In this document: positions 1 to 64,000 of the stretch, one piece after another
Layout of the letters: every line of letters begins with the position of its first letter
How positions within the stretch are numbered: position 1 is the first letter of the stretch
Assembly (NCBI GenBank): GCA_028280355.1
Contig: JANQMB010000317.1
Location: forward strand, 1 to 64,000
Reading direction: 5' to 3'
From: Verrucomicrobiales bacterium
Lineage (GTDB): Bacteria > Verrucomicrobiota > Verrucomicrobiia > Verrucomicrobiales > DEV007
Length of the DNA stretch: 64,000 bases
The notes under the pieces: generated by a model
Told to the model about the DNA's origin: nothing
Seen by the model: only the letters and a program-made list of their open reading frames with translations
Database searches by the model: none
Made by a program: the position numbers and the translations under genes

Positions 1-1788
1 CGTCCACAGCTTGGTGTCGAACACCGCGTCCGGGTGGACGATGTTGCAGCGGACGCCGTGGGGCGCCAGCTCGAGGGCGGCGACGCGACAGAGCTGCGCG
101 AGGCCGGCCTTGGCACACGAATAGCTCGCCGCTCCCGCGCCCGGGGCGCTGACGTTGCGGGAACCGACCAGCACGACGGCGCCGTCGATGCCCGCCTTGA
201 CGAAGGGGATGGCGTGCTTGAGCAAGACCTGATGGCTGGTGAGGTTCACCGCCATCGACTTGTCCCAGTTGGACTGCAGCATGTCCTCCAGGTAGGCGCC
301 GGCGGTAAAGATCCCGGCGTTGCTGACCACGATGTCCAGCCCGCCGAACTCGCGCACCGTCTCCCCGACCGCCGCGGTCACCGCCCCCTCGTCGGTGAGG
401 TTCACCACCTTCCCGATGCCGCCGATCCCCGCCATCCCCTCGACGATGTCCGGGTTGAGGTCGAGACCGACCACCGCGGCGCCCGCGTCCGCGAGCGCCT
501 TCGCGCAGGCGAAGCCGATGCCCGCCGCCGAGCCCGAGACGATCGCCACCTTGCCCTCATGGGCGGGGCGGGCGCCGCGGCCTCCACGCAACTTGGCCTG
601 TTCGAGCTCCCAGTATTCGATCTCGAACAGCTTCGCCGCCGGCAGCGCACGCCAGCCGCCGAGCGCGTCCTGCGCCAGCTGCTGGGTCTTGGCCGTATGC
701 CGGACGATGTCGGCGACGGTGTCCGCCTCCCGGCGCGTCGCCCCGAACGATACCGTGCCGTAGCCCGGCCAGACGGCCCAGCGCGGCGCGGGGTCGAGCA
801 TCGCCAGGTCCCCGCCGGCGTGTCTGTTGAAGTACTTCGCGTAGCCCTCGGCGAAGCGGTCGACCGACGCCTCGACGTCCCGGCCCAACACGGCCGGGGT
901 CCGTTTGGTGCGGATGACGTGGTCCGGCGTCAGCGGTCCGCGTGTTGCCAAAATTTTGATATCCCCCCTCCCGGCATAGCCGGCCGCCTCTGGCGAACGG
1001 TCCCACAGGGCGTAGCAAGGTGCGCCGCGCCACCGCGAGACGACCCCCCGTAACGCCGCGAGGGCCGGCAGGTCCTCCCCGGATTTCGCCACCGCGGCGA
1101 CCTTCCGCCTGCCCGCCGCCGCCGCGACATGCCGCTCGGCTAGGGTCACCAGCTCGATCATCAGCTCATAACTCCTCTTCGCCTCGTGGTGGAAGGTGAA
1201 GATGCCGTGGTTCATCAGCACGAGCCCTTCCAGCTGCGGGAGGTCCGCGTTCCCCAGGCGCTTGTGGATCTCCTTCGCAAGGGCGAAGCCCGGCATCACG
1301 TAGGGGATCACCAGGACTCGGTCGCCGTAGACCTCCTCGACCCGCCCTCTGCCGCCGGGCGCGTTGGTCAACGCCAGCACCGCGTCGGCGTGGGTGTGGT
1401 CGACGAAGCGGTGCGGGATCACCGCGTGGACGATGGCCTCGATCGAGGGCGTCGGCGCCGAGGGGTCGAGCATCGCCGCCCGGCACTGCGCGACCATGTC
1501 GGTGTCGGAGAGGGTGTCCATCTCGGCCATCTTCAGGAGCGGGGCCATCCGGCATGGCGAGAAGCCCTCCCGCTCGATGGTCGCCAGGTCCCAGCCGCTG
1601 CCCTTGACGTAGAGGACGTCGGTCCGCTCGCCGTAGAAGTCGGTGACGCGGGCCTTCACCGAAGTGTTGCCGCCCCCGTGGAGGACGAGGTCGGGCTCCG
1701 CACCCAGCAGGCGCGAGGTGTACACCCGCTGCGCCAGCAGTCCCCTGCCGGCCCGTTTCGCCTCGGTTGCCTTCCAGCGAGATTTCAT
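1..1788 (-). CDS. bifunctional class II aldolase / short-chain dehydrogenase (3' end outside window)
   Basis: I read this frame directly on the minus strand from an ATG at 1788; it runs off the window at base 1 with about 596 residues visible. The N-terminal half is a class II (zinc) aldolase: a GGGNTSVK phosphate-binding loop near residues 38-45 and the DHTHAD metal motif with His131 and His133. The C-terminal half is a short-chain dehydrogenase: the glycine-rich loop GSAAGIG is near residue 418, an NAG motif follows, and YSCAK gives the catalytic Tyr/Lys near residue 556. The family (rhamnulose-1-phosphate aldolase/lactaldehyde dehydrogenase fusions such as RhaE-like proteins) is usually around 700 residues, so about 100 are missing. 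By family knowledge it splits a deoxy-ketose phosphate and oxidises the lactaldehyde; the exact sugar is inferred. It lies 40 bases downstream of glnS on the same strand. Confidence 0.92.
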   Translation of the reverse strand, partial: MKSRWKATEAKRAGRGLLAQRVYTSRLLGAEPDLVLHGGGNTSVKARVTDFYGERTDVLYVKGSGWDLATIEREGFSPCRMAPLLKMAEMDTLSDTDMVAQCRAAMLDPSAPTPSIEAIVHAVIPHRFVDHTHADAVLALTNAPGGRGRVEEVYGDRVLVIPYVMPGFALAKEIHKRLGNADLPQLEGLVLMNHGIFTFHHEAKRSYELMIELVTLAERHVAAAAGRRKVAAVAKSGEDLPALAALRGVVSRWRGAPCYALWDRSPEAAGYAGRGDIKILATRGPLTPDHVIRTKRTPAVLGRDVEASVDRFAEGYAKYFNRHAGGDLAMLDPAPRWAVWPGYGTVSFGATRREADTVADIVRHTAKTQQLAQDALGGWRALPAAKLFEIEYWELEQAKLRGGRGARPAHEGKVAIVSGSAAGIGFACAKALADAGAAVVGLDLNPDIVEGMAGIGGIGKVVNLTDEGAVTAAVGETVREFGGLDIVVSNAGIFTAGAYLEDMLQSNWDKSMAVNLTSHQVLLKHAIPFVKAGIDGAVVLVGSRNVSAPGAGAASYSCAKAGLAQLCRVAALELAPHGVRCNIVHPDAVFDTKLWT

Positions 1789-1828
1789 GGTCGCAGATCG
1801 GTCTCGGGTGATGATGTGTCTGTTGGCG

Positions 1829-3514
1829 TTATCTCCCCTGCTTTTTCGACCACGAGTCCCGCAGGGCGACGGTGCGGTTGAAGACGGGGCGGTCCGGCGT
1901 GGAATCCCTGGAGTCGACACAAAAGTAGCCGTTGCGCTCGAACTGGAAACGGGCGCCGGCCGGCTCGCCGCCGAGGGCCGGCTCGAGCTTGCAGCCGCCG
2001 AGCACCTGCAGCGCATCGGGGTTCCAGGTCTCGCGCCAGTCCCCCGCCGCGGGCTCCTCGACGGTGAAGCTGCGGTCGTAGAGCCTGACCTCGGCCTCGA
2101 GCGCGGCGTGCGCGGGGACCCAGTGGATGGCGCCGCGCACCTTGCGCCCCTCGGGGTTCTTGCCCAGGGTCTCGGGGTCGTAGGTGCAGCGCAGCTCGGC
2201 CACCTCCCCTTCCCCGTCGCGTACCACCTCGTCGCATCTCACGCAGTAGGAGTAGCGCAGGCGGACCTCCGCGCCCGGGCTGAGGCGGTAGTACTTCTTC
2301 GGCGGGTCCTCCATGAAGTCGCCGCGCTCGATATACACCTCCCCGGCGAGCGGCACCTCGCGCTTGCCCGCGTCCGGGTCCTCGGGGTTGTTCACGGCCC
2401 GCATCGCCTCGACGTGCCCGGCGCCCGGCCAGTTGGTGATGACCAGCTTGACCGGGTCGAGCACCGCCATGCGGCGCGGCGCGCTGCGGTTGAGCTCCTC
2501 GCGCACCGCGTGCTCGAGCAGGGCGATGTCGGTCAGGCTGTTGAACTTGGTCACGCCCACCGAGCGGCACAGCTCGCGGATGGCCGCCGGCGGGTAGCCG
2601 CGGCGGCGGAAGCCGGACAGCGTGGCCATCCTCGGGTCGTCCCAACCGTCGACGTAGCCCTCCTCGACCATCTGCACCAGGCGGCGCTTGCTGAGCAGCG
2701 TGTAGCTGAGCTGCAGCTTGGCGAACTCGATCTGGCGCGGCCTGGCCGGCACCGGCAGGTTGTCGACGAACCACTCGTAGAGCGGCCGGTGGTGTTCGAA
2801 CTCGAGGGTGCAGAGCGAGTGGGTGATGCCCTCGATGGCGTCGCTCTGGCCGTGGGTGAAATCGTAGCTCGGGTAGATACACCACCGGTCTCCGGTGCGG
2901 TGGTGCCCCTGGTGGAGGATGCGGTAGAGCACCGGGTCACGGAGGTTGAGGTTGGGGTGCGCCATGTCGATCTTGGCGCGCAGCACCTTCTCCCCGTCGG
3001 CGAACTCCCCCGCCCGCATTCGCTCGAACAGGTCGAGGTTCTCATCGACGTCCCGGTCGCGGAACGGCGAGTCCCTGCCGGGCTCGGTCAGGGAACCGCG
3101 ATACTGGCGCATCTCCTCGGCGCCGAGATCGTCGACGTATGCCTTGCCCTCCCGGATCAGATGGACGGCCCACCCGTACAGCTGCTCGAAGTAGTCTGAG
3201 GCGAAATGGAGGTGTTCGCCCCAGTCGAAACCCAGCCAGCGGATGTCCTCTTTGATGGCGTCGACGAACTCGCTCTCCTCCTTGGCCGGGTTGGTGTCGT
3301 CGAAGCGCAGGTGGCAGCGGGCGCCCGTCGCCCCGTTTTCCTCAGCGAGCCCGAAATTGAGGCAGATGGACTTGGCGTGACCGATATGCAGGTAGCCGTT
3401 CGGCTCCGGTGGGAACCGGGTGACCGAGGTGGCGTGTTTCCCCGAGGCCAGGTCGCCTGCGACGATCTCGCGGATGAAATCGGTGCGGCCCGGCGCGTTT
3501 TCTTGGTCTTCCAT
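1829..3514 (-). CDS. glnS: glutaminyl-tRNA synthetase
   Basis: This 561-residue cytoplasmic enzyme attaches glutamine to tRNA-Gln. The class I signature HIGH is at residues 43-46, in the context [15 protein letters not shown] typical of GlnRS, and the KMSKS-equivalent loop LSKRRL is near residues 274-279. The C-terminal half has the beta-barrel anticodon-binding region, including [10 protein letters not shown] and the final YFCVDSRDS stretch. Length and motif order match bacterial GlnRS, and I see no truncation. The start at 3514 gives the expected short N-terminal leader before TDFIREIV. A separate GlnRS implies that Gln-tRNA need not be made only by the amidotransferase route. It is divergent from the acetyltransferase at 3620. 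Confidence 0.98.
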
Positions 3515-3619
3515 AGATTCGATCGCCCGCTAGTATGGCACAGCGCCCCACCCCCGCCACCCGCATTTGGGGGGCGGGCAGGCGCCCCCGAGAACCAACC
3601 CTTGACCCCCAAAACCCCC

Positions 3620-4126
3620 ATGCCGACCGATCCGCCGACCTCCCAGAATTTCGTCATCCGCCAGGCCGAGCCCACCGACGCCCTGGCGATCCACGAGCTG
3701 CTGATGGAGCTGGCCGAGTTCGAGAAGATCGCCGACCAGGTCGAGGCGACGCCGACCTCCACCCGCCTGGCGCTGTTCGGGGACGCCCCGAGCGCCGAGG
3801 CACTGGTGGTCGAGATCGATGGATCGACCGTAGGCACGGCCGTCTTCTTCCACAACTACTCGACCTTCGTCGGCCGGCGGGGGCTGTACCTTGAGGACAT
3901 CTACATCAAGCCGAGCTGCCGGGGGGCAGGCATCGGTCGCGCCATGTTGGTCGAGCTGGCGAGGCTCGCCAAGGAGCGCGACTGTGGCCGCATGGAGTGG
4001 ACGGTGCTCGACTGGAACAGCGACGCGATCCGCTTCTACGAGGAGAAGGTCGGGGCACAGCTCCTCACCGACTGGCGCCTGGTGCGCCTGGGGGCGACCG
4101 GGATCGCGAAGCTGGCAAGCGGGTAG
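3620..4126 (+). CDS. GNAT-family N-acetyltransferase, diamine/spermidine acetyltransferase-like
   Basis: A 168-residue single-domain GNAT protein. The ATG at 3620 was chosen because the frame open upstream of it runs antisense through glnS. The acetyl-CoA loop is visible as RGAGIGRAM (about residues 101-109), after the strand YLEDIYIKPS. The later segment VLDWNSDAIRFYEEKVGA matches the SSAT/diamine acetyltransferase subfamily, where the Asn and Tyr help bind CoA and protonate the thiolate. Substrate is inferred only; polyamines or other small amines are typical. It is divergent from glnS, and its stop is 22 bases from the convergent M60 gene. Confidence 0.9.
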   Translation: MPTDPPTSQNFVIRQAEPTDALAIHELLMELAEFEKIADQVEATPTSTRLALFGDAPSAEALVVEIDGSTVGTAVFFHNYSTFVGRRGLYLEDIYIKPSCRGAGIGRAMLVELARLAKERDCGRMEWTVLDWNSDAIRFYEEKVGAQLLTDWRLVRLGATGIAKLASG

Positions 4127-4147
4127 TTTCGCCCCTCCCCCCCCGCC

Positions 4148-7100
4148 TCAGGATGAGTCGGCCGAAAGGCGGACGAAGACTCGGGGGGTCAGGCCGCTCG
4201 TGGGGATGCTCACGGTGACACGGTCGATCCCGACGCCGCGGGAATCGGTGCCATAGAAGTTGTCCTCCACCTGGACGGTCACCCCGCCCGCCCCGTTGAC
4301 CGCCCGGGTCCAGCCGGTGAGGTTGGAACCGAACTCGACGTATGGGGCGAGGAGCACCGCGCTGTCGCTGCGGCGGAAGGTGAACACGATGTGGGTGGCG
4401 TTCCGGGTGGCTGTGAATGGGTCTGCGGTGGGGAGGGCAGAGGGGCTGGTCGCGGTGACGAAGGCGATGCCGTTGGGGAGGCCGTCCCTGTTCGGGTCTG
4501 CGCTGAACCCGACGGTCGCGGGGTTGGTCTGGCCGGGGTAGGCCAGGTTGATCCACTGCTGGTAGAGCCCGGCGCCGTTCACCAGCGCGATGTGGTTGGA
4601 GCTGCCACCGCTGCTGAACGCGTAATCGACCATATAGCCCGACGGGAGGTTGCTCACCGTCGCGAACTGCGTCCCCGACAGGGTGCCATAGGTGGCGATG
4701 AGGTAGAAGGGCTGGGTCGCACCGCCCGTCCCGACGGAGCAGTTGAGGGTGGCGCCGGAGATATCCAGCGTCCCTGCGACCACCAGGCGGTCGGCCGCTG
4801 CACCGTCGATCTCACAGCGGTAGGTGCCCTGGATCGTGACGTTGCCCCCCGCGGAGAGGGTGCCGGTCGATGCGCCGGGTGCGATGGCGCCGCCCGCCTT
4901 CACAACGACGGCGCCCGAGACCGTGCCCGTGCCGCCCAACGTCCCGCCCGACTCCACCGAGACGGCGCCGGTGCCGGTGGCCGAGCCCGCGGTGTTGTTG
5001 GCCATCAGGGAGCCCGCAGCGACCGTCGTGCCGCCGCCGTAGGTGCTCGCGGCAGTCATCGTCAGGTGGCCGGGGCCGGCCTTGGAGACCGTCGCGCTGG
5101 CCAAGGCTCCGGCGGTGGCGCCGATGGTGATCCCGCCGGCGAGGCCGGTGGTGTCGAACCGGACCGACTTGCTATTGAAACCTAGGTTGCTGCCGAGGTT
5201 GATGGTCGCGCCGTTGAGGGCGGGCGCGAAGCGGACGGTGAACGGGCCGGCGGTACCACAGAGCGAAAGGACCTCGGCGACCTCGCGCAGCGAGAGGTTG
5301 CCGGTCATGTAGTTGCGGTTGCTGACGTCAGAGCTCGTGCTGACGGTGATGGCGGAGCCGCAGGGGGTGCTGGCGCTGCTGTTCGGGTTGGAGCCGAGCG
5401 CCGTCTCGATGTTGTCGTCGAAGCCGTCGCCGTCGCTGTCGTGCAGCAGCGGGTTGGTGGGGCCTGACCCGGTGGGGTTGCCGGCCGCGTCTTGCCCGGC
5501 CTGCTCGCGCGCGTCAGAGATGCCGTCGTTGTCGGAGTCGTCGATGATGTAATTGTGGATCCGGACCTCGTCGATTGTGCCAGTGAAGAACCTCTGGTTG
5601 TCGCGGCGGTCGTAGCCGATCGTGACTGGCTGGAGGGGGTCGAGCGCCTTCAGCGGGCCGGTGGCGGTGGCGGCGAGCTGGCCGTCGATATAGATCCGCC
5701 CGTCGCCCCCCTGCCTCTGGGCCATCACGAGGTGCCACTGCCCGTCGTTGACCGTCTGTGTGGTGCTGAAATCGAACTGGAACCCCGAGTTGTAGATCCA
5801 GAAGCGGAGGGTGCCATTTTCGTCGACGAGGAAGTTGTACTGACCATGAACCCCTTGTCGCTGCTGGATGATGATGCCGCTGGCGGTGGTGCGGATCCAC
5901 GCCACCAGGGAGAAATCGGTCGTCCCGCCCAGGGAGGGGCTATTGCCCGTGAAGGTCACGTGGTCGTCCACGCCGTCGAACTGCAGGCCGCTTCCGAAAC
6001 GTCCCGTGCCCCAGGTCGGTGAGCCCTGGGTCGTGCCGGTCGCCTTCGCGAAACCCGAGTCGGCCAGGCTGGTGCCGCTCCCCTCGTCCATCCGCCAATA
6101 GGAGGAGAGGCCGTCGTGGACCGAGATCGTCGTGGTGAAGGCCTGCGTGTTGCCAGCGCTGGAGCGGTAGGTCGTGGAAAAGGTATCGGTCCCGGTGAAA
6201 TGGGCGTTCGATCGGTAGGTGTACATACCGCCGCCGTCGTCAGTAAGGGTGCCGTTGGCCGGGGCGGTGACGCTCACCAAGGTCGCGGTGCCGTCGAGTG
6301 ACATCCCCGCCCCGCCCAAGTTCAGCGTCGTCGGAACGCCGGTACGGGTGGTCGTCTCCCGCAACGACGACGCCAGGGGCATCCAGCTCGGGAGGGGCTG
6401 GCCGCCGGAGGTGGTCATCGCATTGACCGCCTGGATGGCCTGCGGCGAGACCTCTAGTTTCCAGTGGTTCACCATGTACTGCACCATATTGAACCCGGAG
6501 GCCTGCGACCAGCGCTGCAGCCAGAGGTCCTTTTTCTGCTGGTTCGACAACCCCGCCGCCCTGTCCACCGCGTGGTTGGCGTTGTAGATGGTCATGACGT
6601 CACGGTACGCCTGCCAGCCCTTGGGGCCGTCGGCCAACTGGAAGTAGAAGGGGTAGCCGTCTTTGCTGTCGAAGTTCGGTTGGCCGGCGTTGTTCACCGT
6701 ACTGATCGCCCGCTGCATCACCTGGTCGGGGTAGTTGGCCCATCCCCAGCCGGCGGGGGAGATCTTCGGGGCGCCGAGTTCCTGCGCCGCATTGGCGAAG
6801 ATGTTGACCGTCACCTCCACGTCGCCGTCAAAGGTGTAGTGGTTCCACGAGTCGTCGGGGCGCCCCTGCATCTCGTGGCCAAGCTCGTGGAACCAGCCCC
6901 ACTCGCCGCGGGCCCGCAGCTGCTCCAGGGTCATGCACACGCCCTGGGTCGTGCCGTTCACCACGACCGTATTGTAGTCGGTCGGCCCCTGTTGCGGGTA
7001 GCCGGCATGTAGCAGGCCGACGCTGATCTGGACGTCGATGTTGATCCTCTCCGGGTTGGTCCGCATGGTCTCATGGGCGGCGACCCAGTCCTGCCGGGCG

Positions 7101-8710
7101 ACTACGTCCCTCCAGAAGGTCATCAGGGCGATGGGGTCGCTGAGGTTGCGGATCCAGGAAGACGGGACCGAGAAGATGACCCCGTCGCAGGCCATCTCGG
7201 CGTAGGGCGCCGGGTAGTTCTTAATCCCGCCGTTCCAGGCCGCGTTGGTGGTCTGGCCGAGGACGAAATAGGGGGCCTGGATGGCGCCGCTGGTGGTGAT
7301 GTTGACCGACCCGAGGTTCGGCCGACCGGCGTTGCCGACGTCGATGTAAATGGCGCCGCCGAAGGCGCTGGCGACCTTGATCGACGCACTGTCGATCGGG
7401 AACCTCCGCACAATGCCGAAGGGGATCCGTTTCCACTGCTCCCGCCCAGTGATGTTATCGACGTGCCCACCCAACTGGACGAAGAACCCTTTCCCTACCA
7501 GCGACGCCGGGAAGGTCATGGTTACCAGAGCTCCGGGTTCGGCGTACATGCCGGTCGAAAGCCAACGGTTCTTGTTGGTGTCGATCGGGACGGTACGCAT
7601 ACTGCGGTCGGCTCCAGCAGGGATGCTGCCGTAGACCGCCTGGGCGGTAGAGTGCGCGGTGACACTGGCCGCCGGTGTGGCCGCCAGCCGGCCGGCCTCC
7701 CAGGTCAGCACGGCTTTGTCGAGCGGGTCGGAGACCGGGGCCGCCGGTGTGGCACTGACGGTGGAAGCCCGTGTGCCGAAGGCCGTATTGATACTTGTCA
7801 ACAGCGCGTGGCCGGCGGGCAAGGCGTCGAGTACCGCCATCGCTGCGCGTCCAGCTTCCAGCTTCTGCGCCACGGTGCCTGTGGTGGTCCCACCCCAGAC
7901 CCCCTGGGCGAAGGTCAAGGCCGCCGAGGCGTTGCCCAGCGCCGTCGCCCGCTGGACCGGGTTGACCTCGCAGAACCCGTTCGCCCAGGCCAGGCCAGCC
8001 TGGCGCAGGAGGGCGTTGCCGGTCATCGTCTTGAGATCAAAGCCGACCTGTTGGTACCCCCACCCGACCCCTCCGGTGAGGAGTCCCCCACCGTTCTGGA
8101 CAAAGGTTGCTAGGGCGGTGCTCTGAGCCGGCGTAGGCTGGGCCAGTTCGATCACCACCAGCCCTGCATTGGTGAGGCCGTTCTCCCAATCGTGACGCTC
8201 CGTGACGTTGGTGTATCCCTGGGCGGCCAGCCAGCTTCGCGCCTCCGACCTGTTGGTGACGATGCCGATGTTCTTCTTTCCGGAATTCGCCGCCCAGCCT
8301 ATGCTGTTGGTGTAAAGCCGGGCGGTATCCGATGTCGCTGCATGGCTGCTGAAATCCAGATAGCCAGGATGTGGGAGGGCGACGATGCGCCCCCCGCCCC
8401 AGAATGCGGCGGCGATGGCGACATCGTATTCGTTGTCCCGCGTGACCGCGAAGCCCCCCTGCCCGGCGGCTGCCCCCGGCGGATCGAAAACCGCCACTCG
8501 GCCGGGCGCGCCGACGACCGCGATGTTGGTTACCCCGGCGAGCAGGGCGTCGCGCGCCGTATTCTGATCGGCGACGGCCACCGCGGCGTCACCTCTACCC
8601 GGAAAGGCGAGTAGGAGGAGAGGCAGAAAGGCGCCGAAGAAGAGGCGGCGGGCTCTATTAGAAATCGTCTTGTTGGTACAGAGAGCAATCGACAGGTTCG
8701 TGGGATTCAT
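4148..8710 (-). CDS. secreted multidomain peptidase M60-like (enhancin-type) protein
   Basis: About 1520 residues from the ATG at 8710; an upstream in-frame extension to 8800 would add 30 residues encoded partly by a 9-bp tandem repeat, so I prefer 8710. A hydrophobic signal sequence (FFGAFLPLLLLAF) follows a basic patch. The M60 metallopeptidase core has HELGHE at residues 608-613, with a downstream acidic stretch (GDVEVTV) that can supply the third zinc ligand. Behind it come a cadherin/Ig-like module (FTGTDTFSTTY), a LamG/concanavalin-like domain (YWRMDEGSG onward), TSP3-type calcium loops (DSDNDGISD, DSDGDGFDD), and an autotransporter-associated strand repeat (STYGGGTTVAAGSL). M60 enzymes cleave glycosylated proteins such as mucins; that substrate is inferred from the family. 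It is likely exported and surface-displayed. Confidence 0.9.
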   Translation of the reverse strand: MNPTNLSIALCTNKTISNRARRLFFGAFLPLLLLAFPGRGDAAVAVADQNTARDALLAGVTNIAVVGAPGRVAVFDPPGAAAGQGGFAVTRDNEYDVAIAAAFWGGGRIVALPHPGYLDFSSHAATSDTARLYTNSIGWAANSGKKNIGIVTNRSEARSWLAAQGYTNVTERHDWENGLTNAGLVVIELAQPTPAQSTALATFVQNGGGLLTGGVGWGYQQVGFDLKTMTGNALLRQAGLAWANGFCEVNPVQRATALGNASAALTFAQGVWGGTTTGTVAQKLEAGRAAMAVLDALPAGHALLTSINTAFGTRASTVSATPAAPVSDPLDKAVLTWEAGRLAATPAASVTAHSTAQAVYGSIPAGADRSMRTVPIDTNKNRWLSTGMYAEPGALVTMTFPASLVGKGFFVQLGGHVDNITGREQWKRIPFGIVRRFPIDSASIKVASAFGGAIYIDVGNAGRPNLGSVNITTSGAIQAPYFVLGQTTNAAWNGGIKNYPAPYAEMACDGVIFSVPSSWIRNLSDPIALMTFWRDVVARQDWVAAHETMRTNPERINIDVQISVGLLHAGYPQQGPTDYNTVVVNGTTQGVCMTLEQLRARGEWGWFHELGHEMQGRPDDSWNHYTFDGDVEVTVNIFANAAQELGAPKISPAGWGWANYPDQVMQRAISTVNNAGQPNFDSKDGYPFYFQLADGPKGWQAYRDVMTIYNANHAVDRAAGLSNQQKKDLWLQRWSQASGFNMVQYMVNHWKLEVSPQAIQAVNAMTTSGGQPLPSWMPLASSLRETTTRTGVPTTLNLGGAGMSLDGTATLVSVTAPANGTLTDDGGGMYTYRSNAHFTGTDTFSTTYRSSAGNTQAFTTTISVHDGLSSYWRMDEGSGTSLADSGFAKATGTTQGSPTWGTGRFGSGLQFDGVDDHVTFTGNSPSLGGTTDFSLVAWIRTTASGIIIQQRQGVHGQYNFLVDENGTLRFWIYNSGFQFDFSTTQTVNDGQWHLVMAQRQGGDGRIYIDGQLAATATGPLKALDPLQPVTIGYDRRDNQRFFTGTIDEVRIHNYIIDDSDNDGISDAREQAGQDAAGNPTGSGPTNPLLHDSDGDGFDDNIETALGSNPNSSASTPCGSAITVSTSSDVSNRNYMTGNLSLREVAEVLSLCGTAGPFTVRFAPALNGATINLGSNLGFNSKSVRFDTTGLAGGITIGATAGALASATVSKAGPGHLTMTAASTYGGGTTVAAGSLMANNTAGSATGTGAVSVESGGTLGGTGTVSGAVVVKAGGAIAPGASTGTLSAGGNVTIQGTYRCEIDGAAADRLVVAGTLDISGATLNCSVGTGGATQPFYLIATYGTLSGTQFATVSNLPSGYMVDYAFSSGGSSNHIALVNGAGLYQQWINLAYPGQTNPATVGFSADPNRDGLPNGIAFVTATSPSALPTADPFTATRNATHIVFTFRRSDSAVLLAPYVEFGSNLTGWTRAVNGAGGVTVQVEDNFYGTDSRGVGIDRVTVSIPTSGLTPRVFVRLSADSS

Positions 8711-8745
8711 GGGGTTCGTGGGATTTGTGGGATTTGTGGGATCCA
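8701..8745. repeat. five 9-bp tandem units over the start of the M60 gene
   Basis: Five consecutive 9-bp units beginning TGGGATTCA, TGGGGTTCG, TGGGATTTG, TGGGATTTG, TGGGATCCA. The array overlaps the proposed start codon (8708-8710) of the M60 gene. The unit is a multiple of three, so copy-number change would alter the leader or N-terminus without shifting frame. Confidence 0.8.
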
Positions 8746-9033
8746 ACAGGCATATGAGGATCAATGGACGGAAAGCGGTGAACTCGCCTCCCTTCCTCAC
8801 TCCTCATTCCATGATCGACAGATGGATCCGGCACGGGCGGACCCTCGATTCCGAGCAGAGTCTGGTCAAGTTCGTATTGAACGCCCCTCGAAACTACCAA
8901 TTCCGCCTAGAGACCGATCGCCCCCAGACCACCTGTGGCTTTCCAGCTAAAAGAAAATCCGATGGCGCTGTAACCATCGGAGAGTCTCGCGCTAATAGTT
9001 TGCGTGGAGACGGCCCACCATACAGTCCGCGAC

Positions 9034-9579
9034 ATGAACGACAGCCAGCGTGCGGAGGAATTCGTCGAGCTGCTGACGGCTCATCAGAGTCGGCTATACG
9101 CCTACATCTACTCGCTGGTCGGCGAGGTGGAGTCGTCCAAGGACACGTTGCAAGAGACGAACAGGGTGCTGTGGCGGAAGGCGGAGGAGTTCGACCACTC
9201 CAGGCCCTTCCTCCCTTGGGCGCTGACCTTCGCCCGCTTCCAGGTACGCGCCTCGCGCTCCCGGATGGCGCGCGAGCGGCTCTGTTTCCGCGACGACGCC
9301 TCCCTGCAGGTCGCCTCTGACGAGGCGGGGGCGAAGCTTGTCGAGCCCGGGCCAGGTGAGCGCGAATTGGCCCTCGAGGCCTGCCTGGGGAAGTTGGGTG
9401 GGGATCAGCGCGAGATGGTCGGGAAATTCTATCGCGAGGGGATGAGCACCGCGGAGATCGGCGCGGCGCTCGGGCGGCGGCCAAACACCATCGCCGTCGC
9501 CCTGCACCGCATCCGTGCCGCCCTCGGGAACTGCATCCGTGAGTACCTGATGCACAACCCTGACCCCAGCAACTCATGA
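9034..9579 (+). CDS. ECF-type RNA polymerase sigma factor
   Basis: A 181-residue sigma-70-family protein. Region 2 is seen in FVELLTAHQSRLYAYIYSLV, and the region 2.3/2.4 helix in FLPWALTFARFQVRASRSR. Region 4 with its helix-turn-helix is STAEIGAALGRRPNTIAVAL. The spacing matches the sigma subfamily common in Planctomycetes and Verrucomicrobia. The ATG at 9034 is preferred over 9004 because the upstream residues do not resemble the family. The stop overlaps the start of the next gene by four bases (ATGA), so the two are translationally coupled and the next gene's FecR-like N-terminus is the expected anti-sigma partner. Confidence 0.93.
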   Translation: MNDSQRAEEFVELLTAHQSRLYAYIYSLVGEVESSKDTLQETNRVLWRKAEEFDHSRPFLPWALTFARFQVRASRSRMARERLCFRDDASLQVASDEAGAKLVEPGPGERELALEACLGKLGGDQREMVGKFYREGMSTAEIGAALGRRPNTIAVALHRIRAALGNCIREYLMHNPDPSNS

Positions 9580-12500
9580 ACCGAGACGAAGGCGACCTAC
9601 CGGCGGGCGAAGGGGAATTCGATACGTTGATGCTGGCGCTCGGCTCCGGTGAGATCACCGATGCCGAGCGGGCCCGCCTATCGGAGATCATCGAGGCCGA
9701 CCCGGTGGCGCGCGAGGCCTATCTAGACTACATGCTGGCCGACGCCGCACTGCAGTGGCATTTCGGGGCGGTCGAGTCGGGGGGGGACGTCCTGTCGCCA
9801 TCCGGGCAGCGGCCCGCACCCCCCACACGCGGGAACGCGCGCCGCTGGATTGTCCCGCTGGCCGCCGCGGCCTGCATGGCCCTCGCCTTCGCCGTCTACG
9901 AAATCTTGTCGCCGCCCCGGGAGGGGGGGGCGCCTGCCGACGGCGACGGAGGGGGGGCAGGCCACGTCTCCCCCCCCCCGGTCTCGCCATCCGGCCGTTC
10001 CTACGCCGACCCGGTGGCGATCCCCGGCTGGTCACTGCTGGTCGGGGTCGACACCGACTATCATATCCTCGCCGACCATACCGTCCAGCTCGACTCCGGC
10101 GAGCTCCACGCGGCGGCGACGGATCCAGCCTCCCCCGCGCACCCCGAACTCCTCGTCCGCACCGCCGATGGTGACATCAGGGCGAGCGGCACACGCATTT
10201 ACATCACCGCCTCAAACGACGGGGCTCCCGACCAAACCCAACCCGATACCTCTGGATCCCCAAATCCCACGCAAACCGCAATGAAGACACCAGCCGCTAT
10301 CAATACCCTGACCCGCGTATTCATCATTGCTGGGATGGCCGCCATCAGCAACGGGGCCGGCTCGGCTCAGGGGGGCGCCGGTGACCAGCTCGAGGCGCGC
10401 GATGGCAAGTCGCCGCAAAAACTGCAGAAGGACGGCAACTACAAGGAGGCCTACGCGATCTACCACAAGTTGCTGCTCGACCCCGCCCACGGTGGCCAGG
10501 CGGCCGCCGCGGACGTCGCCTCGGCCCACGACTGTTTGAGGCGCCTCAACCGGATCGTCGAGTGGGACGCCTTCGCCGCGGAAGTGGTCGCCGCCCACGG
10601 CGAGGACTGGCGCGTGCTGCACTCGGTGGCGAAACAGTTCCAGCACACCCAGCACTACGGTTCGGTAGTTGGCGGCGAGTTCGAACGTGGCAACTACAGC
10701 GGGCGCTACATCGACACCAGCCAACGCGACCGCCTGCACGCGCTACAGCTGTTCCAGCAGGCGCTCGGCCAGATGGCGGACGAAAAGGACGGGGCGGCGC
10801 TGGCCGGGTTCTACGCCGATTTCGCCAGCGCCGTGAAGGCGAACGGCGACTGGCGCCTACAGCTCCTCTCCGACCTGGGCCAGCTGCCCGACTACGGCGT
10901 CCCCATCTACTACAGCAACGTTTCGGGCGCCCCCGTCAAGGCGGACGGCAGCCCGGTCTACTATGAGGTCCCGGAGAGTTGGGAGGCGGCGGCCAACGAC
11001 GGCGAGCGCTGGCGCTGGCTGGTGGCGCAGATGGTGAAGGTCGACCCTGCTCGCGCCGCCGCCGCCAAACTCGAATACGCCAACTTCCTCCAAAGGCAGT
11101 TCGGGGTGCAGACGATGGGTCATGCGCCACGGCTCGGTGAAGACGGCAAACCAGAGGAGGGCGTCTATGCGGTGCACACGCTCGAGGACGGGGAGACCAT
11201 CGCCCGCCTCGCCACCGGCATCCGCCGTTGGGAGCTCCCCAAAAGGCACGACTTCGTCAGCCTCTATCGAGAGATCGGCTCCGACAAGCCAGTGCGCAAG
11301 CCGACGCCGATCAGGGATCTGTCCTACAAGGTCTACCACGGCGACTGGGACAAGTTGCCAGATTTCTCAGAGCTGCAGCCGGCACACGAGGGCGAGTTGG
11401 AGTCCGGGCTTTTCGATATCTCGGTCGCCGGGCGGGGCGACCACTTCGGGGTGGTGTTCGAGGGCACCCTCCGGGTCGAGGAGGCGGGCGAATACACCTT
11501 CTGGGTCAATTCTGACGACGGCGCCGCCCTCTTTGTCGGCGACGGGTTCAAGGTGGACAACGACGGCCTGCACGGCATCGACACCGGCAACAAGGGCGTG
11601 GTCAAACTCGACGAGGGGGAGCACCCGATCCGGGTGACCGTCTTCGAGAAGACCGGTGCCGAGGGCATCGTGGTCAGCTGGCAGGGGCCGGCGACGGGCG
11701 GCGGGCGACAGTTCCTCTCGGTCGGCGGCCGCGTCACCGTCCCGGCGGAGCAGGCGCTCGACGCGCTGGCGGGGGTCTACGAGAACCGCCTGCAGTACCC
11801 GCAGGCCGCCGCGGTCTGGAGGGAAGTGATCGAGCACTTCGGGCCGGGGCACAACGGCCACCGGCGCGACCGGCTGTCACAGATCGTCGACAACTGGGGG
11901 CGCTTCGAGAACACCCAGGCCTTCACCAAGGGCGGCGACACCACGCTCGGATACGTGTTCCGCAACGGCGAGAAACTTGAGCTCCGCGCCACTGCCATCA
12001 AGGTCGAGACGCTGCTGGAGGAGATCAAGACCTACCTCAAATCGAACCCGAAAGAGCCCAAGCACCACAAGATCGACCCGGGTTCCCTCGGCCACCGGCT
12101 GGTGATGGAGAACGAAGAGAAGTTCCTCGGCGAGGTCGCCGCGGAATGGGAGGTGGAGCTGGAGCCGCGCGAGCGCCACTGGGATCGGCGCATCGACGTG
12201 GCGGTGCCGGTCGACAAAGCCGGGGCGTACCTCGTCGAGGGCACGCTCGCCGACGGCAACACGAGCCGCCTCATCGTCTGGATCAACGACACCGCCATCG
12301 TCAGCAAACCGTTGGACAGACGGCAGCTCTACTTCGTCGCCGACTCCACCACCGGCAAGCCGGTGGCGGGGGCGAACCTCGAGTTCTTCGGATACCGCAC
12401 CCGCTGGTTGTCGGAGCGCGAGGGCGGGCGCGACCGCCACGAGACGGACACGCTCAATTTCGCCGAGGCCAGCGACGCCCAGGGGCTCTGCTACCCCGAC

Positions 12501-15500
12501 CCGGAGGATCTGAAGAAGGACTACAACTGGCTGGTGACGGTCCGCGACGGCGAGGCCGGGCAGGGAGGCCGCCTCGCGATCCTCGGGTTCGCCGGCGTCT
12601 GGTCGGCCGACTACAACTTCGCCAACTTCCAGGCGAGCAAGGCCTACGCGGTAACCGACCGGCCGCTCTACCGTCCGGGCGCCACCGTGAACCTCAAGGC
12701 CTGGGTGCGCGCGGCGCGCTACGACATGGCCTGGGTCTCGCACTTCGCGGGCAAGAGGTTCAAAGTCCTGGTCCACAACCCGAAGGGCGAGGCGATCTAC
12801 GAGAAGGATCTCACTGCCGGCGAGTTCGGTGGCATCAGTGGGGCGCTCGAACTCCCCGAGGACGCGACCTTGGGCAACTACCAGCTGGCGGTGTTCGCCA
12901 GGCCGTTCGTCGACCCCTTCACCAACAAGCGTCACAAGGAGCGCCACCTCGGCGGCACCAGCTTCCGGGTGGAGGAATACAAGAAACCGGAGTTCCAGGT
13001 GGCCGTGGTGCCGCCGTCCGAGCCGACCGAGCTCGGCGAGAAGATCACCGCCAAGGTGAGCGCGAAGTACTACTTCGGGGCACCGGTGCGCAACGCCAAG
13101 GTGCACTACAAGGTCGAGCGCACCGCCCACACCGCGCGCTGGACCCCGCCGCGACCGTGGGACTGGTTCTACGGCAAAGGCTACTGGTGGCACCACCAGG
13201 AGTACCACTGGTATCCGGGCTGGGACGACTGGGGCTGCTGGATCTGGCCGGCCGGCGGGTGGAACCCGGCCGAGATCGTCGCCGAGAACACGGTCGAGAT
13301 CGGCCCCGACGGGACGGTCGAGATCGACATCGAGACCGACGTCGCCAAGGAGCTGTTCGGCAACACCGACCACCGCTATTCCATCACCGCAGAGGTTATC
13401 GACGAGTCGCGACGGACGATCGTCGGCAGCGGTTCGGTGATCGCCGCGCGCCAGCCCTTCGAGATCTACAGCTGGCTCAGCGGCGGCCACTTCAGGGTGG
13501 GCGACAACTTCGACGCCCATTTCAAAGCGCGGACCGCCGACGGCAAGCCCGTGGGCGGCAGCGGCACGGTGACGCTCTATAAGGTCAGCTACGACGAGGA
13601 GGGCGTGCCCAGCGAGAAGAAGGTCGCCGATTGGAAGGCCGCCCCAGACGAGGCGGGTTCGGCGAGCCAGCGCATCGCCGCCAGCGAGGCGGGCCACTAC
13701 CGCGTGGCCTACAAGTTGACCGACACCAAGGGCAACACCCGCGAGGGCGCGACCATGGCGGTGGTCCGCGGCGGCGGCGACGACGGCAGCGGGTTCCGCT
13801 TCAACGATCTCGAGGTCGTCCTGGACAAGGCGGAGTACAAGCCTGGCGAACGGGTCAAGGTGCTCATCAACACCGACCAGGAGGACAGCACGGTGGCCTT
13901 CTTCGTCCGTCCCGCGGGCGGGATCTATAAGAAGCCTGAGATCCTGTCGCTCGGGGGTCGCAGCATCGAGCGCGAGGTCGAGGTCGGCATCGCCGATATG
14001 CCGAACTTCTACGTCGAGGCGATCACGGTGGTCGACGGCCGCCTGCACACCCAGGTGAAGCAGGTCGTCGTTCCGCCGGAGAAGCGCGTGCTGACCGTCG
14101 AGGTCACGCCGTCCTCGGAGAGATACAAACCGGGCGAAAAGGGCAAAGTGAACGTCCGCCTGCTGGACGCCAGCGGCGAACCCTTCGTCGGCGAGACCGT
14201 GCTGAGCATCTACGACAAGTCGCTCGAGTACATCTCCGGCGGACACCCCGCCGGCGACATCCGCGCCCACTTCTGGAAGTGGCGCCGCAACCACGAGGCC
14301 AATCATCAGGTGAGCCTCGGCGGATCCTATGACCAACTGCTCAAGCGAGGCGAGAAGGGCATGGGGCACGTCGGGGTGTTCGGCCGCGGCCTGGCAGACT
14401 ATGGGAGCAGAGCCCTTCCCGGTGGGCCAGGGCCTGGGGGAGGAGCCGGGGCTCAATGGGGGGCATTCCAACTCCGCTCTGCCGAAGGGATCGGAGGCCG
14501 TTTCTCGAGGGGGGGCGCCCTGGATTTTGCCGGAAACAGCGCATTCGATGAGGCCGGAGAGTCTGAGGGCGGCGTCCTGTTGGATGAATTCCTAGAGGAT
14601 TCGAGGGGCGCCGATACGGGCTCTTTTAATGCCGGTGTTGATCCGGGCGACTCTGGTGGCGGCTCCCCGACCCCTATCTCGATCCGCAAAGACTTCGCTG
14701 ACAGCGCCTTCTGGTCGGCGGGGGTGGTCACGGACGCGGCGGGCAACGCGGAGATCGCGGTCGAGATGCCGGAGAACCTGACCACCTGGAAGGTTCTCGC
14801 CTGGGGGCTCGGCGACGGCACGGTGGTCGGCTCGGGCGAGGCGGAGGTGATCACCAGCAAAGACCTCCTCATCCGCATGCAGGCGCCGCGCTTCTTCGTC
14901 GAGAAGGACGAGGTGGTGCTCAGCGCCAACGTCCACAACTACCTCGAGGACGCGCAGGACGTGAAGGTCACCCTGGAGACCGAGGGCGGGCACCTAGCGC
15001 TCGCCGAGGGCGGCGCGCAGCACCAGGACGTCCGTATCGCCCCCGGCGAGGACAGCCGGGTCGACTGGCGGGTGCGCGTCTCCGGCGAGGGCGAGGCCGT
15101 CGTGCGCATGCTAGCGGTCGCCGCCGGTGACTCCGACGCGATGGAGATGCGCTTCCCAGTGTTCATCCACGGCGCCCTCAAGACCGAGTCCTGGAGCGGC
15201 GTCGTCGCGGCGGACCGGGAGGGCGCGGAGCTGAAATTCTCGGTGCCCGAGGAGCGGCGCCCGGAGCAGACCCACCTCGAGATCCGCTACTCGCCGAGCA
15301 TCGCGATGAGCATGGTCGACGCATTGCCCTACCTCGCCACCTACCCCTATAAGAACTGCGAGAGCACGGTGAACCGTTTCCTGCCGGCGGTGGTCACCCA
15401 GAAGATCCTCAAGGACATGGGGGTCGACCTGGCCGCGGTGAAGCAGAAACGCAACAACCTCAACCCTCAGGAGATCGGCGACCCGGCGAAGCGGGCCGCG

Positions 15501-16979
15501 CAGTGGAAGCGGCACGGGGAGAACAACCCCGTGTGGGACGAGGCCGAGCTGGCGAGGATGGTCAAGGCCGGGCTCAGGGATCTAAGTTCGATCCAGAACG
15601 GCGACGGTGGTTTCCCGTGGTTCCGCGGCGGCCACTCCGGCGCCCACACGACCGCGGGGACCGTGCATGGGCTGTTGCTGGCGAAGGCGAACGGCGTGGC
15701 GCTGGTGCCCGGGATGCTCGAGCGCGGCGTCGCCTGGTTGGAGGGCTACCAGAAGGGGGAGGTCGACAAGATCAAGAACGCCGAGCGCAAGAGGCGGCCG
15801 TGGAAGCCGCGGGCCGACAACCTCGACGCCTACGTGGCGATGGTGCTCGCCGAGGCGGGCAAGTCGAACGAGGAGATGAACACCTTCCTCTACCGCGACC
15901 GCACCGAGCTGGCCGTCTACGCCAAGGCCCTGGCCGGCATCGCCTTCCACCTGTTGGGCAAGGAGCGGGAGCGCGACATGCTGGTGCGCAACATCCGCCA
16001 GTTCCAGGTCGAGGACCCCGAGAACCAGAGCACCTACCTGGAGCTCGGCAACGCCGGATACTGGTACTACTGGTACGGCAACGAGGTCGAGGCGCACGCC
16101 GCCTACCTCAAGCTGCTGAGCCTCGTCGCCCCGGAGGACCCCGCCACCGCCGGCCTCGCCAAATACCTGCTCAACAACCGCAAGCACGGCAGCTACTGGC
16201 ACTCGACCCGCGACACCGCGTTCTCGATCGAGGCGCTGGCGGCCTACGCGAAGGCGAGCGGCGAGGCTGAGCCGGACATGACCATCGAGGTGATCGTCGA
16301 CGGCGAGAAGCGCAAGGAGGTCACCGTCGACGGCAGCAACCTGTTCACCTTCGACAACGTGATCGAGCTGTCCGGCGATGCCGTCAGCGGCGGGGCGCAC
16401 AAGGTCGAGTTCCGCAAGAGGGGTGATGGACCGCTCTACTTCAACACCTACCTGACGGTGTTCAGCCTCGAGGACTTCATCCGCAAGGCCGGGTTGGAGA
16501 TCAAGGTGGAGCGCAATTTCTATCTCGTCGACCGGGGCAGCACGACCATCAAGGCCGCCGGGGCGCGCAACCAGGTGGTCGACTTCAAGACCGGTTTCGA
16601 CAAGCGCAAGAGGTTGGCCTCCGGGGACCGGCTGGCGATCGGCGACATCGTCGAGGTCGAACTGGTCCTAGAGAGCAAGAACGACTACGAGTACATCATG
16701 TTCGAGGACCGCAAGGCGGCGGGCTTCGAGCCGGTGCAACTGCGCAGCGGGCACGCCCGCCCTGGTGGCCTCGGTGCCTACATGGAGCTGCGCGACGAGC
16801 GCGTGGCCTTCTTCGTGCGGCGCCTGGCGCGCGGCAAGCACAGCCTCAGCTACCGGCTGCGCGCCGAGGTCCCCGGGACGTTCAGCGCCCTGCCGGCCAA
16901 CGGCAACGGCGTCTACGCCCCGGAGCTACGCGCCAACTCCGACGAGCTGAAGATATCGATCACCGATCCGGGAGAGTGA
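9576..16979 (+). CDS. FecR-like/anti-sigma segment fused in frame to a giant alpha-2-macroglobulin-like protein with PA14
   Basis: One uninterrupted 2467-residue frame. Residues 1-115 look like the cytoplasmic part of a verrucomicrobial FecR-type regulator (EADPVAREAYLDYMLADAAL) followed by a membrane helix (RRWIVPLAAAACMALAFAV). A short FecR beta-domain follows, ending near GTRIYI, far shorter than a full FecR. A second signal-like segment begins with Met at base 10281 (KTPAAINTLTRVFIIAGMAA), so an independent A2M gene may start there. From 10281 on there are a TPR-like stretch, a PA14 domain (about residues 346-480, EYTFWVNSDDGA), MG2 (AVTDRPLYRPGATV near 787), the A2M core (MPENLTTWKVLAWGLGDG) and the alpha-toroid. 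The thioester position reads YPYKNCESTVNRF in place of the usual GCxEQ, so the covalent trap appears lost. Bacterial A2Ms are periplasmic protease traps. Confidence 0.88.
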   Translation: MNRDEGDLPAGEGEFDTLMLALGSGEITDAERARLSEIIEADPVAREAYLDYMLADAALQWHFGAVESGGDVLSPSGQRPAPPTRGNARRWIVPLAAAACMALAFAVYEILSPPREGGAPADGDGGGAGHVSPPPVSPSGRSYADPVAIPGWSLLVGVDTDYHILADHTVQLDSGELHAAATDPASPAHPELLVRTADGDIRASGTRIYITASNDGAPDQTQPDTSGSPNPTQTAMKTPAAINTLTRVFIIAGMAAISNGAGSAQGGAGDQLEARDGKSPQKLQKDGNYKEAYAIYHKLLLDPAHGGQAAAADVASAHDCLRRLNRIVEWDAFAAEVVAAHGEDWRVLHSVAKQFQHTQHYGSVVGGEFERGNYSGRYIDTSQRDRLHALQLFQQALGQMADEKDGAALAGFYADFASAVKANGDWRLQLLSDLGQLPDYGVPIYYSNVSGAPVKADGSPVYYEVPESWEAAANDGERWRWLVAQMVKVDPARAAAAKLEYANFLQRQFGVQTMGHAPRLGEDGKPEEGVYAVHTLEDGETIARLATGIRRWELPKRHDFVSLYREIGSDKPVRKPTPIRDLSYKVYHGDWDKLPDFSELQPAHEGELESGLFDISVAGRGDHFGVVFEGTLRVEEAGEYTFWVNSDDGAALFVGDGFKVDNDGLHGIDTGNKGVVKLDEGEHPIRVTVFEKTGAEGIVVSWQGPATGGGRQFLSVGGRVTVPAEQALDALAGVYENRLQYPQAAAVWREVIEHFGPGHNGHRRDRLSQIVDNWGRFENTQAFTKGGDTTLGYVFRNGEKLELRATAIKVETLLEEIKTYLKSNPKEPKHHKIDPGSLGHRLVMENEEKFLGEVAAEWEVELEPRERHWDRRIDVAVPVDKAGAYLVEGTLADGNTSRLIVWINDTAIVSKPLDRRQLYFVADSTTGKPVAGANLEFFGYRTRWLSEREGGRDRHETDTLNFAEASDAQGLCYPDPEDLKKDYNWLVTVRDGEAGQGGRLAILGFAGVWSADYNFANFQASKAYAVTDRPLYRPGATVNLKAWVRAARYDMAWVSHFAGKRFKVLVHNPKGEAIYEKDLTAGEFGGISGALELPEDATLGNYQLAVFARPFVDPFTNKRHKERHLGGTSFRVEEYKKPEFQVAVVPPSEPTELGEKITAKVSAKYYFGAPVRNAKVHYKVERTAHTARWTPPRPWDWFYGKGYWWHHQEYHWYPGWDDWGCWIWPAGGWNPAEIVAENTVEIGPDGTVEIDIETDVAKELFGNTDHRYSITAEVIDESRRTIVGSGSVIAARQPFEIYSWLSGGHFRVGDNFDAHFKARTADGKPVGGSGTVTLYKVSYDEEGVPSEKKVADWKAAPDEAGSASQRIAASEAGHYRVAYKLTDTKGNTREGATMAVVRGGGDDGSGFRFNDLEVVLDKAEYKPGERVKVLINTDQEDSTVAFFVRPAGGIYKKPEILSLGGRSIEREVEVGIADMPNFYVEAITVVDGRLHTQVKQVVVPPEKRVLTVEVTPSSERYKPGEKGKVNVRLLDASGEPFVGETVLSIYDKSLEYISGGHPAGDIRAHFWKWRRNHEANHQVSLGGSYDQLLKRGEKGMGHVGVFGRGLADYGSRALPGGPGPGGGAGAQWGAFQLRSAEGIGGRFSRGGALDFAGNSAFDEAGESEGGVLLDEFLEDSRGADTGSFNAGVDPGDSGGGSPTPISIRKDFADSAFWSAGVVTDAAGNAEIAVEMPENLTTWKVLAWGLGDGTVVGSGEAEVITSKDLLIRMQAPRFFVEKDEVVLSANVHNYLEDAQDVKVTLETEGGHLALAEGGAQHQDVRIAPGEDSRVDWRVRVSGEGEAVVRMLAVAAGDSDAMEMRFPVFIHGALKTESWSGVVAADREGAELKFSVPEERRPEQTHLEIRYSPSIAMSMVDALPYLATYPYKNCESTVNRFLPAVVTQKILKDMGVDLAAVKQKRNNLNPQEIGDPAKRAAQWKRHGENNPVWDEAELARMVKAGLRDLSSIQNGDGGFPWFRGGHSGAHTTAGTVHGLLLAKANGVALVPGMLERGVAWLEGYQKGEVDKIKNAERKRRPWKPRADNLDAYVAMVLAEAGKSNEEMNTFLYRDRTELAVYAKALAGIAFHLLGKERERDMLVRNIRQFQVEDPENQSTYLELGNAGYWYYWYGNEVEAHAAYLKLLSLVAPEDPATAGLAKYLLNNRKHGSYWHSTRDTAFSIEALAAYAKASGEAEPDMTIEVIVDGEKRKEVTVDGSNLFTFDNVIELSGDAVSGGAHKVEFRKRGDGPLYFNTYLTVFSLEDFIRKAGLEIKVERNFYLVDRGSTTIKAAGARNQVVDFKTGFDKRKRLASGDRLAIGDIVEVELVLESKNDYEYIMFEDRKAAGFEPVQLRSGHARPGGLGAYMELRDERVAFFVRRLARGKHSLSYRLRAEVPGTFSALPANGNGVYAPELRANSDELKISITDPGE
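10281..10283 (+). other. probable internal translation start of the A2M portion
   Basis: In-frame ATG followed by a basic N-terminus and a hydrophobic stretch ending near SNGAGSAQGG, typical of a cleavable signal peptide. No clear Shine-Dalgarno sequence precedes it. If used, the region 9576-10280 would be a separate, unterminated FecR-like reading frame. Confidence 0.5.
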
Positions 16980-16987
16980 GGCTCCCA

Positions 16988-17014
16988 GGGGGGGCGACCG
17001 CCGGTCGCCCCCCC
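16988..17014 (+). terminator. strong hairpin after the A2M gene
   Basis: A perfect 12-bp GC stem (16988-16999 with 17003-17014) and a 3-base loop, 8 bases after the stop. There is no T tract, so intrinsic termination is likely but not certain. Confidence 0.65.
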
Positions 17015-17204
17015 ACCCGGGGCACCCTCGGAGGGAGGGGGCGGGAATCCTGTGCTGGCTAGGGCACTTTAAGTGAACCCGTACCTTCTCCGCATCGCTC
17101 TCGGAGATCTCGGCACCGCCTGGCGCAGAGCGCCGTATTTCTTAGTGAAGCCAATCGGCAGAGCCGACCAAAGGAAGGATAAGATGTCTCTACCACCGGA
17201 TCTT

Positions 17205-17245
17205 TCGCGCGGTAGCGCGGGTAGGGCGCTCTCGCTGAGAGCGCC
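17205..17245. repeat. palindromic intergenic repeat (REP-like)
   Basis: Two adjacent hairpins: CGCGC-GGTA-GCGCG at 17206-17219, and GGCGCTCTC-GCT-GAGAGCGCC at 17225-17245. The rest of 17015-17304 holds no convincing gene. A REP-type or structured-RNA role is a guess from shape alone. Confidence 0.55.
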
Positions 17246-17304
17246 GTTGGGGGCGACGCCAGTCTTATCTGAGGAGAGCAACTCGTTCTAAAACGCCCTG
17301 GGCC

Positions 17305-17832
17305 TCACTCCCCTCCCCTCTTCCGGAAGGCCCGCGTCTCGTCTAGGAGAGCCTGGCAGTCACGCCTCACCACGTCCTTGCGGTTCGCCATCGCCTCTTC
17401 GAAGTCCCCCCGCAACGCGGCCACCTCCCTTTCCAGCCGCTCGACCCGCGCCCGCTCGACGATCGCCCACTGCTCGAAGCTCGCGTCCACCAGCTCCCGC
17501 AACTCCTCCTCCAACCGCTCGATCTCCCGCTCGTCCTCGCTCGCCACGATTTCGTCCGCTACCGCGACGGCGTCGAAGTCGATCTGATACATTTTTAGGT
17601 AGGCGGCCGCCGCCGGGCGGTCTCCCAATTCGAGCAGCCGCCCGTGCTCCCTCGCTGCGGCGGCGGCCTCCGCCACCGAGATTCGGTATCCCTCGGCGTC
17701 GGCGTCTCGCAGTGCGGCGATCTCGCGGCGGACCTCCGGCGCATGCTTCTCCAAGAACGCCATGGCCAGGTTCTCCTGATCGCCTCCGAAGAGAACCCCG
17801 CATGTCATGAACCAAAGGACGATTGCTTTCAT
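17305..17832 (-). CDS. secreted coiled-coil hypothetical protein of a sigma/anti-sigma operon
   Basis: 175 residues. The N-terminus MKAIVLWFMTCGVLFGG is a plausible signal peptide. The rest is almost entirely charged helix rich in Glu, Ala and Arg, with long heptad-like runs (EREIERLEEELRELVD), so an extended coiled coil in the periplasm is likely. It is the last gene of a three-gene minus-strand operon, 10 bases after the anti-sigma-like gene. By position it may sense or buffer the signal for that pair; no domain is recognised. Confidence 0.75.
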   Translation of the reverse strand: MKAIVLWFMTCGVLFGGDQENLAMAFLEKHAPEVRREIAALRDADAEGYRISVAEAAAAAREHGRLLELGDRPAAAAYLKMYQIDFDAVAVADEIVASEDEREIERLEEELRELVDASFEQWAIVERARVERLEREVAALRGDFEEAMANRKDVVRRDCQALLDETRAFRKRGGE

Positions 17833-17842
17833 AAGATTGAAT

Positions 17843-18313
17843 CTAAGAGGTTGCCGGGCGCCGGTAGCGGCCGGATCGGAACACCTCGCGAGCCTCGGCG
17901 AGCTGCCGTTCCAACTCCAAGGCCCTCCCGGAGATCTCGGCGGTCACGGTAAGACGTTCGCGAACAGGGTTCGAACCCGCCAGGCCGGTGCCCGGATCCG
18001 GGTCGTCCACCATCCTCGGTAAGAGGGCCAACAGCCCCCCGAACACCAGGGCAGCGGCTGCCCCGAGCGGCCACCACCTCATTGGAGCCGGTGGGGTCAG
18101 CGGCGTGTCCTCGCCCATGACGGCATCACCCACAAAGTTCCGCGGCGCCTTCGAGGCCCCCGCCAGATCCCGGTCGACAAACCTCGCCAGCTCGGCGAGC
18201 TCCGGGTCTTTCGCGATGGCCTCCTCCAGGGCGGGCACCCGCTCCTCGGGCAGTTCGCCCGACGAGCGCAGCAGGATCTCGTTCTCCCAATACTCTCTGT
18301 CCGGCTCCGTCAT
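17843..18313 (-). CDS. putative membrane-anchored anti-sigma factor
   Basis: 156 residues from the ATG at 18313, which overlaps the sigma gene stop (ATGA). The N-terminal ~75 residues are acidic helices (LPEERVPALEEAIAKDPELAELARF), resembling the cytoplasmic part of zinc-less anti-sigma factors. One transmembrane helix (WWPLGAAAALVFGGLLALL) follows, then a periplasmic tail with a helix (RALELERQLAEAREVF). Size, topology and position directly after an ECF sigma gene support the role. The signal it senses is unknown. Confidence 0.8.
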   Translation of the reverse strand: MTEPDREYWENEILLRSSGELPEERVPALEEAIAKDPELAELARFVDRDLAGASKAPRNFVGDAVMGEDTPLTPPAPMRWWPLGAAAALVFGGLLALLPRMVDDPDPGTGLAGSNPVRERLTVTAEISGRALELERQLAEAREVFRSGRYRRPATS

Positions 18314-18858
18314 CTCGATCTCTCCAGCTGCTCCCGCAGGCGGCGTGTGGCGTTTCTCATCCTCCCCAACACGGTGTTCAGCGGCGCCCCGGTCCGCACT
18401 GCGATCTCGCGGAACTTCAAGTCCTCGTCTAAGCGCAACAGGACCACCTCCCTCTCCGCCTCCGGCAGTCCCTCGATCGCCCGGCGCAGCAGGGCCGACC
18501 GCTCGACGTCCTCCAGATCCCCGTCTTCCTCCGACGCCAGGGCGCCTAGCTGCTCGGGTTCGGTGCCCAGCTCCCGCTCGCCGATTCTCTTCCTCCGCTT
18601 CGCGGTCGCCGCCGCCTGGTTGCGCGCAATCTGGAACAGCCACGCCCGGAACCGTCCTCGGTGCTCGTATTTCGGCAGCCCCTTCACGATCCGCACGAAG
18701 GTTTCCTGCGCGGCGTCCTCCGCATCTGCCCGGTTCCTCAACGAGCGCAGGAGGAAGCCGAACACCGGGTCGTTCCACTGTCTCAGCAAGGTTGTCATCG
18801 CATCTCGATCGCCACCCTGTGCGGCCAATATCAGCGTCTCGTCGGGTTCCTCGGTCAC
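18310..18858 (-). CDS. ECF sigma factor (RpoE-like)
   Basis: 182 residues. Region 2 contains DAEDAAQETFVRIV and the -10 recognition helix RFRAWLFQIARNQAA; region 4 contains LPEAEREVVLLRLDEDLKFREIA followed by a helix-turn-helix (TGAPLNTVLGRMRNATRRL). These are classic ECF motifs. It opens a three-gene operon with an anti-sigma-like gene (4-base overlap) and a coiled-coil protein, an arrangement that suggests envelope-stress control with autoregulation, although I do not see a defined promoter. Confidence 0.95.
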   Translation of the reverse strand: MTEEPDETLILAAQGGDRDAMTTLLRQWNDPVFGFLLRSLRNRADAEDAAQETFVRIVKGLPKYEHRGRFRAWLFQIARNQAAATAKRRKRIGERELGTEPEQLGALASEEDGDLEDVERSALLRRAIEGLPEAEREVVLLRLDEDLKFREIAVRTGAPLNTVLGRMRNATRRLREQLERSR

Positions 18859-18895
18859 ACCGTCAGGATGGCTCCGTCCCAGTCTTGGCGGAAAG

Positions 18896-20251
18896 TCAGC
18901 GCCTGACCACCCGAAAAAACCGCCTCGCCTCCGAGCCCATCGGCACGGTGAGCGTCCGGGTCGTGCCGGCCAGGACGAAGCTCTCGACCTCGGCCCAGCC
19001 CCCGCTCAGCAAGTTCGGGCAGGCCTCCAGGCGGTAGCTCGCGCCGGCTTCGCCCTGGAAGGTCATCACCACCCCCGCGGCGTCCGCCCGCAGCATCGAC
19101 AGGCCCATCGGCGCAGGCTCTCTGACCGGGACCGAAGGCTGTTGCTGCGTCACGCAGTGCACCATGCCCCCGTTCACGCAGAGGTTGCGGCAGTCGATGG
19201 GCACCACGGTCCGGTCCGGATACAGACCTTCCAGGACCGCCTTCGCCACCGCGTCGCTGGGGTCGCTGTAGCTCGGCATCAACACGACGCTGTTACCCAC
19301 GTAGTAGTTCGCGTAGGAGCTCCGGTATCCGACGCTCTGCCCGTAGGTCGTCACCACATCCCGGGTCGTCAGCGGGAGGTGGACAAACTCGTAGGCGACC
19401 CCATCGATGTCCGTCGCGGCATAGAGGCGGTCGATGTCCGCGGCCGAGATCTGCCAGTAGGCCAGGTCCTCGCGGCTCATAGTCACGATCGTGCGCCCGG
19501 GCCCGAAGACCGCGAAGCCGTCGATGTGCGTATCGGTGATGTCCTCCGTCCCGCCATCTGCGCCGTCCAGCCAGATGAACTTCCGTATCCCGAGGTGCTG
19601 CCGCATGTAGGCTTCGGCCTGCGTCTGGGTCAGGCCGGCATTGCGCTTGGGCTCGAGGATCGAGCTCCGCGTCGCCATCAGCACGCCCCTTCCGTCAACC
19701 TCGATGGCGCCGCCCTCAAGCACCATCGCGTTCAGGTCCACCAGGGGCATCCCCAGCGTCCCGGCGACCGCGGCCGGCACGGTGTTGTCGTTCCCCCACG
19801 ACGCGTCGTCCCCCCAACCGTCGAACCCCCAGTCGGTCAACTTGGGGTTCCCGTCGATGTCGAAGACGAATATCGGTCCGTTGTCGCGAACCCAGTAGTC
19901 GTCCGTGCGCCGGATCAGGAAATCGACACGTTCCAGGGGCACCCCGGCGGCGCCCAGGAGCGCGACGATCCGCTCCCGCTCCGCGGCGTCGTAGGCGATG
20001 ATGTGTACGTTCTCCCCCGTCACCAGCGCCCGGGTCATCTCTACCCACTGCGCCTCGACCTGGTTCCGGTAATCCAATCCGTAGGTGTAGTGGTGCGGCC
20101 ACTGCAACCAGGTCCCCTCGTGCGGCTCGTCCGCCGCAGGCATGCGGGTCTCTATCGTCTGGCTCGGCCCGCGTCCGGCGAGGGTCAGTAACACCAAGGC
20201 TGCTGCCGCCGTTGCCACGGCCTGTGTCCGGGTTGCCATCATCATCTTCAT
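18896..20251 (-). CDS. secreted agmatine deiminase / peptidyl-arginine-deiminase-family protein
   Basis: About 451 residues; the ATG at 20251 is chosen because a signal-like sequence follows it (ATAAAALVLLTLAG). The frame stays open upstream to 20701, but that part shows no homology-like pattern. The guanidino-modifying fold is clear: WLQWPHHYTY, RDNGPIFVFD, LEGGAIEVDGRG, DTHIDGFAVF and the catalytic-Cys motif GGMVHCVTQQQP. The family hydrolyses agmatine to N-carbamoylputrescine and ammonia, or citrullinates peptide arginines. Most agmatine deiminases are cytoplasmic, so the signal peptide is notable. About 70 extra residues at the C-terminus (YRLEACPNLLSGGWAEVE) look like a small beta module also found in other secreted proteins here. 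Confidence 0.9.
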   Translation of the reverse strand: MKMMMATRTQAVATAAAALVLLTLAGRGPSQTIETRMPAADEPHEGTWLQWPHHYTYGLDYRNQVEAQWVEMTRALVTGENVHIIAYDAAERERIVALLGAAGVPLERVDFLIRRTDDYWVRDNGPIFVFDIDGNPKLTDWGFDGWGDDASWGNDNTVPAAVAGTLGMPLVDLNAMVLEGGAIEVDGRGVLMATRSSILEPKRNAGLTQTQAEAYMRQHLGIRKFIWLDGADGGTEDITDTHIDGFAVFGPGRTIVTMSREDLAYWQISAADIDRLYAATDIDGVAYEFVHLPLTTRDVVTTYGQSVGYRSSYANYYVGNSVVLMPSYSDPSDAVAKAVLEGLYPDRTVVPIDCRNLCVNGGMVHCVTQQQPSVPVREPAPMGLSMLRADAAGVVMTFQGEAGASYRLEACPNLLSGGWAEVESFVLAGTTRTLTVPMGSEARRFFRVVRR

Positions 20252-20565
20252 CGCTGGATTGGTTTCTCTCATACCGGTGCCAATCCCCCTGCCGCCGCCT
20301 TTATTGTCGGAATCGGAAAAAGATCCCGGGGCGCCCCGATCTGTCGTCAACGAGATCTTGGCGCATATGCACATATGTCGCCCGAGGCGGCGGGGAGTAT
20401 CTCGGATCTTCTTAACGCTTGGGTGGTTGCTATCCTGCCGTGCTCCCAAAGATGCGCGCCTCCTCCGCGCGAAGATCACCGCGGTCGTCTCTGCACTGGT
20501 GCCGCCTCCCTCACCCCGGAACCTGGGCTCAACCCAGCTTTGGTGTTGGCCGGTTCGCGATCTTC
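20252..20565. other. intergenic region, no gene seen
   Basis: The stretch between the deiminase start and the 157-aa membrane gene. It holds the deiminase promoter region by position. I see only short dyads (for example around the GCATATGCACATATG stretch near 20363) and no supported ORF. GC content falls from backbone level to island level here. Confidence 0.5.
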
Positions 20566-21039
20566 TCAGTCGGAAGCAGGCTTGTTCCGAAGATCGACGC
20601 GACGAAGAAAAATCCCGCATCCGAGACTGCCAAGCGTCGAGAAGATCGCGGAGGCTATCGTCAGAATCGGCACCACTCCGATGATCGTCGCCCACGCCCA
20701 ACCTGCCGATGCCTTTGAAAACAGGCCGCCGATCTCACCGCTCGCTATCGCCAGGATCAGCAACCTGCCTCCAAACACCAGCGTCAGCGCACCGAGGATC
20801 GTCAGCGGGAAGAGAAGGGCTACCCATGCCGCCGCCATCAAAAAATCACGCCGATACAACTGGCTCAACAGCGGCGCGGCAACATAACCGAGAGCGTAGG
20901 CAATGATGACCGGAAGCGCGACGATCAGAGTCAGCGAATCGTTGGGCAGGATTCCCATAGGAACGCAGATTGAAATGGCTGCTCCGCCCGCACAGAGAGC
21001 CCAGATGCCTCCAACTGTTGCCCTATTGCGAATTGGCAT
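20566..21039 (-). CDS. small multi-pass membrane protein, unknown
   Basis: 157 residues from the ATG at 21039 (21072 is an alternative). Four hydrophobic helices are visible: GGIWALCAGGAAISICVPMG, LIVALPVIIAYALGYVAAPL, AAWVALLFPLTILGALTLV, and AWATIIGVVPILTIASAIF. No domain is recognised. Its start overlaps the end of the upstream 21023-21574 gene by 17 bases, so they are co-transcribed. Composition is lower GC than the deiminase beside it, consistent with older island material. Confidence 0.6.
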   Translation of the reverse strand: MPIRNRATVGGIWALCAGGAAISICVPMGILPNDSLTLIVALPVIIAYALGYVAAPLLSQLYRRDFLMAAAWVALLFPLTILGALTLVFGGRLLILAIASGEIGGLFSKASAGWAWATIIGVVPILTIASAIFSTLGSLGCGIFLRRVDLRNKPASD

Positions 21040-21574
21040 CAACGAAGGTGCGTAATTCTCCCCGAACCACAATTCCAGACCGATATCCTGCGCCCCCCTT
21101 AAGGATAGGACAGGTGCGCCATGAGGAAAGGCCGCTCGCCTTCAATCTCTGTCGTATATCGTTCAATCTGGTTCTATCCTCCTGCCGTATCTCTATCCAT
21201 TCTTTTCCATCAAAAAACGCAGCCGAAACTCCATCTAGTAGGATCTCAGCGGAGACCGATGACAGCCACTCTACATCCACATTGTTCGCAATGAAGCTGT
21301 CGCTTCGGAAGTCGAACGAAGATCGATTCCTCACACGATCTTCCCAATAGGCATCAAATACGTATTTTCTGCTAGTGAACTCAAATATCCTAAAAAACGG
21401 AATCTTCCCTGTGTAGTAATCACGCACCACGATTCGTATGCCCCCATCGGGAGACACTGACTCGCCAACCTTCTTTCCTCGCATCCCTATATAGGTTAGC
21501 AATGACAATCCTAAAGCTACAACAATCGCAAACCTCAAAAAACATCCTCGCAGCCAATTATTGGAACCCTTCAT
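21023..21574 (-). CDS. single-pass membrane protein, paralogue of the gene at 33039-33494
   Basis: 183 residues from the ATG at 21574. One N-terminal membrane helix (FAIVVALGLSLLTYIGM) precedes a soluble domain with SPDGGIRIVVRDYYTGKIPF and FEFTSRKYVFDAYWEDRVRN. Nearly every residue matches the protein at 33039-33494 up to the shared QRLKASGLSS-type segment; the last ~30 residues are different because the duplication ends near 21145. The nucleotide identity continues upstream to about 21645, covering the last residues of the partner gene that is intact only in the other copy. The partner itself is missing here. Function is unknown. Confidence 0.75.
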   Translation of the reverse strand: MKGSNNWLRGCFLRFAIVVALGLSLLTYIGMRGKKVGESVSPDGGIRIVVRDYYTGKIPFFRIFEFTSRKYVFDAYWEDRVRNRSSFDFRSDSFIANNVDVEWLSSVSAEILLDGVSAAFFDGKEWIEIRQEDRTRLNDIRQRLKASGLSSWRTCPILKGGAGYRSGIVVRGELRTFVDANSQ

Positions 21575-21774
21575 CTCTGACCTCTGGCAGCAGACGCTAT
21601 CGCCACACCGCCAGTTAGGCCAGCGGCAACGGTAATTCATATCCAGCAGCGGCGGGCTTCGCAGGAACGGATAGCTCAGCTCGCTTTGCTCGCCGAGCGG
21701 ACAGTGCCGACACGTGTCGGCGGGTGACCAAGGTTCGATGCTCCTTAAGAAAACGGAGCTCTTATGTGAAAGAA

Positions 21775-21795
21775 GTGGCTCGGGACGGAATCGAA
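21775..21795 (-). other. third, shorter copy of the tRNA-Phe 3' end (old attachment-site remnant)
   Basis: 21 bases identical to the tRNA-Phe 3' end at 52904-52924, after which the match ends. It marks a probable earlier integration at the same target, outside the main left boundary. Confidence 0.65.
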
Positions 21796-21947
21796 TTATG
21801 TTCGGCTGCGCCTCACCTCTGCGGTCTGGCTTCGCAGGAACGGATAGCTCGGCTCACTTCGCTGCGCCGAGCGGGCAGTGCCGACACGTGTCGGCGGGTG
21901 GCCAAAGATCGACGTTCCCTCCTGAAACGTTGCAAACTTTTGAAGAT

Positions 21948-21976
21948 GGTGGCTCGGGACGGAATCGAACCGCCGA
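21948..21976 (-). other. left attachment site: 29-bp copy of the tRNA-Phe 3' end
   Basis: 29 bases identical to 52903-52931, covering the T arm and acceptor 3' strand of the tRNA. The matching direct repeat plus the integrase 268 bases to its right identify it as the distal att site of an integrated element. Confidence 0.88.
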
Positions 21977-22243
21977 GTCGTTTTCTCGTTTCCGGTTTTC
22001 AACGTTTCTTGATTTTTCGGGGTATTTCCGACATCATCGGACACGATTGACGTCCTCAAGTGTTACTATATTTGTCATTAAAATGCTTGATCGGAGGGCG
22101 GAATCGGAAATAATGGGAGGGAAGTCGAGGCGTTTCTGCCCCGATTTCGATGCGCGGTTTGAGACCCCGGAGGACGACGGTTTGCCGAGTTTTCTGGGCT
22201 CAAACGGCCTCCGCACTAAGGACAGTTTTAATACAGATCGGCC

Positions 22244-23455
22244 ATGGCTTCGGTGTTCAGACAACAGGGCTCCCCCTACTGGTATGCGGCCTTCTTCGAC
22301 GGCAGCGGAAAACGGCGCCACCGCTCCACCAAAAAGAGACGGAAGCCCGAGGCCGTCCGTGTGGCTGCGGAGATGGAGCGTCTCGCCCGGCGCAGCAATC
22401 AGCCCCAGAACGACGAGCAATCCGGGGAGATCTACCGGATCCTCGAAGACGCCGGCGGTATGGCGCTACGCGGCCAACTCAATGAATCCTCGGCCAGGGA
22501 CATGCTCAACCGCATCCTGGAGATCTCGACCGGCCAAACCATCGATAACCCCAGCACAGAAGAGTGGCTCAACGGCTGGCTACAGGATAAGAAGGGCTCC
22601 CGGGCTGCCACAACCCACCTCCGCTACGAGGGGGTCATCAAAACCTTCCTCGGCACCCTCCCCCGATCCAAGCGCATCGCCCCGCTCACCGGAATCACGG
22701 TGGCCGATGTTCGCAAATTCCGCGATCTGCTCCTCAAGGGCGGACGATCAGAGACGACCGTCAATATGGCGCTCAAGATCCTTCGCACGCCGCTGAACCG
22801 GGCTCGCAAGCTCGGTTACCTCACCCACAACCCGGCCGAGGCGGTCGATCTCCTAACCGCCGTCATCGAGGAACGGGCAACCTTCACATCCACCCAAGTG
22901 GCTTCGCTGGTCGCTGCGGCGGAGGGCGATTGGAAGGGGCTGATTCTCGGCGGCTATTACACCGGTGCACGAATTGGCGACCTTTCCAACCTCCGATGGG
23001 ATGCAGTCGATCTCGAACGCGGCGCCATCGATTTCCTCCAGGGCAAGACCAAGCGCAGGGTGGAAGTGCCCATACACCCGGAGTTTCGGCGCTGGCTCGA
23101 CAAATGCCCCGCAACTGCACGCACCAAATTCGTCTATCCCAAACTCGCCGGAAAGACGGCAGCAGGACGGAACGGCCTCTCAGGCCAGTTTCGTCGGATC
23201 ATGGAGAAAGCCAAAGTTGCCGGTGAAACCATCCCGAGGAAGGGCTCTAAAGGACGCAATCGATCGACCTTGACCTTTCACTCGCTGCGACACTCGTTCA
23301 ATTCAGCGATGGCGAACGCTGGGGTATCTCAAGAGATGCGACAGAGGCTTACCGGTCACGCCTCAAAAGCAGTCAACGACCGATACACTCACGCCGAGAT
23401 GGAGACTCTAAGACGGGCGGTAGCAACCGTTCCCACGCTTTCGCAAACTTCCTAA
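22244..23455 (+). CDS. tyrosine recombinase (island integrase)
   Basis: 403 residues. The catalytic set is complete: Arg243 (TGARIGDLSNL), Lys268 (QGKTKRR), His346-x-x-Arg349 (FHSLRH), His372 (LTGHAS) and the nucleophile Tyr381 (NDRYTH). The N-terminal ~110 residues contain an arm-binding-like segment (SPYWYAAFFDGSGKRRHRST) and are followed by a SAM-like core-binding domain (about 105-195). It cuts and rejoins DNA at att sites. Its start is 268 bases from the 29-bp left att copy, so it is the best candidate for the enzyme that placed the island in tRNA-Phe. Confidence 0.95.
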   Translation: MASVFRQQGSPYWYAAFFDGSGKRRHRSTKKRRKPEAVRVAAEMERLARRSNQPQNDEQSGEIYRILEDAGGMALRGQLNESSARDMLNRILEISTGQTIDNPSTEEWLNGWLQDKKGSRAATTHLRYEGVIKTFLGTLPRSKRIAPLTGITVADVRKFRDLLLKGGRSETTVNMALKILRTPLNRARKLGYLTHNPAEAVDLLTAVIEERATFTSTQVASLVAAAEGDWKGLILGGYYTGARIGDLSNLRWDAVDLERGAIDFLQGKTKRRVEVPIHPEFRRWLDKCPATARTKFVYPKLAGKTAAGRNGLSGQFRRIMEKAKVAGETIPRKGSKGRNRSTLTFHSLRHSFNSAMANAGVSQEMRQRLTGHASKAVNDRYTHAEMETLRRAVATVPTLSQTS

Positions 23456-23511
23456 CGATACTGCTAGTCCTGCTTTCAATGCTATCAGATTCGACCTCCC
23501 TAAACCCAGAT

Positions 23512-26500
23512 TCACGCAATCGATCCAAGCCACTCTTCCAGCCCCTGAATTGCGATCACATGATCCGCCGAGAAGTCGATTCCATCAACAAAGCTCATAG
23601 GAACCCGACTGTTAGTGACGAGCAAGGGCACGCATCTGATCTTAGCGGACTCGATCTCAATCCTCGTTGAGAGTCCTCCCAGATTTCCTTCAATCCACTG
23701 CACTCGCCTAGTGTGCTTCGCTAGACGATCTTTCCCTTCGCCCTTGAACTCTTCAAGTCGCTGAATCACATCTCGCATTGTGAGGGAAGCGCGAAGTCGC
23801 TTGCACTCAATGAGTAGCACCACGGCAGTCGCAGCATCCCAGGCCAAAACATCAATGTCCCCAAGATCAGGTTGTTTTGGCGCTCCCAATGCGGTCATTT
23901 TCACTTCAAGATCGCATTCAAACCCGAACCCCTTCAGAGTTTCGGCCACTTCCGATGCGAATTGATGCCCCTTAGTGCCGGCGATCTTCCCGATATACTT
24001 CTTCATCGCCGAAGAGCGGAACTGGCGCTCCGGAAAGTGGCCTTCTACGAGGCCGGACATCAGATACCCCACCCAACGATGAATGTGCGGTGCCGATACC
24101 GAGAGAGTCCTTGGCGCTTTCGAAATTTGAACTAAAGGTCTCTGAAGAACTGAAAGCCCCCTTCGATGTCCCCAGGGAAAGACGTCTTCTTGCTTCAACC
24201 CTTTCGGTAAGTCACGATTCCATCCCTTTCGAATGGGAAGCGTGAATCGTTCAACAAGTGCAGCGGCTTGCTCGCCACTTACTCCGCATTTCTTGCGGAG
24301 CATCGCCCGAAGAATAGTCGCATCAACAACCCCTCCCGCCTGGCCACTTTCGAGCGCCATTTCGTCGAACATCTCAACGAGCTTACCCATGACATTCAAA
24401 TTGAACCCAAACTCCGCTCTAAATGCCCGCTCGAAGTGGCCGACCTCCGTGCTCGGTTTGTCCTCAGCTCCGCTCCCCCGATCATCGCGGGGCTGAAAGA
24501 AATCCTCGTAAGAGCTAGCTGCGAGCCCAATCGAATCGTCGAGATGCGACCCCAAATATGGGCTGAACACCTCTTCATAGAAGGTTTGGTCAATATCGAT
24601 CGCGCCATTTGGAAATATGGTGATCCTCGGCTCCATGAATCCTCCCGCAACAGCGTCACGGTGGTTGGCGAGGATTAAGAGCACGGACATCTCTGCAATT
24701 ACAACGGCGTGCTCGGCAAGCGAAATGGGTCGCTTCTCGGAGTCCGAAGCTGCGTATGTTGCCGTCTCGATAATCAGCCGGTTGGAGATCTCAGCGGAGG
24801 AAAGGTCGTTCAGCCGTGCTCGAAGCTCATGTTGTAGCCAAGGAGCGTTTCCCTCAAGAGCGATCAACGCTCGAGTGGAAAGCTTCCATCTCGACTTGTC
24901 CCGACTAATCTCATCGATTTGTGAGAAGCACCGCGACGCAATTGAATTGATACTGAGCGGCCTAATACGACCTTCGATCCTTTCCCAAATCATTTCGACC
25001 GCCTTCGTCAGGAACTTCGTGGCCTCATCTCGACCTTCGATTCGCCCCCCCTCTGGTCGCCCTACGAGGTCAGCTAATCCGATTTGAGCCTGACTGACGG
25101 CCTCCGGAGGAATAAACGTGGGAGATGGGCGCCCCGGCTCGGCGAGCACAGTCTCAAGAGTGGGCGCATTCACCACATGGAAGAACCGGGCATCCATGCC
25201 TTTGGTGATCTCCTCGACGAGTTCTTCAATTTGAACTCGCTCTTGAGTCTCCCCAATAAGCTCCAATGCAGCGGACGCCAGCAGGCCAACCAATTTCCTC
25301 TCAGCGAGGTTTTCTGGTTGGTGAAATTCAGCCAGGAACTCCTCCCTGACCGTAATCACGGCGTGACCATCGCCCTTCGAAACGGCAACTTGTAACGAAT
25401 CGACCGGATCGGCGCCGACCAAACTCGAAGCAGCTGACCACCCCCACTCACTTACCCCAGGGAGCAAAACTTCGACCAAGACCGAATCGCGCCTGACTGC
25501 CCCAATCTTTCGATCAAAGACGGGCGCTGCGCGATGCAACCAATTCAAGACGCACTCCCAGAGCTGATACTGGAGATCCCTGGCGGCACCGTTCTCCGGT
25601 CTCCCTGGACAAGAAACCCACCACGTTGCATCCCCTCCATCGACACATCCCAATAGTTCCCCTTCGCCTGCGAGCGCTTCGTCTCCATAAATGTTCTCAG
25701 CAGAATAGTCAGGATTTAGACCCTTTGCCACGCGCCTTAGGCGAGCCCAACGAGAACCATCGTGGGTTAGGCGGCAATGACGATCGGCGACCCGATGCAG
25801 ATCGACGCGAACATCCCGGCTAAAGTCCATGGAGATCCCAAGCCGATGCAATCCCTCTCGAACGTCCACTTGAAGGGGAATGATCGAGTATTCGTTCGAT
25901 TTCCAATAGGCATATAGATTGAGCAGGCCAGAAAGATTGGAAAATTCGATTCCAGCGCCCTGGGCGTATTCAAGCTGCTCGCCAAGTCTCCAGAGCCTAT
26001 GGGCGTCGAAACCCGCGTCGTCCAAGAGTGCTCGCCACTCGCCAAGGCCGGCGCCAAAAAAATGCCAGTTTTCAGGCATACGATTGAAACCGATCGATGC
26101 GCCCTGGCCGACCGATGAAACTCCGACAAGTATCATCCCACCTGAGAACCCCTCGACCTTACTGAGCGCATCGCAGCAACCGCCCAAGTAGTCCTCAAAA
26201 TCGGCTACCTGGCTCTCCTCCAGGCTGTCAGGATCATCTAGTGAAGCGCTGTCGCTCAATTGGGAGCAAAACGTCAGTGCTACAATCGTCTTCCCGTAGT
26301 CAAACTGCCCAAAATATGGGAATAGGGGAGGGAGAGAATCTGGGGGGGGCGGAGCGTTGACCTCAATCGGCTGTATTTTGAGTCGCCTGATCACGCTGTT
26401 GATAAAGAATTCAGCACTTTCGATTCCAAAGAAGGTATCCCCCCACCCTCCCATTGATGAGCCAACCCCCTCCATTACCGAACGCATTGCGGCACGGCAA

Positions 26501-27378
26501 AGAAAAGATGGAGTTGCGACAATGATGTTATCTCCACTCCTGAGCAACGGATACCGCTCAATGGAGGAGCCCCAGAGTTTCTCCGCCACAAGGGATTGGC
26601 GCACAGCGTCACTGAGCACGAAACCCTCAAGTGCAGAAAGATCAATGTCTAAGCCCTCCAGTTCTTCGTTTGAGAAGACTATTGCCGCTAAGTGGGACTC
26701 CAGAGTCGCCTCTTCCGGAATGACTACTGCTCCGGCAGCTTGCCCCCCTCCCGGCATATAGCGTTCAAGACCTAGCCTATTCGCGACGGCGTCTCCCAAT
26801 CGCATGAGATGAACCACCCTTTTGAGACTTTCGGAGCAGTTCGGAAAATCAGTCTTCTCTGAAAGGAAGCCAATCAATCTCTCAAGCCAGAAATAGCCGT
26901 TCGCGAAGACTCCGTCGAAGGTGCGCCACCCCCCATAATCAGAACACACATACCCTATAAACGCATCCTCAGGAGAATCCTCCAAGGGCACAAGTGGAGA
27001 ACTGGCCATCAAAACCTCGATCCAGCGCTTAAGGTCATCAGTGGTCGCCAAATGCTCGCCCCTGCATTGAGCAGCAGCGAGGTGGCCAAGGATCTCGATA
27101 CGCAGCGTATTGGCATGGAGATCGGGTATTGTGGCAAGACTTCCAATCAGCGCGCCAGCCGTAGCGTAATCGAGATCCTGCAGTGCTTCGCATGCCTCAG
27201 GGTGCGCCTCACATAACTCCCGAATAGTCCCCTCCATAGCCGAACTCAAGATCTGAATCGCTTGAGAACATGCGAGATACAATGGTTGGGTCAACACGAA
27301 TTCCAGGGCAGTCGCTCTCACGGGTGCACCTTCAAGAAATCTGTAGACTTTGACAGGGATAGCCGTGAGGTCGCCCAC
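23512..27378 (-). CDS. 1288-residue protein with C-terminal PD-(D/E)XK nuclease-like domain
   Basis: I do not recognise the first ~1100 residues; they are soluble, mixed helix/strand, with no signal peptide or membrane helix. Near the C-terminus a restriction-endonuclease-like core is readable: a helix GHQFASEVAETLKGFGFECD, then GDIDVLAW with Asp1174 and Asp1176, then LLIECKRLR with Glu1191 and Lys1193. This is the D...ExK arrangement of Mrr/NERD-type nucleases. A string GQFDYGKT fits the Walker A pattern, but what follows looks like a strand, not a helix, so ATPase activity is not supported. The gene lies 38 bases behind an XRE-type regulator on the same strand, next to the integrase, a typical place for defence cargo. 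A nuclease-based anti-phage role is inference. Confidence 0.8.
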   Translation of the reverse strand: MGDLTAIPVKVYRFLEGAPVRATALEFVLTQPLYLACSQAIQILSSAMEGTIRELCEAHPEACEALQDLDYATAGALIGSLATIPDLHANTLRIEILGHLAAAQCRGEHLATTDDLKRWIEVLMASSPLVPLEDSPEDAFIGYVCSDYGGWRTFDGVFANGYFWLERLIGFLSEKTDFPNCSESLKRVVHLMRLGDAVANRLGLERYMPGGGQAAGAVVIPEEATLESHLAAIVFSNEELEGLDIDLSALEGFVLSDAVRQSLVAEKLWGSSIERYPLLRSGDNIIVATPSFLCRAAMRSVMEGVGSSMGGWGDTFFGIESAEFFINSVIRRLKIQPIEVNAPPPPDSLPPLFPYFGQFDYGKTIVALTFCSQLSDSASLDDPDSLEESQVADFEDYLGGCCDALSKVEGFSGGMILVGVSSVGQGASIGFNRMPENWHFFGAGLGEWRALLDDAGFDAHRLWRLGEQLEYAQGAGIEFSNLSGLLNLYAYWKSNEYSIIPLQVDVREGLHRLGISMDFSRDVRVDLHRVADRHCRLTHDGSRWARLRRVAKGLNPDYSAENIYGDEALAGEGELLGCVDGGDATWWVSCPGRPENGAARDLQYQLWECVLNWLHRAAPVFDRKIGAVRRDSVLVEVLLPGVSEWGWSAASSLVGADPVDSLQVAVSKGDGHAVITVREEFLAEFHQPENLAERKLVGLLASAALELIGETQERVQIEELVEEITKGMDARFFHVVNAPTLETVLAEPGRPSPTFIPPEAVSQAQIGLADLVGRPEGGRIEGRDEATKFLTKAVEMIWERIEGRIRPLSINSIASRCFSQIDEISRDKSRWKLSTRALIALEGNAPWLQHELRARLNDLSSAEISNRLIIETATYAASDSEKRPISLAEHAVVIAEMSVLLILANHRDAVAGGFMEPRITIFPNGAIDIDQTFYEEVFSPYLGSHLDDSIGLAASSYEDFFQPRDDRGSGAEDKPSTEVGHFERAFRAEFGFNLNVMGKLVEMFDEMALESGQAGGVVDATILRAMLRKKCGVSGEQAAALVERFTLPIRKGWNRDLPKGLKQEDVFPWGHRRGLSVLQRPLVQISKAPRTLSVSAPHIHRWVGYLMSGLVEGHFPERQFRSSAMKKYIGKIAGTKGHQFASEVAETLKGFGFECDLEVKMTALGAPKQPDLGDIDVLAWDAATAVVLLIECKRLRASLTMRDVIQRLEEFKGEGKDRLAKHTRRVQWIEGNLGGLSTRIEIESAKIRCVPLLVTNSRVPMSFVDGIDFSADHVIAIQGLEEWLGSIA

Positions 27379-27416
27379 CTCGCTGTCTCACGAAGCCCAA
27401 TCGCTTCTGCGGGGAG

Positions 27417-27659
27417 CTATCGCCCCTGAGCCGCTAACGCCTCTGAGAGAGAGACGTCGAGTGCTTCCGCCAACCTGAGAAGAGTGTAGAGTGTCGGCGA
27501 CCTCTCGCCATCTTCGATGTTCTTGATCGCCGCGTAGCTGATGCCGGAGCGGGAATCGACCTCCCTAAACGAATAGCCGAGAGCCTTTCGCTTCGCCTTA
27601 AGTCGAGCGACGACGGCCTTAACGATTTCGTCTGACGGGTCGGATTCTTCCAAACCCAA
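27417..27659 (-). CDS. XRE-family helix-turn-helix regulator
   Basis: 80 residues, nearly all one HTH_3 domain: VVARLKAKRKALGYSFREV, then SGISYAAIKNIEDGERSP as the recognition region, and TLYTLLRLAEALDVSL. It sits 38 bases upstream of the 1288-residue nuclease-like gene in the same direction, so it is likely its operon partner and repressor. The divergent region in front of it holds a 7-bp inverted repeat (27687-27704) suitable as its operator. The short size resembles restriction-modification controller proteins. Confidence 0.9.
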   Translation of the reverse strand: MGLEESDPSDEIVKAVVARLKAKRKALGYSFREVDSRSGISYAAIKNIEDGERSPTLYTLLRLAEALDVSLSEALAAQGR

Positions 27660-27686
27660 TTTTCGGCTTGCAACCGCAGCCCCGCC

Positions 27687-27704
27687 TGTTATCTATCGAT
27701 AACA
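27687..27704. promoter_or_regulatory. candidate operator for the XRE regulator
   Basis: TGTTATC-TATC-GATAACA: perfect 7-bp arms with a 4-base spacer, between the divergent starts at 27659 (minus) and 27717 (plus). Controller proteins of this size often bind such dyads. Assignment is by position. Confidence 0.55.
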
Positions 27705-27716
27705 ACCGGTTTGGCT

Positions 27717-27959
27717 ATGATACTCAGACGCCTTGGCAAAGATCCCCACCACAACGGCCGCCAGACCTCCTCCTGTGACGGGTGCCCAGACATGTTTGAG
27801 CTTGAATCCGGCGACTTCGCCGTCATCGGGGTTCGAGCCACCGACAGGCTCCGGCCTCATCTGCCTCCCTCGGCGGGTTGCGGGGACGACGAGGAGATTG
27901 TCGTCATCCCGCGGCACACCTTGGTCGAGGCCAGACCAGACATCCCGGCGACTGTCTAG
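27717..27959 (+). CDS. small hypothetical protein
   Basis: 80 residues from the ATG at 27717 (TTG at 27711 is in frame). It reads RRLGKDPHHNGRQTSSCDGC, then MFELESGDFAVIGVRATD and EEIVVIPRHTLVEARPDI. The pattern of a conserved-looking N-terminal block followed by ELESGDFAVIG suggests a real folded mini-protein, perhaps a family carried on mobile elements, but I cannot name it. The antisense frame at 27693-28145 lacks such a pattern. The next gene follows at 27996. Confidence 0.6.
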   Translation: MILRRLGKDPHHNGRQTSSCDGCPDMFELESGDFAVIGVRATDRLRPHLPPSAGCGDDEEIVVIPRHTLVEARPDIPATV

Positions 27960-27995
27960 GTCACTGGCGGAGCGCTCCCTGATACAATGGTGGGG

Positions 27996-28457
27996 ATGGA
28001 ACTCCTCACCACCCTTGCGGACAACTGGTTCACGGCGCTTCAAAGCGTCGGTATCATCGGCAGCTTGCTTCTGGCAGCTGCCTCGCTTCGCGACGATGTC
28101 AAAGAACGAAGGGTAGAGACCTTCCTTACTATCGCCTCCGAGCATCGGAAGATTTGGAGCGAATACTTCAAAGACCCGGCGCTTGCTCGAATCCGGGACG
28201 AATCGGTTGATCTAGAGAACCGGCCGGTGACTCTAGCCGAGCGTCGGTTCGTGCTATCGGTCATTCTCCACCTCAACGCGTCATTCCAGGCGCAGCGTCT
28301 CGGCTCGTATCCAGCGCCCGAACGGGAGCGAGAGGACATCGGACAGTTCTTCTCTCGGCCGATCCCGGCTGCGGTCTTCAGGGAACAGCGCGAGCTGCTG
28401 GACAAGGCATTCGTCGATTACGTTGAGAGGGCGCGCACTGAATCCGAGCGAGTCTGA
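27996..28457 (+). CDS. membrane-anchored hypothetical protein
   Basis: 153 residues; an ATG at 27987 would add three. One N-terminal helix (FTALQSVGIIGSLLLAAASL) is followed by a charged cytoplasmic region of helices (ETFLTIASEHRKIWSEYFKDPALARI, AERRFVLSVILHLNASFQAQ). This architecture resembles small DUF-type proteins with a membrane helix and a four-helix soluble part, found beside mobile-element genes. It precedes the VirD4-like ATPase. Function is unknown. Confidence 0.65.
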   Translation: MELLTTLADNWFTALQSVGIIGSLLLAAASLRDDVKERRVETFLTIASEHRKIWSEYFKDPALARIRDESVDLENRPVTLAERRFVLSVILHLNASFQAQRLGSYPAPEREREDIGQFFSRPIPAAVFREQRELLDKAFVDYVERARTESERV

Positions 28458-28486
28458 TATACTATCTTCCGGAACTGCACGCACAG

Positions 28487-28548
28487 AAGCCCCTACTACC
28501 CCGACAGCCCGGTCAACCACAGCCACGCTCTCGGTGGACTAGGGGCTT
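28487..28548 (+). other. leader hairpin before the VirD4-like gene
   Basis: AAGCCCCTA (28487-28495) pairs perfectly with TAGGGGCTT (28540-28548), enclosing 44 bases. It sits just upstream of the ATPase start at 28587; it may fold in the leader RNA. No T tract follows that would make it a clear terminator. Confidence 0.5.
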
Positions 28549-28586
28549 TGGTGTCCTCTCGGGTGGAGGCGGTCACCTCTCCCTCC

Positions 28587-29834
28587 ATGCCTTACACCCC
28601 AACCGATCTGGTGATCGCCACCGATCACGTCCACACGAACCACGTCCTTGCGATCTCATCGAAAGGGCGTTCTCAGCACGCCTACATCGTCGGCAAGACC
28701 GGGTGCGGAAAATCGACACTCCTGCGCAATTTGATCATCGCTGAGATCGCGGCCGGAAACGGCGTTGGGTTCCTCGATCCCCACGGATCAGAGGCAGAGT
28801 CCCTTCTCGACGCCATTCCCGCCCACCGGATCAGAGAGACGATCTACTTCAACCCGTCGGACGAAGAATCGGTCATCCCGTTCAACGTCCTGGCTGGTGT
28901 CCCACCCGCGCGCCGGCACCTGGTCGCCGACTCGATCGTCGGTGCGTTCAAGAACATCTGGGGATACTTCTGGGGAGCGAGGATGGAATACATCCTCTTC
29001 AACGCCGTAGCCTCACTCCTTGAAGCAGGCGGGCGAAGCCTCGCCGACATCCGGCCGTTGCTGACTGATCGCGACTTTCGAGCGAGGACGGTGAAACGTG
29101 TTCGCGACCTCGAACTTCGGGCATTCTGGCAGGCTGAGTTTGACGTCTGGCTGCCCCGATTCCGCGAAGAGGCTATCGCCCCCATCCTCAACAAGGTCGG
29201 CCAGTTGATGGCATCACCACCGCTCCGGCGGACACTTGGCCACCCGAAGCGCCATCTCGACATGCGCCGGATGATGGATTCGGGTCAGATCTTCATCGCC
29301 AATCTCACCAAGGGCGGGCTCGGCGAGAGCAAGGCCGGACTACTCGGTTCCTTTTTGGTCTCAGCATTTCAAGAGGCCGCGCTCTCAAGGCCAAGCAAAG
29401 AGGCAGCAACGAAGGCCGGCATCCCCGAACCGTCTCCGTTCACCCTTTTCATCGATGAGTTCCAGTCCTTCGCGACGGAGGCCTTCTCAACCATCCTCTC
29501 TGAGAGCCGGAAATACGGACTGCACCTCGTCCTGGCACATCAGTTCACCTCGCAGCTATCCGATGAGGTTCGAGATGCGATCTTCGGCAACGTCGCGTCA
29601 ATCATCGCGTTCCGAGTCGGAAGCGCCGACGCCGCTATCCTATCACGCGAGTTTGATGACGAGTTTTCGCCAAGGCGGTTCACCGAGCTACCGAATTTCC
29701 GCGTGGCGACGAGATTGCCCGAGGGCGATGGCACTGGTGCGATTCGCCTCGGGCAGACGTTTCCACCGCAGAAGGTGAATCATGGCTACGGGGGCAGCAT
29801 CGTGAAGCTCAACCGTAGTCGGCTCGCTGCCTAG
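28587..29834 (+). CDS. VirD4/TraG-like (HerA-type) ATPase
   Basis: 415 residues from the ATG at 28587 (a GTG at 28548 is an alternative). Walker A is GKTGCGKST at residues 36-44 and Walker B is FTLFIDEF with Asp290-Glu291. LDPHG after the first strand and SRKYGLHLVLAHQ near the sensor region are hallmarks of type IV coupling proteins and related DNA pumps. No membrane helices precede the P-loop, unlike canonical VirD4. It probably moves DNA in conjugation, or unwinds/segregates the element. It is a paralogue of the larger ATPase at 44890-47883. A primase gene follows. Confidence 0.9.
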   Translation: MPYTPTDLVIATDHVHTNHVLAISSKGRSQHAYIVGKTGCGKSTLLRNLIIAEIAAGNGVGFLDPHGSEAESLLDAIPAHRIRETIYFNPSDEESVIPFNVLAGVPPARRHLVADSIVGAFKNIWGYFWGARMEYILFNAVASLLEAGGRSLADIRPLLTDRDFRARTVKRVRDLELRAFWQAEFDVWLPRFREEAIAPILNKVGQLMASPPLRRTLGHPKRHLDMRRMMDSGQIFIANLTKGGLGESKAGLLGSFLVSAFQEAALSRPSKEAATKAGIPEPSPFTLFIDEFQSFATEAFSTILSESRKYGLHLVLAHQFTSQLSDEVRDAIFGNVASIIAFRVGSADAAILSREFDDEFSPRRFTELPNFRVATRLPEGDGTGAIRLGQTFPPQKVNHGYGGSIVKLNRSRLAA

Positions 29835-29839
29835 TTGAG

Positions 29840-29856
29840 TATCCAAACTGTGGATA
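29840..29856. promoter_or_regulatory. inverted repeat with DnaA-box-like half (dyad 1)
   Basis: TATCCA-AACTG-TGGATA, between the ATPase stop and the primase start. The right half TGTGGATA resembles a DnaA box. Related dyads lie at 32045-32062 and 40754-40773. Confidence 0.45.
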
Positions 29857-29923
29857 GGAGCAATTGCGGGGTCTGACCGCACCTGGTTTGATAGGGTGGA
29901 ACCCTGAACCTTAAGACCTAGCA

Positions 29924-31027
29924 ATGTCGCAACGAATCGACTTCAATCTACTCAAGGAAAAACTGTCCTTTGAGGCAGTCATCACCCACTACAAACTCGA
30001 CCCGAGCAAGGCCAAGGGAGTCCAGCTCTCATGCTTCTGCCCGTTCCCAAACCATGACGGCAAAGGACGGTCTCCGTCGTTCTCTGCACACGTAGAGAAA
30101 GGCCTCTTTCAGTGCTTTGGTTGCAAGGCCAAAGGCGCCGGAATCCTCGACTTCGCTGTCCACATGGCAGGTGGAGACCCCGGTGACTCGACCGACCTAC
30201 GCAAAGCTGCTCGCTACCTTGCCGACTCGTTCGGCATCGATGCGAGTGGTGACCAGAAGCCCAGAAAGAAGAAGGGCAAAAAGCGCAAGGGGAAGAAACG
30301 CAAGAAGTCGAAGAAGAGGGAAGCCGCCGTGTCGGCTTCCGATCCCCAAGCCGAACCGACACCTCACCCCGAACCGGAGGAGGCCGACAGCCCAATGCTG
30401 CCCGTGATCATCAATCCACCCATGACCTTCGAGTTGAAGCGTCTCGATCCCCATCACGACTACTTCACCGAACACGGGATCGAAAGCCGCACGGTCAGCC
30501 ACTTCGGCCTCGGCTATTGCAGCACTGGACTGATGAAGGGCAGAATCGCCATCCCGATCCGACGTGGCGACGGCGAGTTGATCGCCTACGCCGGAAGGAT
30601 CGTCGAGGAAGTGGAGGGGGAGCCGAAGTTCCTGATTCCACCGCCTCGCGAAGAAGAGGGAACTCGCCTTGAGGTGCACACCTCAGCGCTGCTCTACAAC
30701 GGCCACGAACTCGGCCAAGACCTCGAGGAACTGGTCGTTGTCGAGGGCTTTCGCGACGTGTGGCACCTCTGGCAGCACGGCTATCCCGATTGCTGCGGGA
30801 TCTTCGGCTCTGACCTCTCAGACGCCCAACTCCTGCTCGTTCTGGAGCACACGGCTGATGAGGCCATCGTGACCTTCCTGTTCGATGGTGACACAGCAGG
30901 ACGAACCTGCATCGGAAAGTCGTTCATGAAACTCGGCCTTCACCGGGCATGTCGTTGGGTCGAGCTTGAGGACGGGAAGGATCCTCGCGACCTCGCGCCG
31001 GAACAACTGAACCTAGTCCTTGGCTAG
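29924..31027 (+). CDS. DnaG-like primase of the mobile element (zinc finger plus Toprim)
   Basis: 367 residues, about 60 percent of a chromosomal DnaG. A CHC2 zinc finger is visible with Cys39, His44, Cys64 and Cys67 (CPFPNH ... FQCFGC). A Lys-rich linker with many KK and KR pairs (about 112-132) joins it to a Toprim domain with VVVEGFRD (catalytic Glu near 273) and FLFDGDTAG (Asp321, Asp323). It makes RNA primers for copying element DNA, for example after conjugative transfer. The RNA-polymerase core helices and the DnaB-binding C-terminus of DnaG are reduced or absent. It ends at an intrinsic terminator facing the replication-relaxation gene. Confidence 0.9.
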   Translation: MSQRIDFNLLKEKLSFEAVITHYKLDPSKAKGVQLSCFCPFPNHDGKGRSPSFSAHVEKGLFQCFGCKAKGAGILDFAVHMAGGDPGDSTDLRKAARYLADSFGIDASGDQKPRKKKGKKRKGKKRKKSKKREAAVSASDPQAEPTPHPEPEEADSPMLPVIINPPMTFELKRLDPHHDYFTEHGIESRTVSHFGLGYCSTGLMKGRIAIPIRRGDGELIAYAGRIVEEVEGEPKFLIPPPREEEGTRLEVHTSALLYNGHELGQDLEELVVVEGFRDVWHLWQHGYPDCCGIFGSDLSDAQLLLVLEHTADEAIVTFLFDGDTAGRTCIGKSFMKLGLHRACRWVELEDGKDPRDLAPEQLNLVLG

Positions 31028-31033
31028 CTCAAC

Positions 31034-31067
31034 GGGCGACCACCTCGTGGTCGCCCTCTTTTATTTC
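31034..31067. terminator. intrinsic terminator between convergent genes
   Basis: Perfect 10-bp stem GGGCGACCAC / GTGGTCGCCC with a 3-base loop (31034-31056), followed by TCTTTTATTT. It ends the primase transcript and could also slow the convergent one. Confidence 0.85.
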
Positions 31068-31093
31068 TGAATCCTCAGTCATGCCTAAAAAAG

Positions 31094-31969
31094 CTACGCC
31101 TTCACCGGGCACGTCCGGTGGAGGCTGACTAGCCGTGCTTCCTTCTTGATAAGCTCGTCCCGTTCTTTGCTCCGGCGATATACCTCGCCACTTGCGACGG
31201 TCGGTGTTGCGGCTGAGAGATTTACAGCCCTGAGCGCCCCTGGCGTGAGGAACACGGCACCCAACGGATCATGGAGCACATCCTTCTTTTCCCCCACCAG
31301 GATGAAGTTGGGTAGCTGCGGAAACTCTTCCCGTAGCAGCCATGCGATGTTGTTCCGGCGTTCAAACGAGGGCACGACAAAAAGGACGCGGAACGGTCTA
31401 CGAAGCCCCGAGCCCGCGAGACTCGAATAGTCCGCAACCTTGGTCACTATGCGCCGTAGTGGTTCAGTCCCACGATCAAGCTCCAAGCAGAATCGGGACT
31501 CCGCCTTGCCGCCACCGGCGACAGTCAGGACGCCATCTGGAAAGATGCGCTTGCCGGCCTCGGTCACAAACCGCCTCTGAGCGAGATACGTGGAGACTGA
31601 GCAACGACCCGTGGCGGCCTTCTCAAAAGCGATCCTTAAGTCAACGACCTCAAGTTCGTGTAGCAGGGTCAGGTCGCTCACCTCGAGCCTCCGCCAGAGA
31701 TGCTTCGACGAGATCTCTGCTCGATCGATGACGTCATGATCCATCGCCAGCGCGCAACCAGCCCGAGACAACGTGTAGACGACGTTTCCGCCCAAGAGCA
31801 GCTCGCGACGCCTCAGAAGCTGTTCGTCAAGCATCGCCCGAAGAACCTCCCCCACCCCATTCATCGGGGAACTAGGTAAAAGTGACTCAAGCTGGTCTTG
31901 AGTGGCCGCACGCGATTGAAAGAGAATCGCCAGAATCTTGAGTTGTAGAGAAAGTGTGTCGGCCTTCAT
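31094..31969 (-). CDS. replication-relaxation family protein
   Basis: 291 residues from the ATG at 31969. The N-terminus is a winged helix (LQLKILAILFQSRAATQDQLESLL; LRRRELLLGGNVVYTLSRAG). The middle carries the family's typical nuclease-like strand pattern: KRIFPDGVLTV then FCLELDRGTEPLRRI, and later PFRVLFVVPSFERRNNI. Members occur on plasmids and conjugative elements with TraG/VirD4 ATPases, where a role in initiating or relaxing replication is proposed from plasmid work; the enzymatic activity is not established. Here it is convergent to the primase. Confidence 0.85.
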   Translation of the reverse strand: MKADTLSLQLKILAILFQSRAATQDQLESLLPSSPMNGVGEVLRAMLDEQLLRRRELLLGGNVVYTLSRAGCALAMDHDVIDRAEISSKHLWRRLEVSDLTLLHELEVVDLRIAFEKAATGRCSVSTYLAQRRFVTEAGKRIFPDGVLTVAGGGKAESRFCLELDRGTEPLRRIVTKVADYSSLAGSGLRRPFRVLFVVPSFERRNNIAWLLREEFPQLPNFILVGEKKDVLHDPLGAVFLTPGALRAVNLSAATPTVASGEVYRRSKERDELIKKEARLVSLHRTCPVKA

Positions 31970-32264
31970 AGTGGGAACCGACCGCTCCACCCCTGTATTG
32001 TATCGAAGACCGGCCACTCCGGGAAGACACACCCCGTCCCAGAGTTATCCCCACTGTGGAAAAGAAGGCCTACCCTTAGCCTATATTTCTCTCTTTAGTA
32101 TTAGGGTTAGAATGGGATAGGCTATCTGGTCGCAGCAAGCACTCGCCGAAACGATGGGAAGCGCTCCTGATGCGAAAGGGACAAGAATGCTGCCCAGCAG
32201 GATGCGAGGCAGCATTCGGGCGAGGGAAGAGATAAATAGGGAAGTCGATTGAGGCCATCAGTCC
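31970..32264. other. intergenic region with dyads; possible origin or control region
   Basis: No ORF is supported. It contains dyad 2 (TTATCC at 32045 leading into CCACTGTGGAAAA) and a strong hairpin at 32185-32217: GAATGCTGCC pairs with GGCAGCATTC around a 13-base loop. AT-rich stretches lie around 32085-32120. Position next to a replication-relaxation gene makes an origin plausible but unproven. Confidence 0.4.
32045..32062. promoter_or_regulatory. CTGTGGA dyad 2
   Basis: TTATCCCCACTGTGGAAA, with a compact CCAC-T-GTGG dyad, upstream of the replication-relaxation gene. It shares ACTGTGGA with the dyads at 29840 and 40754. Confidence 0.4.
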
Positions 32265-32777
32265 TTAGTCCTTCACATCAAAATCTATTCCATGATTCTC
32301 TACGCAGGAAATCTTAGGCTTACTAGGTCTTCCTCGCGCCCTAAATCCAGACTGCGATTTCAACCACTCTCCAACCAGTTCAGTTCCCTTAGAATCAAAA
32401 ACAAGCTCGTAATTGCCACCCCTCCTCCCTTTCTTCGGCAATTTCTTCCTCTTCCAGCACACAACCGTTCCCGCATCAAAGTTCAACTCACACTCAAAGC
32501 ACCCCTTTGATCCAAGGTCAGCCTTAAACCACACAGAATGTCTTATGTCGAATCCAAAATTGAAGATGGATGACCCATCTTCGAAGTAAACCTTCACTCC
32601 TTTCTGCCACCCCCTTAAAACCTCATCGTATAGTTCCTCGCGCTTATCAACTAAATCAACCAAATCTGCATGCCTCAGCAACCTCTCCAAATATTTTTGT
32701 ATCGGTTTTCCGTTCACTGAACACAGTCTAACATAACCGTATTCTACCGACAACGAAGTGAGCCTAGTTGAGCCCAT
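32265..32777 (-). CDS. hypothetical protein, low GC
   Basis: 170 residues, soluble, with no signal peptide. Two parts are visible: strands such as VKVYFEDGSSIFNFGFDIRHSV and VWFKADLGSKGCFECELNFD, and a basic C-terminus (WKRKKLPKKGRRGGNYELVF; FRARGRPSKPKISC) that could bind nucleic acid. Base composition is clearly lower in GC than the genes at either side, so it is likely recent cargo. I recognise no family. Confidence 0.55.
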   Translation of the reverse strand: MGSTRLTSLSVEYGYVRLCSVNGKPIQKYLERLLRHADLVDLVDKREELYDEVLRGWQKGVKVYFEDGSSIFNFGFDIRHSVWFKADLGSKGCFECELNFDAGTVVCWKRKKLPKKGRRGGNYELVFDSKGTELVGEWLKSQSGFRARGRPSKPKISCVENHGIDFDVKD

Positions 32778-33038
32778 AGAAACTGCCCCCCTTGCATGAC
32801 TTCGCTCCGCTCAAGGGGCAATTCTCGAGAGTTTTAGGTGATGCATGTTTACCGGATGCGCTTCTCCATGCCCTATAAACAGATCGATACCTGCGACCAC
32901 TATCCGCATGCAGATCGGGCTCCATCCTTCGCTTGTCAGATCGACCTGATGGCCGGCCATCAATTGATGAGCAATTCCAACACAAAACCATTCACCTTGG
33001 CGGCGCGCTGCCTCCCCGCGCGAAATTGAACATGCGTC
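32778..33038. other. intergenic region, no gene seen
   Basis: No ORF here has a protein-like pattern. The region sits between the low-GC hypothetical gene and the end of the secreted-protein cluster. The right end of the segment duplicated at the left island edge begins about 33057. Confidence 0.4.
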
Positions 33039-33494
33039 TCATGATGAGACATCTGAACCCCTCAATCTCTCTCGTATACCATCCAATCTGTTTCTATCCT
33101 CCTGCCGTATCTCGATCCATTCTTTTCCATCAAAGAACGCAGCCGAAATCCCATCCAATCGAACCTCAGCGGAGGTTGATGACAACCACTCTACGTCCAT
33201 TTTGTTCGCGATGAAGCTGTCGCTTCGGAAGTCGAACGAAGATCGATTCCTCGCACGATCTTTCCCATAGGCATCAAATACGTATTTTCTGCTAGTGAAT
33301 TCAAATATCCTCAAGAACGGAACCTTCCCTGTGTAGTAATCACGAACCACAATCCGCATGTCCCCATCGGGAGACACTGACTCGCCAACCTTCTTTCCCT
33401 GCATCCCCAGATATGTCAGCAGTGACAATCCCAAAGCTGCCACAATAGCGAACTTCAAGAGGCATCCTCGTAGCCAGTGGGTGGAAGTCTTCAT
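33039..33494 (-). CDS. single-pass membrane protein of the secreted-protein cluster (duplicated at 21023-21574)
   Basis: 151 residues from the ATG at 33494, which overlaps the upstream stop by four bases. One membrane helix (FAIVAALGLSLLTYLGM) is followed by a soluble domain (SPDGDMRIVVRDYYTGKVPF; FEFTSRKYVFDAYGKDRARN; AAFFDGKEWIEIRQEDRNRL). It is the last gene of the cluster 36533-33039. The near-identical second copy at the left island edge lacks the two upstream genes. Duplicated orphan copies of a small last gene are typical of immunity genes in toxin loci; that reading is inference only. Confidence 0.7.
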   Translation of the reverse strand: MKTSTHWLRGCLLKFAIVAALGLSLLTYLGMQGKKVGESVSPDGDMRIVVRDYYTGKVPFLRIFEFTSRKYVFDAYGKDRARNRSSFDFRSDSFIANKMDVEWLSSTSAEVRLDGISAAFFDGKEWIEIRQEDRNRLDGIRERLRGSDVSS

Positions 33495-34360
33495 CTCTGG
33501 CCTCTGGCAGCACACACTATCGCCACGCCGCCAATAAGGACAGCGGCAATGACGATCCACATCCAGTAGCTCGTGCTGCCGGCGGACAGTTCAGCTGCTT
33601 CTTCTCGGTCAGCACCGCCTTGACCATTGGTTGCCTTCTGGCCTCCCGCCTCAACAGAGGTAGCGCTTCCGCGTCCAACTGATTCGTTGGACACTTCAGA
33701 CAGATAATCCGCCAAGACATCTCTTTCGATCGGAGCGTTGTCTGCCAGCTGTTTTCTTACCGCATCTCCGAATTTGTCCAAATCAGCCTTAGAAGAGACA
33801 TCCGCAAACAGTTCGTTGTGCTCAATCAGGTTGGGGTTATACAGGTAGATGCTATACTCTGTCGCATTGCTGCAAAGTGCCAATTTCTCTGAAGCGGTCA
33901 CTTCCCAGAACGCCACTGATACTTCCTGGTGAGTAAGAGCCTTATCAACTCGAAGCGTCCTGCCTATCTCTGCTGATCCAAACTGGTCGGAGAATTGAGA
34001 GAAATTTTTCTTCGTTCTCCCTTTGATTCCTGTCCCAATAGCCTGCGGAGGGTAGCTCAAGATAAGGCCGGCCAGGATATCTTCTTTGACCAAATATGTA
34101 ACCGTCCTCCCTGTTGTCCGATCAATCTCAGTATATCGACCCGAGTCCGGATTGGCTTGATCGGCGGAAGGAATTCCAACTATCTCCCCTCGGGACTTCT
34201 CAAGGTTCGCTTTTGAAATTCCCAACTCGGGAAGATCATCAAAATATCGTCCCGGGATTGCACCATCAACATTTGACAAGCAGATGAGGAAGGTTGCAGT
34301 AAATAGGAAGAGCCGCATCCAAACAGGCCAACAATCGGATTTAGGGAGAGACACGATCAC
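33491..34360 (-). CDS. exported protein with C-terminal membrane anchor
   Basis: 289 residues. An N-terminal signal peptide (MRLFLFTATFLICLSNVDGA, after 14 residues that may be leader) and a C-terminal helix (YWMWIVIAAVLIGGVAIVCAAR) bracket a soluble domain. The C-terminal part before the helix is low-complexity (Gly, Ala, Ser, Glu), a stalk-like linker. The start overlaps the upstream gene by 20 bases and the stop overlaps the downstream start, so the three genes form one tight operon. The domain contains GRYTEIDRTTGRTVTYLVKE and VSVAFWEVTASEKLALCSNA. No family is recognised. Confidence 0.7.
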   Translation of the reverse strand: MIVSLPKSDCWPVWMRLFLFTATFLICLSNVDGAIPGRYFDDLPELGISKANLEKSRGEIVGIPSADQANPDSGRYTEIDRTTGRTVTYLVKEDILAGLILSYPPQAIGTGIKGRTKKNFSQFSDQFGSAEIGRTLRVDKALTHQEVSVAFWEVTASEKLALCSNATEYSIYLYNPNLIEHNELFADVSSKADLDKFGDAVRKQLADNAPIERDVLADYLSEVSNESVGRGSATSVEAGGQKATNGQGGADREEAAELSAGSTSYWMWIVIAAVLIGGVAIVCAARGQR

Positions 34361-36533
34361 CGTTGGATAGCATCAATATTCCCTCGCTATTCTCTTGGGC
34401 TTGATTGGCCGCATTGGCCGGGATCTGCCATACCATCATCTCCCCATTAAAATATCGAGAACTAAGAGTCCCGAGAATCGCGGCAATATTTGGAGTCGGC
34501 GGGACTGTCGGAAGGGAAATGTCCACCTGAGTTCCTACGGCATTGTTGTGCAGATCCATTGTTGAGTTAAATGCCTGCTGGCTCTGGTTCCACTTATTGG
34601 TGTATTCGTGAGCAGTGGTGAAATACAATGCATGTGCCGCGGTGACATAACCGTCCGAAACAGAAAGAGCTGTCCAGAACGAATGCCTGATTGCATCCTT
34701 CTTAGGGGTCGGCTCAGGATACATGGCGTTCGTCTCAATTGTCGTATAGGTTGCCCAAGAGCCAATCTGAGCGGACGCCCAGGGTGGAAGCGTGACCACG
34801 TTCGCAACAGCCTCAGTTTGGGTGACTGTTCCGACATCAGGAACATCAAAAAGAACTTCGAAGCTGTGCCCTCCCATAGCGATGGTCACAGTCTTCCTGC
34901 CTGTGGTGCTCCATGAGAACTCATGGCTCGCTGAGTTGTCCGGAATCGTGTGGCCGTCGGCAGTCCACGTGATGTATCCAGCAGGAAGGCGGCTCGAATA
35001 TGGAGCTACTCCATCAAGCTCGATAGTCACCCTTTCATCTTGCCATACAGAGAATAGGTTGCTCGCATTGTCGTCCTGTGGAGCATGCTTGTATTTCTCT
35101 GCACTCCCGCTTGGAGCAGAACTTACTTCCTGGTGGACTTTGATGTTGACCGGAATTCGAGTTACTCTCGCAGTTTCGCTTTCAATCCCGACATCCGCCG
35201 TAAAACGTGCATTGAGATCTCCGAAAGAAGACAGCCGCCCTCCCGCGTTGATGATGTCCACTTCGGTAGTTGCCACCGGATCGAAACTGCCTGATCCATC
35301 ATCAACGTATTCATGCTCCTCGAGCTGGATCGAAATGATGTTGCGGGCGTAGTCTACGACCGGCTGCCTTTCTGCCCATACTCTTTTATGAACGTGGGCG
35401 GAATTGTGAATCTCGTTCACTGGATTTGATCCGCCGCCACCTCCGGTCTGATCAATATGAGAGATGCCCAGCGAGATGATCGCAACATTGTCTTGGTCAA
35501 CTACTGTCGCCATCCCCGACGGAACGTCAGGGAACTCTAATGCGTCGGACAGAACTTGACTCATCCAGGTGAACTGGATGGGGGTTGGAGAGACACGCGT
35601 TTCGTTAAGGCCTGGATCCCACGACGCCTCTAGATTAAGGGTGCCGTCAGAAGTGGTCGATTTAATATATGATGCGCTTCGTTCTTCGACCAAATATCGC
35701 AACAACGGATCTGGATGGCTTTCGGGATCAGCGGCATTACTGGCATTCTCCACCTCATATCCGTCTGTGTATCCATCACCATCAGTGTCAGGATCAAGAA
35801 AATCGGTGTTAAGGATGGCCTCTTGATCGTCGGTAATCCCATCGCCATCGAGGTCACTGCTCGATTTTACTACCCTGAAATACATCAGGGAGCCCGTGCC
35901 GACGGCACTGTTCCCAGCATTTTCTGTTGGACTACTAGCTGGCGGATTCGAGATCGCTGCGACGATCTCATCACGAGCACCATCGAACTCTGCCCACGTC
36001 CCACTTTCGCCTGGAGGCAAAGCGCCGCTTGTAGCCGTTGAGTAATCTTGAGGAGCTGCTGTCGCTGGGGCAATGGTCACCAAGACGGTATATGGCGAGC
36101 CGTTATCGGTGATATCGAGACTGAAAGTTTGCCCACTCCCAGCCGTCATATTCGTCGAATCGAGCACCTGATAGGCGCTTCCATCGTTTCCTATCCATCC
36201 AACCAAAGTCGTGCTGTCTGTGAACGGACGTAGGAAAAACTTCCGCCCCGGCGGCGGGCTGGCAGGCTCGCCAGGAGTCCCCCCATTGACGGTGGAGCTA
36301 TCGAAGACGAACGCTGATACGTTCTGGCCAAAACCATAAGTCGAAACGCCAGAGGGCAACCAGGTCGTTAGGTCGCTGCTTTCCTGCAGATCATATGAGA
36401 ACCAGGGCGTTGTCCCAAATTCTACATAGATATACCCGGATGAATCCTGCGTGACTGAGATTTCACCCTGCTGAGCACAAATTCCTCCAACCGACAACAG
36501 CGTCGCAAGGACGACGCCTCCTATTCTTCTCAT
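34341..36533 (-). CDS. large secreted protein with TSP3 calcium loops and DUF6973-like C-terminal domain
   Basis: 730 residues from the ATG at 36533, which is followed by a signal peptide (RRIGGVVLATLLSVGGICAQ). The N-terminal part has the verrucomicrobial beta module (FSYDLQESSDLTTWLPSG). Residues about 226-262 carry calcium loops (DLDGDGITDDQE, DPDTDGDGYTDGYE). A long beta-rich middle follows, with an Ig/Y_Y_Y-like part (TGRKTVTIAMGGHSFEVLFD). The C-terminus (about 605-700) reads DAIRHSFWTALSVSDGY, TTAHEYTNKW, MDLHNNAVG. Conserved His, Asp and Asn spaced this way resemble DUF6973, often found at the end of secreted polymorphic-toxin-like proteins. Activity is unknown. It is first in the operon with two membrane-anchored proteins. 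Confidence 0.75.
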   Translation of the reverse strand: MRRIGGVVLATLLSVGGICAQQGEISVTQDSSGYIYVEFGTTPWFSYDLQESSDLTTWLPSGVSTYGFGQNVSAFVFDSSTVNGGTPGEPASPPPGRKFFLRPFTDSTTLVGWIGNDGSAYQVLDSTNMTAGSGQTFSLDITDNGSPYTVLVTIAPATAAPQDYSTATSGALPPGESGTWAEFDGARDEIVAAISNPPASSPTENAGNSAVGTGSLMYFRVVKSSSDLDGDGITDDQEAILNTDFLDPDTDGDGYTDGYEVENASNAADPESHPDPLLRYLVEERSASYIKSTTSDGTLNLEASWDPGLNETRVSPTPIQFTWMSQVLSDALEFPDVPSGMATVVDQDNVAIISLGISHIDQTGGGGGSNPVNEIHNSAHVHKRVWAERQPVVDYARNIISIQLEEHEYVDDGSGSFDPVATTEVDIINAGGRLSSFGDLNARFTADVGIESETARVTRIPVNIKVHQEVSSAPSGSAEKYKHAPQDDNASNLFSVWQDERVTIELDGVAPYSSRLPAGYITWTADGHTIPDNSASHEFSWSTTGRKTVTIAMGGHSFEVLFDVPDVGTVTQTEAVANVVTLPPWASAQIGSWATYTTIETNAMYPEPTPKKDAIRHSFWTALSVSDGYVTAAHALYFTTAHEYTNKWNQSQQAFNSTMDLHNNAVGTQVDISLPTVPPTPNIAAILGTLSSRYFNGEMMVWQIPANAANQAQENSEGILMLSNGDRVSP

Positions 36534-36820
36534 ATGGCGGGAAGGAAGGTCACTCCAGCTAGAAGTGCAAGGGCATTCTCTCAATGCCGAACGTTAGTGC
36601 GCAGAATGCGCATGCCGTGCGGGAGCAACAGGGGCGAGCAGCCCAGGTCAGGAGACCCCTGAAAGGTCTCGGTGGACTTCTCCCAACCGCAGCATTGCGG
36701 CCGGCAGCTCTGCAGCCAGTCTAACCGTTCCCCGCGGTCGATAGACGGCGGGCACTTGCGAAGCACAATGAGTTCACTGAACATTCGTAGGAGGATCGGC
36801 AATGCCGCGGCGCTTTGCAT

Positions 36821-36838
36821 GAGGCAACGCGTTGCCTC
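36821..36838. repeat. 18-bp perfect palindrome
   Basis: GAGGCAACGCGTTGCCTC reads identically on both strands with no spacer. It lies inside the non-coding region, about 100 bases from the nested inverted repeats. It could be a protein-binding site or part of a mobile repeat. Confidence 0.8.
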
Positions 36839-36934
36839 GCTGTGGCTTTGTCGATGCGGAAGGCGCGAGGCGCACCAGGCGGCGTTGCCTGCCAGTTCCA
36901 CCAGTCCACAAGACCTGTCAGCAAGACCACCCGT

Positions 36935-37125
36935 GTGTGTGCGGGTTGTCGGCCGTGGATGTCCTATAGGCAACCTAAAGGACAAGCTGCGATGCTAAAG
37001 GACGCGCTTCCACCGGAACAGCGCCGACAACAATGGGCAAACTGTCCGATAGGAGAGCTGCGCTAGCGTCTCTTTGAGATTTGCCCATTGTTGTCGGGGG
37101 TGTTCCCCTGACAACCCGCACACAC
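36935..37125. repeat. nested perfect inverted repeats (MITE-like or structured element)
   Basis: Outer arms: GTGTGTGCGGGTTGTC (36935-36950) and its exact complement at 37110-37125. Inner arms: 18 bases at 37024-37041 beginning CCGACAAC, with exact complement at 37080-37097, enclosing a 38-base loop. The hexamer GTTGTC/GACAAC occurs at the same place in all four arms. Two copies of CTAAAGGAC (near 36975 and 36996) lie between the left arms. No gene fits inside. Confidence 0.8.
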
Positions 37126-37193
37126 TAATGGTATAATTAAAAAGTAGCGAGGCTCCCGTCGCAAACGCGGCACTCGTGGCGTGTTCTGTCTCT

Positions 37194-37832
37194 CTAGCGA
37201 ATCGAGGCCGATAGGCCAGCTATATTCGAATCCACGAACTCCGTTGAATCTACTCCGTTACGTTGGATCAACTCGACAATAACATCGCTCTCAGGGCGTT
37301 TCATAAAAACTTGTAACATGCTTGTATCGTTTCCCACAATATCGCTTAGCCTCTTATAATCCAGTTCTGTCTCGAGGAGGGATAGAGCTGAGTCAATTTT
37401 CTCTACATGAATACCGAGATGATGGATGGCCGGACGCCCTCCGCCAACCTTATCTACAAATCTCGACATTTCGTCACCCTTGCTAAAGGGGCACACAAAG
37501 ACAGCGGAAACAGAGCCAATAGTCCCATTCGCAATATACTTTCTGTCCACCATTGGAACCGTGTCGAGCAGCCCATCACCTTGCGGCCATGAGCGAAAAT
37601 CCTTGGTCACACTTCCGCCCGCGCCCACAAGCGCATCCATCCCTGACTGAACACCCTCCTTAGTCGGGAAGGCTACAGCGATATGATCAAGCCAACATTG
37701 CATGTGTATGGACAACACTCGAAACGCAGAATCTATCTCCCGCTCCCAATTGCCGAAGGAGCAGGCGGATACCTCCAACACTCGCAGCGTGTCGTTTTGC
37801 CAACTATGTCGACTGCTAAATTTGCCCTCCAT
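37194..37832 (-). CDS. VOC (glyoxalase/dioxygenase superfamily) metalloprotein
   Basis: 212 residues. Two beta-alpha-beta-beta-beta modules are visible: CWLDHIAVAFPTKEGVQSGMD gives the first metal His, AIHHLGIHVEKIDSALSLLE the second, and DVIVELIQRNG the Glu, matching the His/His/Glu pattern of the vicinal oxygen chelate fold. The first 43 residues before MQCWLDHI are atypical and a start at that internal Met is possible. VOC enzymes include glyoxalase I, methylmalonyl-CoA epimerase, dioxygenases and resistance proteins; the substrate cannot be read here. It follows the Nramp-like gene by six bases. Confidence 0.8.
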   Translation of the reverse strand: MEGKFSSRHSWQNDTLRVLEVSACSFGNWEREIDSAFRVLSIHMQCWLDHIAVAFPTKEGVQSGMDALVGAGGSVTKDFRSWPQGDGLLDTVPMVDRKYIANGTIGSVSAVFVCPFSKGDEMSRFVDKVGGGRPAIHHLGIHVEKIDSALSLLETELDYKRLSDIVGNDTSMLQVFMKRPESDVIVELIQRNGVDSTEFVDSNIAGLSASIR

Positions 37833-37838
37833 TATCTT

Positions 37839-39242
37839 TTATAATATCATGAACAGGATGGCGATGCCAGTGTATACAAAAAACGCTATCCACAGGAACA
37901 CCTTCATAAAACGATGTCGCGGGTAGTCAGAGTATCTCTGGCAAATAGCTCGCTCAACGAACAAAAGATTCATTGAGAGCAAGGATGCCCCCAAAACCGA
38001 CAAAATGCCATTGAGAAAGATTAGCTGCTGTGGGGAAGCAAAGAAGCTCGACACGAAGGTCATGCCCCACATGAACACCACGATTGCGACGTAAAGACGC
38101 TTGATCTCAATCTCTGAAGGAGCCGGTGATTCGCGTATTCGGGAAATTGCGCCCAGGCAGAAGTTTGAATGGAGCTTCGCGAGTGTATCAACAGCCGCGA
38201 TCCAAGTGTCGATCAGGAACACCCCAACTGCAACGTAAAATATAACTCCAATCACTACGCTTTCATAGCTTACCGCATCTCCTAGTGCGGTTATTATGCC
38301 CACCCCCGAAGGGGCGTCGACATCCTTGGGGAAACAAACATAAACGATGTAGGCGATCATAACGATCATCATCGTATTGCCTGCGACCCCGATCCAAAGA
38401 TCTCTTCGCAGCAAGCCCATCACACGTTTGTAGTTTTCTACGCTCTGAGTTGATCGGTCGACATTCCTGAGTTCGCTTTGGTAGTCCACGAACTCGCTTC
38501 TTTTATCCTGCGAGCGCGATCCGAGCGCTTCTTGCCTCACCCAGACCGAATACAGGACATTCCAAAGACCGCCTAGACCGGCAAAAACAAATGCAGATAT
38601 AATGAGCTTGCTGTGACGAGGATCCACAATCTCTGGAATGGAGGCAAGTCTACCAAGATCAAAAAGTGCACCGAGAAATGCCCATTGGATTTCATCTCGG
38701 ACTAACGTCCAAATAAATAGGATGACGATAGATGCGAACGAAACTGCTGCAATGACCGTCATGAATACTGATATCAACTTGTATGTTTTCTGCTTCAAGA
38801 GCAGAATTAGCATAAATGCCGTGTTGAGTATTAGGGCAGCGATTGCGCCGCTTTGTTCTAGATCGATTGCGCGCCCTGTTGTCACTGAATACATTTTGGC
38901 AATCGCAATACCTCCAGATGCGGTGTAGCTCGCAATCCAAATTGAGGTAAGGACAAAAACGACCCACGCGATAAGAGCGAGTAGTGGACGAATCTTCAGT
39001 AGAACTGGGAAGTGCGACTCCCCAGTCAATACAGTGTGCCGCCCGAGGAATCCAAGAATCGGAAGCTGCAACAGGCATGCCGGGATCAGCATTGCCATAA
39101 AGAGAGCGCCATAAGCTAAAACCAGATTTGGCCAATGAATGAGCTCGCCAGTAGCTTGACCAAATGCGAGAAGAATAATTGCGGGGCCAAAAATCCCAAA
39201 ACGAAAGGTGTTTTTAAAGTGAATTTCTTGAGGCATGGTCAA
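37839..39242 (-). CDS. Nramp-like (APC superfamily) transporter
   Basis: 467 residues with about 11 membrane helices. The first helix, FGPAIILLAFGQATGELIHW, occupies the place of the Nramp TM1 metal-binding segment, but the canonical DPGN is replaced by GQATGE. The sixth-helix MPH motif is also not seen, so manganese or iron transport is doubtful, and this belongs to a divergent Nramp-like group. It starts four bases inside the upstream membrane-anchored gene (ATGA) and is followed at once by the VOC gene. GC content is low. Substrate unknown; an organic acid or metal chelate is possible. Confidence 0.75.
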   Translation of the reverse strand: MTMPQEIHFKNTFRFGIFGPAIILLAFGQATGELIHWPNLVLAYGALFMAMLIPACLLQLPILGFLGRHTVLTGESHFPVLLKIRPLLALIAWVVFVLTSIWIASYTASGGIAIAKMYSVTTGRAIDLEQSGAIAALILNTAFMLILLLKQKTYKLISVFMTVIAAVSFASIVILFIWTLVRDEIQWAFLGALFDLGRLASIPEIVDPRHSKLIISAFVFAGLGGLWNVLYSVWVRQEALGSRSQDKRSEFVDYQSELRNVDRSTQSVENYKRVMGLLRRDLWIGVAGNTMMIVMIAYIVYVCFPKDVDAPSGVGIITALGDAVSYESVVIGVIFYVAVGVFLIDTWIAAVDTLAKLHSNFCLGAISRIRESPAPSEIEIKRLYVAIVVFMWGMTFVSSFFASPQQLIFLNGILSVLGASLLSMNLLFVERAICQRYSDYPRHRFMKVFLWIAFFVYTGIAILFMIL

Positions 39243-39697
39243 TCCGGCTTTTCTAGGACATATCGAACTTTTGGCTCGTCGCCAATATCCAGATGCGAGA
39301 GGATCTCTGGTTCGATCTTGCCGCCATTGTTGTTCAGGCGTCTAAGCTGTAGATTGGTGTTGGCAATCTCATCGAAAGGAACTTCAAAAAAAAGGACTCT
39401 TGAGTCTCCGACTGATTGCTTGATGCTGGGAGGATACAACTCGATCGTGTCACCTTTCCTAACACTGTCTGGCAAGTAAGCTTCGATCTGACACATTGTA
39501 AGCTCGGGTTTCACGGTCGACTTGCACGACTTGAGGCCAAACAAAATTCCAAAAAGGCCAACAACGATGGCAGTTGCTGCACTCACAATCCACTTTCGAA
39601 GTATTTCCTGCCTGATACCCTTGAGTGCGTCACGCACCACGCTTCCCGAGCGCTTCTCTCTAGCACCCTCCTTCCGCGGATCCCTGCTCTCTGTCAT
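39239..39697 (-). CDS. membrane-anchored hypothetical protein, first gene of the Nramp-like operon
   Basis: 152 residues from the ATG at 39697 (the open frame to 39829 overlaps the gene before it). A charged N-terminus is followed by one helix (WIVSAATAIVVGLFGILFGL) and an outer domain of strands (MCQIEAYLPDSVRKGDTIEL; SRVLFFEVPFDEIANTNLQL). The stop overlaps the Nramp-like start by four bases, so the three genes 39697-37194 are translationally coupled. No family recognised. Confidence 0.65.
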   Translation of the reverse strand: MTESRDPRKEGAREKRSGSVVRDALKGIRQEILRKWIVSAATAIVVGLFGILFGLKSCKSTVKPELTMCQIEAYLPDSVRKGDTIELYPPSIKQSVGDSRVLFFEVPFDEIANTNLQLRRLNNNGGKIEPEILSHLDIGDEPKVRYVLEKPD

Positions 39698-39735
39698 ACC
39701 TTCTGCCACCGAGATACGGCTTAGTCGATCTGAGC

Positions 39736-40206
39736 TTAGATCTTTGACGGCATTTTGCGAACTGTTTTTTCGAGGGCAGAACGACCGCTGGGGTGGGACG
39801 CTGCCGGTGGCCATCTCTGCTCGCCCCACTTCAGAAGGAGCCCAATTCTCGTTGGCATCTCAAGCTGGCTCATGATTGACATAGGAGCGTCTTGAAGGGC
39901 AACGGCGACACCTCGACAGACCTTCGGATTCAGGCTCTGATGGCGGAGGAAGTTGACAATCGCAAGCCACGGCTTCTCATAGATGATCTTACCTTCGGCC
40001 TCAAACCTATCGAGAATATCGCCGATTTCCTGCTGGTCGATTCCGGTGTCGAAGGCCATCCGCCGGGTCTCGATCTCATAGACTCCGCTGATGAGCGTTA
40101 ACGGATTAGTCAGAAGATAGAGGAAAAGTAGCTTTTCGTGTGGATCAAGTGTTGTTACATAGGCATCATCCCAGAATCTTGTGTTTACGTAGCGAAACTT
40201 CGCCAT
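39736..40206 (-). CDS. phage-type replication protein (DnaD/replisome-organiser-like winged helix)
   Basis: 156 residues from the ATG at 40206. The start MAKFRYVNTRFWDDAYVTTL, then PHEKLLFLYLLTNPLTLISGVYEI, then TGIDQQEIGDILDRFEAEGKI, matches the N-terminal domain of many phage replication proteins that recruit helicase to the origin. The DnaD C-terminal tail is short or absent. It follows a 60-residue gene by one base, and its own stop lies 39 bases before the Nramp-like operon. Confidence 0.75.
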   Translation of the reverse strand: MAKFRYVNTRFWDDAYVTTLDPHEKLLFLYLLTNPLTLISGVYEIETRRMAFDTGIDQQEIGDILDRFEAEGKIIYEKPWLAIVNFLRHQSLNPKVCRGVAVALQDAPMSIMSQLEMPTRIGLLLKWGEQRWPPAASHPSGRSALEKTVRKMPSKI

Positions 40207-40207
40207 G

Positions 40208-40390
40208 TCAGTATTCGATCTCCCTATCAGGGTCGGGGCGCTGTCTTCGACCGGAAAGTTCCTCGTTTGACCAACGCCTGACCACCACCGCAAGGCGCTT
40301 GATAAGGGTTCGGACAGGATCGTCTCCCTCCTGGTGGAACGGGACTGGGATATAGTCCATTTCCTCAACCTTTTGTGTTTTCTTTGTCAT
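40208..40390 (-). CDS. 60-residue hypothetical protein upstream of the replication protein
   Basis: Begins TKKTQKVEEMDYIPVPFHQE and ends SGRRQRPDPDREIEY; soluble, charged. The stop is one base before the next gene's start, which favours real translation. Its start is preceded at 9 bases by CTAACCC inside an inverted repeat (GGGTTA-GTTGT-TAACCC, 40400-40416), which also precedes the integrase at 41792 in part. Confidence 0.55.
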   Translation of the reverse strand: MTKKTQKVEEMDYIPVPFHQEGDDPVRTLIKRLAVVVRRWSNEELSGRRQRPDPDREIEY

Positions 40391-40399
40391 GAAAATATT

Positions 40400-40416
40400 G
40401 GGTTAGTTGTTAACCC
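40400..40416. promoter_or_regulatory. inverted repeat before the 60-residue gene; CTAACCC shared with the second integrase
   Basis: GGGTTA-GTTGT-TAACCC. On the minus strand CTAACCC ends 9 bases before the ATG at 40390; the same heptamer (41800-41806) ends 7 bases before the ATG at 41792. A shared regulator site is suggested. Confidence 0.4.
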
Positions 40417-40534
40417 TTCTTGCACACAGAGTCCTGCACAGATAAGGTGAAGCGGTCGTTGGTCAGTGAGTAAAAGGGTGAGAAAGATACGATGGAGGCG
40501 TGGCTATCTCCTCTGTGCAGAACTCCGTATGCAA

Positions 40535-40569
40535 AAAGGCACCGCACGACGTGAATCGATGGTGCCTTT
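40535..40569 (-). terminator. terminator of the second tyrosine recombinase gene
   Basis: AAAGGCACC and GGTGCCTTT form a perfect 9-bp stem around 17 bases; on the minus strand the stem runs into TTTTT. The rest of 40391-40778 shows no supported gene. Confidence 0.75.
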
Positions 40570-40753
40570 GATGCCTCTTTCTACCTAATTTTACGTCCTG
40601 AACGAACCTTGTTTTTCAACGAGTGATGCGTGTAGTATACCACCTTCTACACCCATCGATTGTTGCTTTTCAACGGCGGTTGTTCAGACGTGAAAGAGGA
40701 GACACCTAGATTCTCTTCGTGCCTCCCCATACTACGACATTTCTCAACTTCGG

Positions 40754-40773
40754 TCCACAGGGCGAACTGTGGA
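40754..40773. promoter_or_regulatory. CTGTGGA dyad 3
   Basis: TCCACAG-GGCGAA-CTGTGGA, perfect 7-bp arms, six bases from the end of the second integrase gene. Same core as the dyads at 29840 and 32045. Confidence 0.45.
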
Positions 40774-40778
40774 AAACC

Positions 40779-41792
40779 CTACGCGGCCAATGCAATCGGT
40801 CTCCGCGATCCCGAATCGATGGCGATGCCTTGCTCCTGGTAAGATTGCACCGCGAGCAGGTTCGGTGCTCGGTGGAAATACTCCAGCTCGGGACGGCTCA
40901 AGTGCGTGTAAGACTTGACCGTCTCTGAGGTCGAGTGGCCAATCATCTGGGCAATGACGGCATCAGGGACGCCTTTGCGCGCCATCCGATGGATGAAGGC
41001 GTGCCGGAAGGAGTGAATGACCACCTTGCTCTTAAGTCCCGCTGCCTTCCGGAGCCGGATCATCAGTTGGCCAACTTCGTTTCCTGTAAGCCGGGCTGGT
41101 GTGCGTCGCTGAATGCAGACAAACAGCGCAGGTTCCGCTGTCTTGAGGGTTCCTCGCCATTTGAGGTAGAGCCTCAGCTCATGGTCGGTTTCCTTCGACC
41201 AGAACAGCCGGCGCTTTCTCGTGCTTTTCTCCGTCTTGATGACAGCGGACATCTCATGGGTGATGTCGCTGAGGTCGAGAGACAGAATCTCTCGAAGCCG
41301 CGCCCCGGTGTCGTGATAGAGCATCAGGAGCAGACGGTTGCGGCGGACAAAACGCTCCGGGCAGAACCAGGTGGCGGTTGCTAGGAGCGTCTGATACTCC
41401 TCCTCGGTGACCGTGTAGTGAGGGCTTGAGTCCGCCTTCCTGACCTTGAGGAGCTGGAGGCCGAAGCGGATCCTTCCCTGGAGGGCGAAATATTTTATGT
41501 AGTTGTAAGCAATACATTGAGCCCGTTGGATGTGTTGGGGCGAGTGCCCCTCCATCATGGTGTTGGTAAAAGTCACGTAATCCTGATGCGTCCACGTCTC
41601 CGGTGGCCGATTGACGTGGTGCTGGAAGCGGGTGACCCAAGGTCGGTAGTGCTTGTAGGCGACCTTGGTAGAGGATTGCTTCCACGCGAGGTATTCCTCG
41701 ATGAGTTCGCGGTTTGAGAACGTCGTGGGTTCGGGAAACTCGCTTTCCGAGAGGATAGGTAGATCGAGGTCATTCTTGTTTTTTTGAATCAT
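40779..41792 (-). CDS. second tyrosine recombinase
   Basis: 337 residues with a full catalytic set: Arg in DTGARLREIL, Lys in the TRKRRLFW hairpin, HSFRH, His in MIGHSTSE and the nucleophile in KSYTHL. The N-terminal SAM-like domain is seen in LIEEYLAWKQSSTKVAYKHY. It lacks the arm-binding domain of the first integrase and looks like an XerC/D- or shufflon-type enzyme. It could resolve element multimers or serve as the integrase of a second element merged into the island. Its gene ends next to dyad 3 and an intrinsic terminator. Confidence 0.92.
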   Translation of the reverse strand: MIQKNKNDLDLPILSESEFPEPTTFSNRELIEEYLAWKQSSTKVAYKHYRPWVTRFQHHVNRPPETWTHQDYVTFTNTMMEGHSPQHIQRAQCIAYNYIKYFALQGRIRFGLQLLKVRKADSSPHYTVTEEEYQTLLATATWFCPERFVRRNRLLLMLYHDTGARLREILSLDLSDITHEMSAVIKTEKSTRKRRLFWSKETDHELRLYLKWRGTLKTAEPALFVCIQRRTPARLTGNEVGQLMIRLRKAAGLKSKVVIHSFRHAFIHRMARKGVPDAVIAQMIGHSTSETVKSYTHLSRPELEYFHRAPNLLAVQSYQEQGIAIDSGSRRPIALAA

Positions 41793-42122
41793 AATCGATG
41801 GGTTAGCTGATAAAGAAACAAGGTGACCCTATGGAAAGTGGTGGTCGTCCAGAAGAGAACACGCGCAGCGAGTGAACCACGGCAGACAAGCCGATGCCTG
41901 TTGTCTCAAAGAACGTCCCATACCCCTTGGCGGATAACCACCGAACGGGCAGGCATGCCCGGGAACTGCGAAAACCGCGCCCGAAACCAATTCGTTTGTC
42001 AAAGAGCTAACCGCCTCCCTCTATTCGGTGATCCGATTCTATCAGATCAGGCGGAGCGAGCCAAGAGCCCAGCGAGGAGGTGCCGCCTAGACAACCCCTC
42101 GGCCATTTGCTAGAATAGAGCC
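41793..42122. other. intergenic region with divergent promoters
   Basis: Between the second integrase and the toxin-antitoxin pair. The only supported elements are the CTAACCC motif at its left end and the antitoxin promoter at its right end. I see no gene. Confidence 0.45.
42088..42116 (+). promoter_or_regulatory. sigma-70-like promoter of the toxin-antitoxin operon
   Basis: TAGACA (42088-42093), a 17-base spacer and TAGAAT (42111-42116). A start 7 bases later would be the A of the antitoxin ATG at 42123, so the transcript may be leaderless; no Shine-Dalgarno is seen. Confidence 0.6.
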
Positions 42123-42359
42123 ATGACAGAGACGGAACAAACTGAGCAGAAGGCCATCGAGCTTCTGAGCACCCTTAGCCCAATCTCCCGTGGGCGCGTG
42201 CTTGATGCTGTCCAGTCGTCGATGCCTACCGCTTTTGATCCAAGCTCAGACCCCGAGGTCGCACGAAGAATCGACGGGATCGATTCTGGCAGAGTCGAGT
42301 GCATCCCTCACCAGCAAGTGATGGCAGAGGTTGACGCGATGCTCGACGACAATGCCTAG
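42123..42359 (+). CDS. antitoxin of a RelE/ParE-type module
   Basis: 78 acidic residues. The central part SRGRVLDAVQSSMPTAFDPS and the tail HQQVMAEVDAMLDD resemble addiction-module components whose C-terminal helix wraps the toxin. It overlaps the toxin gene by eight bases, the usual coupling that keeps antitoxin in excess. It likely represses its own promoter as well, although its DNA-binding fold is not identified. Confidence 0.8.
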   Translation: MTETEQTEQKAIELLSTLSPISRGRVLDAVQSSMPTAFDPSSDPEVARRIDGIDSGRVECIPHQQVMAEVDAMLDDNA

Positions 42360-42666
42360 CGAGATCGTCTATCATCCAGACGCGCTCCGGGAGGTCAAAG
42401 AGGCGCTCACCTACGGCCTCGAAAACTGGCCTGAGCGAGTTGCCGATCTGCGCAACGAGCTAGGAGCGAAGATCGAGTTCATCCGCGCCGATTGGGTTCA
42501 CCGGTCACCCAACGAATATGGGGTTCTGCGGATCAACCTCGGGCAGCGGCTGCCCTACCATCTCATCTATCGACTGAGTGAAGAACGGGTGGAGATCCTC
42601 GCGTTCTCTCACCACCGGCAACGTCCTGGCTACTGGCAGGATCGGCTTGGTAGCCGAAGCCAGTAA
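42352..42666 (+). CDS. RelE/ParE-superfamily toxin
   Basis: 104 residues. The fold is recognised by YHPDALREVKEALTYGLENW at the start, VLRINLGQRLPYHLIYRL in the sheet, and VEILAFSHHRQRPGYWQDRL at the C-terminus, the HxRRxPxYW-type ending of ParE-like proteins. ParE members poison DNA gyrase and RelE members cut mRNA at the ribosome; this one looks nearer to ParE. Such pairs stabilise mobile elements. A good intrinsic terminator follows. Confidence 0.88.
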   Translation: MPSEIVYHPDALREVKEALTYGLENWPERVADLRNELGAKIEFIRADWVHRSPNEYGVLRINLGQRLPYHLIYRLSEERVEILAFSHHRQRPGYWQDRLGSRSQ

Positions 42667-42720
42667 CGAAGAGGAGCCTCGGCTAGAGCTTTGCGACAGG
42701 CCGGGTAGAGAGCAAATCGA

Positions 42721-42750
42721 TCGCAGCCCTGAACTGCGACCTTTTTTGTT
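42721..42750 (+). terminator. intrinsic terminator after the toxin gene
   Basis: TCGCAG-CCCTGAA-CTGCGA stem-loop (42721-42739) followed by CCTTTTTTGTTT. Confidence 0.8.
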
Positions 42751-42881
42751 TCGATCGAGCCCTCTTCTCGGGTTTGACTGGCCGATCCCTCAAAGTTTTG
42801 GCTGGTCTTCTGGTGCCCTTGTAGTTCAAAGTTCAAACGCCGCAACAAACGGCGTCTGAAGGCAAAGTCTGGAACGGAGGG

Positions 42882-44105
42882 ATGGCCACAACTGGCACGG
42901 CGACACCGTGGTGTGTTCGGAAAGCAGAGATCATCGGAATCTGCTGTGGTTTCGGCGTCATCTTCACTTCGACGATCGATTGGGGGACTCGAAACCGCGG
43001 GATGTTTTTCGTCTCACCGGTCATAGCATTGGTCATCGTTGCCGGTATTCTTGCCGTCTGCCTCACCGACCCGAAGAGACTCGGTTCCCATTTTGTCCCC
43101 GTAGCTCAGCGGAACGCCATTCGGGCATCGCTGATTGCGACAGCTCTCGGATCTGGGATTACCGTCTTCAAGTTCGCCTGGCTGGAGCGCCGGTCAGCTG
43201 AACGGTGGCCGTCGTGGATGCCCCAAGTCGAAGATGCCTGGCTCTCGCTCGGCTTGGCTTCTGTCGCCCTCGTTTTCATCGGGGCTTTCTTTGGTCAACT
43301 GACCGCCATCACGAGGCAAATCATCCTTAAGCCCCGGGGCGGTGAGGCCATCGACTCGTCAGAACTTCCAAGAGGCTGGCTGTGGTATGCGCTGGGGCTC
43401 TCGCTCCTACTTCTGCTCTCGCCGCTCTACTCGGGTGTGATCCCCAAGGCAAAGCCAGAGCCCAAACAGACTGAAACGGACAATGGTAGGACTGAGCCGG
43501 TGGTCGCTGTCAAGAATGGGCGTAGCAACGCCACGCCCATTCACGACGGGCGATCCAGCGTCGGGCAGCGGGGCTCATCGCCAAGCAAAAACCGCAGCAT
43601 CGCCAAGACTCCGATTGTGAGCCGCCCGCAGCCTCAACCGAGAGTCGAACCCCAGCCACCCCCACGTCGAGAACCCGAGCCGGTTCCCATCGTTCGTGAA
43701 ACAACACCCGAAGAGAGGATCGAGGATTTCGTCCTGCAACATCACGCCAAGATCGGGTTGCGAAATCTCGATCTCATTGAGGCCGACTATGCGCTGTGGG
43801 TCGACTACTTCTCAACTCGCCAGATGCCGCGAAATGACATCCGCGCCGACCAAGAACGCTATCAAACCAAGTGGTCAAAGACGATCTCCGAGTCGGTTGA
43901 GGGCGACATCGAAGTGCGGCTCTTGAGCCGAGAACGATATCAAGCCCGATACCTTCTCAAGACTTACGTCGAGAAACTCAACGGAGAGTTCTTCGAGGCA
44001 AGGTCTCGGGTCGAGTTGGAACTCGACCTGAGCCGCCAACCTCCAAGGATCACGGCGCAAATGGGCGAAGTTATCTCATCGAACAAAGGCAAGCGAAGGT
44101 CATGA
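42882..44105 (+). CDS. multi-pass membrane protein with soluble NTF2-like tail
   Basis: 407 residues. Four membrane helices are visible in the first ~195 residues (GICCGFGVIFTST, SPVIALVIVAGILAVCLT, LGLASVALVFIGAFFG, WLWYALGLSLLLLLSPL). A Pro/Arg-rich linker follows (QPQPRVEPQPPPRREPEPVP), then a C-terminal domain (ERIEDFVLQHHAKIGLRNLD to MGEVISS) with the length and pattern of an NTF2-like or VirB8/TrbF-like scaffold domain. Its stop overlaps the next start by four bases. It heads a three-gene run ending with the large VirD4-like ATPase, so a part in a transfer apparatus is inferred. Confidence 0.7.
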   Translation: MATTGTATPWCVRKAEIIGICCGFGVIFTSTIDWGTRNRGMFFVSPVIALVIVAGILAVCLTDPKRLGSHFVPVAQRNAIRASLIATALGSGITVFKFAWLERRSAERWPSWMPQVEDAWLSLGLASVALVFIGAFFGQLTAITRQIILKPRGGEAIDSSELPRGWLWYALGLSLLLLLSPLYSGVIPKAKPEPKQTETDNGRTEPVVAVKNGRSNATPIHDGRSSVGQRGSSPSKNRSIAKTPIVSRPQPQPRVEPQPPPRREPEPVPIVRETTPEERIEDFVLQHHAKIGLRNLDLIEADYALWVDYFSTRQMPRNDIRADQERYQTKWSKTISESVEGDIEVRLLSRERYQARYLLKTYVEKLNGEFFEARSRVELELDLSRQPPRITAQMGEVISSNKGKRRS

Positions 44106-44857
44106 TTCCCATCTTCTCGTTCGGATTATGGCGGAAGAGGCAACCACAGGTGTTTAGCCACTGGTATGCACTCTTTCCAGAGGTCGAATCCTCAACCTCC
44201 GAGTTCTACGATGCTGTCGGCACGGAACTCGACAAGCATCAGGTGCCCGGACTCGACACTAGACGGGTCACCTTTACCGAAGGCGGCATCTTGACGTCTA
44301 GGCGGGCATACCTGCGGATGCAGCGTGAGCGTATCGTCTTCGATGTCTGCTCGGCACCCTTTGGCACCTCATGGTTCTTCTCGTGCCGAATCGCCGAGAT
44401 TCCGTTCACGATCCGAGTCTGGGAGCTGCTGCTCCTTCTCGCCGGACTTGTCGGCCTGTTCTTCGTCTATCCCGAAAACTTTGGCATCGGCTGGGGAATC
44501 GCCCTCTTTGCCCTCACGGTGATCGGCGGAATGGTTTTCCTCAACCGGAGAGCAAGCGCCTACAACCACGACCTCGACTCGGCCTTGATGAAGATCCCGA
44601 TACTTGGTGCGCTCTACGAGCTTCTCCTTCGCCGCAACCAGACCTACTACCGCGAGGACACCCGAGCGATGTATTGCAACATCGTCGATACTGTCGTTCG
44701 AGCCCAAGTCGAGAGGGTCGGAGCCGAGAACGGAATTGGGGAAGTCGAGTTTGGTTCAATCGACGCTCCAGTCGCTCCGAGACGGCATCGGGAGAAGCCG
44801 GTTGGAGTCGCAACACGAGCGCTCGGATCCCCCGCCCTGTCGCCACTCGGACGATAA
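44102..44857 (+). CDS. membrane protein linked to the VirD4-like ATPase
   Basis: 251 residues with two central membrane helices (VWELLLLLAGLVGLFFV and GIALFALTVIGGMVFL) between an N-terminal soluble domain and a cytoplasmic C-terminal domain (YREDTRAMYCNIVDTVVRAQ). The two-helix hairpin with cytoplasmic ends could be the membrane anchor that the downstream soluble ATPase lacks. Coupled by a four-base overlap to the gene before and 32 bases before the ATPase. Family unknown. Confidence 0.7.
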   Translation: MIPIFSFGLWRKRQPQVFSHWYALFPEVESSTSEFYDAVGTELDKHQVPGLDTRRVTFTEGGILTSRRAYLRMQRERIVFDVCSAPFGTSWFFSCRIAEIPFTIRVWELLLLLAGLVGLFFVYPENFGIGWGIALFALTVIGGMVFLNRRASAYNHDLDSALMKIPILGALYELLLRRNQTYYREDTRAMYCNIVDTVVRAQVERVGAENGIGEVEFGSIDAPVAPRRHREKPVGVATRALGSPALSPLGR

Positions 44858-44889
44858 CAAAGGGCTGCAATGAAGTGCCCGTGGTTCTG

Positions 44890-47883
44890 ATGCCTGATCC
44901 CCACGACCACTTCATCGAGCAATTCTCCAGGTGGGAGGCGGTCGGTCGTGGAACGCTGCCCCCTCAAGGTGAGCCGGTTCTTCTTGAACCACCCTTCGTG
45001 CCCTTCAAGGGCTACGTCCGCCCAAAGCCAACTAACCGGGACGACGGGCGGCGACCAACGTTGTTTTCTCGCGCTCTCGATGCCCTCCGAACAACACCGC
45101 CCCCAGTTTCAACCGAGAATGGGGAAGATGAGGTTCCGCCGTCTGTCGAGGGATTCCGACTCGGTGCGTTGACAGGGGTATCCGTTTCGCTGCCACCGGG
45201 CTACTCGCCAAACCCGGATGCCTCCCGCGCGATGCTCATCCAGCTTCAGGAGTGTCGTGAGCCACTAGCACTCGAACTCTTCGGAACTCAAAAAGTCGTC
45301 CGTCTCCAGTTCGTCACCTCACCATCTGATGCCGAGTTCTTGGTCGCGATGCTTCGCTCGCTCTTTCCCGAAGCCATATTTCAGGGAAACAGCGACAGCC
45401 TCCAAAGTGCGATCGAGAGAGCCAATCCTGAAACCCTGAGCTTGATCGAGTGTGGCCTCGGCCGCGAGTTCCACCTTCCGCTTGGGGCAAGCGCGACCGA
45501 TCCCTATGTCGGACTGGTCGGCGCATTGTCTGACTTGCGAAGCGGTGAGTTCGGGGCGTTTCAAATCCTCTTCCAACCCGCAGCCGGCCTGTGGAGCGAG
45601 AGCCTTCTTCAGAGCGTGCTTGCCCCCGACGGCAAACCGTATCCGTGGGTCGATCGGCAGCTTGTCGATGGTGCGACCCAGAAAGTCGGAAGGCCGATGT
45701 GGGCAACTTGCCTCCGTCTCGTCGGTGCAGGTGACAGCCCTGAATCATCGTGGGCGACGATCTCAAGGCTCGCTGCGCCCCTCAACCTCCTGGCTGACCC
45801 GATGGGAAACTTTCTCGTGCCGCTCGTCCGCGAGGACGAAGGCGGCCAGGACGGGTTGTTCAACGACTTCATCCGCCGCGAGAGCCGCCGTCCGGGAATG
45901 CTGCTCAACCAAGATGAGTTGCTCGGACTCGTCCACATTCCTGGAGCTGAGGTGGTATCGCCGAAATTCTCGCGGCAGCTGGCCCGAACGAAAGCTGCGC
46001 CTCTATCCGTTCGTGCAGCGAGCGGCCTCTACCTTGGAGAGAACGAACATCATGGCGAGACCTGCTCAACCTATCTCGGGAGCGAGCAGCGCATCCGCCA
46101 CGTCCACGTTGTCGGCTCGTCAGGCACCGGCAAATCGACACTGCTTAAGAACCTGATTCTTGATGACATCCGGGCTGGCCAAGGTGTCGCTGTTCTAGAT
46201 CCGCACGGCGATCTGATCGACTCCATCCTCGGCCAGCTCCCCGAAGAGCGGATCGAGGACGTGGTATTGCTCGACCCGAGTGATGAAGAGGCCTCGGTCG
46301 CTTTCAACATCCTATCGGCAAATTCGGATGCCGAGCGGATCATGCTCGCATCGGACTTGGTGTCCGTCTTTGAGCGTTTATCCACGAGCTGGGGCGACCA
46401 GATGAACGTCGTGCTTCGGAACGCGATCCTGGCATTTCTCGAGAGCACGAAAGGCGGCACGCTCCCTGACCTGCGGCGATTCTTGATCGATCAGCAGTTC
46501 CGCAAAGACTTTCTCCAGACAGTCACCGACCCCGATATCCGCTACTATTGGGAAACCGTCTTCCCGCAGTTCGGCACCAGGCAGTCCGTTGGTGCCGTCG
46601 TCACCCGGCTTGAGACCTTTCTCGCACCGAAACCTGTCCGCTACTCCGTCTCACAGGAGGCAAGCACGCTCGACTTCGCTGACATCATGGACAACGGCAA
46701 GACTCTCCTTTGCCGCTTGTCGCAAGGACTGATCGGCAAAGAGAACGCTTACCTTTTCGGAAGTCTCGTCGTCTCCAAGCTCCAACAGACGGCGATGAGC
46801 CGACAGCGGCTCGAAGCCTCAACCCGACGGGACTTCTGGTGCTATATCGATGAGTTTCAGAACTTCCTCACCGAGTCGATGGCCGAGATCCTCACTGAAG
46901 CTCGTAAATATCGGCTCGGCCTCGTCCTCGCACACCAGAACCTTGCCCAGATCGAGAGGTGTCGGGAGGTCGGCAGCGCCGTCCTTGCCAACACCAACAT
47001 CCGGATCGTCTTCCGCGTTGGCGATCGAGATGCCAAGGCGTTGGCTCCTGGATTCTCGGGATTTGAGGGGGCGGACTTGCAGAGTCTTGAACGGGGCGAG
47101 GCCATCGTGCGCGTCGAGCGAAGTGACCACGATTTCAATATCACCGTCCCTTGGCGAGAACCGCCAGCTGAGGCGGAGCAATCCGATCGGCGAAAGCGCA
47201 CCGTCGCCCTATCGCGGGAGAAGTATGCCGTCCGACGGTCTGAGGTCGAGGCACAACTCAGTCAGAAGCTGGGGCATGACGACGATCCCCCTGAGTCAGA
47301 GCGAAAACAGGCTCCAGCCGAGACAGAGACTGCGGAGGGCACCTCCGCAGACGGCAACGCATCACCCCTTCCAGGGAAGGGAGGCGAAGAGCACCGCACG
47401 CTTCAGCACGAAATCGAGCGCATGGCTCGGGATGCCGGGTTCCGTTCCCGAATCGAGTGCGACATCGGGGGAGGCAGGAGTGTCGATGTGGCCGTTGAGA
47501 ACGAGGAGCACTCGATAGCATGCGAGATCACCATCACCACGCCCACGCATCACGAGCTTGGCAACATCGAAAAGTGCCTCGGGGCTGACTTCGATCCCGT
47601 CGTCCTCATCTGTCCGAGCCCGAGAAAGCGCAAGTGGCTGCGCAAGGCCATCGATGGGAGATTCGGCAATGATGCAGGGCGGATACACTGCATCCCCATC
47701 TCTGAGTTCGAAGGGCTGCTCAAGAAACTCCAGCCCAGGGAGGACAAGCAGATGACCGGGCAGGAGAAGAAGCCGGAGAACCCGCTCGGGTTCAAGGTAA
47801 AGCGCAACTATGCGCCAACAAACGACGCGACCGCGCTTGGGGCGCTGGCAAAGATCGCCAAGATCCTTAGAGGGGATCGATAG
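44890..47883 (+). CDS. VirD4/TraG-like ATPase with C-terminal nuclease-like domain
   Basis: 997 residues from the ATG at 44890; the frame is open to 44371, but that part lies in another frame of the membrane gene. An N-terminal ~380 residues of alpha/beta domain (VEGFRLGALTGVSVSLPPGY) is followed by the ATPase: GSSGTGKST at 409-417, LDPHGDLIDSIL, Walker B YIDEF with Asp654-Glu655, and ARKYRLGLVLAHQN. A low-complexity Pro/Glu linker leads to a PD-(D/E)XK-like fold: IERMARDAGFRSRIECDI, Asp866, and ACEITITTP with Glu879 and Thr881 where a Lys is expected. DNA translocation in transfer or segregation is likely; the tail may bind, not cut, DNA. Confidence 0.9.
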   Translation: MPDPHDHFIEQFSRWEAVGRGTLPPQGEPVLLEPPFVPFKGYVRPKPTNRDDGRRPTLFSRALDALRTTPPPVSTENGEDEVPPSVEGFRLGALTGVSVSLPPGYSPNPDASRAMLIQLQECREPLALELFGTQKVVRLQFVTSPSDAEFLVAMLRSLFPEAIFQGNSDSLQSAIERANPETLSLIECGLGREFHLPLGASATDPYVGLVGALSDLRSGEFGAFQILFQPAAGLWSESLLQSVLAPDGKPYPWVDRQLVDGATQKVGRPMWATCLRLVGAGDSPESSWATISRLAAPLNLLADPMGNFLVPLVREDEGGQDGLFNDFIRRESRRPGMLLNQDELLGLVHIPGAEVVSPKFSRQLARTKAAPLSVRAASGLYLGENEHHGETCSTYLGSEQRIRHVHVVGSSGTGKSTLLKNLILDDIRAGQGVAVLDPHGDLIDSILGQLPEERIEDVVLLDPSDEEASVAFNILSANSDAERIMLASDLVSVFERLSTSWGDQMNVVLRNAILAFLESTKGGTLPDLRRFLIDQQFRKDFLQTVTDPDIRYYWETVFPQFGTRQSVGAVVTRLETFLAPKPVRYSVSQEASTLDFADIMDNGKTLLCRLSQGLIGKENAYLFGSLVVSKLQQTAMSRQRLEASTRRDFWCYIDEFQNFLTESMAEILTEARKYRLGLVLAHQNLAQIERCREVGSAVLANTNIRIVFRVGDRDAKALAPGFSGFEGADLQSLERGEAIVRVERSDHDFNITVPWREPPAEAEQSDRRKRTVALSREKYAVRRSEVEAQLSQKLGHDDDPPESERKQAPAETETAEGTSADGNASPLPGKGGEEHRTLQHEIERMARDAGFRSRIECDIGGGRSVDVAVENEEHSIACEITITTPTHHELGNIEKCLGADFDPVVLICPSPRKRKWLRKAIDGRFGNDAGRIHCIPISEFEGLLKKLQPREDKQMTGQEKKPENPLGFKVKRNYAPTNDATALGALAKIAKILRGDR

Positions 47884-48012
47884 CAATGCTGATACCGAGC
47901 CCTGATGAATAATCAGAAAATATCCTTGCCACTTCCGCAGCGAAGTGTTGAAATAAATCAAGGTTTTTTGAGGACGGCTTTCTCTTGGGAGCCTAGTAAC
48001 TAGATTGGAGAT

Positions 48013-48018
48013 AGGAGG
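48013..48018 (+). promoter_or_regulatory. strong Shine-Dalgarno before the 521-residue gene
   Basis: AGGAGG six bases before the ATG at 48025. It is unusual in this window, where most starts lack a clear site, and supports this start. Confidence 0.75.
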
Positions 48019-48024
48019 ATTGTT

Positions 48025-49590
48025 ATGTCGGCAAATGCTCTCGTGCTTGCTGCGAGTCGATTAAATGCACTCAACTACGACCTGGCTGGAGGCTTGAGAG
48101 AAGACAGCCTCAACGACTTCTTCGAAGCTCATTTTGAATCCGAGTCCAGATCGGCTGACAGTGTCTACAAAGGAGGAGGGAAGCTCCCCGAGATTGCCCT
48201 AGAATACGCTTACGACATTAAGGAGCAGGCACACATAGACCTAGCCCCAATCGCACCCCCTAAGTTTGCGGCAATCTTCGCTTCGTGGTCAGAGACCGTT
48301 CCCGAACTAAAACGCCACGGGAAGGCAGCATTTAGCTTGAACTCACCCGCGAACGTTGCGGTGACCGTCAACAAGATCCAGCTAACTGTCAAGGCATTCC
48401 CAGACGGCCAGCCTCCAATCGTAGTCGATCTTGTGCTCGGCATTAAGGTGACTGCCTTTGTCGAAGTTATTGACGAACTGGGCTCACATCGGTTGCGGAT
48501 TACCCCCATCGCCGCAAGAATTGTGGACCAGGGCAGCTTTCTCAAGCAATTGGACGCCGCCCTGGCTTCAACAAATAAGAATTTGAAGCTGGCGGCAACC
48601 GATAAGGCTGCATCACCCGATTGCACTAGCTTAAGGCGGATGATCGTTCATTTGGTGAATGTTCTATTGGCCGGAAAGATAAGTAAATTTGTTCAAGAGT
48701 TCGATCTTCCTATCCCAATCGAGCTGTTCGACAACATATCGATAGTAGCAGCGGATGTTGATATTGTTAACGACCTTCTGGTTGTGCTCGCACGAGTAGA
48801 TCGAAGTCCAAGTGCTCTCAACAAGATTGCCGAAGCGTCAGCATCCCGTTTCGAAAAAGAATTCGACTTAGATTTTCACGACATCGTTCAAGGAAAGCAA
48901 CGAGAGGCGCGTGAGCGTTTGCGCCAGCTCTCAAAGCCTCCAAAGGAACATTCCCTTCCGGCAGCTAAGGCCTCCAGCTATCCCAATAGGGGAATCTTTC
49001 TAATAATTTCCCAGAGGTTTATGCAGATGGTGGCAGACGCCAAATTGAACTACGCTAAGAGCGAAAAGAAGTGCGACGGGTGGGCGATCTTCAAGTTCTG
49101 TTACGACTGGTTCCTGCGAGTCTGGAATCCAAAGGCTTCGGTGCACGGGAACGACCAAGTGCGTATTGCTGCCGATTTTCAAGGCGGCGGAGGTGCAAAA
49201 GTGTGCATTGAGACACACTGCGGCGACATCTGCCATCGCATTGGAGCAACTGCTCGTGCGACTCCAGCACTCAAAGCCTACCTCTTGTTCAAGAGCGACG
49301 AACTTTGGATCGATCCGATCCCAGAGTTCTTCAAAGTCGATTGGGACGTAGATGGGCTTCCACCGCCATTCAAACAGTTCGTCGAATGGATTCTTGAGCT
49401 GCTTACCTACAATGCTCAACTATTTGTAGCTGCGTGGCTCTATTTCTACCAGACGAAACTAACGAGCCTTCCAACCACCTTCCCAGGCACTCAGCTTGAA
49501 TTTGATGTAGATTTCGATACAAAAGCCGTCAGACTGCCAGGTGAAGATGCACTGGTTGCGATGGGCGAAATCGACTTTAAGGCCAAGTAA
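48025..49590 (+). CDS. 521-residue protein of unknown function
   Basis: No signal peptide. The first half alternates long strands (ANVAVTVNKIQLTVKAF, PIVVDLVLGIKVTAFVEVID) with an amphipathic helix (GSFLKQLDAALASTNKNLKL). The second half has VHGNDQVRIAADFQGGGGA and GTQLEFDVDFDTKAVRLPG, with a Cys-rich patch (VCIETHCGDICHRIG). The strand-helix layout could fit a TULIP-type lipid-binding fold, as in P47 proteins, but this is a low-confidence structural guess. GC is low compared with the ATPase before it, so it is probably a separate cargo gene. A short Tat-signal ORF follows by one base. Confidence 0.7.
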   Translation: MSANALVLAASRLNALNYDLAGGLREDSLNDFFEAHFESESRSADSVYKGGGKLPEIALEYAYDIKEQAHIDLAPIAPPKFAAIFASWSETVPELKRHGKAAFSLNSPANVAVTVNKIQLTVKAFPDGQPPIVVDLVLGIKVTAFVEVIDELGSHRLRITPIAARIVDQGSFLKQLDAALASTNKNLKLAATDKAASPDCTSLRRMIVHLVNVLLAGKISKFVQEFDLPIPIELFDNISIVAADVDIVNDLLVVLARVDRSPSALNKIAEASASRFEKEFDLDFHDIVQGKQREARERLRQLSKPPKEHSLPAAKASSYPNRGIFLIISQRFMQMVADAKLNYAKSEKKCDGWAIFKFCYDWFLRVWNPKASVHGNDQVRIAADFQGGGGAKVCIETHCGDICHRIGATARATPALKAYLLFKSDELWIDPIPEFFKVDWDVDGLPPPFKQFVEWILELLTYNAQLFVAAWLYFYQTKLTSLPTTFPGTQLEFDVDFDTKAVRLPGEDALVAMGEIDFKAK

Positions 49591-49591
49591 G

Positions 49592-49804
49592 ATGGAGCCC
49601 GACTCTGGACGCCGAAAGTTCCTGGCGATTACAGGAACCTTGATCGCCGCAGAAGTGGGAGAAGGCTTGCTGTGGGCTTTCGGCGACGATGCGTGTCAGC
49701 TGGAGGACGCTCGCAGCCTGCAGGCCGATCCTCTCGCTGACGCGAGATTGCTTGGTTCTTGGACTAGTAGTTGGTGTCCAGTTGCCGATACGCGATACAT
49801 TTAG
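49592..49804 (+). CDS. short ORF with Tat signal motif (possibly truncated gene)
   Basis: 70 residues beginning EPDSGRRKFLAITGTLIAAE. The twin-Arg with FLAITG and a hydrophobic stretch is a good Tat signal, yet only about 45 residues follow (DDACQLEDARSLQADPLADA). It begins one base after the stop of the 521-residue gene, so they are likely co-translated. Either a small exported partner, or the 5' end of a longer gene lost when the recombinase fragment was joined downstream. Confidence 0.55.
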   Translation: MEPDSGRRKFLAITGTLIAAEVGEGLLWAFGDDACQLEDARSLQADPLADARLLGSWTSSWCPVADTRYI

Positions 49805-49870
49805 CCACCAAGCCGACACTATCTCGCAAAAACCACGGGTCTAATTGCACGACAAGCCTTAGGACAGAGG

Positions 49871-51190
49871 GTGCAGCGTAAGGGAAGGTCGGGTCAACCA
49901 CCATTTGGGTTCACTTGGAAGGGCGCAGAGCTGGTGCCCAACGCCTCGGAGGCCGCAACGCGAATCTTGGCATTTGAACTATTCGTCGAGCATCGTCGCA
50001 AAGGCACAGTCGCCCGACTCTTGAACGAGCAGGGTCACCGGACAAGGCACGGATCAAAATGGAGCGACATCGCGGTGGGACGGCTTCTCACCTGCACCTC
50101 AGCCAAGGGCGACTACGCACTCAACCGGACGACGACCGACAAGGAAGGCAAGAGGGTCGAGCGGCCGCAGGATGAGTGGGAATGGGTGACCTGTGCCCAG
50201 ATCGTCGACGATCCGCTTTGGGACGAGGTGCAGGACGTTCTCGCAGGTCAGGCAGACAAGCCGGGGCGCTCCGGCCGGTCGCCGATTCACCCCTTCACCG
50301 GACTCATCCAGTGCCACTGTGGCGGCAGGATGACCATCCCGACGGGCGGGACGAAATACGTCTGTGCCGACTGCTCGGGGAAGATCACCGTTACAGAGAT
50401 CGAGGGGGTCTTCCTCTCGGAGCTTGAGGGACTTCTCTGGGAACTCGGTGACTCCCTTGCTCCAGTTGTCTCAGTATCCCGGGAAGAGGCCAAGCTGCGT
50501 GAGACGCTCGCCGCAGCGGAAGCCAGGGCACAGAAGGCCGAAGGGGACATCGACAAGACGCACCAGCTCTATCTCGACGGGAAAATCTCGACCGAACGAC
50601 TCGGGAATCTGATCCAGCCGCTTGAGACCCGACTCGCCGAGAGCCGAACAGAGCTGGCGAAATCCACACGAGAACTCGCTAGGCTCGACAGTTCAGCGGA
50701 CGAGGCAAAGGCTGATTTCGATCCATCGGGCTTGGTCGCCAACTGGTCGAATCTCTCGCTTAAGAACCAGCGCGAGATCGTTCGGACATTCGTCTCTCGA
50801 ATCGTCGTTGGGGTCGATGGCGACCTGGAGATCGACTATCCCTTCAACCCCAATCCCACCCACCAGGCGAATCACCCCAACAAATCACCGGAGGCACCCA
50901 CTTCCCTTAAAGACGGCGGGGATTCCCAACAAATGGCCAGCCCAGCAAATCAGCCGCCGGCGACAACGACCGGCGAGCCGGTCTACATCCGGCTCCCGAA
51001 GGCCGGCGACCTGTGCCCACGAACCGGGCTGACGCGCTCGATGCTAAACGAGCTGATCCTGCCCTCTGAACGCAACGATTTCGCCCCTCCAGTGAAGAGC
51101 AAGAGCCTGCGCAAGATCGGACAGATGCGCGGTGTCCGACTCATCCTATGGGAGAGCCTAAGAGCCCATCTTGCAAGTCTAGGCGACTAA
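49871..51190 (+). pseudogene. large serine recombinase lacking its catalytic N-terminus
   Basis: 439 residues that begin inside the recombinase domain (GQPPFGF, then LFVEHRRKGTVARLLNEQGH and KWSDIAVGRLL). A zinc ribbon (CHCGGRM ... YVCADC), a long coiled coil (about 210-290) and the final RTFVSRIVVG follow. The resolvase domain with its catalytic Ser, usually the first ~150 residues, is absent, and sequence upstream in this frame does not resemble it. A C-terminal extra part (VYIRLPKAGDLCPRTGLTRS) looks like an excisionase-type helix-turn-helix. It is therefore probably inactive for strand exchange, though it could still bind DNA. Confidence 0.85.
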
Positions 51191-51230
51191 GCACCTAGGC
51201 ATGGCTCGAACCAACTGTAACTTCGCACTC

Positions 51231-51596
51231 CTACCACCCTCGGTATGGAAATGGGTTTCCGTAGGGGCTCCTGTAGCCTCCTCCATACGGATACTGTGGA
51301 TGCGGAACTGGATATCCTCCTTGGTTTGGATATCCGATGCTCGGCTGCTGGCCACCGGGATATCCAGTTCCGGGGTAACTATTTACATCGTCCCATTCCC
51401 GCCCAAGATTTGAGGACGAGTTGCCAGAGCTCCCTCCTTGACCTCCTTCAGTGTATCCACGAAGAGCCGCCCCGAACGCTTGGCCAGCTACTTGCGCATC
51501 CTCAGCAGTGCAACTGTTCCCGACTAATGCAATTGCGAGAAACGTCCATGCTCTCACCGCCATTCTATCAACGCGCTGTCTCTGTTTCCGTTTCAT
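51231..51596 (-). CDS. small Gly/Tyr/Pro-rich lipoprotein
   Basis: 121 residues from the ATG at 51596. A signal peptide with lipobox (FLAIALVGNSC) predicts lipidation at the Cys. The mature part is low in complexity: Gly/Ser-rich, then repeated Tyr-Pro/Gly segments (YPGTGYPGGQQPSIGYPNQG). Such tails are found in surface or spore/prostheca-like matrix proteins. It follows the zincin lipoprotein on the same strand by 41 bases. Confidence 0.7.
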   Translation of the reverse strand: MKRKQRQRVDRMAVRAWTFLAIALVGNSCTAEDAQVAGQAFGAALRGYTEGGQGGSSGNSSSNLGREWDDVNSYPGTGYPGGQQPSIGYPNQGGYPVPHPQYPYGGGYRSPYGNPFPYRGW

Positions 51597-51637
51597 ATTC
51601 TTGCTCCATGGTTGCATTCTCTCCACCAAAAACTCAC

Positions 51638-52321
51638 CTAAAATACAGCACCCCTGCCGCCCCCCTTCTTGTATCCCTCCCTAACCACTGCAATACGTGT
51701 CATGCCGTCTGGGTGACGGTGATCGGCCATTCGCCCCTCTGTGCTCAACCAGGCCTGTATCGATCTCGGGTCGGCTCGCAGCTTTGCTAAAGAATACCCT
51801 GCAAAGAAATCGGCACGAGCCTCATCACTCCAGTCCTGGATCCAATTTGGAACACGAATTCCCAATGCTATGTGGCCAACCTCGTGAGCTAACACACCAA
51901 CAGGCGCATGAAACCCATATCTCCGTTTCATCTCCCCAAACCAGATCGGGTCGTATGTTATGTAACCCGCCGTTGATGCATATGCGTTCCGGCTTCCGGG
52001 GTCAATATACACAGGAATTGGGGGAATCCCCCAGGCGCGACAAATGTCCTCAACCACCTCCGCTCCAGTCCCCCGATCTATCTCAAGGTGAGCGGCGGGC
52101 GGGATGCCATGTCCAATCCTAAATGCACAAAGAGCGCCGTTCTCTTCGCTCCGGAACGCTCTCTCCTGTCTCTCAAATGATGAGGGCGCCGACGTAGGCG
52201 ACCCACTATACCCTGATTGCGCTCCTTGGATAAAGCTCTCACACCCCGAGAGCGCCAGACCGATAGAAACCGCGAGCGCACACATTGAGAACCACAGAGG
52301 CACCTGTCTAGTTCCGTTCAT
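51638..52321 (-). CDS. zincin-type metalloprotease-like lipoprotein
   Basis: 227 residues. Signal peptide with lipobox LALSGC. The metal site is VLAHEVGHIALG (HExxH), with a likely third ligand in DEARADFFAGYSLAK, the ExxADxxAG arrangement of several zinc peptidase families. So it is an envelope-anchored putative peptidase. Its substrate is unknown; processing of cell-surface or transfer proteins is a possibility given the island context. It may be co-transcribed with the following small lipoprotein. Confidence 0.82.
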   Translation of the reverse strand: MNGTRQVPLWFSMCALAVSIGLALSGCESFIQGAQSGYSGSPTSAPSSFERQERAFRSEENGALCAFRIGHGIPPAAHLEIDRGTGAEVVEDICRAWGIPPIPVYIDPGSRNAYASTAGYITYDPIWFGEMKRRYGFHAPVGVLAHEVGHIALGIRVPNWIQDWSDEARADFFAGYSLAKLRADPRSIQAWLSTEGRMADHRHPDGMTRIAVVREGYKKGGGRGAVF

Positions 52322-52361
52322 GTCAAATGCAAGCTGACACAGCTTAACATGCGGCCGTTTC

Positions 52362-52601
52362 TCATTCGGTTTTCACACCAGTTCCGCGACTAGAGGTCTC
52401 CGGTCTCGCACTCCAGCCGTTCTTAGATTCTCGACCGGACAACACCGCCAGGGACACAATTCCCACTACGAACGGTCCATGGGGAGTCCTCCCCGCCTGC
52501 TCAGCCTTGCCAAAATATCTCCCACTAAAGGAGAGCGCCGTAAGAAGCAAGAAAGCAACAATGATTTCGAACACCCTTCTCCGCATCCGCTTCTTGTCCA
52601 T
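52362..52601 (-). CDS. small membrane protein, unknown
   Basis: 79 residues from the ATG at 52601. The basic start KKRMRRRV is followed by a hydrophobic helix (FEIIVAFLLLTALSFSG) and a second weaker one (GPFVVGIVSLAVLSG). Lies between the zincin lipoprotein and the tRNA. No family recognised; might be spurious. Confidence 0.45.
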   Translation of the reverse strand: MDKKRMRRRVFEIIVAFLLLTALSFSGRYFGKAEQAGRTPHGPFVVGIVSLAVLSGRESKNGWSARPETSSRGTGVKTE

Positions 52602-52902
52602 GAGAACCGTCCTCCTATTTACCGAATCATAATGACCCCCATCTTCACCCTCAAGAGATTTCTCCAACATTCATATCCGAATCAAGGTCAGCACTCAATT
52701 TTCTTAAAGACGGCGCAGAAACCCGACGAATGAAGCGCCCAACGAATCAAGTCGCCCATGACCAGAAGAGTGCAGTTCACCAGGAGTTCGGCAGGCTCCC
52801 TCAAGCGATCAGAGAAATTAGAGCGGCTGCACCGCCATCAAAATCCGTCATTAAAACGCCGATTTCGGATCTCAGATTTTGCAACTCGTTGGAAATCAAC
52901 GA
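52602..52902. other. right end of the island, no gene seen
   Basis: About 300 bases between the small membrane gene and the tRNA. No supported ORF. Arm-type integrase sites could lie here, but I cannot identify them. Confidence 0.4.
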
Positions 52903-52931
52903 GGTGGCTCGGGACGGAATCGAACCGCCGA
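52903..52931 (-). other. right attachment site within tRNA-Phe
   Basis: 29 bases identical to 21948-21976, forming the 3' part of the intact tRNA gene. Direct-repeat partner of the left site. Confidence 0.88.
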
Positions 52932-52977
52932 CACAAGGATTTTCAATCCTCTGCTCTACCAACTGAGCTACCGAGCC
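52905..52977 (-). tRNA. tRNA-Phe (GAA)
   Basis: 73 bases. The 7-bp acceptor stem GGCTCGG / CCGAGCC closes at 52977 and 52906; the D arm has AGCTCAGTTGGTAGAGC, the anticodon loop reads TTGAAAA with anticodon GAA, and the T arm has GGTTCGATTCC. The discriminator is A; the genome gives CC after it, then T, so CCA is completed enzymatically. Its 3' end is the island target. Confidence 0.97.
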
Positions 52978-53061
52978 TTTCGCCGGATGACGATTTCGGA
53001 AGAGCGCCGAAGCTACGTGTAATCGGGCACGGTGACAAGGGGGAAAATCGCCGGGCGGTCA

Positions 53062-54231
53062 CTAGAGAGCGACGCCGTAAAATTCGATGAAATCGTCGGC
53101 GGTTACAGGGCGCGGGTTGAAATTCGCCGTCCATTGGCCGGCCGCTTCCTCGGCGAGCATCGGTAGGTCCCCCTCCCCGATCCCAAATCCAGAAATCTGG
53201 GTCGGCATGCCGGCGAGCTCCAGCAGGGTGGTCATCCGCGTGGCGAGATCGGCGTCGGTCAGCGCGGCGTAGGTCGTGGCGACGTCGGGCTGCGCGGCGT
53301 TGAACCGGATCACGTGGGGCAGCATGGCGCCGACGGCCTCCCCGTGGACGGCGCCGAAATGGGCGGTGAGCGGGTTGGCCGCGGCGTGGGCGGCGCCCAG
53401 CATGCTGTTCTCGATCGCCGTGCCCGCGTAGGCGGCGCCGAGCTGCATCCGGGCGCGGGCCTCGAGGTCCCTGGGGTCCTTGATCACCCGCTCGAAGCTG
53501 TGGTCGAGGAGACGGAAGGCGAGCTTGGAGTAGGCGCCGCTGACCTCCGTCCGCTTGTTGGTGACCGCGGTCTCGACGGCGTGGGTCAGGGCGTCGATGC
53601 CGGTGTGGGCGGTGACCAGCGCCGGCTGGGTGAGGGTCAGCTCGGGGTCGAGGATCGCCACCCTGGCGGCGGCCTTCTTGTCGCCGCAGGCCATCTTCAT
53701 GTGCGTCTCGGCATCGGCGATGAGGGCGAAGCTCTGGCACTCGCTGCCGGTTCCGGCGGTGGTGGGGATCGCGATCAGCGGCAACATCTCTTCCCCCGCC
53801 TTGCCGACGCCCCAGTAGTCCTTCATCTCGCCGCCGTTGGTGAGGATGAAGTTGCAGCCCTTGGCCGTGTCCATGCTAGAGCCGCCGCCGAGGCCGACGA
53901 TCAGATCGATCTCCCCCGCCCTGGCGGCCTGGACGCAGCGCCCCACGTCCTCGGTGGTCGGGTTTTCGTGGACTTCATCGAACAGGACGACTCCGAGGCC
54001 AGCCTTTCTCAAGTGGGAACTCACCCACTCTGCGTGGCCCGCCTTGGCGATTCCAGGGTCGGTCACCAATAAAACGCGCGATCCCCCGCAGCCGCGCGCC
54101 AGCTCGCCGACCCGCGATACCGCACCCGGGCCGAAGACGACCTGCGTCCCCGGCGTGTGCGCGAAGGCGACCACCTCGTCGGGGGCACCGAGCCCATCAC
54201 ACAGGGCGCTGGCGGTCAGCGGGGCGCTCAT
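53062..54231 (-). CDS. iron-containing alcohol dehydrogenase
   Basis: 389 residues from the ATG at 54231. The Rossmann-like N-terminal part has GGGSSMDTAKGCNFIL, the NAD(P)-binding signature of the family, and the metal-binding C-terminal part has ENSMLGAAHAAANPL and HFGAVHGEAVGAMLPHV, which supply the His ligands. Family members interconvert alcohols and aldehydes with NAD(P)H. It overlaps the upstream aldehyde-dehydrogenase-like gene by four bases, so the pair would pass an aldehyde on directly. First clear backbone gene right of the island. Confidence 0.93.
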   Translation of the reverse strand: MSAPLTASALCDGLGAPDEVVAFAHTPGTQVVFGPGAVSRVGELARGCGGSRVLLVTDPGIAKAGHAEWVSSHLRKAGLGVVLFDEVHENPTTEDVGRCVQAARAGEIDLIVGLGGGSSMDTAKGCNFILTNGGEMKDYWGVGKAGEEMLPLIAIPTTAGTGSECQSFALIADAETHMKMACGDKKAAARVAILDPELTLTQPALVTAHTGIDALTHAVETAVTNKRTEVSGAYSKLAFRLLDHSFERVIKDPRDLEARARMQLGAAYAGTAIENSMLGAAHAAANPLTAHFGAVHGEAVGAMLPHVIRFNAAQPDVATTYAALTDADLATRMTTLLELAGMPTQISGFGIGEGDLPMLAEEAAGQWTANFNPRPVTADDFIEFYGVAL

Positions 54232-55658
54232 GCGACCTGGATGCTGCGGCGGCGGTAGAGGAACTCGAAGAGGTTGCCCTCGTGCGGTTGGTCCCACTCC
54301 ACCTGGTTGGTCGGCATGGCGCCGACGTTGAGCCGCTCGATGTGTGGCGCGGCGACGAGCTGGTCGAGCCAGCCCCGGTCCCCCGAGACCGCGGTGACGG
54401 CGAGCGACTTGCCGATGGCGCCGAGCATCTCCGCCTGCGGCATCTCGACCACGCTGGCGTAGGGGAAGAGGAACTCCGTGTTGCCGATCGGGTGGTCGAT
54501 GGAGTCGCAGCGGGTGATCGTCGGAACCATGTAGTGCATGCCGTCGAGCTGCAGGTAGCGGTCGCCGCCGCCGCGTTTTTCGAGGCTGAGGTCGCGGGCG
54601 CCACCTTCGGCGAGGCCGTCCTCGATGCTACCGTTGATCCACTCGGCCATCTTCGGGTTGGCGAAACCGGACAGCGTGGCCTCCGGGTCGTCCTGCTTGC
54701 GGGCGGTCATCGGCAGGAGCGCTTCGGCGAGCGCCCCGGCGATCTCGTCCGCATACTTCGGCACCACCACGCAGCTGGCGTTGATGCAGGAGCGGCCGGA
54801 GTTGGCGCTGATCGAACGCACCATGAGGTCGAGGTGGTCGCGCCAGTTCTCGATCTGGTCGTCGCCGATGAGGATCTTCGAGCGGCCGGCGCCGTGCACC
54901 TCGACCCGCGGGTCGTTCTCATACTGTTTCACCGTCTCGTCCCCACCGAACAGCATCACGCGCCCACAGCGGCGGATGATGGCCGCCGAACCGTCGTGGT
55001 CGGCCGGGTAGAAGCTGAAGGCCTCGGGCGGCGCCCCCGCCTTGATAAAGGCCTGGATGACCCGCCAGGGCGTCCAGGGCTCCTCGCGCCCCGGCTTGAG
55101 CACCACCGGGGTCTTCATGGCGATCGCCGGGATCCACAGCGCGTTCACCGCCGGGCTGTTGGACGGCAAGATCACACCCAGCGCCTCGGCGGTCGGCACG
55201 AAGGACACCCGCACGCCGTTCTGGACCGAATAGCCGCTGTCGAGCACCTCGGGCGAGAGCCCCCGGCTGAGCCCTTTGAAGATGGTCGGCACCTGAGCGA
55301 ACACCCCGTGCAGGCGCTCCATGTTCATGCGGATGAGCGTGTGCGGAAGCCCGCTGGTCGCAGCCAGCGAGTGCAGGTAGTCGTCCGGCGACTGGAGCTG
55401 GCCGCCGTCGCCCACCGGCAGGTCGTCCTTCAGGAAGGCGTCCCCCGCCCTCAGTGTGATGTCGAGCAGCTCCCCGGTGCTGAACCCCTGCAGCGCCCTG
55501 CGCCCGGCGCCGAGGTCGAGCAGGTCGCGACGCACCAGGCCCGAGTTCGCCATGGTGATCTCCGCCACCGGGTCGCCGCCGGCGACCGGGGTGATCTCCT
55601 GGGCGTCGAGGCTGCGGTAGGCCTTGCCGCTTCTCAATATCGGGATTGTCAGCGCCAT
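54228..55658 (-). CDS. aldehyde dehydrogenase-family protein, acyl-CoA reductase-like
   Basis: 476 residues. The nucleotide-binding part has VILPSNSPAVNALWIPAIAM and PVVLKPGREEPWTP; the catalytic Cys lies in SGRSCINASCVVVP. The catalytic Glu of hydrolytic aldehyde dehydrogenases is not evident, which suits CoA-dependent reduction (LuxC- or CoA-acylating type). With the alcohol dehydrogenase coupled downstream and an acyl-activating enzyme upstream, reduction of an acyl-CoA to an alcohol, or the reverse, is likely; direction and substrate are inferred. Confidence 0.85.
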   Translation of the reverse strand: MALTIPILRSGKAYRSLDAQEITPVAGGDPVAEITMANSGLVRRDLLDLGAGRRALQGFSTGELLDITLRAGDAFLKDDLPVGDGGQLQSPDDYLHSLAATSGLPHTLIRMNMERLHGVFAQVPTIFKGLSRGLSPEVLDSGYSVQNGVRVSFVPTAEALGVILPSNSPAVNALWIPAIAMKTPVVLKPGREEPWTPWRVIQAFIKAGAPPEAFSFYPADHDGSAAIIRRCGRVMLFGGDETVKQYENDPRVEVHGAGRSKILIGDDQIENWRDHLDLMVRSISANSGRSCINASCVVVPKYADEIAGALAEALLPMTARKQDDPEATLSGFANPKMAEWINGSIEDGLAEGGARDLSLEKRGGGDRYLQLDGMHYMVPTITRCDSIDHPIGNTEFLFPYASVVEMPQAEMLGAIGKSLAVTAVSGDRGWLDQLVAAPHIERLNVGAMPTNQVEWDQPHEGNLFEFLYRRRSIQVA

Positions 55659-55742
55659 TTCAGAGGGATCGGTAATCAGTGATCAGAAGTCAGTGTCCCG
55701 CCCGGCTGCCATTTGCGAAGTCCGATCACCTTAGATGCAAAG

Positions 55743-56798
55743 TTAGTAGACCCCCTCCACGACTTTCTTTTCCATCGCGCCGAAGGGGCGGACGTCGCCG
55801 ACGCCGTCCCAGGGGTATCTGTCGATCGGGTGGCGGCGGATGGCCTCGTCGCGCTCGAGGAAACGCGGCATGAAGAACTCCTTGGTGAGCGTGGTCAGTT
55901 CGACGCGGCCGTATTCGCCGTAGTCGACGGTCCTCGCGGTGTCTTTCGGATCGACGATGCGCAGCGCGGCGCGCGGCTGTGGGGCGTAGTAGGTGACGCT
56001 GTAGGTCTCGTCCAGCGGGCGGCTGGCGGCGAGCCCCATCAGGGTGTTGCCGTAGGTGGGGACGAGCTGGGTCTCCCCCTCAAGGACCTCCTCCACCCAG
56101 AAGCGCACCGCCTGCGGGGTCATCGTGGTGCCGCCACAGAAGACACCCCTGATGCCGGAGCCGGGGATGGAGATGCGCTCGCCGATCGCCTCGAGGATCT
56201 TCGGCGTGGTGAACATGCAGGCGATGTCGCGGTGCTTGATGATCTCCACCGCCTGGTCGACGACGTGTTTCTGGTAGCGCTCGACCTCGTCGATCTGTTT
56301 GCGGACGATGAGCTTCTTCACCCAGCGCGGGTCGAGGTCGATGTGGTAGCAGCTGCCGCCGCGGAACTGCGCCAGGTGCTCGACCGCCAGCCGCAGGCGC
56401 CGCGGTCCGGTGGGGCCGACCATGATCCAGTTGCCGCCGCGCGGGAAGTGTTCGTCGGAGAGGGTGTCCGAGAACATTTCGTAATCGTGCTTGTAGTCGT
56501 CCCAGCCGACGCGCTGTTTGGGCAGGCCGGTGGTGCCCCCGGTCTCGAAGACGTTGAAGGGGCGGCCGCCCATCCCTTTCGGGACAAAGCGCTCGTTTTT
56601 CTCGTCGCGCAGCCACTCGTCCTGGAAGTGGTCGAACTTGTGGATGTCGTCGAAGGACGCGATCTCCCCCCGCGGGTCCCAGCCCGCCTCCCGCTTCCAG
56701 TCGAGCCAGAAGGGGCAGCCGGTCTCTTCGGAGAAATGCCAGGCGAGGATCTCCTTGAGGTGGGCGTCGAGCTGGGCGCGGGCTTCGTCGGCGGTCAT
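55743..56798 (-). CDS. phenylacetate-CoA ligase-like AMP-forming enzyme
   Basis: 351 residues. The adenylate-forming signature FETGGTTGLPK is at about residues 85-95, and GVFCGGTTMTPQAVRFW and YGNTLMG follow, as in the PaaK branch. It is shorter than PaaK (about 430), ending at FGAMEKKVVEGVY with little of the mobile C-terminal domain, so it may only adenylate or may work with a partner. Sits 84 bases upstream of the acyl-CoA reductase-like gene. Activation of a carboxylic acid for reduction is the best reading. Confidence 0.85.
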   Translation of the reverse strand: MTADEARAQLDAHLKEILAWHFSEETGCPFWLDWKREAGWDPRGEIASFDDIHKFDHFQDEWLRDEKNERFVPKGMGGRPFNVFETGGTTGLPKQRVGWDDYKHDYEMFSDTLSDEHFPRGGNWIMVGPTGPRRLRLAVEHLAQFRGGSCYHIDLDPRWVKKLIVRKQIDEVERYQKHVVDQAVEIIKHRDIACMFTTPKILEAIGERISIPGSGIRGVFCGGTTMTPQAVRFWVEEVLEGETQLVPTYGNTLMGLAASRPLDETYSVTYYAPQPRAALRIVDPKDTARTVDYGEYGRVELTTLTKEFFMPRFLERDEAIRRHPIDRYPWDGVGDVRPFGAMEKKVVEGVY

Positions 56799-56870
56799 GG
56801 GTGGTGGGAATTGGAAACTGGCGAGCCCCGAGGGCGGTCTCAGGCGAGGGGCGGGTCTCGGTGGGACGAC

Positions 56871-58496
56871 CTAGAACTTCGGGAAGAACTTGTCGATCGT
56901 CGCCTGGCTCGGCTTCGGGGTGAGGGCGGACACCAGCAACATCGCGAGGGCGCCGGCGCCGAAGCTGAGCGCCACGGGCATGACGCCACCGAACACGGTG
57001 TATTCCCCTCCCCACCCGGACTGGGCGAAGAAGTAAAGCCAGGTGCCCATCGCGGCGACGACCGATGCGTAGGCGCCCATCTTGGTCGCGCCCCTCCAAT
57101 AGAGAGCGGCGAAGACGAGCGGGGTGAGGCTGGCGAAGCCGGAGAAGCTCCAGACTGCGAGGTCGAAGACGTTGCCGCCGCGCAGGGAGATGAGGTAGGT
57201 CAGGATCACGATGGCGACGACGAAGCTCCGCGCGATGAGCACCACCTGCTTGTCGGAGAAGCGGTTCTTGCCCGTTCGGTGCAGGACGATGTCGTTGGTG
57301 AAAATCGTCCCCAGACAGAGGAACTGGGAGTCGAGCGACGACATGATGGCGGCCAGGATGCCGGCGGTGACCAGGCCGACGACCACCGGGTCGCCGATCA
57401 GGCCCTTGACCATGAGGCTGAGCACGGCGCCGACGTTGGCGTCTGGGAGCCCGCCGATGACCTTGTTGAGGGCGGCCGGCTTGGTGCCCTCGATACCGCC
57501 GGCGAAGGCGGCGGTCGCCCACAGGCCGATCAACACGCAGGGCACCCAGACGATCATGATGCAGAGCGGGTGGGCGATGACCGTGAGGCGGAAGCTCTTG
57601 GCGCTGCGGGCCGTGAGCCAGTGCTGGAACAGGTGCGGGAACATCCCGACGCTGAGCGGGATGAACATGTAGGTGAGGAACATCCACGACGGAACGCCGA
57701 CCTCCCGGGTGAAGGTTCCCGCCTTGGACGCCACCTCCAATTCGCTCGGGGTGCGCACCAGGTGGGCGCCGTTGGCGGCCTCGATCGCCTTGGCGAGGCC
57801 GCCGAGCTTGGTGCTGATCAGGTAGAAGGCGAGCAGCCCCATACACATGAAGACGAGCGTCTGGAAGGTGTTGGCCCAGGCGGCGGCGCGGGAGCCGCCG
57901 CTGAAGACGTAGGCGAGCACCACCATGCAGATCACCAGCCCGGTGAGCCAGCTCGGCACGGAGCCGCCGGTCGCCGCGAAGGTCTCCGGGAACATCCCCT
58001 TGGTCACACCGGCGATGGTCTTGCCGGCGCCGAGCACGCCGATCAGCAGGTAGGGGATGACCAGGCCGACGAGGATCGGGAAGAGCAGGTAGCCGAGGCG
58101 GTTGGACTCGTACCGGTCGCGGAAGAACTGGATCTGCGTCACGTACCCGTAGCGCTTGCCGAAGGCCCACAGCTTGATGCCGATGAGGAAGAAGCAGGCA
58201 GCGTGGATGAGGCCCGAGCTGGAGGCCATGAGCCCGTAGGTGCCGACGCCACGCTGGAAGGCCTTGCCGGTCGAGCCGACCAACGCGAAGGCCGTCATGG
58301 TGGTGCCGAACACCGACATCAGCAGCATGAACGGCCCGATGCTGCGGCTGGCGACGAAGTAGTCGGTGCTGGTGCCCCGGAACAGTTTAGCGCTGAACAG
58401 GGCCAGGGCCAGCAGCAGGCCGAGGTAGATGGCGATGACGACCAGCGGCGTGACGGGCGGCGGCGGGCCGGCGGCGAGAGTCTGCATCGGGTCCAC
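56871..58496 (-). CDS. sodium:solute symporter (SSS family)
   Basis: 541 residues with about 13 membrane helices. The family pattern is clear in STDYFVASRSIGPFMLLMS and TTMTAFALVGSTGKAFQRG near the start and IPYLLIGVLGAGKTIAGVTK later. The LAAIMSSLDSQFLCLGTIFT stretch is the conserved sodium-site helix. Imports an organic solute with sodium; substrate not readable, but the position before the acid-activating gene suggests a carboxylate. A DUF3311-like small gene lies four bases upstream. Confidence 0.92.
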   Translation of the reverse strand: MDPMQTLAAGPPPPVTPLVVIAIYLGLLLALALFSAKLFRGTSTDYFVASRSIGPFMLLMSVFGTTMTAFALVGSTGKAFQRGVGTYGLMASSSGLIHAACFFLIGIKLWAFGKRYGYVTQIQFFRDRYESNRLGYLLFPILVGLVIPYLLIGVLGAGKTIAGVTKGMFPETFAATGGSVPSWLTGLVICMVVLAYVFSGGSRAAAWANTFQTLVFMCMGLLAFYLISTKLGGLAKAIEAANGAHLVRTPSELEVASKAGTFTREVGVPSWMFLTYMFIPLSVGMFPHLFQHWLTARSAKSFRLTVIAHPLCIMIVWVPCVLIGLWATAAFAGGIEGTKPAALNKVIGGLPDANVGAVLSLMVKGLIGDPVVVGLVTAGILAAIMSSLDSQFLCLGTIFTNDIVLHRTGKNRFSDKQVVLIARSFVVAIVILTYLISLRGGNVFDLAVWSFSGFASLTPLVFAALYWRGATKMGAYASVVAAMGTWLYFFAQSGWGGEYTVFGGVMPVALSFGAGALAMLLVSALTPKPSQATIDKFFPKF

Positions 58497-58500
58497 GGCG

Positions 58501-58728
58501 CTATTCGTTGTCCTCCCCGCCCTCGGCCCAGTCCTCGATGTGCCGCGGCCAGGCGATCTTGATCGTGAGAGCCCACAGGCAGACCGCGGCGAGCGAGTAG
58601 CAGGCGTGGTAGAACAGGCCGATCGGCATGAACCCGAAAACCAGCGCGTCGCTGTCCCAGTTCCAGAAATCCTGGTGTAGGATCGCGAGGGCGATCGCCA
58701 GGAGGACGATGAGGCGTTGCGGCGTCAT
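58501..58728 (-). CDS. small DUF3311-like membrane subunit of the symporter
   Basis: 75 residues from the ATG at 58728. Two helices (LIVLLAIALAILHQDFW and LFYHACYSLAAVCLWALTI) with PIGLFYH in between match small proteins encoded directly before SSS transporters. Its stop is four bases before the symporter start, so translation is probably coupled. Likely an accessory subunit. Confidence 0.82.
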   Translation of the reverse strand: MTPQRLIVLLAIALAILHQDFWNWDSDALVFGFMPIGLFYHACYSLAAVCLWALTIKIAWPRHIEDWAEGGEDNE

Positions 58729-58790
58729 GGGTGGGCGTGGGCTCCAGCTCGGTTCGGTCTGGCGGATCTTCTCGGACCCCGTCTCGGGGA

Positions 58791-60326
58791 CTACTTCGCC
58801 GCGGTCGTCCCCCCGCCCCCCTCGAACGCGTAGAGGTGGGTCTGGCTGGCGATGTAGAGGACGCCGTTGCCGACCACCGGGCTGGCGTAGACAGGGGCGG
58901 AGAACTCGATCACCGCGAGCTTCTCCATCTCCCTGCCGTGCTTGAGGACGATCACCTCGCCGTCCTCGTTGCCGATGTAGACCTTGCCATCGACGACCAG
59001 GGTCGAGCCCCAGATGTGGCTCTTCGTATCGAACATCCAGACCTTCTCGCCGGTCTTCTCGTCGACGCAGTGGACGCGGCCGCGGTAGTCCGCGCCGTAG
59101 ACCAGGCCGTCGGCGACGGAGACCGTCGAGATGCCGCGCTCGATCTCCGTGTAGTCCCACACCACCTTGCCGGTCTTCGCGTCGACGCAGATCATGCGGC
59201 CGACCCCCTCGCCGTGCTCCGGGTCCTGGCCGATGAGGGCGAAGACCTTGCCGTCGTGGTAGACCGGCGAGCAGATGAACTCGCTCGGCCCCTCGAAGGT
59301 GGCGTATTTGATCTTCTTGCCGTCCTTGTCGACCCGGTATTCGGGGAGGTTGCCGTCCACCTTCCAGTTCTCCGGCAGGATCAGGAAGCCCTCCTCGTCC
59401 TCCTTCGCGTCGGGGCTAAAGCTGTAGAGGAACCCGTCGCCGCCGCCGAAGAACAGGGTCGGGTCGCCATCGACCTCGGCGACCATCGGGCTCGACCAGG
59501 TGCAGTGCATGACCGCTTCGCTGATCCCGGAGGCCTCCTCGCCGACCAGCTCGCCGCTCCCGGGGTCGAGCAGGATGAGGCTGGGCGCCTGCGGGGCCGG
59601 GATGTTGAGGTGTGACCAGTCGACGCCGTTGGAGGTGGTCACCGCGAGCTTGCCGTCGATCATCGCAGCCGAGGAGCTGGCGATGTTGTGCGGGAAGATC
59701 CCGAGCTCCTCGCGCATGTCGAACACCCAGATGATGTCGCCGTCCTTCTCGCCGGGCTCGACGACCTTGCCGTCGGCGGCCATGTATTTCGCCTCGTCCT
59801 TGAACGGCCCGTCGTTGCCATCCGCCATGCCGTCCATGTCGAGGCAGACCACCTGGCAGCGGTTGGTGATGACGTAGGCCCTGCCGTTCTCGATGAGCGG
59901 CGAGGAGCAGACGCCGAGGTACTCCCAGTCGGAGACCTTGCCGGCGCCGAGCTTGGGGATGACGAGCTGCCAGAGGAAGCCCCCGTCCTCCTCGTCGAAA
60001 CACATCACGATGCCGCGGTCGCCCTGGTGGTTCTGGTCGCGCGGCGACTCGTTGTTGGTCCCGATGAGCACCTTGCCCTCGGCGATCGTCGGCGTCCCGT
60101 AGCTCTGCGAGCCGATCTTGGCGACCCATTTGACGTTCTTGGTCGTCGCGAGGTCGATCTCCTCGGTGCCCTTCTTCTTCTTGCCCGGCCCCACCTCGGC
60201 GGGGATCCCCTTGGCGTCGGACACCATGTTGTTGTGGCCGGTGCCGCCCCACTTTGGCCAGTCGCCGGCGAGGGCGGACGCGGCGGTGGCGGCGGAGACG
60301 GCGAGGGTGGTCAGGGCGGTTTTCAT
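58791..60326 (-). CDS. secreted PQQ-like beta-propeller protein
   Basis: 511 residues from the ATG at 60326; a signal peptide follows (TTLAVSAATAASALAG). Repeated WD-like strands such as GSQSYGTPTIAEGKVLIGTN, CVDAKTGKVVWDYTE, CVDEKTGEKVWMFD and NGVLYIASQTHLYAF form an eight-bladed propeller of the PQQ/BamB type. Residues that bind PQQ in quinoprotein dehydrogenases are not evident, so it is more likely a binding or scaffold protein. First of three related genes in series. Confidence 0.88.
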   Translation of the reverse strand: MKTALTTLAVSAATAASALAGDWPKWGGTGHNNMVSDAKGIPAEVGPGKKKKGTEEIDLATTKNVKWVAKIGSQSYGTPTIAEGKVLIGTNNESPRDQNHQGDRGIVMCFDEEDGGFLWQLVIPKLGAGKVSDWEYLGVCSSPLIENGRAYVITNRCQVVCLDMDGMADGNDGPFKDEAKYMAADGKVVEPGEKDGDIIWVFDMREELGIFPHNIASSSAAMIDGKLAVTTSNGVDWSHLNIPAPQAPSLILLDPGSGELVGEEASGISEAVMHCTWSSPMVAEVDGDPTLFFGGGDGFLYSFSPDAKEDEEGFLILPENWKVDGNLPEYRVDKDGKKIKYATFEGPSEFICSPVYHDGKVFALIGQDPEHGEGVGRMICVDAKTGKVVWDYTEIERGISTVSVADGLVYGADYRGRVHCVDEKTGEKVWMFDTKSHIWGSTLVVDGKVYIGNEDGEVIVLKHGREMEKLAVIEFSAPVYASPVVGNGVLYIASQTHLYAFEGGGGTTAAK

Positions 60327-60381
60327 GATCGTTGGCGGGTTGTCGGTGTGGCCCCCGGACTCGCGTCCCCGGGGCCAGGGC

Positions 60382-62646
60382 CTACTTGCTGGGGGTAATC
60401 TTGATGTTGTCGACGTAGACCGGTTTCTGGCTCTGGGGCGAGAAGCCGAACAGGCCCGGGGCGCCCCGGGTGTGGCCTTTCTCGTGCTGGACCTCGATCG
60501 TCCACCCCTCGGGCTCCGCCTCGCCGCGGGGCCAGGCCTTGGCCCGCACGGTGGCGGTCCCACCCGCGTCGACATCGACGCGGCACTTCAGGGTGTACCA
60601 GGTCTTGTATTTGATCGGGAAGCGCACGGACTCCTTGAGGCGCTCCTGGTTGGAGCTGACCTCCAGCTTGTTCTGGTTGCCCTTGAGGACGATGTGGTAG
60701 CGCTGGTTGACCAGGCCGACGTCGGACTTGATGCGGCGGTTGCCGTCGGTCATCACGTCGGCCTGCATCGTGTATCCGCCGAGGTCAGGGTGGCCGATGA
60801 AAGTCATGGCGCGCTGGAACAACACCCGGTCGAGCGTCTTGCGCAGCACCTTATTCCCGTCGAGTTCGCGCACCTCCCATTTGAAGCGGGCGCCGATCCA
60901 CGGCAGCGGCGGGTAGGCGAATTTCTCGCCGGGGTCGACCTTTGAATCGACGGTCGTCTGGTAACCCTCGAAGTCCTCCTCGAAGGGGATCGAGTCGAGG
61001 ACGCGGCCGCGGAAGATGCCGAACACCTTCCCGTCGCCGCCCTTCCAGGCGCCGGCCGAGGTCTTCGCGTCATCCCCCGCCGCGATCGTGTCCCCGGCGA
61101 AGCTGGCGTCCATCTCGGTCTTCACTTTGGCGGTTGGCGGGATGTGCTTGGCGAACTTGACGGAGTCGCTCGTGCCCACCACGCGCCCCGCGGCGTCGAG
61201 CTGTTGGAAGACCATCTTCTGCTCGCCACCGGGTTGCAGCAACACGTCGGCCGGCACGGCGCGCAGCTCGGCGGCGGGTCCGGCCGCCACCTCGGCGGGG
61301 GCCGGCCACGGAGGGCATTCGATGCCACCCTGTTTGAACTTCCAGCAGTAGAGCCGCCTGGTGGTGTGCAGGTAGAGATGCCCGTTCCAGATGGCGGGCG
61401 ACCCGATCAGGTTCCCGTCGAGCTCGAGGGTATGGAGGATCTCTGCCCCCTCATCCGTCGGGGCGATGATGTAGAACTTGCCGCTGAAGATCGGCACGTA
61501 AAGCTTGCCGTCACAGTAGAGCGGCGACGAGTGCAGGTTGTCGTTGCCCAGCTTCTCGTGCCAGAGGACCCGGCCGGTCGCGGCGTCGACGCAGTTGAGC
61601 TCGCCCACCTTGGAGACCTGATAGACCCTGTCGCCGACGATGGTCGGCGAGCTGGTGAAGGAGACGATCGGGTTCCGCCAGACCTCGTCACCGGCCGGCA
61701 GCACGACCTGCGCCGCCGAGTGGTCGACCTCGCCGGGCATCTTCACCGCCACCATCCGCCCCTCTTCGGTAGTGTCGATGTTCTCCTTGCCGTGCGGGCA
61801 GATGACGGTGTCCTCGTAGATGACGGGGCTGGAGTTGACCCCGCCGAAGCTCATCTGGAAACGCCACAGCGGCTTGCCGTTGAGGGCGTTGACACACACC
61901 AGGTTGCCGTCGCCGGTGCCGGCGTAGAAGACGCGGGTGCCGTAGCGCGACTCGACCGCGGGCGTCGAGAAGGAGCTGTCCTTCGGGGCGATGCCGGGCT
62001 CGCTCACCCACACGAGGTGGCCGCTGCGCTTGTCGAAACCGTAGAAACGGTCGCGGGCCGGCCCCTGCTTGCCCCAGTAGCTGGTGATGCAGTGCATGAT
62101 CACCAGGTCGCCCTCGACAATTGGTGCGCCGGTGCGGCCGTTGGGGAAAGTGAGGCGGCCGAAGCGCTCCATCATCGAGTGCTCCCAGAGGATCTCCCCC
62201 GCGGCGCTGAAGGCGAGGAGGCGCCCGTTGGTGGTCTGCAGGTAGACGTTCTTGGTCTCCGGGTCGACCGCGGCGGCGCCGATCGAGTAGCGGTCGTAGA
62301 TGGTGTCGCTGATGTAGTCGCGGAAGGCGTGTTGCCAGACCTGTTCCCCCGTCTTCGCGTCGAGGCAGGTCAGGGTCTCCTCGACCTCGCCGCCCTCGCC
62401 GCGGTAGCCGAAGACGAACATTTTGCCGTCGGCCACCACCGGCGTCCCGCGCCCCTTCATGTCGAAGGTCCACGCCGGCTTCTCGTCGAACGCCCAGTCC
62501 TTGTAACTCTCGTGGCAGACCCCATCCCCGCCCGGGCCGCGCCAGGAGAACCACTGGGGCTGATCGCCCGCGGAGGCAGGCGGGAGGATGGCGAGCGAGG
62601 CGATGCCGAGGGCGGCGCGGAAGGTGGGGAGACCCGGGTTCGACAT
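60382..62646 (-). CDS. secreted PQQ-like beta-propeller with C-terminal lectin-like domain
   Basis: 754 residues from the ATG at 62646, with a signal peptide (FRAALGIASLAILPPASA). The N-terminal ~480 residues form propeller blades (CLDAKTGEQVWQHAF, CVNALNGKPLWRFQM, CVDAATGRVLWHEKL). The C-terminal ~200 residues (GYTMQADVMTDGNRRIKSDV; WYTLKCRVDVDAGGTATVRA; PVYVDNIKITPS) fit a concanavalin/DUF1080-type beta sandwich that could bind glycans. Typical of verrucomicrobial secretomes. Fifty-five bases before the next propeller gene. Confidence 0.87.
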   Translation of the reverse strand: MSNPGLPTFRAALGIASLAILPPASAGDQPQWFSWRGPGGDGVCHESYKDWAFDEKPAWTFDMKGRGTPVVADGKMFVFGYRGEGGEVEETLTCLDAKTGEQVWQHAFRDYISDTIYDRYSIGAAAVDPETKNVYLQTTNGRLLAFSAAGEILWEHSMMERFGRLTFPNGRTGAPIVEGDLVIMHCITSYWGKQGPARDRFYGFDKRSGHLVWVSEPGIAPKDSSFSTPAVESRYGTRVFYAGTGDGNLVCVNALNGKPLWRFQMSFGGVNSSPVIYEDTVICPHGKENIDTTEEGRMVAVKMPGEVDHSAAQVVLPAGDEVWRNPIVSFTSSPTIVGDRVYQVSKVGELNCVDAATGRVLWHEKLGNDNLHSSPLYCDGKLYVPIFSGKFYIIAPTDEGAEILHTLELDGNLIGSPAIWNGHLYLHTTRRLYCWKFKQGGIECPPWPAPAEVAAGPAAELRAVPADVLLQPGGEQKMVFQQLDAAGRVVGTSDSVKFAKHIPPTAKVKTEMDASFAGDTIAAGDDAKTSAGAWKGGDGKVFGIFRGRVLDSIPFEEDFEGYQTTVDSKVDPGEKFAYPPLPWIGARFKWEVRELDGNKVLRKTLDRVLFQRAMTFIGHPDLGGYTMQADVMTDGNRRIKSDVGLVNQRYHIVLKGNQNKLEVSSNQERLKESVRFPIKYKTWYTLKCRVDVDAGGTATVRAKAWPRGEAEPEGWTIEVQHEKGHTRGAPGLFGFSPQSQKPVYVDNIKITPSK

Positions 62647-62766
62647 ACGGATAGCGAGTAAAGCGGCGGGGAAATTTGGACGCAATGGATTCTTTCCTGA
62701 AAGCTAGACAAAGATGCCCCGGCCGACGTTGATCTCAACGCCCCGCGCCGCGCAACGGCCGCCCGG

Positions 62767-64000
62767 CTAGCGCAGGTCCCAACATGCCAGCTGCCCCGCA
62801 TTGTTGCGCACGTAGAGGCGCCCGTCAGCGAAGGCCGGCGGCGCCCAGCAGCGGCCGCCGATCGCTTGGAAGCGCCCGAGTTCGGCGAACGACTCGGCCG
62901 AGGCGCGGGCCAACAGGGCCTCGCCACGTTCGGTCACGGCGATGAGTTTGTCGGCGACGGCGATCAGGTTGCCCCTGTTGCCCCCGAGGCTCTCTGCCCA
63001 GCGCACCGAACCGTCGTCGAGTTGGAGGCAGGTGAGGCGCGCCTTGGTGTTGTTGTCACCGCTGACCACATAGGCGTGCCCCCCGACCCGCACCGCAGAC
63101 TGGAACTGGGTGACGACGTCGCGCGTCTCATAGACGATCTCCGCCCCGCCGCCCTCCGGGACGGCGATGAGACCGGCCCCCTTGCCGTACCCCGAGGAGA
63201 CGAAGAAGTGCCCGGACACATAGACCGGGGTGGCGGCGTTGACATCGTGGGGGGTTTCCCAGCGGTACCGGAACAGCGGGGCACCATCATCGGCCGCATA
63301 GCCGGCCAGGCCGTAGCTGTTGAACACCGCCACGGCGACCTCGCCACCGGACATGAAGACCGAGGGCGGGGCGTAGGCCGGCGCGTCCGAACCGGCACGC
63401 CAGCGCACCTCGCCGCTGGCGGCATCGAGGGCGACCACGCCGCCATCGCTCGCACCCGGCTCGACGATCAGCATCCCGTCGAGCCACAGCGGCGCGCCTG
63501 CATAGCCCCAGCGCGGCCGCCGGCCGGCGAAGTCTTCCACCAGGTGGCGGCGCCACCGCTCCCCCCCGTCGCGCGTGTCGAGGCAGCGGAGTTCCCCCTC
63601 ATGGCTCAGGACGAAGAGGTTCCCCGCGTCGGGGTCGAGGGTCGGGGTCGAGGCGGGGCCGCCCTCGAACATCCGCTTGTCCAACGGACAGGGGTAGGAG
63701 ATCGACCAGATCTCGTCGCCGTTCGAGGCGTCGAGACAGTAGACCGTGTCCTGGCCGCCGGAGTTCCCCAGCGTGTAGACCCTCCCCCCGGCGACCGCGA
63801 CGCCAGCGGAACCGGTACCCAGCTCCGTCTTCCACAGCCGCTCCGGCTCACGTGCTGCCCAGTCCATGTTCCAGCCCGTCTCGGCGGATCGCCCGTCCCG
63901 GTTCGAGCCGAGGTGACCCAGCCACCCCCCCTCCACGGGGGCCTGCCCGTCGCCGTCCTGAAACTCGGCGGTGCCGGACTTCAGCTGCTTCGAACACCCG
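62767..64000 (-). CDS. PQQ-like beta-propeller lipoprotein (5' end outside window)
   Basis: The frame continues past a GTG at 63936 to the window edge, reading GCSKQLKSGTAEFQ at its first visible residues: a likely lipobox Cys, so the true start and signal peptide lie just outside. Blades are visible as CLDASNGDEIWSISY, CLDTRDGGERWRRHL, ALDAASGEVRWRAGS and CLQLDDGSVRWAES. Third propeller of the series; outer-membrane or periplasmic. Confidence 0.85.
   Translation of the reverse strand, partial: GCSKQLKSGTAEFQDGDGQAPVEGGWLGHLGSNRDGRSAETGWNMDWAAREPERLWKTELGTGSAGVAVAGGRVYTLGNSGGQDTVYCLDASNGDEIWSISYPCPLDKRMFEGGPASTPTLDPDAGNLFVLSHEGELRCLDTRDGGERWRRHLVEDFAGRRPRWGYAGAPLWLDGMLIVEPGASDGGVVALDAASGEVRWRAGSDAPAYAPPSVFMSGGEVAVAVFNSYGLAGYAADDGAPLFRYRWETPHDVNAATPVYVSGHFFVSSGYGKGAGLIAVPEGGGAEIVYETRDVVTQFQSAVRVGGHAYVVSGDNNTKARLTCLQLDDGSVRWAESLGGNRGNLIAVADKLIAVTERGEALLARASAESFAELGRFQAIGGRCWAPPAFADGRLYVRNNAGQLACWDLR

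What the first reader, a model, noticed from the sequence alone, without database searches (positions are those of the whole stretch)
23512..27704. XRE regulator plus 1288-residue nuclease-like protein: candidate new defence cassette
A small controller-like regulator with a 7-bp dyad operator precedes a very large protein whose only recognisable part is a C-terminal PD-(D/E)XK core (Asp1174, Asp1176, Glu1191, Lys1193). It sits directly beside the integrase, a hot spot for anti-phage cargo. I know no named defence system with this single-protein layout.
Basis: partly seen in the sequence, partly recalled or inferred. Interest (0 to 1): 0.68.

Follow-up and report, generated by a model that had tools for sequence, protein, structure and literature searches.

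The report
Upx-family defence nuclease on mobile island
The large protein is a distant but full-length relative of Upx, an already named single-gene anti-phage nuclease, carried as cargo by a 31-kb mobile element inserted at a tRNA-Phe gene; the small regulator next to it belongs to the mobile element rather than to a new two-gene defence system.

Summary
In detail: a 1288-aa minus-strand ORF with a C-terminal PD-(D/E)XK core (D1174, D1176, E1191, K1193), preceded by a small XRE gene with an exact 7-bp dyad, beside a tyrosine integrase. The protein is not an unnamed defence system. It matches Upx over its whole length (NCBIfam E 7.6e-132, PADLOC E 2.3e-119), and its AlphaFold model (pLDDT 86) has one significant match in the PDB: 9WUF, 'Cryo-EM structure of Upx' (E 4e-55, TM 0.80). 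It scores below NCBI's strict equivalog cut-off (441 of 1900 bits). It is a divergent Verrucomicrobiota branch of the Upx family, with catalytic residues invariant from bacteria to archaea. The XRE gene is not a conserved partner: none of 29 scanned Upx loci has one upstream. XRE, dyad and an overlooked divergent 80-aa ORF form a recurring module of Verrucomicrobiota mobile elements without Upx. The gene is cargo at the integrase end of a ~31-kb island bounded by a 29-bp repeat of the 3' end of tRNA-Phe, where G+C falls from about 67% to 55%. Verdict: an ordinary, well-supported new member of a known defence-nuclease family, with a small new point about its regulation.

The parts
23515..27378 (-). 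Upx-family protein, 1288 aa (stop codon 23512-23514); GTG start at 27378, or possibly GTG 27321 (residue 20)
   Evidence: NCBIfam NF042954 E 7.6e-132; PADLOC Upx E 2.3e-119; PDB 9WUF by profile E 1.4e-195 and by fold E 4e-55, TM 0.80
23515..24135 (-). C-terminal PD-(D/E)XK nuclease domain, approx. residues 1082-1288; D1174 and D1176 (23851-23859), E1191 and K1193 (23800-23808)
   Evidence: invariant residues; domain model pLDDT 82.8, best match Upx 9WUF, then weak matches to Cdn1/Can2, R2, Bse634I and Hjc nucleases
27420..27659 (-). XRE-family regulator, 80 aa, TTG start; 38 bp between its stop codon and the upx start, same strand
   Evidence: Pfam HTH_3 E 3.3e-13; paralog at G000:C110
27687..27704 (.). 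Probable operator: dyad TGTTATC-N4-GATAACA between the XRE gene and the divergent small ORF
27717..27956 (+). Divergent 80-aa ORF conserved next to XRE genes in other elements; no Pfam match
   Evidence: 51-62% identity in related genomes; Pfam none
27987..28454 (+). 156-aa protein with a hydrophobic N-terminus; element backbone gene following the small ORF
   Evidence: homologs in 6 of the 7 other element loci examined
28548..29831 (+). TraD/VirD4-like coupling ATPase, element backbone
29924..31024 (+). DnaG-type primase (CHC2 zinc finger plus Toprim), element backbone
31097..32032 (-). Replication-relaxation (MobC-like) protein, mobile-element gene
   Evidence: Pfam Replic_Relax E 2.8e-15
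22244..23452 (+). Tyrosine integrase at the end of the element, convergent with upx
   Evidence: Pfam Phage_integrase E 5e-21
21948..21976 (+). att-like repeat at the integrase end (29 bp exact: GGTGGCTCGGGACGGAATCGAACCGCCGA)
52903..52931 (+). att-like repeat at the other end, the 3' end of tRNA-Phe (52903-52977, minus)

Best explanation
A divergent, intact member of the Upx family of single-protein anti-phage nucleases. It is carried as cargo at the integrase end of a ~31-kb integrative element that entered the chromosome by site-specific recombination at the 3' end of tRNA-Phe. Shown by computation: homology over the whole length, the Upx fold, the nuclease active site, the att repeats and the backbone genes. 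Inferred: the ~1,080 residues in front of the nuclease domain act as sensor and restraint, and on infection release the C-terminal metal-dependent PD-(D/E)XK domain to cut nucleic acid, most likely phage DNA. Also inferred: upx is transcribed with the upstream XRE gene from a promoter at the dyad, so the element's own repressor keeps it low. The XRE, dyad and divergent 80-aa ORF belong to the element backbone, not to Upx.
For: Family: NCBIfam E 7.6e-132 over residues 45-1264; PADLOC Upx E 2.3e-119; all 28 members of the homolog set match NF042954. Structure: sequence profile against PDB 9WUF E 1.4e-195; model pLDDT 86.4, pTM 0.86; Foldseek against 9WUF E 4e-55, TM 0.80, no other hit under 0.001. 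Active site: D1174, D1176, E1191, K1193 invariant; the domain alone matches only 9WUF significantly, with weaker matches mostly to PD-(D/E)XK nucleases. Tree: sister to a 45%-identical Verrucomicrobiia protein, in the half of the family that holds a canonical Upx fragment. Defence company: four relatives lie in type I R-M clusters, with hsdR confirmed in three, some with Schlafen/AlbA or OLD-like ATPase genes. Element: tRNA-Phe repeats, G+C drop, integrase and backbone. XRE module independent of Upx.
Against: The score is 441 bits against the NCBI equivalog cut-off of 1900, and identity to 9WUF is 21% in the Foldseek alignment, so equal function is inferred, not shown. No phage data exist for this protein. 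What the N-terminal part senses and what the nuclease cuts are unknown; the papers I could read give no mechanism for Upx beyond the class 'nucleic acid degradation' (PMC10855318).
Confidence: 0.88

Rival explanations
1. A new two-gene defence cassette: the XRE protein is a dedicated controller of the nuclease, like a C protein of restriction-modification systems, and the pair moves as a unit.
For: XRE lies 38 bp upstream on the same strand with a likely operator; a paralogous XRE has a near-identical dyad.
Against: None of 61 upstream ORFs at 29 Upx loci matches an XRE-type HTH family; phmmer with the XRE finds none nearby. The XRE-dyad-small ORF module recurs without Upx. No methyltransferase partner; no N6_Mtase or Methylase_S in the 85.6%-complete genome. 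Limit: the closest relative (L022/L010) is cut by its contig end, so its upstream region could not be tested.
Confidence: 0.08
2. The Verrucomicrobiota Upx is an accessory subunit of type I restriction-modification, because its relatives sit directly after hsdS.
For: hsdM-hsdS-upx runs with overlapping or abutting genes in L018/L023, L019/L024 and L020; in L029 upx precedes hsdM-hsdS-hsdR.
Against: hsdR is present in L020, L023 and L029, so Upx does not replace it; most homologs and the window lack type I genes nearby, and none was found in the window's genome.
Confidence: 0.04
3. A housekeeping or element-maintenance nuclease of the mobile element, not a defence protein.
For: It lies in the element next to the integrase.
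Against: Not found in the other related element loci by the ORF comparison; homologs occur in unrelated settings and in defence clusters; the family is a named anti-phage family.
Confidence: 0.05

Closest known systems
Upx (NCBIfam NF042954; PADLOC PDLC02221; PDB 9WUF); from the 2020 survey by Gao et al., as cited in PMC10855318
   Same: Single large protein, homology over the whole length, same fold (TM 0.80), C-terminal PD-(D/E)XK core with conserved catalytic residues, found on mobile islands
   Different: About 21-26% identity; below the NCBI equivalog cut-off; Verrucomicrobiota branch; sits after an XRE gene of its element
C-protein controlled restriction-modification systems
   Same: Small XRE protein with a dyad upstream, directly before a nuclease gene
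   Different: No methyltransferase; XRE not conserved with the nuclease; XRE belongs to the element backbone
Type I restriction-modification (HsdR/M/S)
   Same: Several relatives of this Upx sit inside such clusters
   Different: No helicase domain recognised; not a replacement for HsdR; not found in the window or its genome
ICE/IME elements and islands that carry upx (PMC12824646, Vibrio europaeus; Pseudomonas PAGI-1 hotspot 6, PMC12629846)
   Same: upx as cargo of integrative elements or genomic islands
   Different: Different host phylum; element backbones not compared

Membership tests
Upx family (broad sense) | Homology over the whole length to the Upx profile | tested here: met
   NF042954 5-1223 of 1240, E 7.6e-132; PADLOC E 2.3e-119
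Upx family (broad sense) | Same overall fold as the solved Upx structure | tested here: met
   9WUF, E 4e-55, TM 0.80/0.79 over 1246 columns
Upx family (broad sense) | PD-(D/E)XK catalytic residues intact | tested here: met
   D1174, D1176, E1191, K1193 invariant; domain fold
Upx family (broad sense) | Works as a single gene | tested here: inconclusive
   No conserved partner in 29 loci, but expression was not tested
Upx family (broad sense) | Protects against phage | not testable with these tools
   Needs a plaque assay
Upx equivalog as named by NCBI | Score over the curated cut-off of 1900 bits | tested here: not met
   440.8 bits; no match over the cut-off in 388 genomes of its phylum
C-protein controlled R-M | Cognate methyltransferase beside the nuclease | tested here: not met
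   None in the neighbouring genes scanned; type I methylase families not found in the genome
Type I R-M | HsdM and HsdS present | tested here: not met
   (genome 85.6% complete)

The most novel reading that the evidence does not exclude
The mobile element's own XRE/80-aa-ORF switch controls the defence nuclease, so that defence is tied to the state of the element (for example raised when the element is derepressed for transfer), an element-level coupling not described for Upx in the papers I could read.
Probability: 0.2. Interest if true: 0.45.

Novelty: new member of a known kind. Interest (0 to 1): 0.25.

Why it matters
It extends Upx, known to most annotation from a narrow group, to an intact Verrucomicrobiota branch and shows a family reaching many bacterial phyla and archaea with an invariant active site. 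The current equivalog cut-off misses these members, so Upx is under-counted. It also corrects a tempting misreading: a regulator next to a defence gene can belong to the carrier element.

Tried and rejected
Scan of viral contigs with the protein: no relative. Phage records: no match. Pfam on the large protein: nothing. Megablast of the Salmonella upx fragment against E. coli genomes: no match. BFVD fold search: no match under 0.001. Upx as a substitute for HsdR: rejected, because hsdR is present in the clusters checked. Type I partner elsewhere in the genome: none found. Other PADLOC families among ten further island proteins: only HerA/mad8/DndH-type matches to the TraD-like ATPase, read as coupling-protein similarity. 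Papers: no open paper giving a Upx mechanism was found; the 2020 discovery paper is not held.

Full report
Observation. The minus-strand ORF 23515-27378 has 1288 codons and no internal stop. The XRE gene at 27420-27659 ends 38 bp before it, on the same strand. The dyad TGTTATC-TATC-GATAACA lies at 27687-27704. The integrase at 22244-23452 is convergent, 56 bp between the two stop codons. The start codon of the large gene is uncertain: GTG at 27378, or GTG at 27321 with a better-spaced GAAGG.

Identity. Pfam gives nothing for the large protein. NCBIfam NF042954 (anti-phage protein Upx) matches residues 45-1264 with E 7.6e-132, 440.8 bits, below its equivalog cut-off of 1900. PADLOC's Upx model gives E 2.3e-119. 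A profile of ten relatives matches PDB chain 9wuf_A over the whole length at E 1.4e-195. An AlphaFold model of residues 89-1288, built on 28 sequences, has pLDDT 86.4 and pTM 0.86. Its only significant Foldseek match in the PDB is 9WUF, 'Cryo-EM structure of Upx', E 4e-55, TM 0.80, 21% identity.

Active site. In 28 homologs the equivalents of D1174, D1176, E1191 and K1193 are invariant, with N690, E871, D908, P1068, W1069, R1073, P1081, G1173 and R1225 (add 88 to its numbering). A separate model of residues 1060-1288 (pLDDT 82.8) matches 9WUF best; the weaker matches are mostly nucleases of this fold, such as Cdn1/Can2, R2, Bse634I and Hjc.

Distribution. One scan of 84,980 species genomes gave 25 loci from Verrucomicrobiota, Acidobacteriota, Gemmatimonadota, Chloroflexota, Bacteroidota, Actinomycetota, Bacillota and archaea (Methanosarcina, Helarchaeota), among others; plasmids add six records. 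The tree puts the window protein with a 45%-identical Verrucomicrobiia protein, in a 12-row half of the family that also holds the Salmonella fragment L021 (1482.9 bits to NF042954 over two thirds of its length). The tree is a quick one and several long branches are unsure. Within the phylum 6 of 388 genomes have a match, none over the cut-off.

Neighbourhood of relatives. Four relatives sit in type I restriction-modification clusters: L018/L023, L019/L024 and L020 have hsdM and hsdS just before upx, L029 has hsdM-hsdS-hsdR after it; HsdR was confirmed in L020, L023 and L029. Two tandem upx copies occur in L042 and L037. No XRE-type family was found in 61 ORFs within about 1.6 kb upstream of 29 loci. 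The nearest relative could not be tested, because its contig ends inside the gene.

The XRE module. The genome has one other close XRE (C110, 41% identity), with the dyad TGTTCTCTATAGAGAACA about 33 bp before its start; these two sites are the only ones in 4.4 Mb with up to two mismatches. Upstream of both XRE genes lies a divergent small ORF of one family (window 27717-27956). Homologs of this ORF at 51-62% identity occur in other genomes of the order. In L071, L072 and L073 a divergent XRE gene lies beside it, with an inverted repeat in between: 10-bp arms in L072, 9-bp arms in L073, and an imperfect one read by eye in L071. Several of these loci also carry homologs of the window's 156-aa protein, coupling ATPase, primase, 251-aa protein, 1170-aa ATPase and serine recombinase. 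None of these element loci gave a Upx hit in that comparison. I read the XRE as a backbone gene of the element. Its place just upstream of upx still makes co-transcription likely (inference).

The island. A 29-bp exact repeat lies at 21948-21976 and 52903-52931, the latter being the 3' end of tRNA-Phe. G+C is about 67% outside and about 50-60% between ~20.7 and ~52.9 kb. A second, 21-bp copy at 21775-21795 lies within a ~174-bp tandem duplication and hints at repeated insertion.

Mechanism. Best reading: an infection-triggered nuclease, held in check by its large N-terminal part, that cuts nucleic acid. Only the fold and the active site are shown. PMC10855318 lists Upx under nucleic acid degradation and cites the 2020 survey by Gao et al.. 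PMC12824646 and PMC12629846 report upx on integrative elements and islands, so this setting is usual for the family.

Verdict. New member of a known kind; interest 0.25.

Noticed in passing
21948-52931: Whole ~31-kb integrative element at tRNA-Phe with two tyrosine recombinases (22244, 40782), a serine recombinase (49871-51187), two TraD-like ATPases, a primase and a replication-relaxation protein; probably composite.
   Followed up: partly
27717-27956: Unannotated 80-aa gene family (CPD...E...GDFAVIG...LP), divergent from an XRE gene in several Verrucomicrobiota elements; no Pfam match.
   Followed up: partly
21139-21438 and 33059-33358: 300-nt direct repeat, 89% identical, from two copies of one small gene, one of them just outside the att repeat.
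   Followed up: no
21655-21969: Tandem duplication of ~174 bp that carries a second 21-bp copy of the tRNA-Phe end; may mark an earlier insertion.
   Followed up: no
L042:7871-15246 and L037:3465-11788: Two upx homologs in tandem in Pyrinomonadaceae and Chitinophagaceae.
   Followed up: no
L007: upx of Sinorhizobium meliloti plasmid pHRB800 looks broken up; IS66-family genes lie between its pieces.
   Followed up: no
L020, L023, L029: upx inside complete type I restriction-modification clusters with Schlafen/AlbA or OLD-like ATPase genes.
   Followed up: partly
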